Shown here: positions 1 to 64,000 of the stretch, piece after piece
Position numbering within the stretch: position 1 is the first letter of the stretch
How the letters are laid out: every line of letters starts with the position of its first letter
From: Anaeromusa acidaminophila DSM 3853
Lineage (GTDB): Bacteria > Bacillota > Negativicutes > Anaeromusales > Anaeromusaceae
Direction: 5' to 3'
Length of the DNA: 64,000 nt
Assembly (NCBI RefSeq): GCF_000374545.1
Contig: NZ_KB894584.1
Span: forward strand, 62,001-126,000
The notes under the pieces: generated by a model
Seen by the model: only the letters and a program-made list of their open reading frames with translations
Database searches by the model: none
Told to the model about the DNA's origin: nothing
Position numbers and translations under genes: made by a program

Positions 1-1016
<1,016 letters not shown>

Positions 1017-1037
1017 AAAAATAAATCGTTTTATAAA

Positions 1038-1078
1038 TAAAACCGTTCAGTCATTTATTTGACTGTTCGGTTTTTATT
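1038..1078 (+). terminator. terminator after gyrB
   Basis: Stem AAACCG-TT-CAGTCA / TGACTG-TT-CGGTTT with a small internal loop, followed by TTTTTATTTT. Confidence 0.75.
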
Positions 1079-1197
1079 TTTTACCGTTCAGACGATTGTA
1101 TTCGAAATGTTATCAAAACTGTCTTACGATACATAAGGAAGTATTTGTTTGTTTTTAACCAGTAGCAAACGGCAAGTGTTCAGAGGAGGTGACGGGA

Positions 1198-1380
1198 ATG
1201 GCGATTAAATTGGTTTTGAATCGTTGCAAAGGCTGTGGAATTTGCGTGGAGTTTTGCCCGAAAAAGGTGTTGAAAGTCAATGAACTGAGCAAAGTGGAAG
1301 TGGCGGATGAGGCGTCCTGTATTCAGTGCAAGCAATGCGAGGAACGCTGTCCGGATTACGCTATTTTTATTCAAAAATAA
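1198..1380 (+). CDS. korD: 2-oxoacid:ferredoxin oxidoreductase delta subunit (2[4Fe-4S] ferredoxin)
   Basis: Sixty-residue ferredoxin that carries electrons from the thiamine-dependent oxidoreductase encoded just downstream. Two CxxCxxCxxxCP clusters are visible (around residues 10-20 and 41-51), enough for two [4Fe-4S] centres. The ATG at 1198 is chosen because AGGAGGT lies 7 bases before it; an in-frame GTG at 1189 overlaps that site. First gene of a tight four-gene cluster in the order delta, alpha, beta, gamma, typical of 2-oxoglutarate or branched-chain 2-oxoacid:ferredoxin oxidoreductases. The gene order does not settle which 2-oxoacid is used. Confidence 0.88.
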   Translation: MAIKLVLNRCKGCGICVEFCPKKVLKVNELSKVEVADEASCIQCKQCEERCPDYAIFIQK

Positions 1381-1394
1381 AGGAAGTGACGTAC

Positions 1395-2531
1395 GTGCCA
1401 AAAGTTATGCTTATGCAAGGCAACCAGGCTTGCGCCGAAGGCGCTATTGCCGCTGGTGTTACCTTTTTTGGAGGCTATCCGATTACGCCTTCTACGGAAG
1501 TGGCGGAAATTCTTGCTAAACGTCTGCCTCAGGTGGGCGGCAAATTTATTCAGATGGAAGATGAAATTGCCGGTATTGGCGCTGTTATCGGCGCTTCTTT
1601 GACAGGCAAAAAAGTAATGACTGCTACCAGCGGCCCTGGATTTTCCTTAAAACAGGAATTGATAGGGTATGCGACGATTTCGGAAGTGCCTTTGGTTATT
1701 GTCAACGTACAGCGGGTAGGTCCCAGTACGGGGCAGCCTACGTCCCCGTCACAGGGGGATGTAATGCAGGCTCGCTGGGGAACTCATGGCGATCATCCGG
1801 TCATTGCCCTGACGCCTGCCAGCGTGCCGGAATGTTTTTCTCTGACCATTAAGGCCTATGAACTGTCCGAAAAGTATCGTACTCCCGTTATTTTACTGAT
1901 GGACGAAGTAATCGGTCATATGCGCGAGCGTATTGAACTGCCGGACAGTTATGATGAAATCCAAAAGCCGCAGCGCAAAGTCCCGGCGAAGAAAACCGAA
2001 GGATTTTTACCTTACAAAGCCGATACGGACGGCGTACCGCCGATGGCTCCTTTTGGTCAAGGCTATCATAGCCATGTGACAGGTCTTGTGCATGATGAAA
2101 GCGGTTTTCCTAACGGCTCTTCCCAGGCGACGCAAGTGCTTATGGATCGTCTGAATGGCAAAGTGGAAAATAATCTGGACGACATTATGATGTACGAAGA
2201 GTATTGCCTGGAGGATGCGGACATTGCAGTAGTCGCTTACGGCGGTACCGCCCGCACGGCCTATGCGGCTGTGGATATGGCCCGCGCTCAGGGTATCAAG
2301 GCCGGCTTATTTCGCCCCATTACTATTTGGCCTTTTGCGGAAAAGCAGATGCAGCAGCTGGCCGGCAAGGTAAAACATATTTTGGTAGCGGAAATGAACT
2401 GCGGCCAATTGGTCGGCGAAGTGAAAAAAGCAGTGGAAGGAAAAGTTCCGGTAGAGCTCTTGGCCAAATACAATAACGAAGCCATTTTGCCGGACGAAAT
2501 GCTCCAGGCCATTGCCAACGTGAAATTGTAG
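1395..2531 (+). CDS. korA: 2-oxoacid:ferredoxin oxidoreductase alpha subunit
   Basis: Alpha subunit (378 aa) of a CoA-dependent 2-oxoacid:ferredoxin oxidoreductase, which decarboxylates a 2-oxoacid to acyl-CoA and reduces ferredoxin in the cytoplasm. The N-terminus has the family signature GNQACAEGAIAAGVTFFGGY followed by PITPSTE; a TSGPGFSLKQE segment sits near residue 95. GTG at 1395 is preferred because AGGAAG lies 8 bases upstream; ATG 1407 is possible, and the longer open frame from 1326 overlaps korD. It is 14 bases after korD. The complex could act on 2-oxoglutarate or 2-oxoisovalerate; sequence inspection cannot decide. Confidence 0.92.
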   Translation: MPKVMLMQGNQACAEGAIAAGVTFFGGYPITPSTEVAEILAKRLPQVGGKFIQMEDEIAGIGAVIGASLTGKKVMTATSGPGFSLKQELIGYATISEVPLVIVNVQRVGPSTGQPTSPSQGDVMQARWGTHGDHPVIALTPASVPECFSLTIKAYELSEKYRTPVILLMDEVIGHMRERIELPDSYDEIQKPQRKVPAKKTEGFLPYKADTDGVPPMAPFGQGYHSHVTGLVHDESGFPNGSSQATQVLMDRLNGKVENNLDDIMMYEEYCLEDADIAVVAYGGTARTAYAAVDMARAQGIKAGLFRPITIWPFAEKQMQQLAGKVKHILVAEMNCGQLVGEVKKAVEGKVPVELLAKYNNEAILPDEMLQAIANVKL

Positions 2532-2543
2532 GAGGTTCGCTCT

Positions 2544-3362
2544 ATGGAAAAGATAGTGGAAAAATACTTTCGCCCCAAACTGCCTCATATCTGGTGTCCC
2601 GGCTGTGGCAACGGCATTGTGACAGGGGCTATTGCACAGGCTATCGATAAAATGGGTTTGGATCAGGACCGGACGGTTATTGTTTCCGGTATTGGCTGTT
2701 CCTCCCGCGCTTCAGGCTATTTGGATTTTGATACCGTTCATTCCGCTCATGGCCGGGCGCTGCCTATTGCCACCGGCATTAAGCTGTCTGAGCCGGATTT
2801 AAATGTTATTGTCATCACCGGCGACGGCGATTGCACTGCCATTGGAGGCAATCATTTCATTCATGCCGCGCGACGCAACATCAATTTGACTGTAGTGCTC
2901 TTTAACAACAATATTTACGGCATGACCGGCGGGCAGTATTCGCCGCTGACTCCTGTAGACAGTAAGGCTTCTACAGCGCCCTATGGCACCATTGAACGCA
3001 ATTTCGACATTACGGAGCTGGCGAAAGCCGCTGGCGCTACCTTTGTGGCCAGAGCGACTTGCTTCCACAAGCAAGTCTTGGTGGACGCCATTGCCAAAGG
3101 CATTGCCAACGACGGTTTTTCTTTGGTGGAAGCCATTACGCAGTGCCCAATTTCGTATGGACGTCAGAACAAGCGCGGCAATGCGCCCCAGATGATGCAG
3201 TGGCAGAAAGAGCATGCCGTACCGGTAGCGGCGGCGGCAAAAATGACGCCGGAACAACTGGAAGGCAAGTTTACCATTGGCGTGCTGCATGAAAGCAAAG
3301 CGCCAGAATATACAAGCGAATACGATAAGGTAATCGCCAAAGCGCAGAAAGGGGGCAAATAA
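2544..3362 (+). CDS. korB: 2-oxoacid:ferredoxin oxidoreductase beta subunit (TPP-binding)
   Basis: Beta subunit (272 aa), the thiamine pyrophosphate-binding half of the enzyme. CPGCGNG near residue 20 is the usual start of the domain. The TPP/Mg motif GDGDCTAIGGNH is followed ~25 residues later by NNNIYGMTGGQYSP. SCSSRASGY-type cysteines (GIGCSSRASGY) match the 2-oxoglutarate/2-oxoisovalerate subgroup. It has its own Shine-Dalgarno (GGAGGTTCGCTCT before ATG 2544) 12 bases after korA, and only one base separates it from korC, so all four subunits are probably co-translated. Confidence 0.93.
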   Translation: MEKIVEKYFRPKLPHIWCPGCGNGIVTGAIAQAIDKMGLDQDRTVIVSGIGCSSRASGYLDFDTVHSAHGRALPIATGIKLSEPDLNVIVITGDGDCTAIGGNHFIHAARRNINLTVVLFNNNIYGMTGGQYSPLTPVDSKASTAPYGTIERNFDITELAKAAGATFVARATCFHKQVLVDAIAKGIANDGFSLVEAITQCPISYGRQNKRGNAPQMMQWQKEHAVPVAAAAKMTPEQLEGKFTIGVLHESKAPEYTSEYDKVIAKAQKGGK

Positions 3363-3363
3363 G

Positions 3364-3897
3364 ATGTTGGAATTGCGTCTTTCCGGTTCCGGCGGCCAGG
3401 GCCTCATTTTAGGCGGCATTATTCTGGCGGAAGCGGCTATTTTAGACGGTAAGTTGGCTATTCAGTCGCAGTCGTACGGTCCGGAAGCCCGCGGCGGCTC
3501 CAGTAAATCCGAAGTGCTCATTTCCCATAAGCCCATTCATTTTCCAAAAGTAACTAAGCCCAATTTAGTGTTGGCTATGACCCAAGCGGCTCTTGATAAG
3601 TATGCGGCTGATTTGCCGGATGACGGTATTTTAATAACCGACTCCATGTTGGTGCAAGAAGTTCCTGCGCGTCTCAGCCGCGTTTATGAGCTGCCGATTA
3701 CAGCGACAGCGAAGGAAGAGCTGGGCCGAGATCTATTCGCCAACATTGTGGCTTTAGGAGCCATTGTAGAGCTGACGGACGTGGTGACGAAGGACTCTTT
3801 AGTTAAAGCCGTGCTGTCTCGCGTACCGGCGGGAACGGAAGAAGTCAACCAAAAGGCTTTGTCCTTAGGAGCGGCCTTGATTTCGGCAAAAAAATAA
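3364..3897 (+). CDS. korC: 2-oxoacid:ferredoxin oxidoreductase gamma subunit
   Basis: Gamma subunit (177 aa), involved in CoA handling at the active site of the complex. It opens with the family motif LRLSGSGGQGLILGGI and contains QSYGPEARGGSSKSEVLIS near residue 40, the typical glycine-rich and arginine-containing signature of POR/KOR gamma domains. ATG 3364 follows the korB stop by one base with GGGGGCAAATAAG as ribosome site. Last gene of the operon; no strong terminator is visible before the next coding region, so partial read-through into the transporter is possible. Confidence 0.92.
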   Translation: MLELRLSGSGGQGLILGGIILAEAAILDGKLAIQSQSYGPEARGGSSKSEVLISHKPIHFPKVTKPNLVLAMTQAALDKYAADLPDDGILITDSMLVQEVPARLSRVYELPITATAKEELGRDLFANIVALGAIVELTDVVTKDSLVKAVLSRVPAGTEEVNQKALSLGAALISAKK

Positions 3898-3975
3898 GGA
3901 TATAGCCTTAAATTCACACTCCTTGAGAAAATGATAGAGTTTGTTTCAATGTTTTTAAGGAAAAGGTGGAAGTGT

Positions 3976-5472
3976 ATGTCGAAAACAACACAAAGCGGTT
4001 CCGTTGAGAGCAACTGCCGAAAGCAGTATTTGTTTTTAGCAGCGGCTGTAATTCTCTTGGGAATCATCCTGGCGCTGCCGACGCCTGCGGGCTTGCCTAC
4101 GGCAGGGCATCGCATGCTGGGTATTCTAGTTTTTTCCGTTATCATTTGGATGTCTGAGGCGGTTTCCTATCCAACAAGCGCTGCGGTTATCTTGTCGTTA
4201 ATGGCTTTTCTTTTGGGTACAGCTCCTGATGTGGCAAGTCCTGCCAAGCTCTTGGGGACCTCCAAGGGCTTGACCATGGCCCTGGGAGGTTTTAGCAATA
4301 CGGCGCTGGCTTTGGTCGGCGGCGCCTTGTTCCTGGCGGCGGCCATGACAAAAACAGGCTTGGATCGGCGCATTGCCTTGGTGATTTTGTCGAAGATCGG
4401 CGCCCGTACCAACCGGGTGCTGGCCGGCGTCATTTTTGTCGGCTTTTTCTTGAGCTTCTTTGTTCCCAGTACGACAGCGCGCGTATCCTGTATGGTACCC
4501 ATTGTTATGGGGATTATTCTGGCTTTCGGCGTGGAGAAGAAAAGCCGTTTTGCAGGCATGCTGATGATCGCCATTGCCCAGGCGGACAGTATTTGGAATG
4601 TGGGCATTAAGACAGCGGCGGCGCAGAATATGATCGCTCTGGGCTTTATTGAAAAGCAACTGGGCGTATATATCAGCTGGCTGGACTGGTTTATTGCCGC
4701 CGCTCCGTTCGCCATTATTATGTCGGTGGTCCTATACTACATTTTGTTGAAAATGATGCCGCCGGAAACGCGTGAAATCGAAGGCGGAAAAGAAACAATT
4801 GCCAGGGAACTGGCGCAATTAGGTCCGATGAAGGCGGAAGAGAAAAAGCTCTTTGCTATTTCCATTGTGCTTCTGTGTTTCTGGGCTACGGAAAAAATAC
4901 TCCACAATTTTGATACCTCTTCGACGACCATTGCAGCTATTTCCTTGATGCTGTTGCCCGGCATCGGCATTATGACCTGGAAAGAAGCGCAGAGCAAGAT
5001 TCCCTGGGGTACGCTGCTGCTCTTCGGCGTGGGTATTAGCTTAGGCTCGGCTATTCTTTCAACTAAAGCCGCTGCTTGGCTGGCTAAAATGATTGTAGGC
5101 TGGTTCGGATTGCAGACTATGCCGGCTTTGATCGTCTTCGCGGTCTTGGCTGCGTTTTTGATCATTATTCATCTTGGTTTTGCCAGTGCGACCGCTTTGG
5201 CGGCCGCGATGATTCCGATCATTATTTCCATTCTCCAGGGCATGCCGCCGGAAGCAGGCGTTAATGTTGTAGGTATGACTATGTTGCTGCAATATGTCAT
5301 TAGCTTCGGCTTTATTTTGCCGGTCAATGCGCCGCAGAATATGGTGGCGTATGCGACGGAAACATTTGAGGTTAAGGATTTTATCCGCACCGGCGTACCG
5401 TTATGCATTATCGCTTATGCGCTGACGCTGGTACTGGCTGCCACCTACTGGAAGTGGCTTGGACTTGTGTAA
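3976..5472 (+). CDS. DASS-family sodium:carboxylate symporter
   Basis: Polytopic inner-membrane transporter (498 aa, about 12 hydrophobic segments) of the divalent anion:Na+ symporter family (SLC13/CitT type), likely importing dicarboxylates, tricarboxylates or sulfate. Seen: an N-terminal helix after ~20 polar residues, the LSFFVPSTTARVSCMVPIVM segment characteristic of the family, and a matching second-half segment PVNAPQNMVAY. ATG 3976 is preferred over 3931 because AGGAAAAGGTGGAAG lies directly before it. Placed after the 2-oxoacid oxidoreductase, it may supply 2-oxoglutarate or a C4 acid, but the substrate is an inference. Confidence 0.85.
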   Translation: MSKTTQSGSVESNCRKQYLFLAAAVILLGIILALPTPAGLPTAGHRMLGILVFSVIIWMSEAVSYPTSAAVILSLMAFLLGTAPDVASPAKLLGTSKGLTMALGGFSNTALALVGGALFLAAAMTKTGLDRRIALVILSKIGARTNRVLAGVIFVGFFLSFFVPSTTARVSCMVPIVMGIILAFGVEKKSRFAGMLMIAIAQADSIWNVGIKTAAAQNMIALGFIEKQLGVYISWLDWFIAAAPFAIIMSVVLYYILLKMMPPETREIEGGKETIARELAQLGPMKAEEKKLFAISIVLLCFWATEKILHNFDTSSTTIAAISLMLLPGIGIMTWKEAQSKIPWGTLLLFGVGISLGSAILSTKAAAWLAKMIVGWFGLQTMPALIVFAVLAAFLIIIHLGFASATALAAAMIPIIISILQGMPPEAGVNVVGMTMLLQYVISFGFILPVNAPQNMVAYATETFEVKDFIRTGVPLCIIAYALTLVLAATYWKWLGLV

Positions 5473-5548
5473 GGAAGGTTGATTGATTCCCCGATGCCGG
5501 GTAAGACGAATAGGTCTTTTTCGGCGTGCAATATATTATTTTGTTGTG

Positions 5549-5584
5549 GACGCCGCCTTTTGGAAGAGGTTGGCGTCTTTTTTT
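5549..5584 (+). terminator. terminator after DASS transporter gene
   Basis: GACGCC / GGCGTC stem with a 17-base loop, then eight T residues (5577-5584). Confidence 0.75.
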
Positions 5585-5747
5585 CAGGCAGCTGCGACTA
5601 AATCACGCTACGCGCTAAAACAGATCTTTTTCCGCCAGATTTTGTCAGAAAGCCTCGGCAGAGCGCCGCTATGCCTGCGTTTTCTTTCGCGTCTGACAAA
5701 AAAATTTCTAATTTTAGCGGAGCGTTCATTATAGTCGCAGCTGCCTG
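5585..5747. repeat. 163-bp nested inverted-repeat element H1
   Basis: Outer arms CAGGCAGCTGCGACTA (5585-5600) and TAGTCGCAGCTGCCTG (5732-5747) are perfect complements. Inside lie a weaker stem ending GCTAAAA / TTTTAGC and a third stem TTTGTCAGA / TCTGACAAA, with an apex containing AGCGCCGCTATGC. No credible gene occupies it. Its core resembles H4 at 60636 and its size and plan match H2 at 8305. Confidence 0.8.
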
Positions 5748-5778
5748 TATAAAATTAATTTATAATTATAGTCCTCTC

Positions 5779-5811
5779 TCGTGCCCTCCGGTAACTCTGG
5801 TTCTCTTGTTC
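5779..5811 (+). repeat. R-repeat copy 1 (GGTNACTC type)
   Basis: First of at least 23 copies of an intergenic repeat. On this strand it runs CCCTCC, then GGTAACTCT, then GGTTCTCTTGTT, so the TTGTTC end points to the downstream sensor kinase gene. Two short subtypes exist: GGTNACTC-NNATTCTC and TTTACTCC-NTCTACTC, both ending TTGTTCAA. Confidence 0.8.
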
Positions 5812-5903
5812 GTTTCTTGCTGTTAAAAATTCTATATTCTCGTACTTTCTGTTATTGATTCATTCGTGATACACTGAAGAAAATGACACAGAGGGAGATT
5901 ATT

Positions 5904-7595
5904 ATGGATCTCGAGTTGCTGCTGCAATTAAGTTTAAACATGTCTTTTGTGGCGTTAGCGGCGTATTTGATGGGGCGCAATCGCTATATCATCCAGTGCG
6001 CTACACAGCCCTATCGCTTAAAGCATTGGCTGACCTTGAGCGTGGCTTTTTCTATTTTATCGGCTATTGGTACTTATACAGGAATTCCCGTTCATGACGC
6101 CCTGGCTAATACCCGCATGGTAGGGGTGATTATGAGCGGTTTTATGGGCGGGCCGTTAGTAGGGGTGGCTACAGGGGCCGCCAGCGCCATTCACCGCTAT
6201 TCCATCGGCGGCTTTACGGCGGAAATTTGCGCGGTTGCCAGCCTAGTGGTTGGTTTAATGGCTGGCTTGGTTCGGCGTAAAGTGGGTTTTGCGCGGCTAG
6301 ATTGGAAAACGGGCGCTGCCGTAGCATTAGCAGGAGAATTTATTCAAAAAAGCTTGGTGATGCTGCTGGCGCAGCCTTATGAAAAAGCGCTTGCTATGGA
6401 AAAGGCCATTGCCTTGCCGACGACGATCGTAAGTGTCGTGGGTACCATTATTTTTATTGTCATTTTGAAGAACATTCTTGAAGAACAGTCTCTTTACGGA
6501 GCTAAAGCGGCGGAACAGGCTCTTGATATTGCTACGCAAGCGCTGCCTTACGCTCGCCAGGGCTTGAATGAAGAGTCGGCGAGGATGATTGCCGGCATTA
6601 TTCACAACATCACGAATATGGACGCGGTGGCGGTTACCGATAAGGATAAGATCATTGCCTTTATCGGCGACGGCGCGGACCATCATACCGCCGGACAGCC
6701 GATTGCTGGTCAGGCTACTCGGGAGGCTTTGCAAAGCGGCCAGGTGGTTGTGCATAAAAATGAAGGTATTCGCGAGTGTCCGCAGCTGTCGTGTCCACTG
6801 CGGTCCAGCGTGATTGCGCCGTTGATGGCGCATGGCAAGGCTATCGGTACAATTAAACTTTTCCGGTCGCATGAGGATGGAATTTCACCCTTCGATATTC
6901 GCATTGCCAGTGGCGTAGCGCATCTTTTATCGGTGCAATTGGAGTTGGCGGAAATGGATCAGCAGGTTTTGATGCGTGAGAAGGCGGAACTGAAAGCGTT
7001 GCAGGCGCAGATTAATCCGCATTTTTTATTTAATACCTTGTCCATTATCATGTCCTTTTGTCGTACAGATCCGGACACGGCGCGACAACTTTTGTCGCAT
7101 TTATCTACGCTCTTAAAACGCAGCTTTCAGCAGCGTCAGGATGTGGTCCCCTTGGGTGATGAGCTAGAGGGAATTCATGCCTACTTGGAGATTGCCAAAC
7201 GGCGTTTTGGCAACCGCTTGCGCGTGAAAGTAAAGGCGGCGGAAGAAGTAAAGCCGCTATTGGTGCCGGTATTATCGGTGCAGCCTTTGGTGGAGAACGC
7301 AGTACAGCACGGACTTTTTCCTAAGACCGATGCGTGTGAATTAGAGATACTGGCTTTTTATGAAAACGAGCAGGTGATTATCCGGGTTTGCGATAATGGC
7401 ATTGGCATGCAGGAAGAAACGCTGCGGAAATTGAAAGAATTCCGCAGTGACGGCATTGGCTTGAAAAATGTTAATGGCCGTATTCTGAGTTTTTATGGTG
7501 AAGAGGCAAGCCTGCAGGTGCAAAGCCAGGAAGGGCAGGGAACGCAAGTGGAGCTTCGCATTCCTTGGAAAGGGTCGGTACAGCATGCGGTATAA
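5904..7595 (+). CDS. LytS-family sensor histidine kinase
   Basis: Membrane sensor kinase (563 aa). Residues ~1-195 form the multi-helix 5TMR-LYT domain (GxGTYTGIPVHDALANTR region), ~220-350 a GAF-like domain, ~365-450 a His_kinase domain with the phospho-acceptor motif QINPHFLFNTL, and the remainder a GHKL ATPase domain (VENAVQHG, DNGIGM). Start at ATG 5904 is favoured by GAGGGA at 5891; ATG 5883 is an alternative. It overlaps the downstream regulator by 11 bases. LytS relatives sense pyruvate or membrane state and drive lrgAB/pyruvate carriers; no lrgAB is present here, so the target is open. Confidence 0.9.
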   Translation: MDLELLLQLSLNMSFVALAAYLMGRNRYIIQCATQPYRLKHWLTLSVAFSILSAIGTYTGIPVHDALANTRMVGVIMSGFMGGPLVGVATGAASAIHRYSIGGFTAEICAVASLVVGLMAGLVRRKVGFARLDWKTGAAVALAGEFIQKSLVMLLAQPYEKALAMEKAIALPTTIVSVVGTIIFIVILKNILEEQSLYGAKAAEQALDIATQALPYARQGLNEESARMIAGIIHNITNMDAVAVTDKDKIIAFIGDGADHHTAGQPIAGQATREALQSGQVVVHKNEGIRECPQLSCPLRSSVIAPLMAHGKAIGTIKLFRSHEDGISPFDIRIASGVAHLLSVQLELAEMDQQVLMREKAELKALQAQINPHFLFNTLSIIMSFCRTDPDTARQLLSHLSTLLKRSFQQRQDVVPLGDELEGIHAYLEIAKRRFGNRLRVKVKAAEEVKPLLVPVLSVQPLVENAVQHGLFPKTDACELEILAFYENEQVIIRVCDNGIGMQEETLRKLKEFRSDGIGLKNVNGRILSFYGEEASLQVQSQEGQGTQVELRIPWKGSVQHAV

Positions 7596-8304
7596 GGTGG
7601 TTATTGTCGATGATGAAGCGCCCATTTGCGATGAAATTGAGTACTTGTTAAAACAGTATGTGGATATGGAAATCTCCGCTAAATTTTCTCGTGCTCCCGA
7701 CGCTTTGGCATATTTAGTGGAGCATAGTATCGATATTTTGTTTCTCGACATTCAAATGCCAGGCCTTAGCGGTTTAGAGCTGGCGCAAAAACTCAAGCAA
7801 TTGTCGCAGCCGCCGCTGATCGTTTTTGTAACGGCTTTTGCCGAGCATGCGTTGGAGGCCTTTTCCACTTCGGCTGTTGGTTATTTGACCAAGCCGATCG
7901 AAGAAGATCGTTTAGACGAGGTCTTGCGTAAAATTCGTTCCTTTGCTTTGCGGGGCAACGGCGAAGCGCAGCCGGCATTGTGCCGGATTTGCGTGTTGGA
8001 AAAAGGTAATATTGTGCCTTTGGCTCCTAAGGACATTGTTTTTGTGCAGGTTAACGAGAAAGACGTTTTTGTGCATACTGCGGAAAATAAGCACTTGTGT
8101 CCGTTGAGTCTGAAAGAGGTGGAAGAATTGCTGGAGAAGCAGTCTTTCATGCGGGTGCACCGCCAGTATTTGGTGAATTTGGCGGAGATCCGCGAAATCG
8201 TTCCTTGGTTTCACAGTTCTTTTATGTTGCGCATGAAAAACGGGCATGAAGTTCCTGTAAGCCGTAATAAAGCGAAAGCGCTGAAACAAACGCTTGGGTT
8301 CTAA
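7585..8304 (+). CDS. LytTR-family response regulator
   Basis: Response regulator (239 aa) paired with the preceding LytS-like kinase. Receiver domain residues ~1-118 with VIVDDE acidic pocket, phospho-acceptor in FLDIQMPGLSG and conserved TKP; LytTR DNA-binding domain from ~135, ending in VPVSRNKAKALKQTLGF with the preceding MRVHRQYLVNL segment typical of LytTR. The start overlaps the kinase end and is preceded by AAAGGGT. The stop codon directly abuts the hairpin element H2. LytTR proteins bind paired direct repeats; I did not find a convincing pair next to this operon. Confidence 0.93.
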   Translation: MRYKVVIVDDEAPICDEIEYLLKQYVDMEISAKFSRAPDALAYLVEHSIDILFLDIQMPGLSGLELAQKLKQLSQPPLIVFVTAFAEHALEAFSTSAVGYLTKPIEEDRLDEVLRKIRSFALRGNGEAQPALCRICVLEKGNIVPLAPKDIVFVQVNEKDVFVHTAENKHLCPLSLKEVEELLEKQSFMRVHRQYLVNLAEIREIVPWFHSSFMLRMKNGHEVPVSRNKAKALKQTLGF

Positions 8305-8466
8305 GGGAGCTGCTGGTTCGTTCGTACACACGCCAGGACAATTCTTTTTTCGCCTAGCTGTGTCAGGGCAACCTTGAAATAGCGGTGCTATTCCTGCAGT
8401 CGCCCTTTCTTGCTAGGCTAAAAAATCTTTTGTTCTGGCGATGAACTCATTAAACCAGCAGCTCCC
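8305..8466. repeat. 162-bp nested inverted-repeat element H2
   Basis: Begins on the first base after the regulator's stop. Outer arms GGGAGCTGCTGGTT (8305-8318) and AACCAGCAGCTCCC (8453-8466) are perfect; next pairs are CGCCAGGACAA / TTGTTCTGGCG and TTTTTTCGCCTAGC / GCTAGGCTAAAAAA. The apex holds ATAGCGGTGCTAT between GGGC and GCCC arms. The size is within one base of H1. The rest of the 343-base gap holds R-repeat copy 2 and the ribosome site of the next gene. Confidence 0.8.
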
Positions 8467-8504
8467 CCGTGAATCGTAAAATTATAAAAAAGCGATAGTC
8501 CTCC

Positions 8505-8540
8505 GTTGTATCCTCCGGTCACTCTGATTCTCTTGTTCAA
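8505..8540 (+). repeat. R-repeat copy 2
   Basis: GGTNACTC subtype, TCCTCCGGTCACTCTGATTC then TCTTGTTCAA; TTGTTCAA end faces the gene at 8648. Confidence 0.8.
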
Positions 8541-8647
8541 AATATAGGGTTTCCTCATGATTTGCGCATACTTTCTTCATCAGTTCTTCACAATTGTTGG
8601 TTATTCTTAAAGCAAGGAACAACAAAAGAACTGAGGAGGAAGTAACA

Positions 8648-9154
8648 ATGAGCATGACCCATTATATGGAGCTGCTGGCGGCCAGCCAGCCTTGGAATCT
8701 AATTATTTACATGGTAATCCCGGTGGCCTTGGCGGAAGCCTTGGTGGCCATGGAGTTTGTGCTGCTCTTTAGTCAGCGTTACGAAGGAACGCTGCGTCAG
8801 GTGCACAAAATAGCCGGTATTGTGCTGGGCGTGTACTTTTTCGGGATTATGGCGCAGTTGGGAACGCAGGTGCTGCCGAATTTAGCCTGGAGAGGACCGG
8901 CTGATGTTTTGGCCGTAGGTTCGTATCTATTAGCCGGGGTGCCGCTGGTAGCCATCGCTTTATTGGAGCTGGGAGTTTGGGGCGGTCAAGCGTCGGCAAG
9001 GGAAAAAATGAAGTACCATTTTCTACTGCTGACGGCGTTTCTGATTATCACTCATGTGGCCATGGTCTTCGGCATGGTGGACCCAACCATTATGGGCTGG
9101 CAGCCGCAGCTGGACGGCGGGATGATGCAGCACGGACAGCATCATGGACAATAA
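8648..9154 (+). CDS. Four-helix membrane protein with His-rich tail (DUF6803-like)
   Basis: Inner-membrane protein of 168 aa with four clear hydrophobic helices (about residues 17-41, 56-76, 85-112, 122-145) and a short C-terminus MMQHGQHHGQ that could bind a metal ion. The N-terminal NxTHYMELLA-like start and size resemble the uncharacterised DUF6803 group; I recognise this by pattern only. ATG 8648 follows GAGGAGGAAGTAAC. A two-component system and a SHOCT protein follow in the same direction, each behind an R-repeat, which may hint at an envelope or metal stress module. No function can be assigned. Confidence 0.7.
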   Translation: MSMTHYMELLAASQPWNLIIYMVIPVALAEALVAMEFVLLFSQRYEGTLRQVHKIAGIVLGVYFFGIMAQLGTQVLPNLAWRGPADVLAVGSYLLAGVPLVAIALLELGVWGGQASAREKMKYHFLLLTAFLIITHVAMVFGMVDPTIMGWQPQLDGGMMQHGQHHGQ

Positions 9155-9250
9155 AGACTGATTTTACGCAGAATTAAGAGGGCAGAGGAAACGAAGAGAA
9201 ATAAAGGCTCTCTTTGCTTTCTCTGTTTTTCGAATTTCAAAACCATCTGC

Positions 9251-9285
9251 CCAACCCTCCATTTACTCCTTCTACTCTTGTTAAA
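9251..9285 (+). repeat. R-repeat copy 3
   Basis: TACTC subtype: ACCCTCCATTTACTCC, TTCTACTCTTGTTAAA; end lies 30 bases before the regulator start. Confidence 0.8.
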
Positions 9286-9315
9286 TATGCTATTTTGGAA
9301 AGGAGAGCGAAGACA

Positions 9316-9990
9316 TTGCGGGTATTGCTGGTAGACGACGACCAAAAGCTCCTAGAGCTGTTAAGCGCTTATTTTTTAAAGAACGGCTTTGCTGTTTTGG
9401 AAGCGACAAATGGTCCGGAGGCCCTAGAGCTGGCTCTGCGAGAGGCGCCGGATCTCATTGTATTGGATTTAATGCTGCCCGGTCTCGATGGCTGGGAAGT
9501 ATGCCGGAGTTTGCGCAAAACCAGTGATGTGCCTATCTTAATGCTGACGGCCCGGGATGAAGAAGCGGATCGTTTAATTGGCCTGGAACTGGGGGCGGAT
9601 GACTATGTGACAAAACCGTTCAGTCCCCGGGAAGTGGTGGCCCGGGCCAAGGCGATTTTACGGCGCAGCCGCCGGGAAATGCCGACGGAAAATGAACTGC
9701 GCCAAGGGCCTTTGGTGATGTTGACGGAGCAGCATCGAGCCTTGCTGCATGGCAAAGAGCTGGAACTGACGCCGACGGAGTATAAACTGCTGGAAACGCT
9801 GGCTTCTAGACCTGGGCGGGTTTTTTCTAGACTGCAGCTGGTGGAGCAGGTACAGGGCTATGCTTTTGAAGGCTACGAGCGGACCGTAGACGCTCATGTG
9901 AAAAATTTGCGGCGCAAGCTGGGGGAAGAGCAGCAGCTGGTGCAAACTGTATATGGCGTAGGTTATAAATGGAGCAGTGAAACGGAATGA
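9316..9990 (+). CDS. OmpR/PhoB-family response regulator
   Basis: Response regulator of 224 aa: receiver ~1-115 (VLLVDDD, phospho-Asp in VLDLMLPGLDG, TKPFSPRE) and winged-helix DNA-binding domain ~130-224 (ELTPTEYKLLETLASRPGRV, then VDAHVKNLRRKLG, ending VYGVGYKW). The start is taken as TTG 9316: AAAGGAGAG lies 9 bases upstream and the protein then begins MRVLLVDDD like its relatives; the open frame upstream runs through an R-repeat. ATGA overlap with the kinase gene shows translational coupling. Confidence 0.9.
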   Translation: MRVLLVDDDQKLLELLSAYFLKNGFAVLEATNGPEALELALREAPDLIVLDLMLPGLDGWEVCRSLRKTSDVPILMLTARDEEADRLIGLELGADDYVTKPFSPREVVARAKAILRRSRREMPTENELRQGPLVMLTEQHRALLHGKELELTPTEYKLLETLASRPGRVFSRLQLVEQVQGYAFEGYERTVDAHVKNLRRKLGEEQQLVQTVYGVGYKWSSETE

Positions 9991-11054
9991 ACAGTATTCG
10001 TTACCGGATTGCCGGGCTGGTTTTTTTATCCATCACCGTAACCGTTGTGATTCTGGTTTTTTTAGCTAACTACCAAATGATGCTGCATTTTGAGACGTAC
10101 CTGTCTATGCAGGGCTTGCATGGCGGCGGGCAGGAGGAAGCCTATCTCAACAATATCCATGATTCGCTGTTTTGGGTGGGAGCGGTCATGGTATTTTTCG
10201 GTTTAGGTTTTAGCTTTTTTTTAGCGAAAGGTATTACCGAGCCGTTGCGGCGTTTAGGAAAGGCAGCGGAAGGTATTGCTGACGGCCGTTACGGAGAAAC
10301 GGTGCCTGTAGAGCAAAAAGATGAAATAGGACAGTTGGCGGAGACTTTTAACCATATGTCCTTGTCCTTGAAGGAAGCGGTTCAATTGCGGCAGCGCTTT
10401 TTGGCTGACGTCGCTCATGAACTGCGTACGCCTTTGGCAGTCATTCAGGGAAACTTGGAAGGCATGCTGGACGGCATTGTACCAACAGATGAAAAAACCT
10501 TATCTTCTTTGCGGGAAGAGGCGCTGCATTTGAACCGCTTGATTCAAGACTTGCGGGAGCTATCTTTAGCGGAGACCGGGCAGCTTCCTTTAGTAAAAGA
10601 AGAGGTGAAGCTTCACGTGCTTGCGGCCCGAGCGGCAGGCATGCTGCAGCCTCTAGCCGAGGAAAAGCAGGTAGTCTTGCAGGCGGAAGCGGTAGAAGTG
10701 CCGGCATTACTTTTGGACAGTCAACGCATGAACCAAATTATTTATAATTTGCTTACTAATGCGTTGCGCCATACGCCTCCTGGCGGGCGGGTGACGGTGG
10801 CTGTGCGGCAAGAAGAAAGGGATGTGCTTTTAGCCGTTAGTGATACAGGGGAGGGGATAGCGCCGGAGCATCTTCCGTATATTTTCGAGCATTTTTACCG
10901 GGTGGACGCTTCTAGAGACCGCCGCAGCGGCGGTTCCGGCATTGGTCTGGCCATCGTGCGTCGCTTGGTGGAAGCCCAGGGTGGCAAAGTGACGGTGCAA
11001 AGCCGTTTAGGTGAAGGCAGCTGCTTTGAAGTTCGTTTTAAAAGGAGAGAGTAA
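9987..11054 (+). CDS. Sensor histidine kinase (HAMP type)
   Basis: Partner kinase of 355 aa. TM1 ~9-29, a short ~45-residue extracytoplasmic loop, TM2 ~60-80, HAMP ~82-135 (ITEPLRRLGKAAEGIADGRY), HisKA with FLADVAHELRTPLAVIQGNL, and HATPase with NALRHTPPGG, DTGEGI and RSGGSGIGLAIV. The small sensor loop suggests sensing within or close to the membrane. Starts inside the regulator's stop (ATGA). Its closest functional hint is the flanking pair of small membrane proteins (8648 and 11240). Confidence 0.9.
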   Translation: MNSIRYRIAGLVFLSITVTVVILVFLANYQMMLHFETYLSMQGLHGGGQEEAYLNNIHDSLFWVGAVMVFFGLGFSFFLAKGITEPLRRLGKAAEGIADGRYGETVPVEQKDEIGQLAETFNHMSLSLKEAVQLRQRFLADVAHELRTPLAVIQGNLEGMLDGIVPTDEKTLSSLREEALHLNRLIQDLRELSLAETGQLPLVKEEVKLHVLAARAAGMLQPLAEEKQVVLQAEAVEVPALLLDSQRMNQIIYNLLTNALRHTPPGGRVTVAVRQEERDVLLAVSDTGEGIAPEHLPYIFEHFYRVDASRDRRSGGSGIGLAIVRRLVEAQGGKVTVQSRLGEGSCFEVRFKRRE

Positions 11055-11080
11055 CTTCTAAAAAAATACTAACCCTCTGT

Positions 11081-11116
11081 CGTACCCTCCCTTTACTCCT
11101 TCTACTCTTGTTTAAA
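11081..11116 (+). repeat. R-repeat copy 4
   Basis: TACTC subtype beginning CGTACCCTCCCTTTACTCC, close to the family consensus; points to the SHOCT gene. Confidence 0.85.
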
Positions 11117-11239
11117 GTTTGCACCTCGTACTCTTTTTTCTTTTCTTCTTGTATGTGCGAAAGATGTCACAATTTCTTCATCGTTTCTTCAAATTCTTTC
11201 GTTATACTGAAGATGAAGAAAAGAAAGGAGGCGCTTCGT

Positions 11240-11494
11240 ATGTGGATGCATGGATTTGGCGGAGGACCTTTTGGATATTTAGGGATGGGCATTGGCATGC
11301 TGATGCATGTGCTGGTGCTGGCGGTGCTGGTACTGTTTGCAGTGTGGCTGTTCCGCTCGCTGAAGGGCGGCTCGGTTACTAAGCATGAAGAAGCGCCGGT
11401 TAACGCGCTGGAAGTGCTCAAGCTTCGTTTGGCCAAAGGCGAAATCACTTTGGAAGAGTACCGTGAACGAAAAGAAGAATTAGAAAAGGTATAG
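11240..11494 (+). CDS. SHOCT-domain small membrane protein
   Basis: Protein of 84 aa with a Gly/Met-rich N-terminus (MWMHGFGGGPFGYLGMGIGM), one transmembrane helix (~20-42) and a C-terminal SHOCT motif (LKLRLAKGEITLEEYRERKE), a short C-terminal helix-hairpin found on many membrane and phage proteins. ATG 11240 is preceded by AAAGGAGGCGCTTCGT; the earlier in-frame ATG at 11108 lies in the R-repeat and is unlikely. Function unknown; SHOCT modules are thought to mediate oligomerisation. A strong terminator follows. Confidence 0.85.
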   Translation: MWMHGFGGGPFGYLGMGIGMLMHVLVLAVLVLFAVWLFRSLKGGSVTKHEEAPVNALEVLKLRLAKGEITLEEYRERKEELEKV

Positions 11495-11512
11495 TCGTTG
11501 TAAGTGTATAAG

Positions 11513-11545
11513 GGGTCCGCGCCATACGGCGCGGACCTTCTTTTA
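11513..11545 (+). terminator. terminator after SHOCT gene
   Basis: GGTCCGCGCC-ATAC-GGCGCGGACC perfect stem then TTCTTTTA. Confidence 0.9.
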
Positions 11546-11591
11546 TTGTGGACAATGTCATGAGAACAACAAATTATTAACAAAACGTATA

Positions 11592-11639
11592 TTGTGTTAC
11601 TGTAAAATATCAGCTATACTATGTTCTAACATGAACATA
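11592..11639 (+). promoter_or_regulatory. pheA promoter with start-site palindrome
   Basis: -35 TTGTGT (11592-11597), 17-base spacer, -10 TATACT (11615-11620). A perfect inverted repeat TATGTTC-N6-GAACATA occupies 11620-11639, directly over the expected transcription start, where a repressor would block initiation. The regulator is unknown. Confidence 0.6.
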
Positions 11640-11661
11640 ACAAGGAAAGGAAGGCAGAAGG

Positions 11662-12501
11662 ATGACGCAGAAGCGATGCATGGCGTATTTGGGACCGGAA
11701 GGAACCTATAGTGAGGAAGTAGCTCGATTTTTAGCAAAAGACGAATGGCAGTTACAAGGATTTCCAAGTATCGAAGATGCTATGTGGGCTGTGGCTCAAG
11801 GCGAAGCGGATTGCTGTGTCGTTCCTTTTGAAAACTCCTGGGAAGGCTCGGTTAATGTGACCTTGGATTTGCTGGTGCATGAAATGGATTTATTTATCCA
11901 GCAGGATGTGCGCTGGCCAATTCGTCATGATCTTTGGGTAGCGCAGAATTGTGAGAAACCAAACAGCATCTTGTCGCATCCTCAGGCGTTGGCGCAGTGC
12001 AGGGCTTTTTTAGGACGAAAGTATCCGCAGGCGGCTAGAATTCCTGTGGTCAGCACTGCAGAGGCAGCGCGGCGCGTTGCTTCCGGTGACGGCGATGCGG
12101 CCATTGGCAGCTCGCTTTTAGGCGAATTATATGGTTTGAAGTTGCTGGAGCGAAGTATTCAGGATGATGAAGGAAATTGTACGCGCTTTGTGCTTTTGGT
12201 GAAGAAACCGGTTTCTTGCAAAGGCGAATCAGTGCAGACTTCTTTGATTTGCCGTATTGACGGCGAAAAACCAGGCAGGCTGTATGAGCTTTTAGCGGAA
12301 TTCGCTAAAAGAGAAGTTAATTTAACGCGTATTGAGTCGCGTCCGGCGCGAACCAAAATGGGAGAATATGTTTTCTTAATGGATATCGACGGAGATGCGG
12401 CGCAGCCGAAAATTGCCGAGGCTATTCAAGCGGTGCGGCAGCGTTGTGTTTGGATGAAGAATTTGGGTTCCTATGCAGTGCATTATGAGGTAACCCAATA
12501 A
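11662..12501 (+). CDS. pheA: Prephenate dehydratase
   Basis: Converts prephenate to phenylpyruvate, the committed step to phenylalanine. 279 aa, the usual length of a monofunctional enzyme. Residues ~5-185 are the catalytic domain (YLGPEGTYSEE start, VPFENSWEGSVN, and the TRF catalytic motif in GNCTRFVLL). Residues ~195-275 are an ACT domain with the phenylalanine-binding ESRP motif, so feedback inhibition is expected. AAGGAAGGCAGAAGG precedes ATG 11662. It appears monocistronic, with its own promoter and palindrome. Confidence 0.95.
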   Translation: MTQKRCMAYLGPEGTYSEEVARFLAKDEWQLQGFPSIEDAMWAVAQGEADCCVVPFENSWEGSVNVTLDLLVHEMDLFIQQDVRWPIRHDLWVAQNCEKPNSILSHPQALAQCRAFLGRKYPQAARIPVVSTAEAARRVASGDGDAAIGSSLLGELYGLKLLERSIQDDEGNCTRFVLLVKKPVSCKGESVQTSLICRIDGEKPGRLYELLAEFAKREVNLTRIESRPARTKMGEYVFLMDIDGDAAQPKIAEAIQAVRQRCVWMKNLGSYAVHYEVTQ

Positions 12502-12577
12502 AGAATCTACATAAAAAGTGGTGTGTTATCGCGGAGACAGGCCGTGATGAATAGGGAATGAAAGGGGATAAGGGTAT

Positions 12578-13174
12578 ATGCGAGGAATGGACACGAAAGA
12601 TCGGATTATGTATGTGGCGATGGATCTGATTTCCGCCAAAGGATTTCGGGCTGTAACCATCAAGGAAGTGGCGGCAGGCGCTGGCGTTAGCGAGATGACG
12701 GTGTTTCGCAAATTTACCAGCAAAAAAAATATGTTGATGGAGGCTTTTGATCGTTTTTCGGTTTCCTTTCCGTTTCAGGAAATCTTCCATGATCAATTGA
12801 CAGGCAATCCGGATATTGATTTAATGAATATCTGCAAGGCCCATTATAAACACCTGGAACATAATCGTCGTCTGATGAATATCTTTTTGAAAGAAGATAA
12901 TAATATTCCCGAGCTGCGGGCGAAGATCCGGCAGTTTCCTGTGGAAATGAAAAAACACTTGATTGCCTATTTCGAGCAAATGCAGAAAGAAGGAAAGCTG
13001 CCCAAGGATAATGCAGAGCTGCAGTACAATAGCTTTTCTACTGTCGCGGTAGGGCAATTCTGGTGGCGCATGTTTATCAACGACAACCCGGCAGAGCAGG
13101 TTCTGGACAGCGACGTCAATACGGTCTTAGAATACTCTGTACGCGCCTTTTTGCACGGCCTGAAGGCTCAGTAA
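12578..13174 (+). CDS. TetR/AcrR-family transcriptional regulator
   Basis: Regulator of 198 aa. N-terminal helix-turn-helix at residues ~10-55 with the TetR pattern AVTIKEVAAGAGVSEMTVFR followed by KFTSKKNML; the C-terminal ligand-binding and dimer domain is all-helical and not diagnostic. ATG 12578 follows AAGGGGATAAGGG; ATG 12587 would place the ribosome site too close. No efflux pump is adjacent in the same direction, so the target is not evident. It lies downstream of pheA with no terminator between. Confidence 0.88.
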   Translation: MRGMDTKDRIMYVAMDLISAKGFRAVTIKEVAAGAGVSEMTVFRKFTSKKNMLMEAFDRFSVSFPFQEIFHDQLTGNPDIDLMNICKAHYKHLEHNRRLMNIFLKEDNNIPELRAKIRQFPVEMKKHLIAYFEQMQKEGKLPKDNAELQYNSFSTVAVGQFWWRMFINDNPAEQVLDSDVNTVLEYSVRAFLHGLKAQ

Positions 13175-13186
13175 GAGATAAGAAGA

Positions 13187-13233
13187 AAGCCGGTTTTGCA
13201 AGAACATTGTTCCTTGTAAAGCCGGCTTTTTGC
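13187..13233 (+). terminator. terminator after TetR gene
   Basis: AAAGCCGG ... CCGGCTTT stem with an extra internal TTGCAAGAAC / GTTCCTTGTAA pairing, then TTTTT. Confidence 0.75.
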
Positions 13234-13267
13234 TGTTGGATAATAAATTGGAGAGACGTTGCTATCG

Positions 13268-13290
13268 AACCGCGAAATACCCGAAAGGGG
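13268..13290. repeat. short ACCGCGAAATAC repeat, copy 1
   Basis: GAACCGCGAAATACCCGAAA; a second copy with the same core lies at 49371-49400. Both are between genes. Confidence 0.5.
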
Positions 13291-13413
13291 ATTTTAAGCC
13301 TAGGAGCTTTGGTATAAGCGGTGGCATAACTGTATTTATCCTTACTAAGGGTCGTATTTAAGCGTTAAGATAGGTATAATAGAGAAAAGACAGTGATAGC
13401 AGGAGGAACTACA

Positions 13414-14205
13414 ATGAATCTTAAGATAGGCATTTTAGGGTTGGCTTTTCTGCTTTTAACCGGCGCGTCGGCGTCAGCGGCGCCGGGCACGCCGGAAATT
13501 ATGAAAGAGATCCAAGTCGATTTAAACCATGATGGCGTAAATGAGACGGTTACGGTTTTAGGCTCTTCTGTTTATGAAAATAGTAAGTTCCGCATGAACT
13601 TGGAACTGCGCATTAAAGATGGGGCTACGCAAAAAATCAGCAAAACCAAAGTAGGTACTGCAGGCTATGAGGTTATTTTGGAAACCGTAGAGGTAACCGG
13701 CGAGAGCCCGCTGGAGATTTTGGTTTCTGTGGCAACCGGGGCGAATAAAGGGGTGCGTGATTTTCAAATATTTACTTGGGGAGAGAAGGGGATTAAACCC
13801 TTATTTACTCCAGAAAATCAGCCTGTGCTGGATATAAAGGGAACCCTTATACCCAATTTTCAAGGGGCTTTAACAGAGCAGTCCAGCGGGGCTCAATTTT
13901 ACCTGGATGTACAAGCCGGGAAAGAACGTTATGTTAAAGAACAGGTCTACAATAAAGACGGCGTGATGAAAAGTAAAATACAGATCCAGGTGGATTCGTT
14001 GCCTTTAATTGCCCTGCAAGCGGTGGATCAGGATGGAGATGGCACGCAGGAACTGCTGTCAACACAAGAACTTTTAGAGAGCAGCAGCCGCATTGCTAAA
14101 ATGACGGCGCTTTGGAAATACCAGAATAAAAAATGGGTCTTGCAACGGATTGACAGCGATCAGCCAATATCGTTCCAGAAGAAAAAGGTAGAGCTAGATA
14201 AATAA
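13414..14205 (+). CDS. Secreted protein with two acidic DxDxDG-like loops
   Basis: Exported protein of 263 aa, family not recognised. Signal peptide residues 1-~23 (MNLKIGILGLAFLLLTGASA) with likely cleavage after ASA-SAA. Two calcium-loop-like motifs, DLNHDGVNE near residue 37 and DQDGDGTQE near 207, resemble VCBS/FG-GAP repeats of surface proteins, with beta-rich sequence between. AGGAGGAACTACA precedes ATG 13414, and a TATAAT box lies at 13375. Only 17 bases separate it from gcvH, so the two are probably co-transcribed although no functional link is obvious. Confidence 0.75.
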   Translation: MNLKIGILGLAFLLLTGASASAAPGTPEIMKEIQVDLNHDGVNETVTVLGSSVYENSKFRMNLELRIKDGATQKISKTKVGTAGYEVILETVEVTGESPLEILVSVATGANKGVRDFQIFTWGEKGIKPLFTPENQPVLDIKGTLIPNFQGALTEQSSGAQFYLDVQAGKERYVKEQVYNKDGVMKSKIQIQVDSLPLIALQAVDQDGDGTQELLSTQELLESSSRIAKMTALWKYQNKKWVLQRIDSDQPISFQKKKVELDK

Positions 14206-14222
14206 TAGTCTGGAGGCGGAGG

Positions 14223-14600
14223 ATGATGAATTTTCCCGAAGATCTGGCGTATACACCGGAACATCAGTGGGTGCGGAGCAAGGACGAAAAAACAGTTGTC
14301 GTGGGTATTACCGATTATGCGCAAGCCGAATTAGGCGATGTGGTCTTTGTGGATTTGCCCCAATTGGGTCGCAAGGTGAACGCCGGCGATAGCTTGCTTG
14401 TGGTGGAATCGGTCAAATCCGTTTCTGACGTGTATGCGCCGGTAACCGGGGAAATTATTGCTGTGAACGAGGCTTTAGAGGATGAGCCGGAGCTGGTCAA
14501 TCAAGAACCTTACGGCAAAGCTTGGCTGGTTGAAATTAGTATGACCGAAGACATGCCGTCGTTGTTGACAGCACAGGAATATGAAAAGCAGCTGGGATGA
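14223..14600 (+). CDS. gcvH: Glycine cleavage system H protein (lipoyl carrier)
   Basis: Lipoyl-bearing carrier of 125 aa that shuttles the aminomethyl group in glycine cleavage. The lipoyl-lysine motif VESVKSVSDVYAPVTGEI is intact, with the modified residue at about Lys-65, and the N-terminus YTPEHQWV is canonical. GGAGGCGGAGG precedes ATG 14223; ATG 14226 is equally possible. No gcvP, gcvT or lpd gene is in the window, so this copy stands alone beside a secreted protein. It could serve a distant system or act as a lipoate relay. A terminator follows directly. Confidence 0.95.
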   Translation: MMNFPEDLAYTPEHQWVRSKDEKTVVVGITDYAQAELGDVVFVDLPQLGRKVNAGDSLLVVESVKSVSDVYAPVTGEIIAVNEALEDEPELVNQEPYGKAWLVEISMTEDMPSLLTAQEYEKQLG

Positions 14601-14602
14601 AA

Positions 14603-14628
14603 AAAAGACCGCATAAGCGGTCTTTTTA
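14603..14628 (+). terminator. terminator after gcvH
   Basis: AAGACCGC-ATAA-GCGGTCTT followed by TTTTTA. Confidence 0.9.
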
Positions 14629-14629
14629 T

Positions 14630-14645
14630 ATAGGTATATACCTAT
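14630..14645. promoter_or_regulatory. 16-bp perfect palindrome before the GGGtGRT operon
   Basis: ATAGGTATATACCTAT, a complete dyad 31 bases before the next start codon and just after the gcvH terminator; a plausible operator. Confidence 0.45.
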
Positions 14646-14676
14646 GATTATTTAGGTTATAGAAAGGAGCGTTTCA

Positions 14677-15369
14677 ATGCAGTATTCAGCAGAAGTACAA
14701 GGCATGACCTGCGTGGCCCGGGGGGCTAATCACGGCGCTGCGCCTATTCCTCAGGAGGGCGCCTGGACGAAGGTCAAGGAAGTCAAGGATGTTTGCGGGC
14801 TGACGCACGGCGTGGGCTGGTGTGCGCCGCAGCAGGGCGCCTGCAAGCTGACTCTCAACGTAAAAAACGGCATCATTGAAGAGGCTTTGGTGGAGACGAT
14901 TGGCTGCTCCGGCATGACTCACTCAGCAGCGATGGCTGCTGAAATTCTGCCGGGCAAGACCATTTTGGAGGCTCTTAATACGGACTTGGTTTGCGACGCT
15001 ATTAATACCGCCATGCGCGAGCTGTTTTTGCAAATTGTTTATGGACGAAGTCAGACGGCGTTTTCCGAAAACGGCCTGCCTGTGGGAGCAGGTCTGGAAG
15101 ACTTGGGTAAAGGTTTGCGCAGCCAAATTGGCACTATGTACGGCACACAGGCAAAGGGGCCGCGCTATTTAGAGCTGGCGGAAGGGTATGTGACCTCCTT
15201 AGGTCTTGACGAAGACGGGGAAGTAATTGGCTACCAATTTGTGCATTTAGGAAAAATGATGGAAATGATTAAAAAAGGCACAGATGCCAATGAAGCAGTG
15301 AAAAAAGCGACCGGTCAATACGGACGGTATAGCGAAGCGGCTCGTTATCTTGATCCGCGGCACGAATAA
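14677..15369 (+). CDS. Iron-sulfur cluster scaffold-like protein of the GGGtGRT operon
   Basis: Cytoplasmic protein of 230 aa with NifU/IscU N-terminal-like features: conserved cysteines in VCGLTHG, GWCAPQQGACK and TIGCSGMTHSAAMA, and a C-terminal half that includes a DxDGEVIGYQFVHLGKMMEM segment. In anaerobes this family occurs with the GGGtGRT protein, exactly as here, 11 bases upstream. A role in Fe-S or sulfur handling is inferred from the cysteine pattern; the pathway is not established. GAAAGGAGCG precedes ATG 14677. Confidence 0.8.
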   Translation: MQYSAEVQGMTCVARGANHGAAPIPQEGAWTKVKEVKDVCGLTHGVGWCAPQQGACKLTLNVKNGIIEEALVETIGCSGMTHSAAMAAEILPGKTILEALNTDLVCDAINTAMRELFLQIVYGRSQTAFSENGLPVGAGLEDLGKGLRSQIGTMYGTQAKGPRYLELAEGYVTSLGLDEDGEVIGYQFVHLGKMMEMIKKGTDANEAVKKATGQYGRYSEAARYLDPRHE

Positions 15370-15380
15370 GGGAGGTGTAC

Positions 15381-16385
15381 ATGATGGTGAAATTTGAAGG
15401 CTATGAACGTCGAGAAGCAAAATTACAGCAATTTTTACAGCAGGTATCGCTGCAGTCGTTAGAGCAGGCCCAGGATATCTGCCAGCAAAAGGGTTTGGAT
15501 ATAGCAGCTATCGTTAAAGGTATCCAACCTATTTGTTTTGACAATGCTTGTTGGGCGTATACCTTGGGAGCGGCGCTCGCGATTCAAAAAGGCTGCGCCA
15601 AGGCGGCGGATGCGGCGGAAGTTATCGGCGAAGGTCTGCAGGCTTTTTGCATTCCCGGTTCTGTGGCGGACAACCGCAAGGTTGGCCTGGGCCATGGCCG
15701 TTTGGCAGCGATGCTGCTGCGGGAAGAAACAAAGTGCTTCGCCTTTCTGGCAGGTCATGAGTCATTCGCCGCCGCAGAAGGCGCTATCGGCATCGCCCGT
15801 TCCGCCAATAAGGTGCGTCAAGAGCCTTTGCGCGTTATTTTGAACGGCTTGGGCAAGGATGCGGCGCTGATTATTTCTCGGGTGAACGGTTTTACCTATG
15901 TGCAGACCGCCTTTGATTACGCGGCAGGCAAGGTGAACATCGTCCGGGAAAAAGCCTACTCGCAAAGCGAGCGGGCCAAAGTGCGCTGCTATGGCGCGGA
16001 TGACGTCATGGAAGGCGTTGCGATTATGCATTTGGAGGGCGTCGATATTTCCATTACCGGCAATTCCACCAATCCGACCCGGTTCCAGCATCCTGTGGCC
16101 GGGACGTACAAGAAGGAATGTCTGGAGCAGGGAAAACGCTATTTCTCCGTGGCTTCCGGCGGCGGCACCGGGCGAACGCTGCACCCGGATAATATGGCGG
16201 CCGGGCCGGCTTCGTACGGCATGACCGATACCTTGGGCCGCATGCATTCGGATGCGCAATTTGCGGGTTCGTCTTCGGTGCCGGCGCATGTGGAGATGAT
16301 GGGTCTCATCGGCATGGGCAACAACCCCATGGTTGGCGCCAGCGTGGCCGTGGCCGTAGCCGTCGAAGAGGCTATGGGAAAGTAG
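15381..16385 (+). CDS. GGGtGRT protein
   Basis: Protein of 334 aa named for its GGGTGRT motif, present here in SVASGGGTGRTLHPDNMAAG near residue 255. It also has conserved cysteines (CFDNACWAYTLGAAL near 52) and a glycine-rich C-terminus. The biochemical role is unknown; the family regularly neighbours the NifU-like scaffold, and the pair probably forms one operon. GGGAGGTGTAC precedes ATG 15381; ATG 15384 is an alternative. No terminator is evident; a dispersed repeat follows. Confidence 0.87.
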   Translation: MMVKFEGYERREAKLQQFLQQVSLQSLEQAQDICQQKGLDIAAIVKGIQPICFDNACWAYTLGAALAIQKGCAKAADAAEVIGEGLQAFCIPGSVADNRKVGLGHGRLAAMLLREETKCFAFLAGHESFAAAEGAIGIARSANKVRQEPLRVILNGLGKDAALIISRVNGFTYVQTAFDYAAGKVNIVREKAYSQSERAKVRCYGADDVMEGVAIMHLEGVDISITGNSTNPTRFQHPVAGTYKKECLEQGKRYFSVASGGGTGRTLHPDNMAAGPASYGMTDTLGRMHSDAQFAGSSSVPAHVEMMGLIGMGNNPMVGASVAVAVAVEEAMGK

Positions 16386-16411
16386 GGGTTACGGATTTTT
16401 TAACAGGAGTC

Positions 16412-16512
16412 GAATCCCTCCGCCGCCGTGGCGGCACCTCCCTTTAATAAGAGAGGCAAAGTAAAGTCCCCCTTGCCAAAGGGGGATGGCCCGCAGGGCC
16501 AGGGGGATTTTG
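16412..16512. repeat. GC-rich dispersed repeat, copy 1
   Basis: CCCTCCGCCGCCGTGGCGGC, CTCCCTTT..., then CCCCCTTGCCAAAGGGGG and GGCCCGCAGGGCC hairpins. The same blocks occur inverted at 58601-58692. Bases 16528-16560 that follow match the inner part of the long R-repeats (CAACCGACATC). Confidence 0.8.
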
Positions 16513-16563
16513 TGAGATTCAGTATAAACGCCATGACAACCGACATCCGCCGAAGGGCAGGTG

Positions 16564-17748
16564 ATGAAGATGCATCGCAATGTGATTATTTTGGGTCTAG
16601 TCAGTCTGTTTACAGATGTATCCAGTGAAATGCTCTATCCGCTGATTCCGCTCTATGTCACCACGGTGCTAGGGGCTTCGCCTGCCATTTTAGGTGTTAT
16701 TGAAGGGGTCGCTGAGAGCCTGGCCAGTTTGCTTAAATTGTTTTCCGGGCGCGTAGCAGACCGCTTCGCCCGGCGCAAGCCTTTGGCCATTCTCGGCTAT
16801 GGCTTGTCAGCGGCGGCAAAAGTATTTTTTATTGTGGCGACAACGTGGACAGGCATCTTATGGGGCCGCGTCAGCGACCGTTTTGGCAAGGGCATTCGTA
16901 CGGCTCCTCGGGATGCCTTAATTGCTGATGCCAGCAGCGCTGATTCAAGAGGCAAGGCCTTTGGGCTGCATCGCGCTATGGATACCGCAGGAGCCGTCCT
17001 TGGCATTGGTCTTGCCTATTGGCTTTTTACCAGCTATAACGGGGATTATCAGATCGTATTTCTGGTGGCGTTGGCGCCGGCTTTTTTTGGCGCGGCCTTA
17101 TTATTTCTGGTGAAGGAAGAGGGCCGTTCGGCAGCGCAAAAAGCGAAAGAGCTGGCTTTTTCCTGGGGTTCCCTGGCGCCGCAGCTCAAGTATTTTTTGG
17201 TCATCAGCTTTTTATTTAATCTCGGTAACTCTTCCAATCAGTTTTTACTGGTACGGGCGGGGACGCTGGGTTTTTCCGCAGCGGAAGTGATTTTGCTCTA
17301 TTTGCTGATGAATATCAGCTATTTTCTTTTGGCGTATCCTGCGGGGGCGCTTTCAGATCGTTTGGGTCGGCGGCGGCTGTTGGTAAGCGGTTACTTGCTC
17401 TATGGCTTGGTATATCTTGGCTTTGCCGTTGCGGAAAGCTCCTGGCCGGTGATAGGGCTTTTCGTCGTGTACGGCCTGTATATCGGCTTGACAGAGGGCG
17501 TAGAAAAGGCGCTGCTGGCGGATATGGCTGTGGAAGGGCAAAAAGCCACTGTGTACGGCTTGCATGCGCTTTTAGTGGGTGTTGCGCTGCTGCCTGCGTC
17601 CATTTTGGCCGGGCTGCTTTGGGAGCTCTTTGGTGTAGCAGCTCCGTTTTACTTTGGCGGCTGTTTGGGCTTGCTGGCCGCAGTAGCTCTCTGGGTAGCG
17701 CTGCGAGGTGAGGAGAAAAGGAACGGTATTGAACAGGAGTCGCGATGA
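16564..17748 (+). CDS. MFS transporter
   Basis: Twelve-helix major facilitator superfamily protein (394 aa) of the inner membrane, most like uncharacterised drug/metabolite exporters. Seen: SSEMLYPLIPLYVTTVLGAS in helix 1, the loop 2-3 signature GRVADRFARRKPLAILGYG and its second-half repeat GALSDRLGRRRLLVSGYLLY. ATG 16564 lies behind a weak GGGCAGG site. The last residues (IEQESR) and the TGA stop are supplied by R-repeat copy 5, so the original C-terminus may have been altered. Substrate unknown. Confidence 0.85.
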   Translation: MKMHRNVIILGLVSLFTDVSSEMLYPLIPLYVTTVLGASPAILGVIEGVAESLASLLKLFSGRVADRFARRKPLAILGYGLSAAAKVFFIVATTWTGILWGRVSDRFGKGIRTAPRDALIADASSADSRGKAFGLHRAMDTAGAVLGIGLAYWLFTSYNGDYQIVFLVALAPAFFGAALLFLVKEEGRSAAQKAKELAFSWGSLAPQLKYFLVISFLFNLGNSSNQFLLVRAGTLGFSAAEVILLYLLMNISYFLLAYPAGALSDRLGRRRLLVSGYLLYGLVYLGFAVAESSWPVIGLFVVYGLYIGLTEGVEKALLADMAVEGQKATVYGLHALLVGVALLPASILAGLLWELFGVAAPFYFGGCLGLLAAVALWVALRGEEKRNGIEQESR

Positions 17749-17835
17749 GAATCGGCGACGGCGCTGGATGCGCCTAGTGCCGGATGCGCCATGGACGGCG
17801 AAGCATCCGGTCTCCACCAGTGAGGGTTACGGGGG
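17729..17835 (-). repeat. R-repeat copy 5 (long form)
   Basis: Starts TTGAACAGGAG inside the MFS gene and ends GAGGGTTACGGGG. Includes a GGCGC-TGGAT-GCGCC hairpin. It matches copy 8 (24722-24815) read on the other strand almost base for base, apart from a TAGTGCCGGATGCGCC insertion. Confidence 0.85.
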
Positions 17836-17870
17836 ATGAGTTTTTAAAATGATTTTTTCATAATTCTCTT

Positions 17871-17907
17871 GCGTACCCTCTCGTGACTCCGATTCTCTTG
17901 TTCAATC
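17871..17907 (+). repeat. R-repeat copy 6
   Basis: CGTACCCTCTCGTGACTCC then GATTCTCTTGTTCAA; faces the 3' end of glpK and lies tail-to-tail with copy 5. Confidence 0.85.
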
Positions 17908-17943
17908 TTCGTACCCTCGGTTTTAATAGTTCGTTGACACTTA

Positions 17944-17995
17944 ACAAACAAAAACGCCCCTCGGCTCCGTGGATTGAGCCGAGGGGCGTTTGGTT
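17944..17995 (-). terminator. terminator after glpK
   Basis: AACGCCCCTCGGCTC / GAGCCGAGGGGCGTT stem with an 8-base loop just beyond the glpK stop; T-rich on the minus strand. Confidence 0.9.
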
Positions 17996-18007
17996 GTTTA
18001 GAAGGGA

Positions 18008-19525
<1,518 letters not shown>

Positions 19526-19537
19526 TTATTAATCCTA

Positions 19538-19577
19538 AAATGGAAGGAGACCGGCTGGTTAAAACCGGCCTCCTTAG
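19538..19577 (-). other. hairpin between glpF and glpK
   Basis: On the minus strand AAGGAGGCCGG ... CCGGTCTCCTT with one mismatch per arm. There is no T-run, so it is more likely a processing or stability hairpin than a terminator. Confidence 0.6.
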
Positions 19578-19603
19578 AACACGCGAAGAAACAGGAGAGC
19601 AAA

Positions 19604-20332
19604 TTACATGATGCCAATTGCGTGACCGAAGACATAGGCGATGGATGCGCCTACGAGCGGAGCTACGCAGGGAATCCAGGCATAACCCCAGTCGGAGCCG
19701 CCTTTACCAGCGATCGGCAGAACGGCGTGAGCCAAACGAGGTCCGAGGTCACGAGCCAGGTTCATGGCGTAACCGGTAGGACCGCCAAAGCTCATGCCCA
19801 AAGCCCAGATCAGGATACCGACAACATAAGGTCCCATGCCAGGAGCCATGCCGCCAACGCCTTTACCGAAGATGCAGAAGATGCCGAAAATCAGGAAGAA
19901 CGTAGCGATAACTTCGCAGATGAAGTTATTAGTAGTATTCCGGATTGCAGGACCGGTGCAGAAGATACCAAGCTTGAAGCCTTGGTCCTCTGTTTTTTCC
20001 CAGTGTCCGAGATATGCCAGCCAGCAAATAACGCCGCCGACAAAGCCGCCGGCAAGCTCAGCCAACATAGTAGCCGCAGCATGACCGAAGGTTTTGTAGA
20101 TGCCCATGAAATACTTAGCCAATGTTACAGAAGGATTGAGGTCGGCCTGCGGCGCACCGCAGGTAATAGCGGTATAAACCCCCATTACAACAGCAAAACC
20201 CCAGCCAGCGGTGATAACGATCCAGCCGCCGTTTTGTCCTTTGGAGCCGGTGAGCAAGGTGCTTGCTACAACCCCGCAACCAAAAGCGCATAAAACCATG
20301 GTACCTAGAAATTCACCCAACAAGTTGTCCAT
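19604..20332 (-). CDS. glpF: Glycerol uptake facilitator (aquaglyceroporin)
   Basis: Six-helix channel (242 aa) of the MIP family that lets glycerol diffuse across the inner membrane for trapping by GlpK. The two half-helix loops are DLNPSVTLAKY (NPS for the usual NPA) and GYAMNLARDLGPRLAHAVLP (NLA for NPA, followed by the selectivity-filter Arg). These substitutions are unusual but the ARDLGPR context supports a glyceroporin. AGAAAGGAGAAAAAAG precedes ATG 20332. A ~315-base leader with an antiterminator/terminator pair lies upstream. Confidence 0.95.
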   Translation of the reverse strand: MDNLLGEFLGTMVLCAFGCGVVASTLLTGSKGQNGGWIVITAGWGFAVVMGVYTAITCGAPQADLNPSVTLAKYFMGIYKTFGHAAATMLAELAGGFVGGVICWLAYLGHWEKTEDQGFKLGIFCTGPAIRNTTNNFICEVIATFFLIFGIFCIFGKGVGGMAPGMGPYVVGILIWALGMSFGGPTGYAMNLARDLGPRLAHAVLPIAGKGGSDWGYAWIPCVAPLVGASIAYVFGHAIGIM

Positions 20333-20517
20333 ACTTTTTTCTCCTTTCTCTAGTAGAAAATAAATTTGGATAAAACTAGGGATACTTGGATACTCTGCAG
20401 AGAACTAAGAGAGACGCCAAAACAGAAAAGTCCGGGAATCTATTTCAGGTATGCGCGCGCTAGTATTAAGTAAAGAGAAGGAACAAATTTCTTAATTCTT
20501 ATGTAATCAGAAAGAAA

Positions 20518-20597
20518 AACAAAAAGAGAGAAAGGTCAACAGAGAACTCATCGTTAAACGAGTTCTAATGCGGACTTTTCTCCTTATCTCTAGTCCC
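20518..20597 (-). promoter_or_regulatory. glpFK leader: antiterminator and terminator, probable GlpP target
   Basis: Read on the minus strand: stem GGACT ... AGTCC (20596-20572) encloses AGAGATAAGGAGAA. Overlapping it, GGAGAAAAGTC pairs with GACCTTTCTCTC (20537-20526) around an inner AGAACTC / GAGTTCT hairpin and runs into TTTTTGTTTTT, a terminator. The two structures are mutually exclusive. The same motif occurs in the divergent leader at 21167-21190. glpP is encoded at 30170. Confidence 0.75.
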
Positions 20598-20654
20598 GTA
20601 TGTAAATTGCCGCGGGTGAGGATATAAGCTTGCATAGCAGATCTCCTAACGCCC

Positions 20655-20682
20655 ATTTATATGCTACTATATTTTCTGACAA
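20655..20682 (-). promoter_or_regulatory. probable glpFK promoter
   Basis: Minus strand TTGTCA (20682-20677), 15-16 base spacer, TATAAA/ATAAAT at 20661-20655. Would give a leader of about 315 bases. Confidence 0.5.
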
Positions 20683-20699
20683 AAGGCAACAGGCATTGT

Positions 20700-21058
20700 C
20701 GTCCTTTTTCTGACTATGTAGCGAGAGTGAATAATACGAAAATTTCCACAGTTCATATTGTAAACCAAGACGAACGATTTGAAAATAGTATTATGTCTAC
20801 CAGAAGAAATATAAATAGATAAATTTTTACAATATTTGCTGTTTTATTTTTAAAATGGACAAAAATAAACAAAATGTACAAGGAAAATGTAAAAAGAAAA
20901 ATTTGTCAAATGTGCATATAAATTATATACCCTGTATTAAGAAAAACTTGCTATGTCCTTTTTGAAGGGACGTTTTGTGAGATTGTAGTAAATGATGCTG
21001 TATAGAAGTAATAAACAGGAACCGGAATAATTCTGACAGTCTTTCTGAGAGTCAGTAC
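20700..21058. other. AT-rich intergenic stretch, no gene seen
   Basis: About 360 bases between the two divergent glycerol promoters, rich in A and T, with a short GTCCTTT / AAGGGAC hairpin near 20955-20973. No convincing coding sequence. Likely holds regulator or cAMP-independent control sites that I cannot identify. Confidence 0.5.
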
Positions 21059-21087
21059 TTGCAGAGCTTAAATAAAACATATAAAAT
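21059..21087 (+). promoter_or_regulatory. probable promoter of the glycerol-3-phosphate oxidoreductase operon
   Basis: TTGCAG (21059-21064), 17-base spacer, TAAAAT (21082-21087). Confidence 0.5.
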
Positions 21088-21130
21088 ATAAAAAGTGAGA
21101 AAAGAATATATAGTTATTTTTTTCTCAAAC

Positions 21131-21246
21131 TCTTCGCGGTTGGCGAAGATCATCCAATTTCATAGCGGACAGAGAGATAAGAGAATGTCCAGAATAGGTC
21201 GGCAGCTGTAAAGCTGGTGGCGTATTCATGGCTATTCTCTTTTTTT
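21131..21246 (+). promoter_or_regulatory. glpA-like operon leader: antiterminator and terminator, probable GlpP target
   Basis: A CTTCGC-GGTTG-GCGAAG hairpin (21132-21148) comes first. Then GGACA (21167-21171) pairs with TGTCC (21186-21190) around GAGAGATAAGAGAA. The 3' part of that loop, AGAGAAT (21180-21186), is also the 5' arm of a long terminator stem closing with ATTCTCT (21234-21240) and TTTTTT. The coding region begins 51 bases later, so transcription must pass this terminator. Confidence 0.8.
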
Positions 21247-21297
21247 CGTCCGGTTTTTCTTTGCAGGAAATAAAAAGAAGGAAGTGAAGGCAAATCT

Positions 21298-22776
21298 ATG
21301 GAGACCATTTTTAAAACCGACGTCGTTGTTATTGGCGGCGGCATTGTCGGTACAGCCATTGCCCGGGAATTGTCCAAATATGAGCTGGACCTGGTGCTGG
21401 TAGAGAAGGAGCCTGATTTAGCTACAGGTACAACCAAGGCGAACAGTGCGATTCTTCATGCCGGTTTTGACGCGCCCCATGGCTCGTTGAAGGCTCGTAC
21501 CAATGTGCGAGGCAATCAGCTGTATCATGAGCTGGAAGACGAACTGGGCTTAGATATTAAATGGACCGGTTCTCTTGTTGTAGCTACCAATGAAGAAGAA
21601 ATGGAAACCGTGAAAAACCTGGTAGTACGGGGTAAGGAAAACGGCGTGCCTGGCTTAATGATGCTCAGCCGCGATGAAGTCCTTGAGCGTGAGCCTAACC
21701 TCAACCCTACCGTGGAAGGGGCTCTTTGGGCTCCTACGGCCGGTGTTTGCTGGCCCTTTGGCGCAGCCCTTGCTTTTGCGCAATGTGCAGAGCAAAACGG
21801 CGCCAAGGTTCTTACCGAATGCGCGGTGGAAGGTATTGAAACGGAAAATGGCGCCGTTAAGGCGGTGCTGACTTCCAAAGGACGTATCGAAACCCGCTTG
21901 GTTATTAATGCCGCCGGTCTCTATGCGGACGCAGTCAGCCGCATGGCTGGCGATGACAGCTTCACCATTACCCCTCGTAAAGGAGAATATATTTTCTTTG
22001 ACAAATCAGTAAAAAAAGATTTGGTCAATGGCGTAGTATTCCCGACGCCTAGCAAAATTTCCAAGGGTATTTTGGTTTGCACTACTACCCATGGCAATAC
22101 TTTCATCGGCCCTAACGCTCAAGGGCAGGAAGACAAGGAAGACAAGGCTACAACGCTGGCTGGGTTGAATGAAATTATTTCTTCGGCGAAGAAGCTGATG
22201 CCGGCTATGCCGATGCATGCGTCCATTACGCAGTTCTCCGGTTTGCGCGCTGTTTCCAGCACGGGAGACTTTATTTTAGGGCCTTCGGAGTCGGTTATTG
22301 GTTTGGTTCATGCTGCTGGCATGCAGTCTCCTGGTTTAACAGCCGCTCCGGCTGTGGCGGAAGAGCTGGTGGAAATGCTGCGCCAAAACGGCGAGCAACT
22401 CAACCCGAAAGCCAATTTCAAAGCGCGTCTGCCTAAAAAAGTGGTTTTCCACAAACTGCCTCGGGACAAGCAGGCGGAGCTGATTGGCAAAGACGCTCTG
22501 TATGGCCGCGTGATTTGCCGCTGTGAAGTCATTACAGAAGCGGAAATTGTAGCTGCCATCAAAGCGCCTTGCGGCGCACGGACTGTGGACGGCGTTAAAC
22601 GCCGCACACGCGCTGGCATGGGACGCTGCCAAGGCGGCTTCTGCGGACCGCGGGTTACGGCCATCCTCGCCAGGGAGCTGGATATTCCGGTGACCGAGGT
22701 GCGCAAGGAACGCGCCGATTCGTATATGTTCTACGACAAACTCTCCGGAATTTGCGAGGTGGACAACCATGAATGA
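21298..22776 (+). CDS. glpA: FAD-dependent glycerol-3-phosphate dehydrogenase (GlpA-like) with BFD [2Fe-2S] domain
   Basis: Probable catalytic subunit (492 aa) that oxidises glycerol 3-phosphate to dihydroxyacetone phosphate. Residues ~1-360 are a DAO-type FAD oxidoreductase with GGGIVGTAIARELSKYELD dinucleotide motif and TTKANSAILHAGFD; residues ~400-465 form a BFD-like domain with four cysteines (CRC, then GRCQGGFC). It overlaps the next gene by 8 bases. Position divergent from glpFK behind a GlpP-type leader supports the glycerol role. Annotators may call this a generic NAD(P)/FAD-dependent oxidoreductase. Confidence 0.87.
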   Translation: METIFKTDVVVIGGGIVGTAIARELSKYELDLVLVEKEPDLATGTTKANSAILHAGFDAPHGSLKARTNVRGNQLYHELEDELGLDIKWTGSLVVATNEEEMETVKNLVVRGKENGVPGLMMLSRDEVLEREPNLNPTVEGALWAPTAGVCWPFGAALAFAQCAEQNGAKVLTECAVEGIETENGAVKAVLTSKGRIETRLVINAAGLYADAVSRMAGDDSFTITPRKGEYIFFDKSVKKDLVNGVVFPTPSKISKGILVCTTTHGNTFIGPNAQGQEDKEDKATTLAGLNEIISSAKKLMPAMPMHASITQFSGLRAVSSTGDFILGPSESVIGLVHAAGMQSPGLTAAPAVAEELVEMLRQNGEQLNPKANFKARLPKKVVFHKLPRDKQAELIGKDALYGRVICRCEVITEAEIVAAIKAPCGARTVDGVKRRTRAGMGRCQGGFCGPRVTAILARELDIPVTEVRKERADSYMFYDKLSGICEVDNHE

Positions 22777-24049
22777 AGTATGTTTTCCGACGTATGACGT
22801 CATTGTTATTGGCGGCGGCCCTGCGGGTCTGTCGGCGGCGCACAGCGCTCACAAAGAAGGCGCGCAGAGTATTCTTGTGATTGAACGTGACCGCGAGCTG
22901 GGCGGTATTTTGCAGCAGTGCATTCATAACGGCTTTGGCTTGCACCATTTTAAAGAGGAATTGACAGGCCCTGGCTATGCGCATCGCTGCATTGCAGCCA
23001 TTAAGGATCTGCCGGGCGTAGAAGTGATGACCGATACGATGGTATTGGAAGTGCTGCCTGATAAAACCGTAGTGGCTGTCAATCCCAAAGCAGGCATGAT
23101 TCAAGTGAAAGGCAAATCCGTTATTTTGACCATGGGCTGTCGGGAGCGTACTCGCGGAGCTATCCGCATTCCCGGCGAGCGCCCGGCCGGCGTCTTTACA
23201 GCTGGCGCAGCGCAGCGCATGGTGAATATGGAAGGTTACTTGCCTGGTAAAAAAGTCGTCATTTTGGGCTCCGGCGACATCGGCTTGATCATGGCCCGCC
23301 GCATGACCTTGGAAGGCGCAAAAGTAGAAGCCGTGCTGGAAATCTGCCCTTATTCCAACGGTTTGACTCGTAATATTGTGCAATGTCTGGAAGATTTCGA
23401 TATTCCTCTGCACTTGGCGCATACTATTGTTAAGGTCCATGGCGAAGGCCGCGTGACTGGCGTAACCTGCGCGAAAGTGGATGCGCACATGCAGCCTGTG
23501 GCTGGTACGGAATTCTTTATTGAATGCGATACCTTGCTGCTGTCGGTTGGCTTGATTCCTGAAAATGAACTATCACGCGGTCTTGATGTGCCGCTGCATC
23601 CGCTGACGAGCGGCCCCTTGGTGGACCAGCGCCGTCAAACCTTGGTGCCGGGCGTATTTGCCGCCGGCAATGTCGTTCATGTGCATGACTTGGTGGACTT
23701 TGTGTCGGAAGAAGCGGAAATTGCCGGCAAATTTGCCGCTCGCTACGCTCAAGGCGCATTGACTGGTGAAGAACGCAGCGTGCAGGTGCAGCCTGGCGAC
23801 GGCATTCGCACGGTTGTGCCGCAGCGTCTTACTGTCCCCGAAGGCGGCGAGCAAGCGCGCCTTTTCCTGCGCGTGGCCAAGCCGGAACTGAAAATTTCCA
23901 TTGAAGTCCAGTCCGGCGGTACGACCATCCTCAGCCGCCGTCAGGCCGTAGCCAAGCCGGGGGAAATGATCGTCATTGATTTGCCTGCGGAAAAAGTAGC
24001 CCAAGTACGCGGTGAGATGACGGTACTTGTCAAACGGGAGGGAAACTAA
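22769..24049 (+). CDS. FAD/NAD(P)-binding oxidoreductase, GlpB-like partner subunit
   Basis: Pyridine nucleotide-disulfide-type flavoprotein (426 aa). GGGPAGLSAAHSAHKEGAQS near residue 12 binds FAD; a second Rossmann motif VVILGSGDIGLIMARRM near 165 may bind NAD(P). The segment GCRERTRGAIRIPGERPAGV is typical of the subunit that accompanies GlpA-like and DUF1667 proteins in clostridia. It probably passes electrons from glycerol 3-phosphate to NAD(P) or another carrier; this is inferred from context. ATG 22769 lies inside the preceding gene, so translation is coupled. Confidence 0.85.
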   Translation: MNEVCFPTYDVIVIGGGPAGLSAAHSAHKEGAQSILVIERDRELGGILQQCIHNGFGLHHFKEELTGPGYAHRCIAAIKDLPGVEVMTDTMVLEVLPDKTVVAVNPKAGMIQVKGKSVILTMGCRERTRGAIRIPGERPAGVFTAGAAQRMVNMEGYLPGKKVVILGSGDIGLIMARRMTLEGAKVEAVLEICPYSNGLTRNIVQCLEDFDIPLHLAHTIVKVHGEGRVTGVTCAKVDAHMQPVAGTEFFIECDTLLLSVGLIPENELSRGLDVPLHPLTSGPLVDQRRQTLVPGVFAAGNVVHVHDLVDFVSEEAEIAGKFAARYAQGALTGEERSVQVQPGDGIRTVVPQRLTVPEGGEQARLFLRVAKPELKISIEVQSGGTTILSRRQAVAKPGEMIVIDLPAEKVAQVRGEMTVLVKREGN

Positions 24050-24050
24050 G

Positions 24051-24422
24051 ATGAGTGAAACCAAACGAGCATTGAACTGCATTGTTTGCCCTATGAGCTG
24101 CAGTGGTACGGTGACGTTGGAAGACGGTAAAATAACAAATTTGGAAGGCTTCACCTGCCCGCGTGGCAAAGCCTACGCGCAAGAAGAGCTGACCGCTCCC
24201 AAGCGTATGCTGACCACCACCGTGCGCGTGGAAGGCGGCGCGTTGGCGCTGCTGCCGGTCATGTCTAAGGCCAGCTTGCCGAAGGAAAAAGTTATGGACT
24301 GCGCAGCTTGTCTGCGCAGCGTCAAGCTGCAGGCGCCGGTCAAGGAAGGCCAGATCGTGATGGCCGATATTTTGGGTCTTGGTGTTGATATTGTCGCTAC
24401 GCGCGACATGGAAGCCATCTAA
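24051..24422 (+). CDS. DUF1667 protein, third subunit of the glycerol-3-phosphate oxidoreductase cluster
   Basis: Small cysteine-rich protein of 123 aa. Motifs CIVCPMSC near residue 10, FTCPRGK near 37 and CAACLRS near 83 could bind an iron-sulfur cluster or zinc. DUF1667 proteins regularly follow GlpA-like/GlpB-like flavoproteins in anaerobes and may replace the GlpC role, although the sequence is unrelated to GlpC. GGGAGGGAAACTAAG precedes ATG 24051, one base after the previous stop. A strong terminator follows. Confidence 0.87.
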   Translation: MSETKRALNCIVCPMSCSGTVTLEDGKITNLEGFTCPRGKAYAQEELTAPKRMLTTTVRVEGGALALLPVMSKASLPKEKVMDCAACLRSVKLQAPVKEGQIVMADILGLGVDIVATRDMEAI

Positions 24423-24428
24423 AGATAA

Positions 24429-24462
24429 AAACCGCCTCGGATTATTCCGGGGCGGTTTTTGA
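24429..24462 (+). terminator. terminator after DUF1667 gene
   Basis: AAACCGCCTCGG / CCGGGGCGGTTT stem, loop ATTATT, then TTTT. Confidence 0.9.
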
Positions 24463-24483
24463 ATAAGAGAAACATGGTCACAT

Positions 24484-24670
24484 CGCGTCCTTGCCCGGCG
24501 CCAGCGTCAAAACAAAAGCTCGCTCAGCTCCTGCGCAGGTAGTTGAAAGGGAAATCCGGAACTCGCTGCGCTCAGACAGCCGGATTTCTATTCCTCTCAA
24601 CTACCTTTGCAGGCCCTGCGGACCGCTTTGCTTGCAAAAGTTTTGCCGCAGACGTCGGGCGCGGACGAGG
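24484..24670. repeat. ~185-bp nested inverted-repeat element H3
   Basis: Imperfect long hairpin: CGTCC-TT-GCCCG near 24486 pairs with CGGGC-GC-GGACG near 24657, AAAAC with GTTTT, then AGGTAGTTGA (24537) with TCAACTACCT (24597) and GAAATCCGG (24551) with CCGGATTTC (24580). The apex is CTCGCTGCGCTCAG. Same plan as H1 and H2, with little base identity. Confidence 0.7.
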
Positions 24671-24679
24671 CAGTCTAAT

Positions 24680-24715
24680 CGTAACCCTCCCTCTACTCCT
24701 TTTACTCTTGTTAAA
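24680..24715 (+). repeat. R-repeat copy 7
   Basis: TACTC subtype: AACCCTCCCTCTACTCC, TTTTACTCTTGTTAAA. Confidence 0.85.
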
Positions 24716-24721
24716 AAACAT

Positions 24722-24815
24722 CGTACCCCGTAACCCTCACTGGTGGAGATCGGATGCTTCGCCGTCCATGGCGCATCCAGCGCCGTCGCCGATTCTCCCG
24801 CGACTCTTGTTCAAT
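24722..24815 (+). repeat. R-repeat copy 8 (long form)
   Basis: Tandem with copy 7, same orientation. Contains the GGCGCATCCAGCGCC hairpin and ends GCGACTCTTGTTCAA 24 bases before the DUF89 start. Confidence 0.85.
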
Positions 24816-24838
24816 TTTTCAATGTTAGGAAGTGTTTT

Positions 24839-25705
24839 ATGCAGCTCAATTTGAATTGCCTGCTTTGCAATCTGAAGCAGGTATTAACCGTATCTTCCGT
24901 GGCTGGAGCCGATGAGAAAACAACAGAGCTTATCATGCGCGAAGTTATGGGCTATTTAAAGGAAACTGATTACGCCCGCTCCAATCCGGAAGTCATTCAG
25001 GGTACTTGGGAGATTATTACGAAGCATTTAAAGGACGCTGATCCGTATCGGGAGATTCGCAGCAGCTATAATGAGGAGCTTTTGGGGCTGTCGCCTGCGG
25101 TGCGTTCTATGATTCAGGAAGCTGACGACTCCTTTGATGCAGCGTTGAAGCTGGCGATTACGGCGAATCTGATTGATTTTGCCGCTAGTCATTCCTTTGA
25201 TCGGGAAATGGTGCTGGAAAAACTGCATTGCGCCAGAGAACAGGAGTTGGCGGTGGATGAAAGTTCCAAGCTAAAACAAGCCTTGGCAGGGGCGCAATCG
25301 CTCTTGTATTTAGGAGACAACTGCGGGGAAATTGTCATTGATAAGCTGTTTTTAGAAGAATTGCGGCGGGAGTTTCCGCAGTTGACCATGTATTTTGGCG
25401 TGCGCGGGGAGCCGATTGTTAATGATGTGACGTTTGAAGACGCCATGCAGGTGGGCATGAGCGAGGTAGCCAGGGTAATCAGTAATGGAGATGGCTCGCT
25501 GGGGACGGTGCTGCATCGGACCAGCCCCGATTTTCAGCAGGTATTTAAAGAAGCCGATGTCATTATCGCTAAAGGTCAGGGAAACTATGAAAGCTTGAGC
25601 GAAACAGCGCACAAAAATCTTTTCTTCTTGTTCATGGCCAAATGTGAAGCCGTGGCTCGGGCGGCGGGCGTGAAAAATATGTCCATCGTCTGCCAACAAG
25701 GCTAA
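24839..25705 (+). CDS. DUF89 / ARMT1-like metal-dependent phosphatase
   Basis: Cytoplasmic protein of 288 aa in the DUF89 damage-control phosphatase family, which hydrolyses unwanted phosphorylated sugars or cofactors with a divalent metal. Family signatures visible: N-terminal CLLCNLKQ, YLGDNCGEIVIDKLF near 157 (metal-binding Asp/Asn), EPIVNDVTFEDAMQVG near 195 and ADVIIAKGQGNYESL near 240. ATG 24839 follows AGGAAGTGTTTT; the longer open frame runs through R-repeats. Substrate not predictable from the neighbours. Confidence 0.87.
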   Translation: MQLNLNCLLCNLKQVLTVSSVAGADEKTTELIMREVMGYLKETDYARSNPEVIQGTWEIITKHLKDADPYREIRSSYNEELLGLSPAVRSMIQEADDSFDAALKLAITANLIDFAASHSFDREMVLEKLHCAREQELAVDESSKLKQALAGAQSLLYLGDNCGEIVIDKLFLEELRREFPQLTMYFGVRGEPIVNDVTFEDAMQVGMSEVARVISNGDGSLGTVLHRTSPDFQQVFKEADVIIAKGQGNYESLSETAHKNLFFLFMAKCEAVARAAGVKNMSIVCQQG

Positions 25706-25717
25706 GCAAAGAAGAGT

Positions 25718-25761
25718 CAAAAAATCCCGCCTGGCTTATACATAGCCAGGCGGGATTTTTT
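25718..25761. terminator. bidirectional terminator between DUF89 and chemoreceptor genes
   Basis: AAAAATCCCGCCTGGCT / AGCCAGGCGGGATTTTT, flanked by A and T runs on both sides, serving the convergent genes. Confidence 0.92.
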
Positions 25762-25767
25762 GTGAAT

Positions 25768-27747
25768 TTATACCTTGAATTTTTGTACGGCTTCTTGCAG
25801 TTCTTCCGCGCGTGTGGCCAGCGCTTGGCTGGCGGTGGCGATTTCCACAATGGTGGCGGATTGTTCTTCCGAAGCGGCGGATACGCTTTGGGCTTCGCCA
25901 GCGGCAACTTTGCTCAATTCGTCAATACTTTGGACGGAAGAGACGATTTGCCGGCTGCCTGCTTCGGTTTGCTTCATCGCAGCCGAAATATCAGCAATTT
26001 GCGTAGATACCTGGGTAATCAGCGTTTCAATTTCGCGGAAAGCGCGGCCGGCGACATGGATAATTTCCGTGCCTTTGTTCACTTCCTGCGTGCCGTTAGA
26101 CATGGCCACAACGGCTTTTTCCGTATCTCCTTGAATTTCGCTGATCAAAGTGGCGATTTTTTTCGCAGCGTCCTGGGACTGCTCGGCCAGTTTGCGCACT
26201 TCTTCGGCGACGACTGCAAAACCTCGTCCTTGTTCGCCGGCGCGGGCGGCCTCAATGGCGGCGTTTAAGGCCAACAGATTTGTTTGGCTGGCAATGCCGG
26301 AAATGGTGTCAATGATTTGACCGATTTCTTTAGACCGTTCGCCGAGGCTAGAAATAACGCCGGCGGATTCGTTAACGGTTTTTTCGATCAAGCTGATTTG
26401 GGCGATGGCCTGGTCGATGGAGGCGCCGCTTGTTTTGGCTTTGCTTGCTACTTGCAGCGATTTTTCCGCAGCGTCATTGGCGCCGTTGCTGACTTGTTTT
26501 AAGTTCTCCGACATGGTTGTGACGATCTGGGATGTTTCTTTGACTGCCGTAAGTTGCTTATCCGTACCGGCGGCGATCTCCGTTACCGAGGCGGCCACTT
26601 GGGTGGACGCTTGGGCCGATTCGTTCGCGCTGGCGGTAAGCTCTTCCGAGGAGGCTGCAACATGCTCGGCGTTCGAGTTTACATGCGAAATCAAATCGCG
26701 CAGATTGTGCACCATCTTGTTGAAGCTTGTCGCTAGAGACGCGATTTCATCCTTTCCTTCTACGTGCGCTTGGATGGTCAGATCTCCAGCGGCGACTTTG
26801 CCTACATCTGTTGATAAAAGCTCAATGGGCTTGGCAATGCGCTTGACAACAGTGAAGGTAATGCCAATAACAATTAACGTTGCCGCGATGGCGATTACCG
26901 CCAGAAGCCATTGCAAATTACGCAGGGGGTTGAAAACGGTTTTTTCCGGGACCGTAATGGCCATTGTCCAGCCTGTAGAGGGAACGCGCTGGTAAATGAC
27001 AAGCAAGGAATCGCCGTTGCGGGTATAGGTTGTGAATCCTTGGTCCTTGCTGAGAATTTCTTTAAACGTACCTTCTAATGTTTTTAAAGTGGGGTCTTCA
27101 AATACATTTTTGGATAAAAAGGACTTGTCCGGGTGAGCTAGAACCAACCCTTTGGGGTCGAGCAGGTAAGCATAGCCCTCGCCTTTGAACTTAATGGCTT
27201 GGACATTGTCCACAAGGGTTTGCAATAAAATATCCTGGGCCACAATGCCGCGTTCTTGGCCGGATTGACTTTTGTAAGGCATCGCGATGGAGACAGCCAT
27301 TTGATTGGTTACAGAGTCCAGGTACGGCTCGGTGAAGACAAGAGAGCCTTTTTCTTTGGCGGCTTTATACCAGCTGCGGGAGCGAGGGTCGTAGCCCGCG
27401 GGCGGATTCCAGCCGCTGCCGTCGATCATTTTGCCGTCTAACGAACCGAAATAAACATCGGAAATTTCCTTGTCAACGCTTTTGAACCCTGCCAGCATCG
27501 GTACGGTCAACTCGGCGTCGCCAGAGGAACTTCGCAGCGTGCCTACCGTTATTTCCAACATTTTAGATTTACTGATAAGCCAACCGTCGAGTTTGTTGAC
27601 ATGGGCGTTAATGCTGGCGGCCATTTCTGCTTGAATGCCTGAGACAACTTGCTCTTTGGTAAATAAATAGCCTGCGGTGGAAGAAACTAAAAGGATTAGC
27701 GCGGAAACGACGGAAAAAATTAAAGTTAACTTGCTTTTTAGATTCAT
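25768..27747 (-). CDS. Methyl-accepting chemotaxis protein, dCache sensor
   Basis: Transmembrane chemoreceptor of 659 aa. TM1 ~8-28, periplasmic dCache domain ~35-270, TM2 ~277-297, HAMP ~300-355, then the coiled-coil signalling domain with hairpin tip [20 protein letters not shown] and [10 protein letters not shown]. The dCache pocket contains YDPRSRSWY and EPYLDS, matching the Arg/Trp/Tyr and Asp pattern of amino-acid-binding dCache domains, so an amino acid ligand is plausible. There is no CheR pentapeptide; the protein ends EAVQKFKV. AGAGAGGTGCTCTT precedes the start. Confidence 0.93.
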   Translation of the reverse strand: MNLKSKLTLIFSVVSALILLVSSTAGYLFTKEQVVSGIQAEMAASINAHVNKLDGWLISKSKMLEITVGTLRSSSGDAELTVPMLAGFKSVDKEISDVYFGSLDGKMIDGSGWNPPAGYDPRSRSWYKAAKEKGSLVFTEPYLDSVTNQMAVSIAMPYKSQSGQERGIVAQDILLQTLVDNVQAIKFKGEGYAYLLDPKGLVLAHPDKSFLSKNVFEDPTLKTLEGTFKEILSKDQGFTTYTRNGDSLLVIYQRVPSTGWTMAITVPEKTVFNPLRNLQWLLAVIAIAATLIVIGITFTVVKRIAKPIELLSTDVGKVAAGDLTIQAHVEGKDEIASLATSFNKMVHNLRDLISHVNSNAEHVAASSEELTASANESAQASTQVAASVTEIAAGTDKQLTAVKETSQIVTTMSENLKQVSNGANDAAEKSLQVASKAKTSGASIDQAIAQISLIEKTVNESAGVISSLGERSKEIGQIIDTISGIASQTNLLALNAAIEAARAGEQGRGFAVVAEEVRKLAEQSQDAAKKIATLISEIQGDTEKAVVAMSNGTQEVNKGTEIIHVAGRAFREIETLITQVSTQIADISAAMKQTEAGSRQIVSSVQSIDELSKVAAGEAQSVSAASEEQSATIVEIATASQALATRAEELQEAVQKFKV

Positions 27748-27925
27748 AAGAGCACCTCTCTTTCTTCAATGTAAAACACTATCGCCAGTGTTGGAAGAGT
27801 TCGCCAATTCGTTTTTTGTTTCCTGCTAAAGAGAGATAATATACTAATTTATAAGATTTAAGGAGAATAATTTCTGGAAGATGTATGGTACAATTGAGAA
27901 AATGCAACAAAACAGAGGTGGTTTC

Positions 27926-28414
27926 ATGTACATGTATCCGACAACACTGGTATTTCCTGTAGTGGGTCAGCCAGTGAAAAAGATGCTTTTAGGCATGAAA
28001 AAAGTCCGCTTTGGTCGGGGTAAATATAATGGCTTTGGCGGCAAGGCGGATGAAGGCGAGTCTATGCGTGCGGCGGCGGTACGCGAGCTGCGCGAGGAAA
28101 GCGGCCTGGCAGCGAGAGAGGAAGACTTGGAATTTGTGGGACGTCTGTGGTTTTATTTTCCGGCGAAGCCGGAGTGGGATCACAGCGGCGATATTTACTT
28201 TCTTCGTTCCTGGAAAGGACAGCCTTTAGAAAGCGAAGAGATGCAGCCTGCCTGGTTTGATGCAGCGGAAATTCCCTATGAGGAAATGTGGGAAGACGAT
28301 ATTTGCTGGTTGCCGCAGGTGCTGGCAGGGGAGAAAATTTTCGCCGACGTCATTTTCGCTGAGGATAATGAAGGCATGGCCGAGTTTCGCCTGCGCGCAG
28401 CGGAGGCAGAGTAA
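27926..28414 (+). CDS. Nudix hydrolase, 8-oxo-dGTPase (MTH1) type
   Basis: Pyrophosphohydrolase of 162 aa that likely removes oxidised nucleotides. The Nudix box is complete: GKADEGESMRAAAVRELREE followed by SGL. The preceding KYNGFGGK motif and WFYFPAKPEWDHSGDIYF resemble the MTH1/NUDT1 group. ATG 27926 (MYMYPTT) is chosen because AGAGGTGG lies just upstream; the 15-residue upstream extension lacks a ribosome site. Stand-alone gene, with the divergent chemoreceptor to its left. Confidence 0.9.
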   Translation: MYMYPTTLVFPVVGQPVKKMLLGMKKVRFGRGKYNGFGGKADEGESMRAAAVRELREESGLAAREEDLEFVGRLWFYFPAKPEWDHSGDIYFLRSWKGQPLESEEMQPAWFDAAEIPYEEMWEDDICWLPQVLAGEKIFADVIFAEDNEGMAEFRLRAAEAE

Positions 28415-28434
28415 AGATACGGGGAAATATATGC

Positions 28435-28440
28435 TATAAT
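28435..28440 (+). promoter_or_regulatory. extended -10 box before the GNAT gene
   Basis: TGCTATAAT, a TGN-extended -10, 136 bases before the next start. Confidence 0.4.
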
Positions 28441-28575
28441 GTTCAACCTGTAAACAACGATCTTGTTTGGAATAACTTTATAAAATATGCTAAGGAATCC
28501 GATGTCGAAAAGAAGAACAGTTAAGTCAGCAAATTCGTTGGTTGCCTAATAAGAATTTACAGGAGAAAGAGGAAC

Positions 28576-29094
28576 ATGAACTTTCAGCTTTTGCCTCTAG
28601 GAACAGAGGATTTGGAACAGTTCAAAAAAGATATGCAAGAGGCTTTTCAAAAAGGCGCAGCGTCTGAATTAGAGAATTTGGATGTGGAGATACTCCCGGA
28701 GGCGGATATTGGCAAGTCCCTTAAGGCAAAGGGAGCAGCCGCATATAAGGCGGTCGTTGACGGGCAGATGGTTGGAGGAGCTATCGTTTTGATAGATGAG
28801 TCTACCTGCCACAACCATCTTGACTTTCTGTACGTGAAATACGGGATTCAAAGTCGTGGCGTTGGAAAAGCTATTTGGAATGCGATTGAAGAAAAGTATT
28901 CCGACACAAAAGTGTGGGAAACATGTACGCCTTATTTTGAGAAGCGAAATATTCATTTTTACATCAATCGCTGTGGTTTTTCTGCGGTCGAATTTTTCAA
29001 CCCTTATCACAAAGATCTTAAGAGTCCTGACGACATGGTCGGCGGGGATTACTTTTTTCGGTTTGAAAAAAAGACGGAGACTTATAAGCAATAA
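28576..29094 (+). CDS. GNAT-family N-acetyltransferase
   Basis: Acetyl-CoA-dependent acyltransferase of 172 aa. The central strand-helix LDFLYVKYGIQSRGVGKAIW carries the pyrophosphate-binding Q/RxxGxG/A motif, and the C-terminus FYINRCGFSAVEFFNPYH is the usual last strand of GNAT folds. AGGAGAAAGAGGAAC precedes ATG 28576. The acceptor substrate (small molecule, peptide or antibiotic) cannot be told; it resembles uncharacterised stand-alone acetyltransferases. Confidence 0.88.
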   Translation: MNFQLLPLGTEDLEQFKKDMQEAFQKGAASELENLDVEILPEADIGKSLKAKGAAAYKAVVDGQMVGGAIVLIDESTCHNHLDFLYVKYGIQSRGVGKAIWNAIEEKYSDTKVWETCTPYFEKRNIHFYINRCGFSAVEFFNPYHKDLKSPDDMVGGDYFFRFEKKTETYKQ

Positions 29095-29098
29095 GGGT

Positions 29099-29123
29099 AG
29101 CGTGAGTAAAGTGAGGGTGCGAA
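29099..29123 (-). repeat. R-repeat copy 9 (partial)
   Basis: AGCGTGAGTAAAGTGAGGGT starting 5 bases after the GNAT stop; lacks the TTGAACA end. Confidence 0.65.
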
Positions 29124-29156
29124 GGACTGTAATTATAAATTGCTTAAATTATCGGT

Positions 29157-29192
29157 CGTATCCTCCCTCTACTCCCTTTACTCCTGTTTAAA
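29157..29192 (+). repeat. R-repeat copy 10
   Basis: TACTC subtype, ends CTCCTGTTTAAA 19 bases before the SDR gene. With copy 11 it brackets that gene in inverted orientation. Confidence 0.85.
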
Positions 29193-29210
29193 TTAATAAA
29201 GGTGGTTTAA

Positions 29211-29960
29211 ATGATGGAGGACAAGGTGGCGTTGATTTCCGGGGGGACATCCGGGATTGGCCTGGCGACGGCGGCATGGCTGATGGGCAAAGGCGCGCGA
29301 GTGGTGATTTCCGGGCGCAGCGGGGAAAAGGGCGAACAAGCGCTGGCGCAGTTAGGCTGCGAAGATCGCTGCTTTTTTGCTGCCGCGGATGTGGCGGAGG
29401 ATGCCGCTTGCCGTCGTTTAGCGGTACAAGCGGCAAAGCGCTGGGGGCGTTTGGATATTTTGGTTAATTCCGCCGGGTTCTATCTGGAACAGTGTCTGGC
29501 GGAAACGACGCCGGAGCAGCTGCAGCGCCTGCTGGCGGTAAACGTTATGGGAACCTATAATCTTTGCCGCCATGCCTTGCCCGCGCTGCGCCGAACGAAG
29601 GGAAACATTGTTAATGTGGCTTCTGACGCCGCTTTGCACGGTAATGTTGGCTGCAGCGCTTACAGCGCGTCTAAAGGGGCGGTTGTGGCCTTTACGCGAT
29701 CCCTAGCGTTGGAGGTTGCGCCGTACGAAATGCGAGTCAATTGCGTTTGCCCGGGGGATGTGCGGACTCCTCTTTTGGATAAGCAGCTAGAAACAGTTAA
29801 AGACAAGGAAGAAGCGATGAAAGAGATGGCTCGTTGGTACCCGTTGCAGCGTCTGGCTACAGCGGAGGAAGTGGCGTCGGTTATCGGCTTTTTGGCTTCC
29901 TCGGAGGCTTCCTTCGTCACCGGCGCTATTTGGTCTGTTGACGGCGGCCTGACGGCGTAG
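29211..29960 (+). CDS. SDR-family oxidoreductase
   Basis: Short-chain dehydrogenase/reductase of 249 aa (classical type). Seen: cofactor motif GGTSGIG near residue 12, the NSAG-equivalent LVNSAGF near 87, the catalytic Ser in VASDA, YSASKGAVV with catalytic Tyr/Lys near 150, and CPGDVRTPL near 183; ends VDGGLTA. NAD(H) or NADP(H) preference is not clear. A possible role in glucose-type or 3-oxoacyl reduction cannot be resolved. It is bracketed by inverted R-repeats (copies 10 and 11). Confidence 0.92.
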   Translation: MMEDKVALISGGTSGIGLATAAWLMGKGARVVISGRSGEKGEQALAQLGCEDRCFFAAADVAEDAACRRLAVQAAKRWGRLDILVNSAGFYLEQCLAETTPEQLQRLLAVNVMGTYNLCRHALPALRRTKGNIVNVASDAALHGNVGCSAYSASKGAVVAFTRSLALEVAPYEMRVNCVCPGDVRTPLLDKQLETVKDKEEAMKEMARWYPLQRLATAEEVASVIGFLASSEASFVTGAIWSVDGGLTA

Positions 29961-29972
29961 AGGAGTGCGAGG

Positions 29973-30008
29973 ATTGAACAGGAGAATCGGAGTCGCGGGA
30001 GGGTACGA
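29973..30008 (-). repeat. R-repeat copy 11
   Basis: TTGAACAGGAGAATCGG, then AGTCGCGGGAGGGTACGA, 13 bases after the SDR stop. Confidence 0.85.
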
Positions 30009-30065
30009 CAGAGAAGATGTTTTTTGAAGAGAAAGTAAAGGGAAGATTAATTTTATAAAAACACA

Positions 30066-30092
30066 AAAAAAGCCGCGAAAGCGGCTTTTTAA
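30066..30092. terminator. terminator between SDR and glpP
   Basis: AAAGCCGC-GAAA-GCGGCTTTTT with A-run on the left and T-run on the right; can work for both converging genes. Confidence 0.88.
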
Positions 30093-30114
30093 AAAGAACG
30101 TTTCTTTTCTCATT

Positions 30115-30147
30115 CTGACCCTCAGATTCTCCGGTTCTCTTGTTGGT
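30115..30147 (+). repeat. R-repeat copy 12
   Basis: GACCCTCAGATTCTCC, GGTTCTCTTGTTGG; faces the 3' end of glpP, tail-to-tail with copy 11. Confidence 0.7.
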
Positions 30148-30169
30148 CCTTCTCGGACCTCCCGTTATT

Positions 30170-30766
30170 CTATTCTTCGTACTTGATGTCCCAGAGCTCG
30201 CGGCGGCTGGTGCTGACGGCGCAGACGCCATTTTTCAGGGCCTGGATAACATCCTCTTTGGTATAAAGCAGGCCGCCGCCTAAAATCGGCAGGCCTGTTT
30301 CTTGTTTTAAAGAGGATACAACGCTGGAAGGAATGCAAGCCGGCAGCACTTCCAGAGCGTCAGGTTTATAGTTTTTCAGTAAATGAATACCTGTTTTCAT
30401 GGATTCCGAGTCCATCAAGAATAAGCGCTGGATGACCAGCATGCCTTCTTCGCGAGCGTATTTGACAAGCGCCGGTTTAGTTGTGATGGCGCCGGTGACG
30501 CCTAAACGGGACAAGAATGTGACCGCAGCGCGATCCTTGCCGATACCGCCTAAAAGGTCAAAATGAACTAAAACGCGCTTATTGTACTGTTTGGCTTGCT
30601 GCAGCAGACTTGGGAGTACATTAATATCGCCAAACAGCAGAATAACCGTAGGAGAAGGATGGTGCTGTAAAGCATATTTGAAATCGTCAATGGAACGAGG
30701 TGCGGGGATAACCGGTCCGTTTGCCAGCAAGCGAAGAATGTTTTTATTATTGTTTGTTATATTCAT
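30170..30766 (-). CDS. glpP: Glycerol uptake operon antiterminator
   Basis: GlpP-family RNA-binding antiterminator of 198 aa, the family's normal size. In Bacillus, GlpP with glycerol 3-phosphate stabilises leader mRNA and prevents termination of glp operons. Visible family segments: PVIPAPRSIDDFKYAL near residue 18, VLVHFDLLGGIGKD near 67, GAITTKPALVKYAREEGM near 92, and TGLPILGGGLLYTKEDV near 155 in a TIM-barrel-like fold. Its predicted targets are the two leaders at 20518-20597 and 21131-21246. No such motif precedes glpP itself. Confidence 0.93.
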   Translation of the reverse strand: MNITNNNKNILRLLANGPVIPAPRSIDDFKYALQHHPSPTVILLFGDINVLPSLLQQAKQYNKRVLVHFDLLGGIGKDRAAVTFLSRLGVTGAITTKPALVKYAREEGMLVIQRLFLMDSESMKTGIHLLKNYKPDALEVLPACIPSSVVSSLKQETGLPILGGGLLYTKEDVIQALKNGVCAVSTSRRELWDIKYEE

Positions 30767-30930
30767 AAAAGTTATACCTCATTTATAAAAGATACTGATA
30801 CCATTTCTGGATGCATTGAAAAAATCCTGCAAAATAAAATAAGCGAAGGAGGACTTTTGCAATGAATTACGAAATGATTTATTTATAGTAATTTATTCTG
30901 ATAGCAGAGTATTAAAAGGAGGCAGAAAGA

Positions 30931-31956
30931 GTGAGCGGGAAACGATGGCTATGGCTGTGTCTGATGCTGGTATCGTTGTCTTTGGCAGTGGCTGGCTGCG
31001 GCGGCGAAAAGAAGGATGGAGCCGACAAAAGCGGTCCTCAAGGGAAAGTGATGATTTACACTTCCATTTATCCGGATATTATTGAAAGTGTCAAGCCAGC
31101 GGTGAAAAAAGCTTTTGGCGCCTTGGACGTGCAGTGGTTCCAAGGCGGTACGGAAAAAGTTATGACCAAGCTGAGCGGGGAAATTCAGGCGAATAAGATT
31201 GCCGCCGACTTGATCATGGTGGCGGATCCTTCGTACTATTTAACGCTGAAGGAGAGAAAGCTGCTCTTCCCTTATGCGTCGCCGAACAATAAGGACGTAA
31301 CCCAGGCGAAGGACGCCGATGGCGCCTGGACGGCTGTACGTATTTCCAACATGATTATAGCGTATAATACAGCGAAAGTCTCGGCTGCGGATGCGCCGAA
31401 AACCTGGAAGGATCTGCTGGATCCTAAATGGCAGGGCAAGATCGCCATGCCGAACCCCTTGCTTTCCGGGAGCGCCTATGTAGCAGCCGGCGCGTTGGCG
31501 GACAAGTATGGATGGGAATATTTTGAAAATCTGAAGAAAAATGGCTTGAAAGTGGAGGAAGGAAACTCCGCTATTCAGAATAAGCTGCTCACAGGCGAAT
31601 ACCTTGTGGCGATTATTTTGGAAGAGAACATTTTGAAGCTGGCTTCTAAAGGAGAGCCGCTGAAAGTGGTGTATCCTGACGACGGCGTGGTGATGATTCC
31701 TAGCCCGATCGCTATTTTTAATTCTAGCCAGAATAAAGAGGCGGCTAAGGCTATGGTGGACTGGTGGCTGTCGAAAGAAGGACAGCAGGCCATCGTTAAG
31801 GGCTGGATGCATTCGGTGCGCGATGACGTAGAGCCGCCGAAGGGCGCTCCGGCGCTGAAGACCTTTGCTGATAAGGCAGTTAAGGTGGATTGGGTCAAGC
31901 TGGCTACAGAGAATGAAAAAATTAAAGAAATGTTCCGATCGAAGGTATTGGAATAA
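30931..31956 (+). CDS. ABC transporter substrate-binding lipoprotein (iron/polyamine/phosphonate type)
   Basis: Extracytoplasmic solute-binding lipoprotein of 341 aa. The signal peptide ends in lipobox LAVAGC (Cys ~23), followed by a charged linker. The body resembles family 1 binding proteins for Fe3+, 2-aminoethylphosphonate or polyamines: YTSIYPDIIESVKPAVKKAF, AADLIMVADPSYYLTLKE, TWKDLLDPKWQGKIAMPNPL. GTG 30931 is the start, with AAAGGAGG 7 bases before. First gene of a binding protein, fused permease, ATPase set; the ligand is unresolved. Confidence 0.88.
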   Translation: MSGKRWLWLCLMLVSLSLAVAGCGGEKKDGADKSGPQGKVMIYTSIYPDIIESVKPAVKKAFGALDVQWFQGGTEKVMTKLSGEIQANKIAADLIMVADPSYYLTLKERKLLFPYASPNNKDVTQAKDADGAWTAVRISNMIIAYNTAKVSAADAPKTWKDLLDPKWQGKIAMPNPLLSGSAYVAAGALADKYGWEYFENLKKNGLKVEEGNSAIQNKLLTGEYLVAIILEENILKLASKGEPLKVVYPDDGVVMIPSPIAIFNSSQNKEAAKAMVDWWLSKEGQQAIVKGWMHSVRDDVEPPKGAPALKTFADKAVKVDWVKLATENEKIKEMFRSKVLE

Positions 31957-31975
31957 GCGGAACGCAGCCGTTTAT

Positions 31976-32009
31976 AAAAAGGCGCGAATTCTTGGAATTC
32001 GCGCCTTTT
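31976..32009 (+). terminator. intra-operon hairpin/terminator between binding protein and permease
   Basis: AAGGCGCGAATTC-TTG-GAATTCGCGCCTT then TTC. It likely reduces transcription of permease and ATPase relative to the binding protein. Confidence 0.8.
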
Positions 32010-32038
32010 CCCCGCAAACTGCGTGAGGAGGAAGTATC

Positions 32039-33724
32039 GTGGAAGAACGTATTTTTGGCATGCGTCTGGATTCTAAATGGCTTGTGATTGCCGGCGCTGT
32101 GGCGGTGCTGGTGCTGTTTGTGGTCATTCCGATGCTGTATTTGGTGTATAACAGCGTGGTGACTGAGGGCGCCTTTACTTTGGAAAACTATAAATATGTC
32201 TACAGTAAAATGGTCAACTGGACGGCGTTGGTAAATACCTTCAAGTTGTCTTTTATGGTAATGCTCCTTAGCTTGGTGATTACCTTTCCTTTAGCCTGGC
32301 TGGTAGGACGGACGGATTTGCCGGGCAAGGGAGCGTTTCGCACCATGCTGGTGGCTACCTATATGATTCCCCCCTACGTGGGCGCTATCGCTTGGACGCA
32401 GCTTTTAAATCCCAGCGTGGGCTATGTGAATGTGATTTTGCGGCATGTCTTTGATTTGGCGCAGTCGCCATTCAATATTTACAGTATGGGCGGTCTGGTT
32501 TGGGTGCTGACCCTGTTCTATTCGCCCTTTGCCTTTATTACGATTTCCAGGGCGCTCGAAAAAATGGACCCCACCCTGGAGGAAGCGGCGCGTATTTCCG
32601 GCGCTTCCCCGCTGCGGACGCTTTGGGATGTTACCTTGCCTTTGATGTTTCCCAGTATTTTAGCCGGGGGCCTGCTGGTTTTCATTGCAGCCGGTTCCTG
32701 TTTCGGCATTCCTTCCATTGTGGGCATGCCGGCGAAAATCGAGGTGCTGACCACCCGCATTGTGACCTATGTCTATATGGGCGACGCCAAGGGCATTCGA
32801 GATGCTACGGCCTTGGCGGTATCGCTGATGCTGGTGGCCAATACGCTGCTTTTCGCCATGACCGCCATGCTGGGCCGTAAGGATTATACGACCATTGCCG
32901 GCAAAAGCACGCGGCCCAATCTGGTAGAGTTGGGCAGTTGGCGTTATGCAGCGGTGGGCTTGCTTTGCGCGTACGGTTTCATTTCCGTGGTATTGCCTAT
33001 CGGCTCTATCTTGTTGACGTCTCTCATTCGCTCGATGTCGCGGCCGATTACCTTGAGCAATCTGACTTTTGAGCACTGGCTGCCGGTCGTGCAGAGCTCG
33101 CAGTACTTAGAACCCATTTACAACAGCTTTGTGACGGGCGCGGCGGCGGCAACCCTGTCTACAGTGGTGGCGCTCTTTGTCTCGTATTTGCTGGTGAAAA
33201 CAAAAGTAACCGGACGTTCGTTGCCGGATCTTCTGGCGACGCTGGGCGGGGCGACGCCGAGCGTAGTTATCGCGTTGGCCTTGATTATTACTTTTTCCGG
33301 CGAATTTGTCTTGAATTTATACTCTACGCTGACCATTTTAATTGTGGCCTACATGGTCAAGTACCTGACCATGGCAGTGCGCACCATTGCCGCGTCCTTG
33401 AGCCAGGTCCATCCTTCCTTGGAGGAGGCGGCTCTCAATTCCGGCGCTTCCTGGCTACGCACTTGCAAGGATATCCTGCTGCCGTTGGTAGCGCCGTCTA
33501 TCGTGGCCGGCTGGTTTTTGGTATTCATGCCGTCTTTTTACGAGCTTACCATGTCGATTATTCTCTATGGCGCGGAAACAAAAACCATCGGGGTGCTGCT
33601 CTATGAACTGCAAACCTATGCAGACCCTCAAAACGCTTCAGTTCTGTCGGTGCTGGTGCTGCTCATTGTGTTGCTGGGCAATCTGATTGTCAGCAAGGTC
33701 AGCAAAGGAAATATTGGAATTTGA
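32039..33724 (+). CDS. ABC transporter permease, two fused BPD domains
   Basis: Inner-membrane permease of 561 aa holding two tandem binding-protein-dependent transport domains, about 12 helices in all, as in FbpB-type iron transporters. Each half has an EAA loop for the ATPase: LEEAARISGASPLRTLWDVT near residue 180 and LEEAALNSGASWLRTCKDIL near 460. GTG 32039 follows GAGGAGGAAGTATC. One fused chain replaces the usual two permease subunits. Confidence 0.92.
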   Translation: MEERIFGMRLDSKWLVIAGAVAVLVLFVVIPMLYLVYNSVVTEGAFTLENYKYVYSKMVNWTALVNTFKLSFMVMLLSLVITFPLAWLVGRTDLPGKGAFRTMLVATYMIPPYVGAIAWTQLLNPSVGYVNVILRHVFDLAQSPFNIYSMGGLVWVLTLFYSPFAFITISRALEKMDPTLEEAARISGASPLRTLWDVTLPLMFPSILAGGLLVFIAAGSCFGIPSIVGMPAKIEVLTTRIVTYVYMGDAKGIRDATALAVSLMLVANTLLFAMTAMLGRKDYTTIAGKSTRPNLVELGSWRYAAVGLLCAYGFISVVLPIGSILLTSLIRSMSRPITLSNLTFEHWLPVVQSSQYLEPIYNSFVTGAAAATLSTVVALFVSYLLVKTKVTGRSLPDLLATLGGATPSVVIALALIITFSGEFVLNLYSTLTILIVAYMVKYLTMAVRTIAASLSQVHPSLEEAALNSGASWLRTCKDILLPLVAPSIVAGWFLVFMPSFYELTMSIILYGAETKTIGVLLYELQTYADPQNASVLSVLVLLIVLLGNLIVSKVSKGNIGI

Positions 33725-33745
33725 TTATATTTAGGAGTGAACGAA

Positions 33746-34795
33746 ATGGCGCAGGTACGAATTGAACATATCTGGAAACGCTTTGGTGCGGTTACGGCGG
33801 TGCATGATTTTGACGTAACCGTGAAGGATGGCGAATTTGTCTCGATTCTCGGACCCTCCGGCTGCGGCAAGACGACCATGCTGCGGATGATTGCCGGTTT
33901 TGAAAAAGCTTCAGAAGGAGATATCTATATAGGGGAACGCCTTGTGAGCTCTTCCCGGGAGAAAACTTTCGTGCCGCCGGAAAAGCGGGATATTGGCATG
34001 GTGTTCCAGTCGTACGCCGTCTGGCCGCACATGACGGTGGCGGAAAACGTGGCCTATCCTTTGAAAATCAAAAAAGTTCCTCAGGCCGAACGGCGCGAGC
34101 GCGTACAGAAGGTGTTGGAAATGGTGCACTTGGAAGCCTATGCCGAGCGCTACCCCCATCAGCTCTCCGGCGGACAGCAGCAGCGTGTGGCCCTGGGACG
34201 GGCTTTGGTGGCTGAGCCGGGCTTGCTGCTCTTAGATGAACCGTTGTCCAATTTGGACGCCAAGCTGCGGGAAAGCATGCGCTTTGAGATCAAAGCGCTG
34301 CAGAAAAAGTTGGGCGTCACCGTTATTTACGTGACCCATGATCAAGCCGAGGCCATGGCTATGTCGGATCGCATTGTGGTCATGCACCAGGGGGTTATCC
34401 AGCAGGTAGCGGAGCCGATGGATATCTACGAAAGACCGGCAAATCAGACGGTAGCCGATTTTATCGGCTTAGTGAATCTTCTGCCTGGCGAAGCGGCGGA
34501 CGGCGTAGTGCGTTTAGCCGCAGGCGGCGAAATAAAACAGGAAACAAGCTGCCGCGGAGCGGTACAGGTAGCGGTGCGGCCGGAGAACATCTCGCTTTCC
34601 CGTAGCAGCGGCTGCGTCCAGGGCGTTTTGACGCATCGCGTCTATTTAGGGGATGCCGTGGACTATCGGGTGCAGGTAGGCGACAAGGAAGTGCGCGTCA
34701 TTGCCAGAAGCGATGAGTACGGCGATTTTAGTGACGGAGAGACCGTGTATCTAAACTTCTCTAAAGCTATGTTTTTTTCCCAGGAACGCTGTTGA
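33746..34795 (+). CDS. ABC transporter ATP-binding protein (FbpC/PotA type)
   Basis: Nucleotide-binding subunit of 349 aa. Walker A GPSGCGKTT near residue 38, Q-loop VFQSYAVWPHM, signature LSGGQQQRVALGRAL, Walker B LLLLDEPLSNLDA and the H-loop THDQAEAMAMSDR are all intact; the C-terminal ~110 residues form a TOBE/MOP-like regulatory domain (VAVRPENISLS). ATG 33746 is preferred over GTG 33737, since TAGGAG lies 9 bases before. Completes the transporter begun at 30931. Confidence 0.93.
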   Translation: MAQVRIEHIWKRFGAVTAVHDFDVTVKDGEFVSILGPSGCGKTTMLRMIAGFEKASEGDIYIGERLVSSSREKTFVPPEKRDIGMVFQSYAVWPHMTVAENVAYPLKIKKVPQAERRERVQKVLEMVHLEAYAERYPHQLSGGQQQRVALGRALVAEPGLLLLDEPLSNLDAKLRESMRFEIKALQKKLGVTVIYVTHDQAEAMAMSDRIVVMHQGVIQQVAEPMDIYERPANQTVADFIGLVNLLPGEAADGVVRLAAGGEIKQETSCRGAVQVAVRPENISLSRSSGCVQGVLTHRVYLGDAVDYRVQVGDKEVRVIARSDEYGDFSDGETVYLNFSKAMFFSQERC

Positions 34796-34808
34796 ATTCG
34801 TGGTATAG

Positions 34809-34832
34809 CCTTTATAAATAAAAGGTTTTTTT
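34809..34832 (+). terminator. terminator after ABC operon
   Basis: CCTTT-TATAAAT-AAAAGG weak stem followed by seven T residues. Confidence 0.6.
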
Positions 34833-34971
34833 CAGGGGAAAGAGAATAGTAAAAGCATAGTCTGGCGCAGAGTACGCGTTTTGACGAGAATTAGTGCGCC
34901 GCAGGCCTTCGGCGCAGACTTTGCGGGCGGCATTTGCCGCCGCAGAGAAGAGAAATAGGGAGGTTGTAAGG

Positions 34972-36057
34972 ATGCGCTTTGGGGACACCTTATGGGATGT
35001 ATTTCAACGTAAGGATATTAGTCGCAGAAGCTTTTTGAAAACCTGCGTCACCTTAACCGGTATCTTGGGCCTGGGCCCCAATATGGTGGCAAAGGTAGTG
35101 GAAGCGGCGGAAACGAAGGTGTTGACGCCTGTAATTTGGCTGCACGGACATGAGTGCACCGGCTGTGATGAATCGTTTTTGCGTTCGGAAACGCCCTTAG
35201 CTTCGGATTTGCTTTTGAATATGATCTCGTTGGAATACAATGATGTCATTGGCGCTGCCGCGGGCGAGCCGCTGGAGCATCATTTGGAAGAAACCGTTAA
35301 AAAATATGCTGGCAAGTACATTTTAGCCATTGAAGGAGCCATTCCTTTAGCCGACGACGGCATTAGCTGCATGGTGGGAGGACGCCCGATAAAAGACATG
35401 GTGAAGGAAGTCTCTAAAGGCGCGATGGCGGTGCTGGAAATTGGATCCTGCGCTACTTGGGGCGGCATTCAAGCGGCTAAGCCCAATCCGACGGACTCTC
35501 GCTCCTCAAGCGAGGTGTTAAGCGGCGGCAAGCCGGTCATTAAAATTCCTGGCTGTCCTCCCATTCCGGAGGTTATTACCGGCACGATCATGCATGTGGC
35601 CTTGTTTGGCACGTTGCCGCCGGTGGACGCCAAAGGGCGGCCAAAACAGTTTTTTGGCAACCGTATTCATGATACTTGCTACCGGCGTCCGTTTTTTGAC
35701 TCCGGCATGTTTGTAGAGAACTTTGACGACAAGGGATCTAAGGCGGGCTGGTGCCTTTACAAGGTGGGCTGCCGTGGTCCTGTAACGTATAATTCCTGCG
35801 GCAATATGCGCTGGTGGAACGGCCTGTCCTATCCGATTCAGTCCGGATCTCCCTGCATCGGTTGCGCGGAGCCTTCTTTCTGGGATAACGACCCGCTCTT
35901 TGCAAGGCTGCCTAATATCCCTGTGCCCAATACCTTGGCGACAGCGGATAAAGTGGGTCTGGCGGCGGCTGGCGTAGCGGTGGCCGGGGTGGCGGCTCAT
36001 GCCATTGCTTCGGTCATTCAACAGAAGAAAGCCAGTCATGACGACCAGGATGAATAG
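34972..36057 (+). CDS. NiFe hydrogenase small subunit (Tat-exported, group 1-like)
   Basis: Electron-transfer subunit (361 aa) of a membrane-facing NiFe hydrogenase. N-terminal Tat signal with SRRSFLK near residue 18; proximal cluster ligands in HECTGCDESF; distal cluster His/Cys in HDTCYRR, GWCLYKVGC and NSC; medial-type cysteines in SPCIGCAEPSFWD. A modest C-terminal hydrophobic helix (~322-345) could anchor it in the membrane. ATG 34972 follows AGGGAGGTTGTAAG. It pairs with the large subunit 16 bases downstream. Uptake direction is inferred from the export signal. Confidence 0.93.
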   Translation: MRFGDTLWDVFQRKDISRRSFLKTCVTLTGILGLGPNMVAKVVEAAETKVLTPVIWLHGHECTGCDESFLRSETPLASDLLLNMISLEYNDVIGAAAGEPLEHHLEETVKKYAGKYILAIEGAIPLADDGISCMVGGRPIKDMVKEVSKGAMAVLEIGSCATWGGIQAAKPNPTDSRSSSEVLSGGKPVIKIPGCPPIPEVITGTIMHVALFGTLPPVDAKGRPKQFFGNRIHDTCYRRPFFDSGMFVENFDDKGSKAGWCLYKVGCRGPVTYNSCGNMRWWNGLSYPIQSGSPCIGCAEPSFWDNDPLFARLPNIPVPNTLATADKVGLAAAGVAVAGVAAHAIASVIQQKKASHDDQDE

Positions 36058-36073
36058 AAGGAGGCCTTAAGCC

Positions 36074-37963
36074 ATGAAACGCATTGTAGTCGACCCGGTG
36101 AACCGTATTGAAGGCCATCTGCGCGTAGAGGTGCAGGTGGATGAAGCTACCGGCAAGGTCAGTGACGCTCTTTCCAGCGGCACCGCCTGGCGGGGCATAG
36201 AAGTGATTTGTAAAGACCGCGACCCTCGGGATATATGGGCTTTTGTGGGCCGCATCTGCGGCGTTTGCACCAGTACCCATTCCTTATCGTGCTTGCGGGC
36301 AGTGGAGGACGCCTTGGGCATTGAAGTGCCGAAAAATGCGAATTATATCCGCAACATCATGATGGGGACGCAAAGCGTTCATGATCATGTGGTGCATTTT
36401 TATCATCTCCATGCCCTGGACTGGGTTAGCCCGGTAAACGCTCTTAAGGCCGATCCGGCAGCGGCGGCGGCGCTGCAAAATACCATGCTCGATAAATACG
36501 CTGTGCCCTTAAAAGGACCGATTGTTAACGATACCCAGGCCTATCCTAAAACCTTCCCCAAGGCGACCAACGCTTACTTTCGGGCCATTCAGGATAAGGT
36601 GCGCAAAATCGTCGAAAGCGGCCAGCTTGGCATTTTCGCGGCTCACTACTGGGACCACCCGGACTACAATATCCTGCCGCCGGAAGTGCATCTGATCGGT
36701 ATAGCTCATTATCTGGAGATGCTGGATAAACAGCGGGAATTTATTCTCTCTCATGTGGTTTTCGGCGGTAAGAATCCGCATCCGCACTACATAGTCGGCG
36801 GTATGCCATGTTCTATTTCGCTGGATGACATGAACGCGCCGGTTAATACGGAACGTCTGATGGTGGTGGAGAAATCGCTGCATTCTGTGCTGGACGCCTG
36901 CAATTTCTACTATCTGCCGGACGTGCTGGCTATTGGCGAATTCTACGTCAAGGCGGGCATGCTCGATGGCGGCGGCTTGGCGGGTGTGCGATCTTTGAGC
37001 GTTGGCGATATGCCGGACGGCACCTTTAAGAGCGTTACGAACGGCAGCTTCCACAAAAATCTGCTGCTTCGCTCGCAGGGCGTGGTGGAAAACTTCAGCG
37101 CTGGTTTGGCAGGGGCTACTTATTCGGAATTGGAGCCTAAGGATTACGCCGATCCCTCGGTGATTGCCGAAGGTGTGGCTCATTCTTGGTATGAATACCC
37201 TGCAGGCAAAAGCGAGCTGCATCCTTGGGACGGCGTCAGTCAGCCTAAGTATACGGCGCCGAAGGAAGGCACGAAAACCAACTGGAAGTATCTTGACGAA
37301 CAGGGCAAGTACTCTTGGGTTAAAACGCCGAAATGGCGCGGCAAGATGGCCGAAGTAGGGCCGCTGGCCAAATACATTGTTATCTATGTCAAAGTAAAAA
37401 AAGGCATTATTACCGAGCCGACATGGCTGGAAAAAATGATGGTGGATCAGATCGACTTTGTTTCGAAAGTGCTGGGCGTAGCGCCGGAAAAATGGCTGCC
37501 CACCACCTTGGGACGCACCGCTGCCAGAGCTCTTGACGCCCAGGCCAACGCCTATGTGGCCAAGTATTTCCAAGACAAGCTCTTGGCTAACATCAAAAGC
37601 GGCGACACTATTGTGGCAAATACGGAAAAATGGGACCCGTCTACTTGGCCGAAAGAGGCCAAGGGCGTGGGCTTGGTGGAAGCGCCTCGCGGCGCGCTGA
37701 GCCACTGGATCGTGATTAAAGACGGCAAGGTGGCCAATTACCAGGCGGTGGTACCCAGCACCTGGAACGCCGCACCTCGGGACGACGCCGCCGGTCACGG
37801 CCCCTACGAGGCCAGCATGATCGACACTAAGGTGAAGATTCCCGACAAACCGCTGGAAATTCTGCGGGTCGTCCACTCCTTTGATCCTTGCCTGGCTTGC
37901 GCCACGCATCTGTACGATACGAAGGGCAAAGAAGTGGCGGTTGTGCGCTGCGGTGAGTGTTGA
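36074..37963 (+). CDS. NiFe hydrogenase large subunit
   Basis: Catalytic subunit (629 aa) that binds the NiFe(CN)2CO site and splits or forms H2. The four nickel cysteines are in the N-terminal RICGVCTSTHSL and the C-terminal FDPCLACATH. The protein continues past that His with a short tail ending VVRCGEC, the normally cleaved peptide, so a HyaD/HybD-type protease must exist elsewhere. Co-translocated with the Tat-exported small subunit. Neither a cytochrome b subunit nor hyp maturation genes are in the window. Confidence 0.95.
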   Translation: MKRIVVDPVNRIEGHLRVEVQVDEATGKVSDALSSGTAWRGIEVICKDRDPRDIWAFVGRICGVCTSTHSLSCLRAVEDALGIEVPKNANYIRNIMMGTQSVHDHVVHFYHLHALDWVSPVNALKADPAAAAALQNTMLDKYAVPLKGPIVNDTQAYPKTFPKATNAYFRAIQDKVRKIVESGQLGIFAAHYWDHPDYNILPPEVHLIGIAHYLEMLDKQREFILSHVVFGGKNPHPHYIVGGMPCSISLDDMNAPVNTERLMVVEKSLHSVLDACNFYYLPDVLAIGEFYVKAGMLDGGGLAGVRSLSVGDMPDGTFKSVTNGSFHKNLLLRSQGVVENFSAGLAGATYSELEPKDYADPSVIAEGVAHSWYEYPAGKSELHPWDGVSQPKYTAPKEGTKTNWKYLDEQGKYSWVKTPKWRGKMAEVGPLAKYIVIYVKVKKGIITEPTWLEKMMVDQIDFVSKVLGVAPEKWLPTTLGRTAARALDAQANAYVAKYFQDKLLANIKSGDTIVANTEKWDPSTWPKEAKGVGLVEAPRGALSHWIVIKDGKVANYQAVVPSTWNAAPRDDAAGHGPYEASMIDTKVKIPDKPLEILRVVHSFDPCLACATHLYDTKGKEVAVVRCGEC

Positions 37964-38018
37964 GCGGGACTACCATTTTATGAAAAAAGGCAGGGCGAAT
38001 CTTTCTCTCTGCCGCTTA

Positions 38019-38051
38019 GACTCACGGGGACGGTTCTCGTGAGTCTTTTTT
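38019..38051 (+). terminator. terminator after hydrogenase, built from a GGGACGGTTCT repeat
   Basis: GACTCACG-GGGACGGTTCT-CGTGAGTC then six T residues. Confidence 0.7.
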
Positions 38052-38058
38052 CTTTTCT

Positions 38059-38115
38059 GGTTCAGGGGGACGGTTCTAGTGAACCACTGGTTCGCCAGAA
38101 CCGTCCCCTTGAACC
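38059..38115. repeat. GGTTCAGGGGGACGGTTCT hairpin repeat
   Basis: 19-base arms, GGTTCAGGGGGACGGTTCT and its near-perfect complement at 38097-38115. Such GGGGACGGTTCT palindromes are common in clostridial genomes and often accompany REP-type Y1 transposases; none is in this window. Confidence 0.8.
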
Positions 38116-38238
38116 AAACACTCTAAAGAATATTTAATAAGATGTGTAAATTTATTTACATGATTTCCCAAATTGAGTAGACTGTTTATAAGGGACAAGT
38201 TATAGACTCAAATTAGTGTTGAGAAATGAGGGAATAAA

Positions 38239-39948
38239 ATGAATTTCCTGTTGAACATGAAAATCTCACGCAAATTGCTGGTCTTGACAATTACCTCGTC
38301 ATTGCTGTTGCTGGCGGTAGGTCTTGTGGGATACTACTATGTCAGAGCAGGTCATGATCAAATTACCGAGATCTTTGAAAAACATGTGGCAGGTTTAGAT
38401 ATTTCCCAAGATTTGAGACAGCAAAATAGAGCGCGCCAAGGTCTTTTGCTTCGATTAATTACTGCTGACCAGAGTGAACAAGGGAAGCTTATTGAGCAAC
38501 TGAAGAAAAGGGATAAAGACTTTGCTGCTTTAATTGATAAACTCGAAAAAATGAATTTGAACAATGATGAGAAGCAGTTAGTAGATAAGATTAAAGCATC
38601 GGCTGCAAAGTACTTGGATTTGCAAAATAACATTATCAAATTGTCAATTTCCAATAAGTCTGGAGACGCGCTAACTTTCTATAAGCAAGGCGAAGGTTTA
38701 GTGGAAGGACTTGCGGACGAGATACGAGCTTTGGTCAAAAACCAAGAAAAAGAGATTGCAATTGTTCATGAAGCAAATGAACAAGACTATAAAAAATCAG
38801 TCATGCTATTATTGGGAATTAGCGCTATTTCCATCGTACTGACCTTTATGTTGGGCCAATATATATCCAGACTCATTGTCAAGCCGGTAACAGGCGTAGT
38901 ACAAGAAGCAGCGCTGATTGCGAAAGGAGATTTAGCTTCAAAAGACCTTGTGTTACAAAGCCGCGATGAGATGGGCAAGCTAACAGCGGAATTTAATAGC
39001 ATGAAGTCTAACTTGCGTCAGTTAATAAAGAGTGTAGCACAGTCAGCCGAGCACCTCTCGGCGTCTTCTGAGCAATTAACAGCCAGCGCAGAACAGTCTG
39101 CTCAAGCCGCAAATCAAGTAGCTTCGACAATTACCGAAGTGGCAAAGGGAGCGGAAAAACAGACAAATGCGATTACTAGCATGTCTGCTTCTGTTAGCAA
39201 GATTTCCGTTAGCATTCAACATGCGGTGGTAAACAGTAATACTGCGACAACAACGACAGATAAAAGCGCCTTAGCTGCACAAGCAGGGTTGGGAGAAATT
39301 TCAACAGCAATCGAGCAAATGGCGAGTGTTGAAAAGACGGTTGACAGGTCCGCTGCAATGGTTGCAAAATTGGGCGAACGTTCGCAGGAAATTGGACAAA
39401 TCGTTGATACTATATCTGGTATTGCAGGACAAACCAATCTGCTAGCGTTAAATGCAGCGATTGAAGCGGCAAGGGCTGGTGAGCAAGGCAGAGGCTTTGC
39501 GGTAGTTGCTGAAGAGGTGCGAAAGCTTGCTGAACAGTCCCAGGAAGCAGCCAAGCAGATTGCTTCCTTAATTGGAGAAATTCAAGAAGATACCAATAAG
39601 GCCGTTCTGGCCATGAATGCAGGTACGAGTGAAGTTAAAAAGGGAGCGGAAGTGGTAACTTTAGCCGGTGAATCCTTTGATAATATCGCTCAGCATGTCA
39701 ATGTGGTTTCAAGGCAAATTAAAGAAGTATCATCTATTATGCAAGAAATCGCTTTTGAGAGCCAACAGATTGTGGAGGAAGTACATCAAATTGATGATAT
39801 TAGTAAAAATGCGCTCGATCATACGCAAACCGTTTCTGCAGCAACCGAAGAACAATCTGCATCAATGAAAGAAATCGGCGTCAATAGTCAAAGCTTGGCA
39901 AAAATGGCGGAAGAGCTGCAACAAGCTGTTCAAAAATTTAAGATTTAA
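38239..39948 (+). CDS. Methyl-accepting chemotaxis protein, four-helix-bundle sensor
   Basis: Chemoreceptor of 569 aa. TM1 ~10-30, a helical periplasmic domain ~35-180 of the 4HB_MCP type ([20 protein letters not shown]), TM2 ~188-208, HAMP ~210-262, signalling domain with tip [20 protein letters not shown], ending QAVQKFKI. The coding sequence is visibly richer in A/T-ending codons than its neighbours and than the other three receptors. Together with the GGGACGGTTCT repeats just upstream, this may mean recent acquisition. Ligand unknown. Confidence 0.92.
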
Positions 39949-39963
39949 GGCGATACTATCAAG

Positions 39964-40005
39964 GAAAGAGAAGCGGCAGGGAATATTCCCTGCCGCTTCT
40001 CTTTC
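39964..40005. terminator. bidirectional terminator between chemoreceptor and sensor kinase
   Basis: GAAAGAGAAGCGGCAGGGA / TCCCTGCCGCTTCTCTTTC, near-perfect, between convergent genes. Confidence 0.9.
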
Positions 40006-40048
40006 AATCTTTTGTTTCTCAAGAAGAGTCCTCCCTAGTCTTAGCGCC

Positions 40049-41461
40049 TTAGGAGATAAGGGGAAACTTCAAGATGATCGTCGTACCTTGGGAGGGAACG
40101 CTTGCTACCTGGATAGTGGCGTTGTGCTGGGCGGCGATCCAATGGGCGATAGACAGGCCCAGACCGGTACCGCCGGTGGTTTTGGAACGGGACGAGTCTA
40201 CCCGGTAAAAGCGGTCAAAGATTTTGGCTTGCTCTTTTTTCGGGATACCTATGCCTGTATCAGTGATGGTAATTTCCAAATGGGTATTGATTCTTTGCGA
40301 GGCCAGCGTAATGACACCGCCGTCTGGCGTATATTTGATGCTGTTTTCAATAAAAATGCGCAGCATTTGCTTAATGGCGACAGCATCCGCCAAAATGGAA
40401 GCTTGCTGGTTTTGGCTTAGCAGTACCTGGTGCTGCGGGGCGATCAGCCTGGTTTCTTGGAAAATATCCTCCAGCAGGGGCGGCATGAGAAGTGCATCTT
40501 TAGTCAGCGTTTGTTTGTTCTGGTCGGTGCGTGCCAGGAAAAGAAGTTTTTCGATTAAATTATGCATGTTGGCAGCTTCTGACTTTATCGCTTCAATTCC
40601 TTCGGTTAAGGCGGCGCCATCTTGCTTGCCCCAGCGATCCAGCATGTCGGCATAGCCGCTGATTACGGTAATCGGTGTGCGCAGCTCATGGGAAGCGTCG
40701 GCCACAAAACGTTGTTGTTGTTCAAAACCTGTCTGAATGCGGTTCAACATATGATTGAAAGTCGCCGCCAGCTCATGCAGTTCGTCCTTGCTGTTGCTTA
40801 AAGGGATTCGTTTCCCTAGGTCATGAATCTCAATTTCCTTAGCGGTGGTAATGATGGTTCGCAAGGGCTGCAGCGTTTTGCGGCTGATAAACATGCCGGC
40901 CAGGATGGCGATTAAAAGTCCAAGGGCTGTTGTGAGGAACAAGCCCCTGATTAATGTTTTTAAAAAGTTTTTTTCCGCCGCCATGGTTTTAATGATTTGT
41001 AGATGGTAGGTGTGGCTGCCATAGGATACATGCGCAGTTGTGTAGTAGAAGTACATATCGTTTACGTGCAGGATGCGCAGCGGCGTATTTAGCAGCAAGG
41101 CCGGATTGAGAGGGTCGTGTTCTATCTCCGCTTTCTCCATGACCGATTGATTGCTGGGCATATGAGGAGCGCTGTCGACAAGCAGCTGATTTTGCTCATC
41201 GGAAATTCGCAAAATGATGCCCGGGAGGAGAAGATTCTCTTTGAGCAAGCGCTGGTCGACCGGCTCGCCGGAAGCGATATGACGAGATAGGGTATCTACG
41301 CTTAGATCAATATCTGCGACGGCTTGATCGTAGAGCACGTAATACAAGCCAGCTACGGTCAAGGAACTGGTGAAGAGCAAAATGAGGCTAAGTATGGCCG
41401 TATATAAAAAAGTCAGCTTAATGGAGATGGGAACAGGAACGCCTTTAATCTTTGACCACAT
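40049..41461 (-). CDS. ArlS-like sensor histidine kinase
   Basis: Membrane kinase of 470 aa partnered with the regulator that overlaps it by 17 bases. TM1 ~14-37, extracytoplasmic domain ~38-165, TM2 ~168-190, HAMP ~190-245, HisKA with FVADASHELRTPITVISGYA, HATPase with ENSIKYTPDGG, DTGIGI and KTTGGTGLGLSIA. ATG at 41461 (MWSKIKG) follows GAGGAGTCGGTT; the longer frame to 41551 lies wholly inside the regulator gene. Signal unknown; ArlS relatives respond to envelope and metabolic conditions. Confidence 0.9.
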   Translation of the reverse strand: MWSKIKGVPVPISIKLTFLYTAILSLILLFTSSLTVAGLYYVLYDQAVADIDLSVDTLSRHIASGEPVDQRLLKENLLLPGIILRISDEQNQLLVDSAPHMPSNQSVMEKAEIEHDPLNPALLLNTPLRILHVNDMYFYYTTAHVSYGSHTYHLQIIKTMAAEKNFLKTLIRGLFLTTALGLLIAILAGMFISRKTLQPLRTIITTAKEIEIHDLGKRIPLSNSKDELHELAATFNHMLNRIQTGFEQQQRFVADASHELRTPITVISGYADMLDRWGKQDGAALTEGIEAIKSEAANMHNLIEKLLFLARTDQNKQTLTKDALLMPPLLEDIFQETRLIAPQHQVLLSQNQQASILADAVAIKQMLRIFIENSIKYTPDGGVITLASQRINTHLEITITDTGIGIPKKEQAKIFDRFYRVDSSRSKTTGGTGLGLSIAHWIAAQHNATIQVASVPSQGTTIILKFPLIS

Positions 41462-42131
41462 AACCGACTCCTCGCACGGTATGAATGTATTTTTCACCAA
41501 AGCGTTCATCCAGCTTGCTGCGCAAATAACGAATATATACGTCGACGACATTGGTATCGCCTAGATAATCATATCCCCAGACCTCTTGGAGAATATGTTC
41601 GCGGTCAAGGACGACATGCTTGTTGCGAACTAAATACTCCAAGAGGTCATATTCTTTTTTTGTTAGTTCCACCAATTGACCGTCAACTTGCGCTTCATAA
41701 CGGCTGGGATGCAAAACAAGGTTTTTCAGATGCAAAGTATTTTCCTTGAGGCCGGAGACGTTGCGTTTGCGAAGCGCTGCGCGGATGCGAGCCAAGAGCT
41801 CCCGGATGGCGAAGGGTTTGGTCAGGTAGTCATCGGCGCCGATGTTGAGTCCCTCGACTTTATCGTCGAGCTCACCTTTGGCTGTGACCATGATGATGGG
41901 AACATCCGATACTTCTCGGACGCGCTTGCAAATTTCAATGCCGTCCATCTCGGGCAGCATAACGTCCAATAAAACAAGATTAAAATTTTCCTGCACAATT
42001 CGTTCCAGGGCATGGCGGCCATTGGCCTCAATCTCGGTGGTAAAGCCTTCATGCTCCAGCTCCAGTTGTAAAAAGCGAGCGATTTTCCATTCATCTTCGA
42101 CAATGAGAAGATGGGATGCTTTGCTTGTCAT
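41445..42131 (-). CDS. ArlR-like OmpR-family response regulator
   Basis: Transcription factor of 228 aa: receiver ~7-120 (IVEDEWKIARFLQLELEHEG, phospho-Asp in LLDVMLPEMDG, TKPFAIRELLAR) and winged helix ~130-226 with ELTKKEYDLLEYLVRNKHVV, TNVVDVYIRYLRSKL and TVRGVGYVVKD, closely like ArlR. ATG 42131 follows GGAGGTTACTTGT. Its likely binding sites are the 11-bp direct repeats at 42211-42254 and 43006-43049; the first lies in its own divergent intergenic region, so autoregulation is possible. Confidence 0.93.
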   Translation of the reverse strand: MTSKASHLLIVEDEWKIARFLQLELEHEGFTTEIEANGRHALERIVQENFNLVLLDVMLPEMDGIEICKRVREVSDVPIIMVTAKGELDDKVEGLNIGADDYLTKPFAIRELLARIRAALRKRNVSGLKENTLHLKNLVLHPSRYEAQVDGQLVELTKKEYDLLEYLVRNKHVVLDREHILQEVWGYDYLGDTNVVDVYIRYLRSKLDERFGEKYIHTVRGVGYVVKD

Positions 42132-42210
42132 ACAAGTAACCTCCATCGTTAGCGTAGCTATAAGTATATAAAACCACTTTTTTTCTTGGAGCGAAAGAGG
42201 AGTTTTTCTT

Positions 42211-42265
42211 TTTAATCCAATTCTAATCTTTGTGTAATCTCTGTCTAATCTTTGGCTTTTATGAT
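42211..42265 (+). promoter_or_regulatory. Four 11-bp direct repeats and -10 box before methyltransferase gene
   Basis: Units TTTAATCCAAT, TCTAATCTTTG, TGTAATCTCTG, TCTAATCTTTG run without gaps from 42211 to 42254. Five bases later comes TATGAT (42260-42265); no normal -35 is seen. The layout is typical of an OmpR/PhoP-class activator binding over the -35 region. Confidence 0.8.
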
Positions 42266-42310
42266 GGTACTAGAGAGGACGCGACAGGCGCAATGAAAGA
42301 GAGGCTGAAG

Positions 42311-42868
42311 ATGAGTTTGCTTGCAGAACGGGCGGAGTTTATGCTTCGCTTTCTAGAAGAGCCTGCTAAAATCGGCAGCATTACTCCTAGTTCCATGTTT
42401 CTAGCGCGCAAGATGTTGGGGGAGTTACCCTGGCCGGAGCTGGATACTATTGTTGAATTGGGAGCGGGTACAGGAGTATTTACAGGGTACATTTCTCAAA
42501 ATAAACAAAAGAGTGCGAAGACGCTCGTTGTAGAGCAGGACCGAAGTATGCGGGAAACCTTGCGTGAAAGGTATCCGGAATTTTTTTACGGAACTAGAGC
42601 GGAAGAATTGCCTGCGTTGCTACGATACTTTAATTTGCCGCAAGCGGATTGCGTTATTTCGGGGCTGCCTTTTGCGACCTTTTCCAAAGAGGAAAGAAAT
42701 CAAGTCTTGTTAGCAGTCAGTCAATCGTTAAAGACAAACGGAGTATTTGTGGCGTTTCAGTATTCTCTACAAATGCGAAGCTTAGTTAAAAAGTATTTTC
42801 GGGAAGTGCGTATTCGCTTTGCGCCGCTTAATTTTCCGCCGGCCTTTATCTATTACTGCAAAAAATAG
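42311..42868 (+). CDS. SAM-dependent methyltransferase, phospholipid N-methyltransferase-like
   Basis: Class I methyltransferase of 185 aa. SAM motif I is IVELGAGTGVFTGYI near residue 42, and VISGLPFATFSKEERNQVL near 115 corresponds to motif IV of the KsgA/PmtA branch. The N-terminal FMLRFLEEPAKIGSITPSS is typical of proteins annotated as phospholipid N-methyltransferases or rRNA dimethylase-like. ATG 42311 follows AGAGAGGCTGAAG; ATG 42293 lacks a site. The promoter carries the four-unit response regulator repeat, so envelope-stress control of lipid modification is a reasonable inference. Confidence 0.82.
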   Translation: MSLLAERAEFMLRFLEEPAKIGSITPSSMFLARKMLGELPWPELDTIVELGAGTGVFTGYISQNKQKSAKTLVVEQDRSMRETLRERYPEFFYGTRAEELPALLRYFNLPQADCVISGLPFATFSKEERNQVLLAVSQSLKTNGVFVAFQYSLQMRSLVKKYFREVRIRFAPLNFPPAFIYYCKK

Positions 42869-42941
42869 GTTTTAGTGCAACGTTTGGTAAAATACTAGCG
42901 GTGCTAATGAAATAGTACTGGCTATTAAAATAGAGCGTAGC

Positions 42942-42977
42942 AAGCACTGTCCGCAAAACTGCGGGCAGTGCTTTTTT
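42942..42977 (+). terminator. terminator after methyltransferase gene
   Basis: AAGCACTG-T-CCGC / GCGGGCAGTGCTT, loop AAAACT, then TTTTT. Confidence 0.88.
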
Positions 42978-43005
42978 ACGCAGATTGAAGTTCTTTTATG
43001 GTCTT

Positions 43006-43060
43006 TTTAATCTGATTTTAATCTCCTTCTTAGACTTGTCTAATCTTGCCTCTATATACT
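43006..43060 (+). promoter_or_regulatory. Four 11-bp direct repeats and -10 box before small secreted protein gene
   Basis: Units TTTAATCTGAT, TTTAATCTCCT, TCTTAGACTTG (degenerate), TCTAATCTTGC cover 43006-43049; TATACT at 43055-43060 starts after five bases, the same spacing as at 42255-42259. Confidence 0.8.
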
Positions 43061-43109
43061 GCAAATAGTGGCAAACGCCAATAAGCATGATATGAAAGAA
43101 GGTAATTGT

Positions 43110-43319
43110 ATGAAAAAGAAATGGCGCGCCTGTGTTTTTTCGGTAATGGCGTTGGGCGGAGTGATTATCGCAGGGCCGGTTTTGGCAGCTCCCCAGGAAG
43201 AAGCTCAGCCAATAATTATCCAAAAAGAAGATCCGGAGCAAGCCGGCAACACTCGTGAAAAAACAAGGGTGTCGGAGCAAGTTGCTTTGGTTAAAGAAGT
43301 AAACAACGTACAGAAATAG
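43110..43319 (+). CDS. Small secreted protein under the TAATC-repeat promoter
   Basis: Pre-protein of 69 aa with a clear signal peptide (MKKKWRACVFSVMALGGVII then AGPVLAA, cleavage likely after LAA) and a mature part of about 42 polar residues, PQEEAQPIIIQKEDPEQAGN onward, with no recognised domain. AAGAAGGTAATTGT precedes ATG 43110. A terminator follows closely, so the gene is monocistronic. Regulation by the neighbouring ArlRS-like system is inferred from the promoter repeats. Function unknown. Confidence 0.75.
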   Translation: MKKKWRACVFSVMALGGVIIAGPVLAAPQEEAQPIIIQKEDPEQAGNTREKTRVSEQVALVKEVNNVQK

Positions 43320-43323
43320 CAAG

Positions 43324-43351
43324 AGAAGCCCCTTTGCTCAGGGGCTTTTCT
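43324..43351 (+). terminator. terminator after small secreted protein gene
   Basis: GAAGCCCC-TTTGCTCA-GGGGCTTTTC. Confidence 0.85.
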
Positions 43352-43446
43352 ATCTTTTCATAGCGTAAAATAACAAATACAAAGAAGAAAAAATAGTAGT
43401 ACAATGTATTTCAAGGATGTAGAAAGCCCAAAAGGAGTATGCGCTT

Positions 43447-43935
43447 ATGAAATATATGAGCACGTTGCTTGCGGTCCGAGATATGGAAAAATCGAAGCGA
43501 TTTTACACAAAAATACTAGGTCTTGCCGTTGTCTCGGACTTTGGGGATAATATAGTTTTGACAGGCGGCATTGCCTTGCAGACGGTGGCAACTTGGGTTG
43601 CTTTTTTGCAAAAAAAAGAGGAAGATATTTTTTTTGCAAACCATGCAAGCGAGCTTTATTTTGAGGAAAATGACATAGATATTTTCATGGAATCGCTGCA
43701 GCGGCAAGAGATACGATATGTACATCCTCTTTTTGAGCACCGCTGGGGGCAAAGAGTGGTGCGCTTTTATGATCCTGATGGGCATATTATTGAAGTTGGC
43801 GAGAACATGGCGATGGTGGTGCAGCGTTTTTTACAGAAGGGCTTATCGATAGAAGAAACGGCCTTGCGAATGGAAGTGTCCTTAGAATATGTGCGAGCCT
43901 GTATTCGAAAATGCGAGAATGACTCAGGATTTTGA
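43447..43935 (+). CDS. VOC-family protein with C-terminal helical extension
   Basis: Vicinal-oxygen-chelate (glyoxalase/bleomycin-resistance/dioxygenase) fold protein of 162 aa. Residues ~3-120 hold the paired beta-alpha modules: RDMEKSKRFYTKILGLAVVS, ELYFEENDIDIFMESL and VRFYDPDGHIIEVGE, the last with the usual metal-ligand Glu. Residues ~122-160 (VQRFLQKGLSIEETALRMEV) add a helix-turn-helix-like tail not needed for the VOC fold. AAAGGAG precedes ATG 43447. Reaction unknown. Confidence 0.85.
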   Translation: MKYMSTLLAVRDMEKSKRFYTKILGLAVVSDFGDNIVLTGGIALQTVATWVAFLQKKEEDIFFANHASELYFEENDIDIFMESLQRQEIRYVHPLFEHRWGQRVVRFYDPDGHIIEVGENMAMVVQRFLQKGLSIEETALRMEVSLEYVRACIRKCENDSGF

Positions 43936-43986
43936 GAGCTGTGAAAAAATAATGAAACTCTTGCGTAAAAAACAGGTAAAAATTAC

Positions 43987-44014
43987 TTGCACTTTGCAGC
44001 GTGCGTGATACAAT
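43987..44014 (+). promoter_or_regulatory. promoter of the decarboxylase gene
   Basis: TTGCAC (43987-43992), 16-base spacer, TACAAT (44009-44014). Confidence 0.6.
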
Positions 44015-44035
44015 CATCTTGGTCCTAGAACAACG

Positions 44036-44077
44036 GTGACGGCAGGGAAACCGGCCATTAGGCCTAAAGACCGTCAC
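44036..44077 (+). promoter_or_regulatory. structured leader of the decarboxylase gene
   Basis: GTGACGG (44036-44042) pairs with CCGTCAC (44071-44077), enclosing GGCC-ATTA-GGCC and a purine-rich CAGGGAAACC. It ends 3-4 bases before the ribosome site GAAGGGAGAGGG. There is no T-run, so translational control or mRNA stability is more likely than termination. Confidence 0.6.
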
Positions 44078-44094
44078 AAAGAAGGGAGAGGGAT

Positions 44095-45279
44095 ATGAAC
44101 GCGCAACTCCGACTGACAGAAGAAGAAGCAAAAGCCTTGGCGAAGGAGCATGGCACTCCGCTATTGGTGGTGTCTACCAAGAGGGTAACGGAAAATTACC
44201 AATACTTGAAGCGAAAGCTGCCCCGCGTTGAGGTGCACTATGCAATGAAAGCCAATCCAGACGAACATATTGTCCGGACGTTGGCCGATCTGGGATCTTG
44301 TTTCGATGTCGCCTCAGCAGGCGAGATGGAAGCGCTCACAGCGATGGGCATTGCTGCTGCGAGGATTGTATATGCCAATCCCGTAAAGACGGCAGAAGGT
44401 TTGGAAACGGCGAAACGCCTGGGTATTCATAGATTTACTTACGATAGCGCCAGCGAAGCGGACAAGATGGCCGCCGTGATTCCCGGGGGCGAAGTGCTCC
44501 TGCGGGTTCGGGTAGAAAATCCCGAGGCGCTGGTGGATTTGAACAAAAAATTTGGCGCCTCTGTTGGCGAGGCCTTGGCGCTTTTGCGTCGCGCACGGGA
44601 CAAGGGTTTGTGCGTGAAGGGGCTTTGCTTCCATGTGGGCAGTCAATCTGCTACAGCAGACGCCTATGTACGCGCCCTTAAGCAATGCCGGGAGCTTTTT
44701 GACTTGGCGGCGGAAGAAGGAATGCACTTGACCACCTTGGATATTGGGGGAGGCTTCCCGATTCCCGTAACCGGTCAAGACATCAATCTCGATGAAATGA
44801 CGGAAACCATTCAGAAATATGTTGATGAATTGTTTCCTGATACCGAACTTTGGTCCGAGCCGGGGCGTTTTCTCTGCGGCACGGCGGTACAGCTGATAAC
44901 CCAGGTTATTGGCGTTAAAAATCGGGATGAGCAAATATGGTACTTCTTGGACGAAGGCGTATACGGAACGTTTTCCGGCATATTCTTCGACCATTGGAAT
45001 TACGAGTTTGTTTATTTTAAAGACGGCGAGCAGCATCCGGCGACATTTGCAGGGCCTAGCTGCGATTCTTTGGATATTCTCTACCGCGGCCATAATGCGC
45101 CGGCGTTGGAGGAAGGCGATCTGATTCTTGTGCCGGACTGCGGCGCGTATACCTCGGCTTCCGCTACAACGTTCAATGGTTTTGCTAAGGCGAAAAGCAT
45201 TGTTTGGGAGACGGAGAATACACAAAGCTATGCGGTTTTGAAGCATGAACAACATCATTTAGTGGCTGACGCTGTATAA
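44095..45279 (+). CDS. Lysine/ornithine decarboxylase, eukaryotic ODC-like (Selenomonas type)
   Basis: PLP enzyme of 394 aa, fold-type III (group IV decarboxylases), very close in length and motifs to the Selenomonas ruminantium lysine/ornithine decarboxylase as I recall it. PLP lysine in HYAMKANPD near residue 52; FDVASAGEMEAL; SQSATADAYV; DIGGGFP; EPGRF; GPSCDSLDILYR with the catalytic Cys. It forms cadaverine or putrescine; in several Negativicutes cadaverine is bound to peptidoglycan and needed for envelope integrity (established for Selenomonas). GGGAGAGGG precedes ATG 44095. Confidence 0.9.
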   Translation: MNAQLRLTEEEAKALAKEHGTPLLVVSTKRVTENYQYLKRKLPRVEVHYAMKANPDEHIVRTLADLGSCFDVASAGEMEALTAMGIAAARIVYANPVKTAEGLETAKRLGIHRFTYDSASEADKMAAVIPGGEVLLRVRVENPEALVDLNKKFGASVGEALALLRRARDKGLCVKGLCFHVGSQSATADAYVRALKQCRELFDLAAEEGMHLTTLDIGGGFPIPVTGQDINLDEMTETIQKYVDELFPDTELWSEPGRFLCGTAVQLITQVIGVKNRDEQIWYFLDEGVYGTFSGIFFDHWNYEFVYFKDGEQHPATFAGPSCDSLDILYRGHNAPALEEGDLILVPDCGAYTSASATTFNGFAKAKSIVWETENTQSYAVLKHEQHHLVADAV

Positions 45280-45280
45280 A

Positions 45281-45326
45281 AAAGAGAGGCTCTACTTCGC
45301 TGAAGCGAAGTAGAGCCTCTCTTTTT
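45281..45326. terminator. bidirectional terminator between decarboxylase and dctA
   Basis: AGAGAGGCTCTACTTCGCT-GA-AGCGAAGTAGAGCCTCTCT, perfect arms, flanked by A and T runs. Confidence 0.95.
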
Positions 45327-45334
45327 AGTCTAGT

Positions 45335-46621
45335 TTAGGCAGTTTGCCGATCTTCTATTAGTTCCGGATGAGCTCGCCGTTGGCGCAGATCTTCCAGCTT
45401 GCTGGAGTCAAACTCATTTTCCCATTTAGCAATGACGATGGTGGCAATGCCGTTGCCGATGAGATTGGTAAGCGCGCGCCCTTGCGACATGAAACGGTCA
45501 ATGCCGAAAATAAGCGCTAAACCAGAGACCGGAATGCCAGGAATAACGGACAAGGTGGCCGCTAGGACAATGAAGCCGCTGCCGGTTACGCCGGAAGCTC
45601 CTTTAGAGGTGAGCAGCAATACGGCTAAAATAGTTAACTGCTGGGTCAACGATAAGTCGCTGTTAGTAGCTTGAGCGACAAAAATAGCGGACATGGTGAG
45701 GTAAATGGAAGTACCGTCTAAATTGAAGGAATATCCTGTAGGTATAACTAGACCGACAATGGATTTGCCGCACCCCATGGTTTCCAATTTTTCCATGATC
45801 TTCGGGAGCACGCTTTCCGAGGAAGCTGTGCCGAAAACGATAAGCAGCTCTTCTTTGATATAAGAAAGGAACGAGAAGAGATTGATGCCGGCCCAATAGG
45901 CGATTGGACCAAAGATAAAGATAACAAAGAGCGTACAGGTAGCGAAGAAGCATAAAAGCAGCTCGCCTAAAGGAAGCAACGACGCAATGCCGTACTTGCC
46001 GATGGTGAAGGCCATCGCGCCAAAGGTGCCAATCGGCGCCAGTTTCATAATCAGATCCACAAGGCGGAACAAACAGTGTGACAGCTCGGTAATCAACGTG
46101 AAAAGACGGGTTTCTTTGCCCATGGAAGACAGGGCCCAGCCGAAAAGCAGCGAAACTAGGAGTACTTGAAGAATATCGCCCTTGGCAAAGGCGTCAACAA
46201 CAGTGGAAGGAATGAGATTCAAAAAGAAATCCTGTGTGCTGTGGGCCTGCGCGGCGCCGCCGGTAGTGTAGGAGGCGACGGCTTTCGCGTCCAGCGAAGC
46301 TACGTCTACATTCATGCCTTGGCCAGGGGCCATCCAGTTGACGGCAAAAAGACCGAGAATCAAAGCAAAGACGGTAACGACTTCAAAATAAAGGAGCGCT
46401 TTCGCTCCTACGCGGCCTACTTTTTTCATGTCATCCATACCAGCGATGCCGGTGACAATGGTACAGAAGATGATGGGGGCAATAATCATTTTAATCAATT
46501 TAATGAAGCCGTCACCCAAAGGCTTCATCGCTTCTCCCCACTCTGGCGAAAAATGCCCTAAAGCAATACCTATGACAATCGATAAAAGAACCTGTACATG
46601 TAGAGAGCGAAAATAGGACAT
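45335..46621 (-). CDS. dctA: C4-dicarboxylate:cation symporter
   Basis: Inner-membrane carrier (428 aa) of the DAACS family that imports succinate, fumarate, malate or aspartate with H+ or Na+. Closely follows E. coli Dct[21 protein letters not shown] near residue 32, [19 protein letters not shown] (serine-rich hairpin), [20 protein letters not shown] and [33 protein letters not shown] precedes the start. Upstream on the minus strand TATAAT lies inside a CTATAA-TTATAG dyad (46669-46681). C4 acids would enter the same reductive metabolism as the transporter at 3976. Confidence 0.93.
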
Positions 46622-46896
46622 AATAGGACCTCCTTTACAAATGAGGGCTTACATATTGAAATAATAAACTATAAATTATAGAATATACTTCTGACAGAAT
46701 ACCAAAAGAAACCAAAAAATACAAATGCCTACAAGTGAAAAACACAGTATACATAAATTGCAAGACTATTTGATTTTTGCAAAAATAGTCCTAGAGAAAC
46801 TATGCCGTTGCTAGAAGGAAAAACAGCCTTGTATTGACGGCGACGAGGTCATCACGTAAGCTGAAGGAAGAAAACGCTTATAGGAGGTTAAAAAGC

Positions 46897-47385
46897 ATGA
46901 TCGTAGGTCATATGCGTTACTTAGAGCAAGATCGGCAATGGCTGCCCGCAGAGGTAGTCAAAGTGCTGGATTGGATGGCGGCGGCGGATTGGGGCCGCCT
47001 GGAGGATGGCCGTTACGAGTTGGAAGGCGCAGAGGTTTATGTAGGGGTACAGCATTATAAAACAACTCCGGCCGCAGAAAAGCAGCCGGAGTCGCATCAA
47101 GCGTATGTGGATATTCAGTATGTGCCTTTGGGGCGCGAAGTGATCGGCGCGGAGCCGCTGACAGACGAGCATGAGGAACGCAGTATTGAACTGGAAGAAC
47201 GGGATTTGATCTTTTACCATGAGGGCGTGCAGGAAAGCTCGTTGGTTTTGGCCCCTGGCATGTACGCTGTGTTTTTTCCTTGGGATGTGCATCGTCCAGG
47301 CTGCAGAGCAACCGAAGAGGCTGAGACTGTCTGCAAAGCCGTGGGCAAGGTCCGCGTAGAGCGGCTGGTGACGGAATCCGAATAA
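46897..47385 (+). CDS. YhcH/YjgK/YiaL family protein
   Basis: Cupin-like protein of 162 aa related to the beta subunit of evolved beta-galactosidase (EbgC) and NanQ-type sugar anomerases. Seen: SHQAYVDIQYVPLGREVIG near residue 67 with the His, Asp and Glu of the metal site, FFPWDVHRPGC near 127 and VCKAVGKVRVERL near 147. ATG 46897 is preceded by TAGGAGGTTAAAAAGC. Likely acts on an acidic sugar or its anomers; no sugar operon is adjacent. Confidence 0.88.
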   Translation: MIVGHMRYLEQDRQWLPAEVVKVLDWMAAADWGRLEDGRYELEGAEVYVGVQHYKTTPAAEKQPESHQAYVDIQYVPLGREVIGAEPLTDEHEERSIELEERDLIFYHEGVQESSLVLAPGMYAVFFPWDVHRPGCRATEEAETVCKAVGKVRVERLVTESE

Positions 47386-47395
47386 AACGTATTCC

Positions 47396-47443
47396 GTAGC
47401 CCTCATTCGGACCCTCCCTTTACTCCCTCTACTCTTGTTCAAA
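47396..47443 (+). repeat. R-repeat copy 13
   Basis: TACTC subtype: GACCCTCCCTTTACTCC, CTCTACTCTTGTTCAAA, between two converging genes; preceded by GTAGCCCTCATTC. Confidence 0.85.
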
Positions 47444-47463
47444 TTTACGTACGCCATTACTCG

Positions 47464-47985
47464 TTAATGCAGCCATTGCGGTTCGGTTTTTTGACGCAGT
47501 ACCAGGCTGGCGCCGATGAAGGACGTGAAAAATAGAGAAGAAGCTAGTTCTTCTTCGAAGTAAGAAGCGCAATATGCGTCATCGGAGTTGGTTGCCCAGT
47601 CGGCAAAAGCGGCAAAAAATAATGTGCTTCCCGGGTAGGCATTCTCAAGCAGCGCCTCTAAAGACGCATCGCCGAGATTCTGCCGATGACCATGCCAAAG
47701 TTCATCAGCGGCAAGCGGCTCAAGGTCGTCCAGGCGATCTGCTTGCCATAGGAGCGCTCCTTCGATGCCTCTGGTAAAAGCGTAGCCGAAGGCTAAGGGC
47801 AACGCAGCCGCCAAGGGCAGAGGCCTAGAGACATCATAAAGCAGTAATTGCGTTAAATGCTGGGTGCAATGATGCAGGCAGAGTCGTAAGTCGGTGGATA
47901 ACGATTGTATATCCGTGTAATTTAAGCCGCAGTGAAAGGCGGCTTTACGCAAAGCGGAGGCTGCTTGGGAATCGAAGAGATTCAT
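47464..47985 (-). CDS. Uncharacterised 173-residue cytoplasmic protein
   Basis: I do not recognise a family. The protein is helix-rich, without signal peptide or convincing membrane span (ALPLAFGYAFTRGIEGALLW is only moderately hydrophobic), with a Cys/His cluster LRLCLHHCTQH near residue 35 and an acidic stretch NSDDAYCASYFEEELASSLF near 133. GAGGAGGAATGACTC precedes ATG 47985, supporting a real gene. It is divergent from the ferredoxin-like gene at 48145 and may share control with it. Confidence 0.7.
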   Translation of the reverse strand: MNLFDSQAASALRKAAFHCGLNYTDIQSLSTDLRLCLHHCTQHLTQLLLYDVSRPLPLAAALPLAFGYAFTRGIEGALLWQADRLDDLEPLAADELWHGHRQNLGDASLEALLENAYPGSTLFFAAFADWATNSDDAYCASYFEEELASSLFFTSFIGASLVLRQKTEPQWLH

Positions 47986-48144
47986 GAGTCATTCCTCCTC
48001 TTGTGGAAATGGCTGGGCGTTGTTTAAAAGATGCCAACAAAATAAGATTGATAATTCTGTTAACGTTACATGAGGATTTCGATATATAAAAAGACTTTTC
48101 CTGCTGCAAAAAAGATTTGCTGCTATTCAAAGGAGGCTATAACG

Positions 48145-48531
48145 ATGGCTAAACGGAAAATTATTCGGATTGATGAAGCTTTGTGCAATGGATGCGGGCG
48201 CTGCGTGTCGCCCTGCGCCGAAGCGGCAATCGAAGTGGTGAACGGCAAAGCCAAGGTATTACGGGACGAGCTTTGCGACGGAGCTGGTTTTTGCATCGGC
48301 GCCTGTCCTACAGGCGCTTTAACGCTAGAGGAGCGAGAAGCTGTTGCTTTTGATGAAGAAGCGGTGCAGGAACACAAAAAAGACGTTGCTCAACGTCCGG
48401 AGTTTCATCATTTGATGCAATGTTCACTGTGTGATATTTCGGAGCAAGAGCGGCCGTTGCTGCCCATGAAGTATAAAGGCGAAAGCACGTGGGTTTGTGT
48501 ACGCTGTCTGCCAACGTTGATTCACGGTTAG
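48145..48531 (+). CDS. 4Fe-4S ferredoxin with C-terminal CxxC pair
   Basis: Iron-sulfur protein of 128 aa. The first [4Fe-4S] motif is [11 protein letters not shown] near residue 14; the second is [15 protein letters not shown] near 42, with spacing CxxxxxCxxxCP. The C-terminus adds CSLC (~94) and CVRC (~119), which may bind zinc or another cluster. Such proteins often sit beside hydrogenases or hybrid-cluster-protein operons as electron carriers. AAAGGAGGCTATAACG precedes ATG 48145. Donor and acceptor unknown. Confidence 0.87.
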
Positions 48532-48554
48532 TAAACAATAAAATAAATAGCACT

Positions 48555-48597
48555 TAGGCCGAAGGATAGGGTAGCAAGAAACCCGTCTTTCGGCCTA
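48555..48597 (+). terminator. hairpin after ferredoxin gene
   Basis: TAGGCCGAA / TTCGGCCTA with an inner GGGT / ACCC; weak T content downstream, so termination is uncertain. Confidence 0.55.
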
Positions 48598-48680
48598 TTG
48601 TAATAATAAGGAAGTAAATGTAAAATAAAAATTGTTTTTGACAAGTATAATAAGCTCATATAACAAAAGGAGGCGGTAAG

Positions 48681-49292
48681 GTGAAGAAAAAATTAGTCTT
48701 TTTGATGTTTGCGTTATTGTTAGCGGGCAGTGTGGCGTCGGCGGCGCCGGTGGTAGAACCGTTGCAGACCGTGGAGATTCAAGCGGATAACAATGTGAAT
48801 ATTTTTGACTATAACTTTATGGACGAGCCTGGCGAAGCACGTTTGGAGCTGACCCAGCTTACTAATATTTGGGGCGGTGGCGCTGTCCTGCGTGTGGATA
48901 TTGAGACTGACAATGGCAAGGAAGAGCTGCAAGTGGTTGTCAGCGGCGCTTATAATGGCGACAATCTTACAACACACATGTTGAGCGTGTCTTTGCGCAA
49001 TAAAGGACTTATTAATGTAAGTATTGCGAAAAGCACACCGCTGGTGTTGAATGTAAAGGATGGCAAGCTGACCGTAGCTGCGGGGGGCAGCAAGCGTACA
49101 GTAGACAAGGTGTACTCCTTTGGAGGTTCCTTGCATACACAGTCGATCAAAGGAACGTTGCGCGTATATCCGGGCAGCGACAGTGTTAACGCCGGCAGTC
49201 TGGTTAGCGGCGGTTCCGGCGGCAATGGCGGCAATTCCTCGGTTAACGATACAGTGGATACCGTGTCCCGAGTTGTGAACATTTTCCGGTAA
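48681..49292 (+). CDS. Secreted beta-rich protein, family unknown
   Basis: Exported protein of 203 aa. Signal peptide MKKKLVFLMFALLLAGSVAS followed by AAP; the mature part alternates polar and hydrophobic residues as in beta proteins (VVVSGAYNGDNLTTHMLSVS) and ends with a Gly/Ser linker (SLVSGGSGGNGGNSS) and NDTVDTVSRVVNIFR. No catalytic motif seen. GTG 48681 is the start, with AAAGGAGGCGGTAAG upstream. Likely periplasmic or surface-associated; function unknown. Confidence 0.78.
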   Translation: MKKKLVFLMFALLLAGSVASAAPVVEPLQTVEIQADNNVNIFDYNFMDEPGEARLELTQLTNIWGGGAVLRVDIETDNGKEELQVVVSGAYNGDNLTTHMLSVSLRNKGLINVSIAKSTPLVLNVKDGKLTVAAGGSKRTVDKVYSFGGSLHTQSIKGTLRVYPGSDSVNAGSLVSGGSGGNGGNSSVNDTVDTVSRVVNIFR

Positions 49293-49309
49293 GTTTTGCA
49301 GGGAACATG

Positions 49310-49349
49310 AAAAAGGCGCTTGCAGTGATTTGGCTGCAAGCGCCTTTTA
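49310..49349 (+). terminator. terminator after secreted protein gene
   Basis: AAAAGGCGCTTGCAG / CTGCAAGCGCCTTTT. Confidence 0.9.
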
Positions 49350-49370
49350 TATGCCCAATTTATAAAATAA

Positions 49371-49400
49371 CCGCGAAATACACGAAAGACGCGAAAAGAG
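49371..49400. repeat. short ACCGCGAAATAC repeat, copy 2
   Basis: AACCGCGAAATACACGAAAG then ACGCGAAAAG; same core as 13268. Confidence 0.5.
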
Positions 49401-49438
49401 TTTTCAAGATTAAATATCGTGCTTTCTTCTTCTCCTGT

Positions 49439-49581
49439 GTACCCATTTATGGATGTCGGTTGCCATGCCATCCATGAATTTTCAACGGAGACCGGCGATT
49501 ATGCCATCCTTGGCATCGTCGGCATTAGGTACCTCACGTACCGTCAGGCGCATCCAGCGCCGTCGCCGATTCTCTTGTTCA
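49439..49581 (+). repeat. R-repeat copy 14 (long form)
   Basis: The longest copy: ends CGCCGATTCTCTTGTTCAG and carries GTACCGTCAGGCGCATCCAG. Holds an extra ATGCCATCCTTGGCAT dyad. Fills most of the 323-base gap. Confidence 0.8.
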
Positions 49582-49592
49582 GTCTGACCTCC

Positions 49593-49629
49593 GTCGAGCC
49601 CTCCAGCTACTCCCTTTATTCCTGTTCAA
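49593..49629 (+). repeat. R-repeat copy 15
   Basis: TACTC subtype, GAGCCCTCCAGCTACTCCC, TTTATTCCTGTTCAA. On the minus strand it supplies the last codons (VEQE) and the TAA stop of the DUF1836 gene. Confidence 0.85.
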
Positions 49630-50209
49630 CTCCGCTTTTCGGTTTCTCCATGAAATAGTCAGCAATCAGTTCTTTAGCGGCGCGGCGGGCAAATTCCGCC
49701 TGGGCGGCTAAAAGGAGCACCGTTAAAAAACGTTCTAGAGCCGCTTTCGATTCGTCATCGTCAATATGCGTCAGCCGTTCCGTCAGGCGCAGACTGCTGG
49801 CTTGGGCTTCCTCGCAGAAAGCCTGCAATTCGACGGCTTTCAACTCGGTGAAAAGATCGTAGACTTCTTCCAAGGGAAGAATGTCATCATGGGGGGAATC
49901 AATATTGCGCAGAACAGGGTTGAAAAGAGCTTTGATTTCCTGGATGGAAAGGACTTGCTTGAGCTTGCTCAGCAGCAGGAGCAGCAAAATATGGTAGCGA
50001 TGGTATTTTTTTTGCTGGCTGCGGGCTAAAACGCCATCCTTGGTGTAATTATTGACCATGGTGCGCGTTAATAGGTCATCGTTGCTGGCAGCTTGACGGT
50101 TGACCAAGGATAGAAGCTGGTCCATATATAGCCCTAAATCCGGCAAAGACTGAGAAGTTGCCTCTGGGCATTCCAGTAAGCGCGTAAGGCGTTCATGTAA
50201 GGTTTGCAT
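49616..50209 (-). CDS. DUF1836 putative MerR-like regulator
   Basis: Protein of 197 aa with the DUF1836 pattern: SLPDLGLYMDQLLSLVNRQ near residue 21, then DLLTRTMVNNYTKDGVLARS and KKYHRYHILLLLLLSKLKQV, LSIQEIKALFNPVL. This group is thought to carry a MerR-like helix-turn-helix. ATG 50209 follows TGGAGGATACCGCT; the ATG at 50224 is less likely. Divergent from terC, with which it shares GTTTTSAAAAC palindromes. The final residues come from an R-repeat. Confidence 0.82.
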   Translation of the reverse strand: MQTLHERLTRLLECPEATSQSLPDLGLYMDQLLSLVNRQAASNDDLLTRTMVNNYTKDGVLARSQQKKYHRYHILLLLLLSKLKQVLSIQEIKALFNPVLRNIDSPHDDILPLEEVYDLFTELKAVELQAFCEEAQASSLRLTERLTHIDDDESKAALERFLTVLLLAAQAEFARRAAKELIADYFMEKPKSGVEQE

Positions 50210-50249
50210 AGCGGTATCCTCCATCGTGCTCTATATCTTTTAGTATATG

Positions 50250-50260
50250 GTTTTCAAAAC
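50250..50260. promoter_or_regulatory. GTTTTCAAAAC palindrome before DUF1836 gene
   Basis: 11-base dyad with the same core as the terC operator at 50339-50349. Confidence 0.4.
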
Positions 50261-50333
50261 AAGGAGTCAACGCGTATATAGACGGAGGTAGGTACTTTTT
50301 AAAAACAATTAACATGGTTTTAATAAAAAATAC

Positions 50334-50362
50334 TTGTAGTTTTGAAAACTACATGGTATTCT
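50334..50362 (+). promoter_or_regulatory. terC promoter with overlapping palindrome
   Basis: -35 TTGTAG (50334-50339), 17-base spacer, -10 TATTCT (50357-50362). The perfect dyad TGTAGTTTT-G-AAAACTACA (50335-50353) covers the -35 and spacer, a repressor-like position. Confidence 0.6.
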
Positions 50363-50395
50363 ATTTGTAGAAATTCAGAAAGGAGCTATTGCGCG

Positions 50396-51145
50396 ATGGA
50401 AGCAGTATGGCAAAGTGTAGGCATGCTATTTTCAATGGATGCCTTGTTGCAAGCCCTTACAAATCCTGTTAACTGGGGCATTATCGGGACATTGGTTTTA
50501 TTAGAAGGGTTGTTGTCGGCGGATAATGCGTTAGTGTTGGCAATGATGGTCAAGCACTTGCCGGAAGAGCAGCGCAAAAAAGCTCTCTTTTATGGTATAC
50601 TTGGCTCGTACGCTTTTCGCTTTGTGGCGATTGCCTTGGGGACGGTACTCATCAAAATTTGGTGGGTGAAACTCATCGGTGCGATGTACTTGCTATATTT
50701 GGCAGGAGCGTTTTTTTGGAAGAAACACAAGCAAGATGAAACCGCCAATACAGATGGCTGCGAGGGGTTTGGTTTTTGGCGTACCGTCGTGGCGGTAGAG
50801 GTTATGGATATCGCCTTTTCTGTTGACAGCGTGCTGGCGGCTTTCGGCGTCAGCGATCAGGTTTGGGTGCTCTACTTGGGAGGTATTTTGGGTGTCTTGA
50901 TGATGCGCGGCGTAGCGCAGTTCTTCATTACCCTTATTGACCGTTATCCGGAGCTGGAAGGTACGGCGTATGTCTTGATTGGCGTAATCGGCGCTAAAAT
51001 GATGGCTTCCTCGGCTGGCTACGAAATGGAGCATGGCGTCTTCTTTGCGCTCATGGCGGTTGTATTCGGCAGCGCTTTTGGCATGCATTATTTGCGGCGG
51101 ACGCAGACGGCGCCGGTGGCAGTGAAAAAAGAAGAGCTGAAATAA
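50396..51145 (+). CDS. TerC-family membrane protein
   Basis: Polytopic inner-membrane protein (249 aa, about seven helices) of the TerC/YkoY family, linked to manganese export or metalation of exported proteins in Bacillus. Conserved acidic membrane motifs are visible: EGLLSADNALVLAMM near residue 39 and VVAVEVMDIAFSVDSVLAAF near 133. ATG 50396 follows AAAGGAGC. No yybP-ykoY manganese riboswitch is recognisable upstream; a palindrome over the promoter suggests protein-based control, possibly by the divergent DUF1836 protein. Confidence 0.9.
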   Translation: MEAVWQSVGMLFSMDALLQALTNPVNWGIIGTLVLLEGLLSADNALVLAMMVKHLPEEQRKKALFYGILGSYAFRFVAIALGTVLIKIWWVKLIGAMYLLYLAGAFFWKKHKQDETANTDGCEGFGFWRTVVAVEVMDIAFSVDSVLAAFGVSDQVWVLYLGGILGVLMMRGVAQFFITLIDRYPELEGTAYVLIGVIGAKMMASSAGYEMEHGVFFALMAVVFGSAFGMHYLRRTQTAPVAVKKEELK

Positions 51146-51199
51146 ACGGAAGCAATAAAGGACTTTGTAGTCTCTTAAATGATGAAAAAGGAGCGTTGA

Positions 51200-52063
51200 T
51201 TGGATATGTTTAAAACCACTCTTTTAATGGCGGCATTGACTGGAATTCTGATGTTCATGGGCAAAGCCATCGGCGGCAATGGCGGCATGATGCTGATGTT
51301 TCTGATTTCTATGGGCATGAACTTTTTCAGCTACTGGTATAGCGATAAGATTGTGCTGAAGATGTACAGCGCGGAGCCGGTGACTATGCAGGAAGCGCCC
51401 GGCTTGGTTCATTCCGTGTCCAAATTGGCCCAGGCGGCGCAGATGCCGATGCCGAAAGTGTATATTATCAACGAAGCAGTGCCCAACGCTTTTGCTACAG
51501 GCCGTGACCCTGAGCATGGCGTGGTGGCCGTAACAACCGGGATTATGCAGGCGCTGAGTACGGAAGAGCTGGAAGGCGTCTTAGCCCACGAACTGGCGCA
51601 CATTAAGAATCGAGACACCTTAATCAGCACCATTGTCGCCGGTATTGCCGGAACGATTACCATGATCGCCAACATTGCTCAATGGGGCGCTATCATGGGA
51701 GGGCTGGGCCGCAGCGATGACGAGGAAGGCGCTGGCGGGTTGGTCGGTTCTCTGTTCATGATCTTTTTGGCCCCCTTGGCGGCGACTATTATTCAGCTGG
51801 CCATCAGCCGGACCCGGGAGTACGGGGCCGACGCGAAAGGCGCTGAATTCTGCGGCAATCCGCTGGCGTTGGCGGAAGCGCTGCGCAAAATCGAATATTA
51901 TGCCCAGCATAGAACGCTGCCGGAAGCCAGCCCTTCTACGGCGCATATGTTTATCATCAATCCTTTTGCCGGCGGCGGCCAATGGTTTATGAGTCTCTTT
52001 TCCACCCACCCAGCGACAGGTGATCGTATCGCCAAACTGGAGCAGTTGGCGCGAGGACGCTAA
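51200..52063 (+). CDS. htpX: HtpX-like M48 zinc metalloprotease
   Basis: Membrane protease of 287 aa involved in quality control of membrane proteins. Two N-terminal helices (~5-45), the zinc motif AHELAHIKNRD near residue 137, two further helices (~150-210), and the downstream SRTREYGADAKGAEFC with the third zinc ligand. TTG 51200 gives MDMFKTTLLMA, matching the usual MNTFKT-type N-terminus, with AAGGAG six bases before; ATG 51206 is the alternative. Following TerC, it strengthens the envelope-maintenance theme. The catalytic domain faces the cytoplasm. Confidence 0.93.
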   Translation: MDMFKTTLLMAALTGILMFMGKAIGGNGGMMLMFLISMGMNFFSYWYSDKIVLKMYSAEPVTMQEAPGLVHSVSKLAQAAQMPMPKVYIINEAVPNAFATGRDPEHGVVAVTTGIMQALSTEELEGVLAHELAHIKNRDTLISTIVAGIAGTITMIANIAQWGAIMGGLGRSDDEEGAGGLVGSLFMIFLAPLAATIIQLAISRTREYGADAKGAEFCGNPLALAEALRKIEYYAQHRTLPEASPSTAHMFIINPFAGGGQWFMSLFSTHPATGDRIAKLEQLARGR

Positions 52064-52078
52064 ACCGATATGCCTTTA

Positions 52079-52113
52079 AGCCCGTACCGTTATGGTGCGG
52101 GCTATTTTGTTTT
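52079..52113 (+). terminator. terminator after htpX
   Basis: AGCCCGTACC-GTTAT-GGTGCGGGCT then ATTTTGTTTT. Confidence 0.85.
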
Positions 52114-52426
52114 ACTAGTGTGCGTTAGCGCACTCTGCAGCATCCTTCGATTCTTGCCGTCACTTTTCGATTGACTTCTGGTAGCAAGATTTTCTCTGTT
52201 ACTTTGAGAGCTGTTCACCATAGCAAGATTCTTGTCTGCTTTGTTGGACAAAGACTGGAATATGTGGCACAACGTGACAAAGTTAGCCTATAGAAGAGGA
52301 CTTGAGGACTAGTAGGGATAGGCGTAAATATGATAAAATTAAATAGAAAGAATATTTCCTCCAAAAGGGAAAATATGGGAAGAATAATAATGAAGGAGCG
52401 CGGTAAGCGCTTCAGAAGGAGATTAT
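52114..52426. other. intergenic stretch, no gene seen
   Basis: No coding region. It holds GTGCGTTAGCGCAC near 52118, two TAGCAAGATT direct repeats (52181 and 52221 areas), a CGTAAATATGATAAAATT box near 52322 that may be the chemoreceptor promoter, and GCGCGGTAAGCGC just before the ribosome site. Confidence 0.5.
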
Positions 52427-54469
52427 ATGAAAATCAGCAGCAATAGCATTCAAACACGTTTGACTCTGGCTCTGGCGGGATTGGTCATAGTGGCTCTGCT
52501 TTTACTGGGGGTAGCCAGTTATTGGCAGGCGAAAGGGGCGCTTTCCGATAGCGTGGATGAAACGGGGTACGCTTTGGCGGATTATTATGCGCTGCAAACG
52601 GAAATGTTCACTAAAGAAGCCATTCTTCGTTTGGAGGACTTGGCAAGTATTCAACGCATGCGTGAGAGTGAGGACAATGCTGCGTTAATCGCTTCTTTAG
52701 CGGAAACCGATAAGCGCCTAAAATTGTTTGAAATGCTCAGCTATGTGCGACCGGACGGTTCTTCCCTGCGCATGGACGGTAAACCGGATTCTTTGGGGGA
52801 TCGGCCATATTTTAAAAAGGTGTTGGAAACTAAAAAATCCTATGTTTCGGATATGATCGTTTCCCGCTCTACGGGCAAGCTATCGGTAGTGATTGCTGTG
52901 CCGGTCTTTAATAAAGATGGCGGTCTGAAAGCGGTTTTAGCAGGGACTATGTCCTTAGAAAAATTGAATGAGGTATTAAAGCAGGTTAAATTTAAAGATA
53001 CAGGCTATGCGTTTCTGGCGGATGATTCCGGCATGGTTCTGGCGCATCCCAAACGGCCGGAATTGGCTGGTAAGCTGAATGTGGCTAAAAAAGAGGTTAA
53101 CCCGGAACTCAAGCTGCCGTCTAGCACGTTGGATGATCGAATGATTCAATTGTTTAAAACCGCATTGGAGAAAAATGATGGCGTACGCGGCGATTATACG
53201 TTTGTAGACGGCATAACGCGAATGGCTATCTATCAACCCATAGAGTTGGCCGGTGGCCAACGGTGGATGATCATGATCACGGCTCCATTGGACGAAGCTA
53301 ACGCGGAAGTGCGGCATCTGACGTATATTATGCTGGGGCTCAGCGTATTCTGTTTGCTGTTAGCGATCGGAATCGCCGCAGTGATCAGCAAGCGCTTTGT
53401 AGCGCCCATACTCACCTTGCGTGATGCGGCGGAGCATATTGCAGCAGGGGATCTGCGCAGCCAGGAAGTGGCGGTGCAGTCGCAGGACGAACTGGGGCAA
53501 TTAGCAGGCAGCTTTGCCGATATGAGCGGCAAGCTGCGCGATTTGGTGGTGCAGGTGCAGCGCGAATCCCAGCAGGTAGCGGCGGCCAGTGAAGAGCTGA
53601 CAGCCAGCGCCGAGCAGGCGGCTCATGCGGTGCAGCAGGTAGCTGGAAGCGTGACCGAAGTGGCTGGCGGTGCGGATCGACAGCTGTCGGTGGCGCGAGA
53701 AGCCACAACCGAAGTGGACGTTTTGGCGAAAGAACTGGCCGGGGCCTCAAAGCGGGCCAGCGAAGTGCAAAAATCAGTGGCAAAAACCTCCCAAGCGGCG
53801 GAAAGCGGCGGCGAAGCCATCGGCAAAGCGATTCGCCAGATGCAGGCGCTCGATACGACGGTAACCCATTCGGCGCAGGTTGTGGCCAAGCTGGGTGAAC
53901 GTTCCCAGGAAATCGGCCAGATTGTGGATACCATCAGCGGTATTGCCGGACAGACCAACCTGTTGGCCTTGAACGCAGCCATCGAGGCTGCACGGGCGGG
54001 CGAGCAAGGCCGTGGCTTTGCGGTAGTAGCGGACGAAGTGCGCAAGCTGGCGGAGCAAAGCCAGGAAGCCGCCGGACGTATTGCCTCTCTTATTGGCGAG
54101 ATTCAAGGCGAGACAGGGCGTGCTGTAGAAGCCATGAATAAGGGTACGGCCGAGGTGAAAGAAGGTACTGTTGTCGCTGGCCAGGCCGGCGCGGCCTTTG
54201 AAGAAATTGTCGGCTTGATTCGTAAAGCCAACGAAGAAGTGGCGGCCATTACGACAGCCATCGAGCAGACCGTCAGCGGCAGCGGCCGTATCGTTCACGC
54301 CGTGGACGATATGCAAAACGTCAGCCGCGATACGGCGGAGCAGACCCAAACGGTGGCAGCAGCCACCGAAGAGCAGGCAGCCTCTATGGAAGAAATTGCT
54401 TCTTCCAGCCGTTCCTTGGCCCTGTTGGCGGAAGAACTGCAAGTGGCGGTCAGCCGTTTCAAAGTATAA
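52427..54469 (+). CDS. Methyl-accepting chemotaxis protein, dCache sensor (tandem copy 1)
   Basis: Chemoreceptor of 680 aa. TM1 ~12-32, dCache ligand domain ~40-285 ([28 protein letters not shown]-like [17 protein letters not shown]), TM2 ~290-312, HAMP ~312-370 ([20 protein letters not shown]), signalling domain with tip [20 protein letters not shown], ending [23 protein letters not shown] precedes ATG 52427. Its signalling half is almost identical to the next gene, whereas residues ~45-190 of the sensor differ, so the pair probably detects different ligands. Confidence 0.94.
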
Positions 54470-54490
54470 TTGAATCTATATTGTTCTCCC

Positions 54491-54537
54491 AAGTCTTCGC
54501 ACAGCAAGTTGGAGTTGCTGTGCGAAGACTTTTTATT
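54491..54537 (+). terminator. terminator between tandem chemoreceptor genes
   Basis: AAGTCTTCGCACAGCAA / TTGCTGTGCGAAGACTT then TTTATTTT. Confidence 0.93.
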
Positions 54538-54697
54538 TTGTAAAATTTAACATAGCCAGGCAGGGAGTTGCGAATCAAAAACAGAACGTGTTGTGTAGCC
54601 AGGAAGTTTTGAAACCTAATGGGAATTCATGTAAAATATAAACATATGGGATGGAAATACTTTTTGCATAGGAAAAAGAACTGTAAGGAGGGGCACT

Positions 54698-56743
54698 ATG
54701 AACGGCGTTAATACTCGGATTCAGACTCGATTAACGGTAGCGCTGGCAGGGCTTGTCGTTGTAACAATACTTATTTTGGGGCTGGCGAGTTATTGGCAGG
54801 CTAAAAGCGCCCTGTCGGAAAGTGTGGATGAAACCGCCTTTGCGTTGGCGGAACAGTACGGAATGCAGACGCAGTTTTTTACGGAAGAGGCGATTTTGCG
54901 CTTAGAAGATTTAGCTAGCGTGGATCTGCTTCGTGATAGTAGCGATACGGCGATGATAGCGCCGGTGTTGGCGGAAAATCAAAAACGAATTGGTATCTTT
55001 GAGAATATCAATTATGTAGCTAAGAATGGCGTTGGGATTCGCTCTAATGGTACGGCGACAACGAATACAGCCACGAGGGAGTATTTCAAAAAACTGCTGG
55101 CTACCCAAAAGCCTTGTGTTTCAGAAGTAGTCATATCCGGTTCAACCAACAAAGCCTCTGTAATTATTGCTGTGCCTGTGTTTGATCGAAAAGGGCAGCT
55201 GAAAGGCATGCTCGGAGGCACCTTGCCTTTGGAAAAATTACAAACGATGTTGCAAAAAGTTAAGTTTAAAGAAAGTGGTTATGCTTTTTTGGCGGACGAC
55301 AGCGGCATGGTTCTGGCGCATCCCAAGCGGCCGGAACTGGCGGGCAAGCTGAATGTGGCCAAAAAGGAAATCAACCCGGAGCTTAAACTGCCAGCGAATA
55401 CGCTAGACGATCGGATGATCCAATTGTTTAAAAACGCCATGGAGAAAAACGATGGCGTTCGTGGTGAATATACCTTTGTGGATGGCGTAACCCGGATGGC
55501 CGTATATCAGCCGATTGATCTGGCAGGCGGTCAGAAGTGGATGCTGATGATTACGGCGCCCGTAGATGAAGCTACGGCCGAAGTGCGTCACCTGACATAC
55601 GTTATGCTGGGCTTGAGCATCTTTTGCCTGCTCTTGGCGGTTGGCGTGGCGGCGGTGATCAGCAAACGCTTTGTTGCGCCCATACTCACCTTGCGTGATG
55701 CGGCGGAGCATATTGCCGCAGGAGATCTGCGCAGCCAGGAAGTGGCGGTGCAGTCGCAGGACGAACTGGGGCAATTAGCAGGCAGCTTTGCCGATATGAG
55801 CGGCAAGCTGCGTGATTTGGTGGTACAAGTGCAGCGCGAGTCCCAGCAGGTAGCGGCGGCCAGTGAAGAGCTGACAGCCAGTGCCGAGCAGGCGGCTCAT
55901 GCGGTGCAGCAGGTAGCCGGAAGCGTAACCGAAGTGGCTGGCGGTGCGGATCGACAGCTGACGGTAGCGCGGGAAGCCACAACCGAAGTGGATGCGTTGG
56001 CGAAAGAACTGGCCGGGGCCTCAAAGCGGGCCAGCGAAGTGCAAAAATCAGTGGCAAAAACCTCCCAAGCGGCGGAAAGCGGCGGCGAAGCCATCGGCAA
56101 AGCCATTCGCCAGATGCAGGCTCTCGATACGACGGTAACCCATTCGGCGCAGGTTGTGGCCAAGCTGGGCGAGCGTTCCCAGGAAATCGGCCAGATTGTG
56201 GATACCATTAGCGGCATTGCCGGGCAGACCAACCTCTTGGCCTTGAATGCGGCCATCGAGGCTGCCAGGGCGGGCGAACAAGGCCGCGGCTTTGCGGTGG
56301 TGGCGGACGAAGTGCGCAAGCTGGCGGAGCAAAGCCAGGAAGCCGCTGGACGCATTGCTTCTCTCATTGGCGAAATTCAAGGCGAGACAGGGCGCGCGGT
56401 AGAAGCCATGAACAAGGGCACCGCCGAGGTGAAAGAAGGCACCGTTGTCGCCGGACAGGCCGGCGCGGCCTTTGAAGAAATCGTCAGCTTGATTCGTAAA
56501 GCCAACGAAGAAGTGGCGGCCATTACGACAGCCATTGAGCAGACGGTAAACGGCAGCGGCCGTATCGTTCACGCCGTGGAGGATATGCAAACCGTCAGCC
56601 GTGGTACGGCGGACCAGACCCAGACCGTGGCGGCGGCCACCGAAGAACAGGCGGCGTCCATGGAAGAGATTGCTTCTTCCAGCCGATCCTTGGCTCATTT
56701 GGCGGAAGAACTGCAAGTGGCGGTCAGCCGCTTCAAAGTATAA
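54698..56743 (+). CDS. Methyl-accepting chemotaxis protein, dCache sensor (tandem copy 2)
   Basis: Second receptor of the tandem, 681 aa, same architecture: TM1 ~12-32, dCache ~40-285, TM2 ~290-312, HAMP, signalling domain. The sensor has [20 protein letters not shown] and [20 protein letters not shown]-type segments diverged from copy 1, while the membrane-proximal part ([20 protein letters not shown] onward) and all cytoplasmic sequence are nearly the same. AAGGAGGGGCACT precedes ATG 54698. Separate terminators show independent transcription. Confidence 0.94.
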
Positions 56744-56751
56744 GAGAAACA

Positions 56752-56790
56752 GGAAAGCGCCCTCTGCCGTTAGGCAGGGGGCGCTTTTTA
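56752..56790 (+). terminator. terminator after second chemoreceptor gene
   Basis: AAAGCGCCCTCTGCC-GTTA-GGCAGGGGGCGCTTT then TT. Confidence 0.92.
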
Positions 56791-56796
56791 GTCGTT

Positions 56797-56997
56797 TTAA
56801 TTTCGTCCGTGGCGAGGATTAGATTTTTTCGGTGTTTGCGCATTTCTTTTTCGTTTTTCTTTGATCGCTAAACGAGCGGCGGCTTTGGCTGCTTTTGTTT
56901 GGTGATGGGTCCAAAACTTCCAGATGGCGTAAGCAGCGCCTAGAATTACCGCCGGCAGCAGGTTCCAAAAGAGCAAATCAAGTTCTTCTGCGGACAT
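56797..56997 (-). CDS. Small single-span membrane protein
   Basis: Protein of 66 aa: short acidic N-terminus (MSAEELDL), one transmembrane helix (~9-28, FWNLLPAVILGAAYAIWKFW) and a strongly basic cytoplasmic tail (RLAIKEKRKRNAQTPKKSN). CAGGAGGAACTTT precedes the ATG at the right spacing, which supports a real gene. No family recognised. The tail could bind nucleic acid or acidic lipids; this is only a possibility. Confidence 0.65.
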   Translation of the reverse strand: MSAEELDLLFWNLLPAVILGAAYAIWKFWTHHQTKAAKAAARLAIKEKRKRNAQTPKKSNPRHGRN

Positions 56998-57107
56998 AAA
57001 GTTCCTCCTGGTAGTTTTAATTTGTTTTATTGTACCGACAGAATGACCGTTTGTACATAGAAAGAAACCGGATTATAAAAATAAAGTGGCTCCCATCAAG
57101 CATGGCT

Positions 57108-57135
57108 TTGAAAACCAGAAGAATCCGTGTACAAT
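57108..57135 (+). promoter_or_regulatory. promoter of the nitroreductase operon
   Basis: TTGAAA (57108-57113), 16-base spacer, TACAAT (57130-57135). Confidence 0.65.
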
Positions 57136-57170
57136 GAAACCATCATTACAATAATAAGGGGGCCTTGGAT

Positions 57171-57788
57171 ATGACGGATTGCAAGCGGCTGATGGAAGAG
57201 CGGCGCTCCGTGAATTTCTTTGATGCGGCGCAGCCATTGACACCGGAGCTTTTTCGGCAGATTGTGGAATTGGCGTCGCTGGCGCCGTCGGCCTTTAATT
57301 TGCAGCCTTGGCGGCTTATCGCCGTGCGCAGCGCGGAGGGAAGGCAACGACTGTGGCAGCTGGCGCAGCAGCAGCCCAAAGTCTTGGAAGCGCCGGTAAC
57401 GTTGATTATTATTGGGGATCGCGGCGCATGGCAAGGCGACAATCCGGCCTGGGAAGAGCTGGCAGTCATGCTGGGCGGAGCGGAGGCCGTGAAACCATAT
57501 CTGGCCATGGCGGAAGCGCTTTACGGCGCTACGCCGGAGCGGCGCATCAAATTTGCTGAGAGCAATGCAGCGCTTTTGGCGATGTCGCTGGCATACGCGG
57601 CGCGATGTTTTGGCGTAGAGGGCCACTTCATGTCGGGCATTGATTTTGCGGGAATTAAGGAAGGCTTTGCCTTGGATGAGGATGAGGAAGTGGTAATGCT
57701 TCTTGCTTTGGGCTATGCGGAGGGCGGCAAAGCGCTTTATCCGCGACGGAAACGTCGGACTTATGCTGAATTGGTGGAGGAAGTATAA
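57171..57788 (+). CDS. Nitroreductase-family flavoprotein
   Basis: FMN-dependent oxidoreductase of 205 aa. Family signatures: MEERRSVNFFD at the N-terminus (FMN phosphate Arg/Ser), ASLAPSAFNLQPWRLIAVRS near residue 40, and ALGYAEGGKALYPRRKR at the C-terminus. It could reduce nitroaromatics, quinones or enoates; the substrate is not set by the context. ATG 57171 is chosen, with AAGGGGGCC upstream; TTG 57165 would be too close to that site. Its stop overlaps the DUF523 start (TAATG). Confidence 0.9.
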   Translation: MTDCKRLMEERRSVNFFDAAQPLTPELFRQIVELASLAPSAFNLQPWRLIAVRSAEGRQRLWQLAQQQPKVLEAPVTLIIIGDRGAWQGDNPAWEELAVMLGGAEAVKPYLAMAEALYGATPERRIKFAESNAALLAMSLAYAARCFGVEGHFMSGIDFAGIKEGFALDEDEEVVMLLALGYAEGGKALYPRRKRRTYAELVEEV

Positions 57789-58192
57789 TGGAAGTGGTGA
57801 GCGCCTGCTTGGCAGGCATAATCTGCCGGTATGACGGAACGGCCCAAGAAGCGCCGGATGTAGTGGAAGCGGTGCGTCAAGGAAAAGCGCTGCCTCTTTG
57901 CCCGGAGATGCTGGGAGGCTTGCCGGCGCCTCGGCAAGCGGCGGAAATCAAAGAGGGCCGCGTAGTAACGGCGGCAGGCGTTGATTTGACGGAGCCCTTT
58001 CAAAAAGGCGCGGAGATTGCCACGCAAATCGCCATTCTAGCAGGCTGCCGCAAGGCGGTGCTTAAAGCTCGTTCGCCTAGCTGCGGCTGCGGGCGGATTT
58101 ATGACGGAACTTTTTCCGGTCGGCTCATTGACGGTGACGGGCTGTGGGCGCGGGAACTAAAAAAAGCCGGCATAGAAGTGTCGGTAAGATGA
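57788..58192 (+). CDS. DUF523 protein
   Basis: Protein of 134 aa with the DUF523 pattern: SACLAGIICRYDG at the start, LCPEMLGGLPAPRQAAEI near residue 36, and KARSPSCGCGRIYDGTFSGR near 93, with several conserved cysteines that may bind metal or a cluster. Function is not established. Translationally coupled to the nitroreductase through the TAATG overlap. Confidence 0.9.
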   Translation: MEVVSACLAGIICRYDGTAQEAPDVVEAVRQGKALPLCPEMLGGLPAPRQAAEIKEGRVVTAAGVDLTEPFQKGAEIATQIAILAGCRKAVLKARSPSCGCGRIYDGTFSGRLIDGDGLWARELKKAGIEVSVR

Positions 58193-58310
58193 ACAGTTTT
58201 GTTTGTTTTTAGACGCAGGAAATGGAGGATGCAAAGAGAATCTCTGCAAAGAAAGCTTGGTGTGTAATGCGCATGATTAGCAGGCTTATCTTCAGCAGGA
58301 GGCGATTTGT

Positions 58311-58514
58311 ATGAAAATCAGCGGCAGAAATAAACTGGGAGCTACGGTCAAGGAAATTGTTCGCGGCGGCGTGGTGGCTAAAGTGGTCATGGATTTCAAA
58401 GGGGAAGAGCTAGTGGCTGTTGTTACGAACGACTCTGTAGATGACTTGGGGCTCAAAGTTGGCGATGAAGTGACGGCGTTGGTTAAAGCCACGGAAATGA
58501 TGATTTTGAAATAA
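58311..58514 (+). CDS. Molbindin-like TOBE-domain protein
   Basis: Single TOBE/Mop domain of 67 aa, the size of molbindins that store or buffer molybdate or tungstate in the cytoplasm. Typical pattern: MKISGRNKLGATVKEIVRGG, VAVVTNDSVDDLGLKVGDEV and VTALVKATEMMI. AGGAGGCGATTTGT precedes ATG 58311. No modABC genes are near. A molybdenum or tungsten enzyme elsewhere is implied but not seen. Confidence 0.92.
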   Translation: MKISGRNKLGATVKEIVRGGVVAKVVMDFKGEELVAVVTNDSVDDLGLKVGDEVTALVKATEMMILK

Positions 58515-58526
58515 AAGCAGTTAGAA

Positions 58527-58566
58527 AAAACCAGGCAAACGCGTACTAGGCGGTTGCCTGGTTTTT
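58527..58566 (+). terminator. terminator after molbindin gene
   Basis: AAAACCAGGCAA ... TTGCCTGGTTTT with an inner CGC-GTACTAG-GCG. Confidence 0.9.
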
Positions 58567-58600
58567 GATTTAGGATACCTAGAAAATTAAAGTACTGTAA

Positions 58601-58692
58601 AAAATCCCCCTGGCCCTGCGGGCCATCCCCCTTTAGCAAGGGGGACGCCTCCCTTGTCAAAGGGAGGCGCCGCCACAGCGGCGGAGGGATTC
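58601..58692. repeat. GC-rich dispersed repeat, copy 2
   Basis: Inverted relative to 16412-16512: GGCCCTGCGGGCC, CCCCCTTTAGCAAGGGGG, CTCCCTT..AAGGGAG and GCCGCCACAGCGGC dyads. With R-repeat copy 16 it fills the 311-base gap. Confidence 0.8.
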
Positions 58693-58721
58693 AGTTTCGC
58701 TGTAGTGTTTTAGCTCTCCGT

Positions 58722-58829
58722 CATACCCTCAGAAGATGTCGGTTGTTATGCCTTCCATAGCGCATTCGGAATTAGATACCTCACGTACCGTCAGGTGCAT
58801 CCAGCACCGTCGCCGATTCTCTTGTTCAA
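58722..58829 (+). repeat. R-repeat copy 16 (long form)
   Basis: Runs from ATACCCTCAGAAGATGTC to GCCGATTCTCTTGTTCAA. On the minus strand its TTGAACA supplies the TGA stop of the LysR gene. Confidence 0.85.
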
Positions 58830-59704
58830 ATTTCTTTTTTGTTCTTTTCGCAGAAATCCAACAGCACATGGCAGGCTTGGGACAGATAGCGTTCTTCGTT
58901 CCAGGCGAAGCCGGCTTGGATGGAGAGGGGCGGCGTCAAGGGAAGACTGACGATGCGGGGGTGCTTGCGAGTAATATCGGCGGGCAGAAAGCCGACGCCT
59001 GCATTTTGCTCCACCAGGCTAAGAATGGTTTCGATTTGCCGCGAAGAAAAACGGATATGCGGCGTAAATCCATGGCGGGCGCACTCTTCTAAGATGAGCT
59101 GGCGCATATAGGTGTCTTCTTGAAAGAGCAGAAATGGCTCTTTGGCCAGCTGCGGCAACGAAAGGGACCGGGCGGAAGCCAGAGGGTGCGCCGGAGAGAG
59201 GCAGACATGGATGGCGCTTTCCGCCAAGGGACGCAGAGCCAGGCCGGGCGGCGCATCAGAGATGATCAGCAGTCCTAAGTCAAGCTCGTCTTCCAGAAGC
59301 TTGCGGCGCGTAGCGAGGCTGCCCGTCTCGGTGCACTGCAGCTCGATATCCGGATGTGCTGCATGAAAGGCGGCGAAAAGGCGCGGAAAGACAAAAGCGC
59401 CGATGACCGGCGTAATGCCTAGCTGAATGCGGCCTTTGCGGGACGCTTCGTAGTCCTTCATTTCTTCTTGGGCGTTATTGCGGCAGCGCAGCATAGCTTC
59501 GGCGTGCTGCAGCATGCGCTCCCCGGCTTGGGTGAGGCGGAGACGCCGTTGTTTGCGGTCAAAGAGAGGGACTCCCAGTTCTTCCTCCAATTTTTGCAGG
59601 GCAATACTGACCGAAGGCTGCGCTACGTGCAGCTGCGCGGCGGCGCGGCTGACACTGCCCAGACGGCAGACTTGCTGAAAATACTCCAATTGACGAAGTT
59701 CCAT
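58826..59704 (-). CDS. LysR-family transcriptional regulator
   Basis: Regulator of 292 aa. N-terminal winged helix-turn-helix MELRQLEYFQQVCRLGSVSR with AAQLHVAQPSVSIALQKLEE; C-terminal periplasmic-binding-like effector domain (GRIQLGITPVIGAFVFPRLF). ATG 59704 follows ATGGAGGTTTCA; the longer frame lacks a site. Divergent from the TauE/SafE gene, with a palindrome between, so it probably controls that transporter in response to a sulfur or organic acid ligand. The gene ends inside R-repeat copy 16. Confidence 0.92.
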   Translation of the reverse strand: MELRQLEYFQQVCRLGSVSRAAAQLHVAQPSVSIALQKLEEELGVPLFDRKQRRLRLTQAGERMLQHAEAMLRCRNNAQEEMKDYEASRKGRIQLGITPVIGAFVFPRLFAAFHAAHPDIELQCTETGSLATRRKLLEDELDLGLLIISDAPPGLALRPLAESAIHVCLSPAHPLASARSLSLPQLAKEPFLLFQEDTYMRQLILEECARHGFTPHIRFSSRQIETILSLVEQNAGVGFLPADITRKHPRIVSLPLTPPLSIQAGFAWNEERYLSQACHVLLDFCEKNKKEI

Positions 59705-59714
59705 TGAAACCTCC

Positions 59715-59733
59715 ATATAGTTATAAACTATAT
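59715..59733. promoter_or_regulatory. LysR-type operator ATATAGTT-ATA-AACTATAT
   Basis: Perfect dyad 11 bases upstream of the LysR start and ~80 bases before TauE; contains the T-N11-A pattern of LysR boxes. Confidence 0.6.
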
Positions 59734-59814
59734 ATAAATCAAAAATATATATTTTTATTCTATCAAAAGCTGCGGTATACTGCAAAAGAGAAGAAAAAAG
59801 CGGGAGGAATTACG

Positions 59815-60579
59815 ATGGAACTGCTAGGATATTTAATTCTAGGGGTGGCGGTGGCTGCATTCGGTACGCTCGTAGGTATTGGCGGCGGCCTGATTTTGGT
59901 GCCCCTCTTCATTTTGGTATTTCATTGGGAGCCCAATTTAGCGGTGGGTACATCGCTGGTTGTGGTATTTTTTAATGCGATTTCCGGTACGGTGGCGTAT
60001 ATGCGGCAAAAGAAGGTGTACTATGACGCCGGTATTCGTTTTGCCTTGGCTACGCTGCCGGGGGCGTTTTTCGGCAGCTACGCGGTAAAGTACATTCCGG
60101 AAGCGGAATTTAAGGTGTTCTTTGGCGCGACCTTGATGGTTATGGCGGCGCTGATGTTTTGGCGCAACCATTCTAAAGGAGCGCCCAATAAGGGGACGGA
60201 AGTGCCTAAGAATTACAATCGTACCGCTGGCGTGCTTCTTAGTTTGTGCGTAGGCTTTTTATCCAGCATTCTAGGCATTGGCGGCGGCATTATCCATGTG
60301 CCGGCCATGGTCTACTTGCTGGCGTTCCCGGCGCATATTGCGACGGCAACCTCGCATTTTGTGCTGGCGATTTCTTCCATGGTCGGCGTGTTTTCGCATT
60401 TCTTGCTGCATAACATTCTGATTAAGGAAGCCTTGATGATTGGCGTCGGCGCGGTATTGGGAGCGCAATTGGGGGCGAAAATGTCCCTGAAAGTGAAGTC
60501 AAAGGCTATTCTGTCTTTGCTGGCGTTCTGCCTGTTCGGTTTGGGCGCACGCTTGGTCTTTACTGCAGGGGCCTTCTAG
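59815..60579 (+). CDS. TauE/SafE-family sulfite or organic anion exporter
   Basis: Membrane protein of 254 aa with about eight helices in two related halves. The family's glycine-rich repeats are clear: TLVGIGGGLILVPLFILVFH near residue 22 and SSILGIGGGIIHVPAMVYLL near 151. The half-motifs GTSLVVVFFNAISGTVAY and ATSHFVLAISSMVGVFSH follow each. GGGAGGAATTACG precedes ATG 59815. Members export sulfite, sulfoacetate or related anions. Control by the divergent LysR is inferred. Confidence 0.9.
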   Translation: MELLGYLILGVAVAAFGTLVGIGGGLILVPLFILVFHWEPNLAVGTSLVVVFFNAISGTVAYMRQKKVYYDAGIRFALATLPGAFFGSYAVKYIPEAEFKVFFGATLMVMAALMFWRNHSKGAPNKGTEVPKNYNRTAGVLLSLCVGFLSSILGIGGGIIHVPAMVYLLAFPAHIATATSHFVLAISSMVGVFSHFLLHNILIKEALMIGVGAVLGAQLGAKMSLKVKSKAILSLLAFCLFGLGARLVFTAGAF

Positions 60580-60635
60580 TAAGGCGCCGCTGCTTTATGT
60601 GCATCTCTCGATAAATCAATCTTTTTTCGATAGAC

Positions 60636-60680
60636 TTTGTCAGAAAGCCTCAGCATAGCGCTGCTATGCTGAGGCTTTCT
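60636..60680. repeat. Hairpin element H4 (core of the H1 family)
   Basis: AGAAAGCCTCAGCATAGC (60642-60659), loop GCT, perfect complement at 60663-60680. The TTTGTCAGAAAGCCTC start and AGCG..GCTATGC apex match the core of H1 at 5641-5675. Confidence 0.8.
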
Positions 60681-60700
60681 TTCGGGTTCGCCCCCTAAAA

Positions 60701-60803
60701 GACTTCGGTTTCTATGCAATCCGTAGATTTTCAGCGGAGACCGGATACTTGCCTTCCATGGCGTACATCACGTACCGTCAGGCGCGTTCAGCGCCGTCGT
60801 CGG
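60701..60803 (+). repeat. R-repeat copy 17 (long form, ends missing)
   Basis: Contains GGAGACCGGATACTTGCC, ACGTACCGTCAGGCGCGTTC and GCGCCGTCGTCGGA, but neither the CCCTC nor the TTGTTCAA end. Probably a decayed copy before the 3' end of the second LysR gene. Confidence 0.7.
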
Positions 60804-60827
60804 AGCGTTTATTAAAGCGGCGGCTCC

Positions 60828-61730
60828 TTATAATTTTGGTACTTCTTCTTCTCGGGTTATGCGCTGTTCCAGCACGAAGTCTCGGAACTTGAGAGCTGCC
60901 GGCGACAGATAGCGTTCTTTGTGCCACGCGAGGCCGATGGTGCGGCGGCAGGGCGTGTCCTTGACCGGCAGGAAGGCTAGATGCAGATGTTCCAGACCGG
61001 CTAAATGAGGAATGAGGGCTACGCCCAGGCGGGCTTCTACCAGACCGGCGACGGTCATGATTTCTTCGCCTTCAAAGGTGATTTCCGGCTGGACGCCAGC
61101 TTGTTGCAGCAAGCGATCCGCTAACAGGCGCAGGCCGTAGTTGGGCTTGAAGGTAATCAGCGGTTCTGCGGCAATGTCCTGTAAGGATAAGCTTTCCTGT
61201 TGCGCCAGAGGATGTTCACGATGAACGGCGATAAAAATGTCTTCTTCAAAAAGCGGTCGCCACGCCAAATAAGATGGCGGCGTAGTAAAAGAACAAAGGC
61301 ATAAATCCGTGCCTCCGCTATGGAGCTGTTCTAAAAGAGCGGCGGTGCTGTTTTGGTAAAGCCGGAAATGCACCTGCGGATGCAGGCGGCGGAACTGCTG
61401 CAGCAGCTCCGGCACAAGATGGGTGCCTTGGGAATGCAAAAAAGAAAGACTAACGCTGCCACGTTCCGGATGAATGAGGTCCAGCGCTTGCTGGCGTCCA
61501 GCTTCAATGCATTGCAGGCCTTGATCCAAGTTGTCGAGAAAAATACGTCCGCTGCGCGTTAGCTCCAGGCGTTTATGGCAGCGGTGGAATAGAGGAAACC
61601 CTAGTTCATCCTCTAAACGGGCTAGGGAACGGCTCAAGGCTGGCTGGGAAAGCGCCAACTGGCTGGCGGCTTGGGTCATGTGGCCCAGCGAGGCAATGGT
61701 GCGAAACGCATAGAGCTGCTGCAAATCCAA
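60828..61730 (-). CDS. LysR-family transcriptional regulator
   Basis: Regulator of 300 aa. Helix-turn-helix LYAFRTIASLGHMTQAASQL, then ALSQPALSRSLARLEDELGF; effector domain from ~90 (GSVSLSFLHSQGTHLVPELL), as in CynR/YbhD-type proteins. TTG 61730 (MDLQQLYAF) is preferred because AAGGA lies 8 bases upstream; ATG 61736 starts only two bases after that site. Divergent from the MFS gene at 62009, its likely target. Two back-to-back R-repeats lie between them. Confidence 0.9.
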   Translation of the reverse strand: MDLQQLYAFRTIASLGHMTQAASQLALSQPALSRSLARLEDELGFPLFHRCHKRLELTRSGRIFLDNLDQGLQCIEAGRQQALDLIHPERGSVSLSFLHSQGTHLVPELLQQFRRLHPQVHFRLYQNSTAALLEQLHSGGTDLCLCSFTTPPSYLAWRPLFEEDIFIAVHREHPLAQQESLSLQDIAAEPLITFKPNYGLRLLADRLLQQAGVQPEITFEGEEIMTVAGLVEARLGVALIPHLAGLEHLHLAFLPVKDTPCRRTIGLAWHKERYLSPAALKFRDFVLEQRITREEEVPKL

Positions 61731-61766
61731 GGTCATCTTCCTTTCTAAAACATAAATATAATAACG

Positions 61767-61800
61767 GTGAACAAGAGAACCGGAGTCGCGAGAGGGTGCG
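61767..61800 (-). repeat. R-repeat copy 18
   Basis: GTGAACAAGAGAACCGG, AGTCGCGAGAGGGTGCG; TGAACA end toward the LysR start. Confidence 0.85.
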
Positions 61801-61818
61801 CATGAGGGACTTCTCCAT

Positions 61819-61854
61819 CGTGTCCTCCCTTTACTCACTCTACTCCTGTTTGAA
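61819..61854 (+). repeat. R-repeat copy 19
   Basis: TACTC subtype, CGTGTCCTCCCTTTACTCAC, TCTACTCCTGTTTGAA; tail-to-tail with copy 18, separated by 18 bases. Confidence 0.85.
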
Positions 61855-62008
61855 ATTTATTCCTTCTACTCCCAGCATACTGCTTTTCTGATCGCTTTTC
61901 CAGAAATACATAATTAAAATGCATCAAAATAATAAAAACGATGCATTGGACGCAAAGAATTGTTAGGAGTAAGATAAAAGAAAGGAACGTATTTTGGAGG
62001 CGGAGCTT

Positions 62009-63202
62009 GTGGGCTTGGAACGAGGAAATAGTAAGTATTGGCGCGCCTTGGCGGCGCTGTTTATGGGAAGCTTTGTGGAGTTTGCCCTTTTGTACGTGAC
62101 GCAGCCGCTTTTACCAGCGCTGACAAAGGACTTTGCGTTGTCGCCGTCGGTGGTTAGTTTATCGGTATCTTTGACGACTGGCGCTATGGCGCTGGCGCTT
62201 TTACCGCTGGCGGCGGTGTTTAACCGGTTGCAACGCAAACCAACTATGCTGGCGGCGATGTTGGGCGCGTCGCTCTTGGCTATTGCGTCCGGCTGCAGCC
62301 CGAATTTTGAGCTACTGTTGGTCTGTCGGGCGTTGCAGGGGATGCTGATGGCGGCATTTCCCGCGGCGGCCATGGCCTATGTGAATGAAGAATTTGAGCC
62401 GTCCGGCGTGGGCTTGGCGATGGGGATTTATATTGCCGGTACGTCGATCGGCGGTTTGGGCGGACGTCTTTTGGTAAGCCTTCTCTCGGACTTTATGTCT
62501 TGGCGGACGGCGCTTTTAGTGATGGGCGGGTTCTGTCTGCTCTTGGCGATTTGTTTCTTTTGGCTGCTGCCGAAGGCGCAAAGCCGCCGCAGTACCGCGG
62601 TAAAGCAGGCCGGTCTGATGGCCGCGCTACCCTCCTTGTTAAAAACGCCGGGCATTCTTCCTCTATATATCGTTGGCTTTGTAGCGCTAGGCTCGTTTGT
62701 AGCTTTGTACAACTATATCGGCTATATATTGTTGGCGGCGCCGTATTCTTTTAGTCAGAGTCAAGTGGGCGCTGTATTTCTGTTATATTTGCTGGGGACA
62801 GTGAGCTCCATGGTTTCCGGCGGTCAGGTAGACAGGCGCGGCCCGGGAGCGGTGCTGGTGGCAGGGCTGTTGATGATGCTGGGAGGCGCGCTGCTTTCTT
62901 TAGGAACGCCACTGCTATGTAAGCTCGGCGGCTTGGGACTCTTTACATGCGGCTTTTTTACCACCCATGCGACGGCCAGCGGTTGGGTGGGACGCTTGTG
63001 CCGCGGCGATAAGGCGCAGGCGGCCTCGTTGTACTTGTTCTTCTACTATGTTGGGGCCAGTGTGATTGGCACAGGGAGCGGTATCTTTCTGGCCAGCGCC
63101 GGCTGGGCGGGTGTGATTGGAGTAACCGCCTTGATCCTCTCCGGAGCCTTGTGGTTGGCATGGCGTCAACAGGGATTGAACAGGAGAACCGGAGTCACGT
63201 GA
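62009..63202 (+). CDS. MFS transporter (YnfM-like)
   Basis: Twelve-helix inner-membrane transporter of 397 aa. Helix 1 FVEFALLYVTQPLLPALTKD and SLTTGAMALALLPLAAVFNR, then QRKPTMLAAMLGASLLAIAS and CRALQGMLMAAFPAAAMAYV, are typical of the YnfM/arabinose-efflux-like group. GTG 62009 is chosen because TTGGAGG ends 8 bases before; TTG 61994 is possible. Likely controlled by the divergent LysR. Its last residues (GLNRRTGVT) and TGA stop lie in R-repeat copy 20. Substrate unknown. Confidence 0.87.
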   Translation: MGLERGNSKYWRALAALFMGSFVEFALLYVTQPLLPALTKDFALSPSVVSLSVSLTTGAMALALLPLAAVFNRLQRKPTMLAAMLGASLLAIASGCSPNFELLLVCRALQGMLMAAFPAAAMAYVNEEFEPSGVGLAMGIYIAGTSIGGLGGRLLVSLLSDFMSWRTALLVMGGFCLLLAICFFWLLPKAQSRRSTAVKQAGLMAALPSLLKTPGILPLYIVGFVALGSFVALYNYIGYILLAAPYSFSQSQVGAVFLLYLLGTVSSMVSGGQVDRRGPGAVLVAGLLMMLGGALLSLGTPLLCKLGGLGLFTCGFFTTHATASGWVGRLCRGDKAQAASLYLFFYYVGASVIGTGSGIFLASAGWAGVIGVTALILSGALWLAWRQQGLNRRTGVT

Positions 63203-63210
63203 GGGTTCGA
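63176..63210 (-). repeat. R-repeat copy 20
   Basis: TTGAACAGGAGAACCGG, AGTCACGTGAGGGTTCGA, spanning the MFS stop codon. With copy 19 it brackets the gene. Confidence 0.88.
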
Positions 63211-63299
63211 AGGAGTAGAACCGGAATATAGCGTAAACTAGTGATTTCTTACGAGCTTGTTGCCGTCTTGCCTTTCTTTCTTGACGGCGGCAGGCTCCT

Positions 63300-63328
63300 T
63301 TGTTATAGTTGGGATAAGAAAATATAAA
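63300..63328 (+). promoter_or_regulatory. promoter of the riboswitch transcript
   Basis: TTGTTA (63300-63305), 17-base spacer, TATAAA (63323-63328). Confidence 0.65.
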
Positions 63329-63340
63329 TAAGTGGAGCAG

Positions 63341-63484
63341 GTGTCCCTAAGGGGCTTAATAGGGAAGTTCGGTGTGATGCCGACGCGGTCCCGCCACTGT
63401 AATGGGGAGCAAGTCCGTAGACGCCACTGGGAATTTCCTGGGAAGGCCGGACGAGCGAAGAACCAGAGCCAGGAGAACTGCCTG
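63341..63484 (+). ncRNA. Cobalamin (adenosylcobalamin-class) riboswitch
   Basis: Aptamer with the B12-box context: AATAGGGAAGTTCGGTGTGA, GCGGTCCCGCCACTGTAATG and AGAGCCAGGAGAACTGCC in the right order and spacing. In this class, bound B12 lets a downstream terminator form and shuts expression. About 110 bases of expression platform separate it from the terminator at 63595. The gene beyond encodes a lipoprotein consistent with B12 uptake. Confidence 0.95.
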
Positions 63485-63594
63485 TTTGACAGTCACCGTC
63501 AGTACCTACGAGCGATGGGGAGGGGATTGCAGACAGCATGCGTGTTCCGCTGGCCAGCGGTTCGCCTGCCCGAAAGCAGTCTAGGATTCATCAA

Positions 63595-63617
63595 CCCGGC
63601 GGTGCCGGGATTTTTTG
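63595..63617 (+). terminator. riboswitch terminator
   Basis: CCCGGC-GGT-GCCGGG followed by ATTTTTTG. Confidence 0.9.
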
Positions 63618-63631
63618 TTTTAAAAGCGAGT

Positions 63632-63663
63632 TTGAACAAGAGAATCGGAGTCACGGGGTGCGA
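63632..63663 (-). repeat. R-repeat copy 21
   Basis: TTGAACAAGAGAATCGGAG, TCACGGGGTGCGA, 15 bases after the riboswitch terminator. Confidence 0.85.
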
Positions 63664-63665
63664 TG

Positions 63666-63701
63666 TTTCAACAGGAGTAGAGTGAGTAGAGTGAGGGCTC
63701 G
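63666..63701 (-). repeat. R-repeat copy 22
   Basis: TACTC subtype reversed: TTCAACAGGAGTAGAGTGAG, TAGAGTGAGGGCTCGA; tandem with copy 21. Confidence 0.85.
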
Positions 63702-63801
63702 AATAGGAAGGAATAGATAGAGGAAATAGAGATGTCGTTGCGAGAAGCGGAGCGACGCGGCAATCTTTTGGGTCTTAAAACTTGTATCCTGTTTTCTATT
63801 G

Positions 63802-63837
63802 CATACCCTCCATTTACTCCCTCTACTCCTGTTCAAT
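63802..63837 (+). repeat. R-repeat copy 23
   Basis: ATACCCTCCATTTACTCCC, TCTACTCCTGTTCAATT; inverted to copy 22, facing the lipoprotein gene. Confidence 0.88.
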
Positions 63838-63891
63838 TCCCGTATTCCCCTTCGTTCCCGGCCAAGCTTGTTTTAGAAAGGAAGTACTTTG

Positions 63892-64000
63892 GTGAAAGTA
63901 AGAAGTTTCGTTCTGCCAGCGCTGCTGTTGGCGTTGCTGGTATTCATGGCTGGCTGCGGGTCATCTCCCGCAGCGCCTGCGGCATCAAAGGAAAACAGCT
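63892..64000 (+). CDS. Lipoprotein, 5' part (probable cobalamin/corrinoid-binding protein)
   Basis: First ~36 codons of an exported lipoprotein cut by the window end. The signal peptide VKVRSFVLPALLLALLVFMA leads to lipobox MAGC, then a Ser/Ala/Pro linker. GTG 63892 is chosen with AAAGGAAG seven bases before; TTG 63889 is possible. Being the first gene after a cobalamin riboswitch, it is most likely the binding protein of a B12 ABC importer (BtuF type). That is inferred from position, since the binding domain is not visible. Confidence 0.75.
   Translation, partial: MKVRSFVLPALLLALLVFMAGCGSSPAAPAASKENS

Follow-up and report, generated by a model that had tools for sequence, protein, structure and literature searches.

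Four-unit phased direct repeats as predicted operators of a neighbouring OmpR-family regulator in Anaeromusa acidaminophila

Results

Organisation of the locus

The window analysed here is a 64,000-nucleotide stretch of contig NZ_KB894584.1 (positions 62,001 to 126,000) of Anaeromusa acidaminophila DSM 3853. On its reverse strand it encodes an OmpR/PhoB-family response regulator, the proposed activator (41445–42131; Response_reg and Trans_reg_C domains), together with a membrane histidine kinase whose gene overlaps that of the regulator (40049–41461; HAMP, HisKA and HATPase_c domains). The forward strand carries a SAM methyltransferase gene (42311–42868, alternative start at 42293; Pfam Methyltransf_25/11) and a gene for a secreted protein of 69 residues resembling the N-terminus of PepSY proteins (43110–43319), and a terminator-like stem-loop (43322–43351, forward strand) ends the transcript of the latter.

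Each of the two forward-strand genes is preceded by an array of 11-bp direct repeats on the same strand, evident both in the sequence and in profile searches. Array 1 (42211–42254) consists of four units, TNTAATCT, with TAATC starting at 42213, 42224, 42235 and 42246, and array 2 (43006–43049) has TAATC at 43008, 43019 and 43041 and a degenerate third unit (TTAGA, 43030). Direct reading confirmed the phased 11-base units, one of them degenerate in array 2, that an earlier note on this DNA had reported, and the observation is real. The gap between the last unit and the −10 box was likewise five bases in both promoters, as had been claimed, with TATGAT (42260–42265, forward strand) behind array 1 and TATACT (43055–43060, forward strand) behind array 2; in each case the last TAATC begins 14 nt before the −10 does. 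The further claim that a normal −35 is missing stands for array 1, where a scan found no good −35, but needs qualifying for array 2, in which the degenerate unit supplies a weak −35-like element (TAGACT, 18-bp spacer, 9/12 matches overall). These facts about the arrays are firm.

The regulator and its recognition helix

Matches to PF00072 (102.8 bits) and PF00486 (98.9 bits) place the regulator in its family, and its start at 42131, which has a good ribosome site, does lie 80 bases from array 1, as previously stated. The description 'ArlR-like' is sound as a pointer to the OmpR/PhoB family and fails as a specific label, no curated equivalog cut-off having been reached: the best of all NCBIfam models, WalR/YycF, gave 235.3 bits (cut-off 340), PhoB 201.2 bits (cut-off 296.2) and PmrA 165.9 bits (cut-off 330), and the QseB model scored far below its cut-off. 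The receiver and DNA-binding domains match solved ArlR structures, but regX3, prrA and others match better.

The recognition helix of this regulator, NVVDVYIRYLRSK, hardly varies among array-adjacent regulators, including those of phylum members at 52–58% overall identity; the eight further OmpR-family regulators compared in this genome lack it. The neighbouring regulator, already singled out in the earlier note, is the best candidate, being the sole carrier among these nine of the helix found beside arrays elsewhere. The helix type is common in the protein family, so that specificity is not proven by the helix alone.

Rarity of the arrays and spacing to the −10 box

The exact pattern TAATC-N6-TAATC has four matches in the window, every one within arrays 1 and 2, and ten in the 3.48-Mb genome. 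The remaining six are isolated pairs, most of them within coding regions, and none belongs to an array followed by a −10. The window has two sets of four phased units that match at 17 or more of 20 positions; 60 first-order Markov windows, each 64 kb long, have none. A profile built from 11 arrays (R1) found array 1 at E=2.6e-14 and array 2 at E=1.3e-12 in the window's genome, where the next match had an E-value of 0.18. As a guard against circularity, a leave-genus-out profile was made from arrays outside the window's genus only. Used as a position weight matrix it gave 58.7 bits for array 1 and 33.8 bits for array 2, compared with −10.6 for the next separate place in the window and a maximum of −4.9 bits in ten Markov windows; as a calibrated model (R2) it gave E=9.0e-12 and E=6.3e-5 for the two arrays on the window's genome, the next match being at 0.54. 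With R1 and R2 alike, no site in the whole genome other than arrays 1 and 2 reaches significance; the genome-wide counts come from pattern and profile searches. Chance AT-richness as a source of the arrays was ruled out by the shuffles and the leave-genus-out profile.

Spacing was assessed on arrays of related genomes picked by their repeats alone, with the −10 ignored; this yielded 53 non-redundant hits, four of which, in a shifted register, were set aside. A −10-like hexamer lies at exactly +14 in 46 of the other 49, against about 4% at background offsets. In hexamer notation the site reads TNTAAT-N5-TNTAAT-N10-TATNAT, its half-site TNTAAT(C/G) being present in four copies. The arrays thus show the sequence features of a class II direct-repeat operator of the CiaR/PhoB type, namely head-to-tail half-sites, 11-bp steps, a fixed distance to the −10 and a −35 that is absent or weak. 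Five in-phase units rather than four were seen at two loci (L090:3720-3792 and L094:5881-5953).

Conservation and co-occurrence with the regulator

The proposal would have been undermined, according to the earlier note, by arrays that are not conserved upstream of orthologues; on examination they are kept in congeners and in other families. Two congeners also have array 1 ahead of the methyltransferase gene, and a weaker version of it occupies this place in one genome from a different family. Aligned with its counterpart in genome G003, where the methyltransferase is 72% identical, array 1 keeps 20/20 core bases while the spacers differ at 7/18 positions. G002 retains array 2 ahead of the 69-residue gene, with two changes that affect the degenerate unit and the spacer following it. 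Behind the second array of G003 come, in this order, a DUF5666-like gene, a PAP2-like gene, presumably encoding a PAP2-type phosphatase, and the 69-residue gene (L125:3379-4757). In the window array 2 directly precedes the 69-residue gene; judging by the order in G003, the two middle genes seem to have been lost in the window's lineage. The congener G001 has neither the regulator (at ortholog level) nor the methyltransferase, the 69-residue protein or the arrays.

Among 300 genomes of the class, 23 contain strong R1 sites (E<=1e-6). Of these 23, 21 also encode the regulator at E<=1e-85, versus 112/277 of the others, a comparison given with no p-value because related genomes are counted separately. 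Elsewhere in the phylum, R2 detects arrays in 29/398 genomes at E<=1e-4. In many families the array commonly occupies the gap that separates the regulator gene from a gene diverging from it. Four other genera have regulator orthologues whose divergent neighbour comes with the same array at unchanged spacing. Many arrays, array 2 among them, are remote from regulator genes. No close regulator orthologue was found in two array-bearing genomes, G020 and G004. The array of G020 precedes a methyltransferase, and a different regulator in this genome, which adjoins a two-unit site and carries the similar helix NVVNVYIRYLRKK, may substitute for the missing orthologue. In the large family f11, most of the members read encode the regulator at 64–71% identity and carry no four-unit array.

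A related two-component system in G058 and G044 (L107, L128, L195, L196), with a regulator 46% identical and the helix NVVDVYVRYLRNK or NIVDVYVRYLRNK, is accompanied by a variant array of TCTCATC-like units at unchanged spacing to TATAAT. This variant array, which in G044 precedes a PepSY gene, is a possible paralogous operator.

The divergent regulator promoter

On the regulator strand, a conserved block that looks like the promoter of the regulator gene, CTCTTTC...GTGGTTTTATATA (42165–42199, reverse strand), comes after units 2 and 1 of array 1; most regulator loci in other families have it too, and in most families its distance from the units is similar. Several f11 genomes without a four-unit array retain a two-unit site beside the regulator promoter. 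The conserved block and this leftover site together suggest that units 1 and 2 serve autoregulation of the regulator, and array 1 probably serves the divergent promoter of the regulator as well.

The array-less regulator loci read (L131-L145) are mostly from f11, and several of them keep the two-unit site. Other phylum genomes (L168-L186) often show another arrangement, in which the array is followed by a conserved small gene and then by the regulator gene (52–58% identity); the small protein has an N-terminus like MTVNLEQIEMLRERAHVSYGEAKEVLEKFNGDVLEAL, and its first 90 residues have no Pfam match. An array heading such an operon of small gene and regulator in these distant genomes would be direct autoregulation.

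Target genes

The methyltransferase is nearest to the ornithine lipid and phospholipid N-methyltransferases OlsG and PmtA and scores below the cut-offs of both; OlsG was by far its best NCBIfam model at 119.2 bits (cut-off 350), and a search for related loci with the methyltransferase returned a single weak one, in a Lentisphaerae MAG. The 69-residue protein has no Pfam match and shares 46–48% identity with the N-termini of longer PepSY-type proteins in G058 and G044 (L209, L210). It is also present in G002 and G003 and looks like a PepSY protein minus the PepSY domain.

Genes led by arrays elsewhere have mostly envelope functions, as far as their annotation indicates. They encode VTT/DedA proteins, PMT/ArnT-like and GT2 glycosyltransferases, an epimerase and BacA; an outer-membrane efflux protein and an HlyD adaptor with RND genes; and OB-fold (DUF5666-like, BOF), CorC-like, M48 peptidase and PepSY proteins. 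HupE/UreJ, DUF347 and DUF4405 are exceptions to this theme.

Discussion

Proposed mechanism and alternatives

We posit that the arrays are operators of the adjacent regulator (41445–42131) through which a small envelope regulon is controlled by class II activation, a reading that we regard as highly probable. The assignment of the arrays as predicted operators of this regulator is strongly supported by comparison, through conservation, fixed spacing and co-occurrence; we infer activation from the geometry of the sites, and the signal and the envelope role from the neighbouring genes. Phosphorylated dimers of the regulator would line up head to tail along a single face of the helix, filling the four TNTAAT(C/G) half-sites, with the last subunit adjoining RNA polymerase at a promoter equipped with a −10 and lacking a working −35. 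Array 1 would thereby turn on the methyltransferase, with its units 1 and 2, next to the divergent regulator promoter, probably mediating autoregulation, and array 2 would turn on the secreted 69-residue protein. Such a regulon would be small, comprising two promoters here, and would adjust the envelope, probably upon envelope stress.

A regulator other than the neighbouring one might bind the arrays, their proximity being coincidental, as could be argued from G020 and G004, which have arrays with no close orthologue of the neighbouring regulator. We consider this very unlikely, since arrays adjoin orthologues of that regulator in many families, regulator and arrays are jointly missing from G001, and no other regulator compared in the genome has a matching recognition helix. 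That the regulator represses, blocking RNA polymerase at an otherwise constitutive promoter, would agree with an array that covers the −35 region and with the capacity of OmpR-family regulators for repression, MtrA being discussed as an activator or a repressor depending on position (PMC7380067). However, no good −35 is available for blocking, and the fixed +14 spacing is that of a polymerase-contact requirement and matches CiaR activation sites (PMC3091779), which makes repression quite improbable.

It might also be proposed that the arrays act mainly at the regulator's own promoter, with the divergent targets incidental, and several f11 genomes do have a two-unit site like units 1 and 2 in a similar place with no divergent target. 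The position of the target-side −10 in those 46/49 arrays and the distance of array 2 and many others from regulator genes render this highly unlikely. Being AT-rich and helix-phased at 11 bp, the repeats could even be taken for an UP element or curved DNA that involves no specific protein, an idea scarcely credible in view of single bases (TAAT, then C or G) that are kept over great distance while spacers vary, and of the co-occurrence of arrays with the regulator.

If the arrays are indeed operators of the adjacent regulator, a widespread two-component system gains a precise and testable operator and a regulon, and the motif predicts targets in dozens of genomes. The system would also be a clean case for studying the exchange of regulon members, because operator and spacing stay fixed from family to family and the genes they precede do not. 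Should cationic peptides or envelope damage of another kind turn out to be the signal, the system would offer this group a route to the control of envelope modification.

Comparison with known systems

Direct repeats of 11 bp that replace the −35 are familiar from the pho boxes of E. coli PhoB and the PhoP boxes of B. subtilis, and B. subtilis PhoP also uses four units. Their half-sites, CTGTCAT and TTAACA, differ from the TNTAAT(C/G) found here. Staphylococcus ArlR is likewise an OmpR-family regulator with sequence-related domains, and no ArlR model or matching operator was found for comparison, nor an ArlR motif in the papers searched. Within the Bacillota, the OmpR-family regulator RR_1586 of C. 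difficile binds an 11-bp-step direct repeat, DRTTAAGNWWW, present twice (PMC6222199), but differs in its TTAAG core, its two units and its sporulation targets. The sites of C. difficile CmrR, an inverted repeat, and of CBO0786, a repeat at the −10, were considered and found to differ from the arrays.

CiaR operators of Streptococcus have the form NTTAAG-N5-TTTAAG, ten bases from the −10 (PMC3091779). They share with the arrays the head-to-tail hexamers, the 11-bp steps, the ten bases to the −10 (here TCTAAT-N10-TATGAT) and, on the reading proposed here, an OmpR-family activator, and differ in having two units as opposed to four, the half-site TTTAAG instead of TNTAAT(C/G), and the recognition helix VVEVYVSKVRKKL in place of VVDVYIRYLRSKL. 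The four copies of TNTAAT(C/G) and the helix VVDVYIRYLRSKL do not fit CiaR.

PmrA and QseB recognise the half-site YTTAAK in direct repeat (PMC10927774), and VC1638-39 of V. cholerae controls a BOF protein (PMC5636140). Envelope modification, predicted for the present system, links PmrA/QseB and ygiW (visP)-qseBC to it, as do secreted OB-fold (BOF) targets like those of G032 and G062; two half-sites and another phylum separate them from it. No description of the four-unit motif or its regulon was found in the open-licence papers searched, whether on the motif itself, on Negativicutes or Veillonella regulators, on four-repeat OmpR sites or on DUF4342 with two-component systems; the mechanism is known in kind from CiaR, PhoB and PmrA, and the motif and regulon appear to be undescribed. 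We see an even chance that the arrays mark one undescribed two-component regulon that is conserved widely in the phylum. Its rigid operator of four units would serve the regulator promoter on one side and an interchangeable envelope gene on the other, be it for a glycosyltransferase, BacA, DedA, an OB-fold protein or a lipid methyltransferase, and in outer-membrane-bearing members the system would be a counterpart of PmrAB or QseBC.
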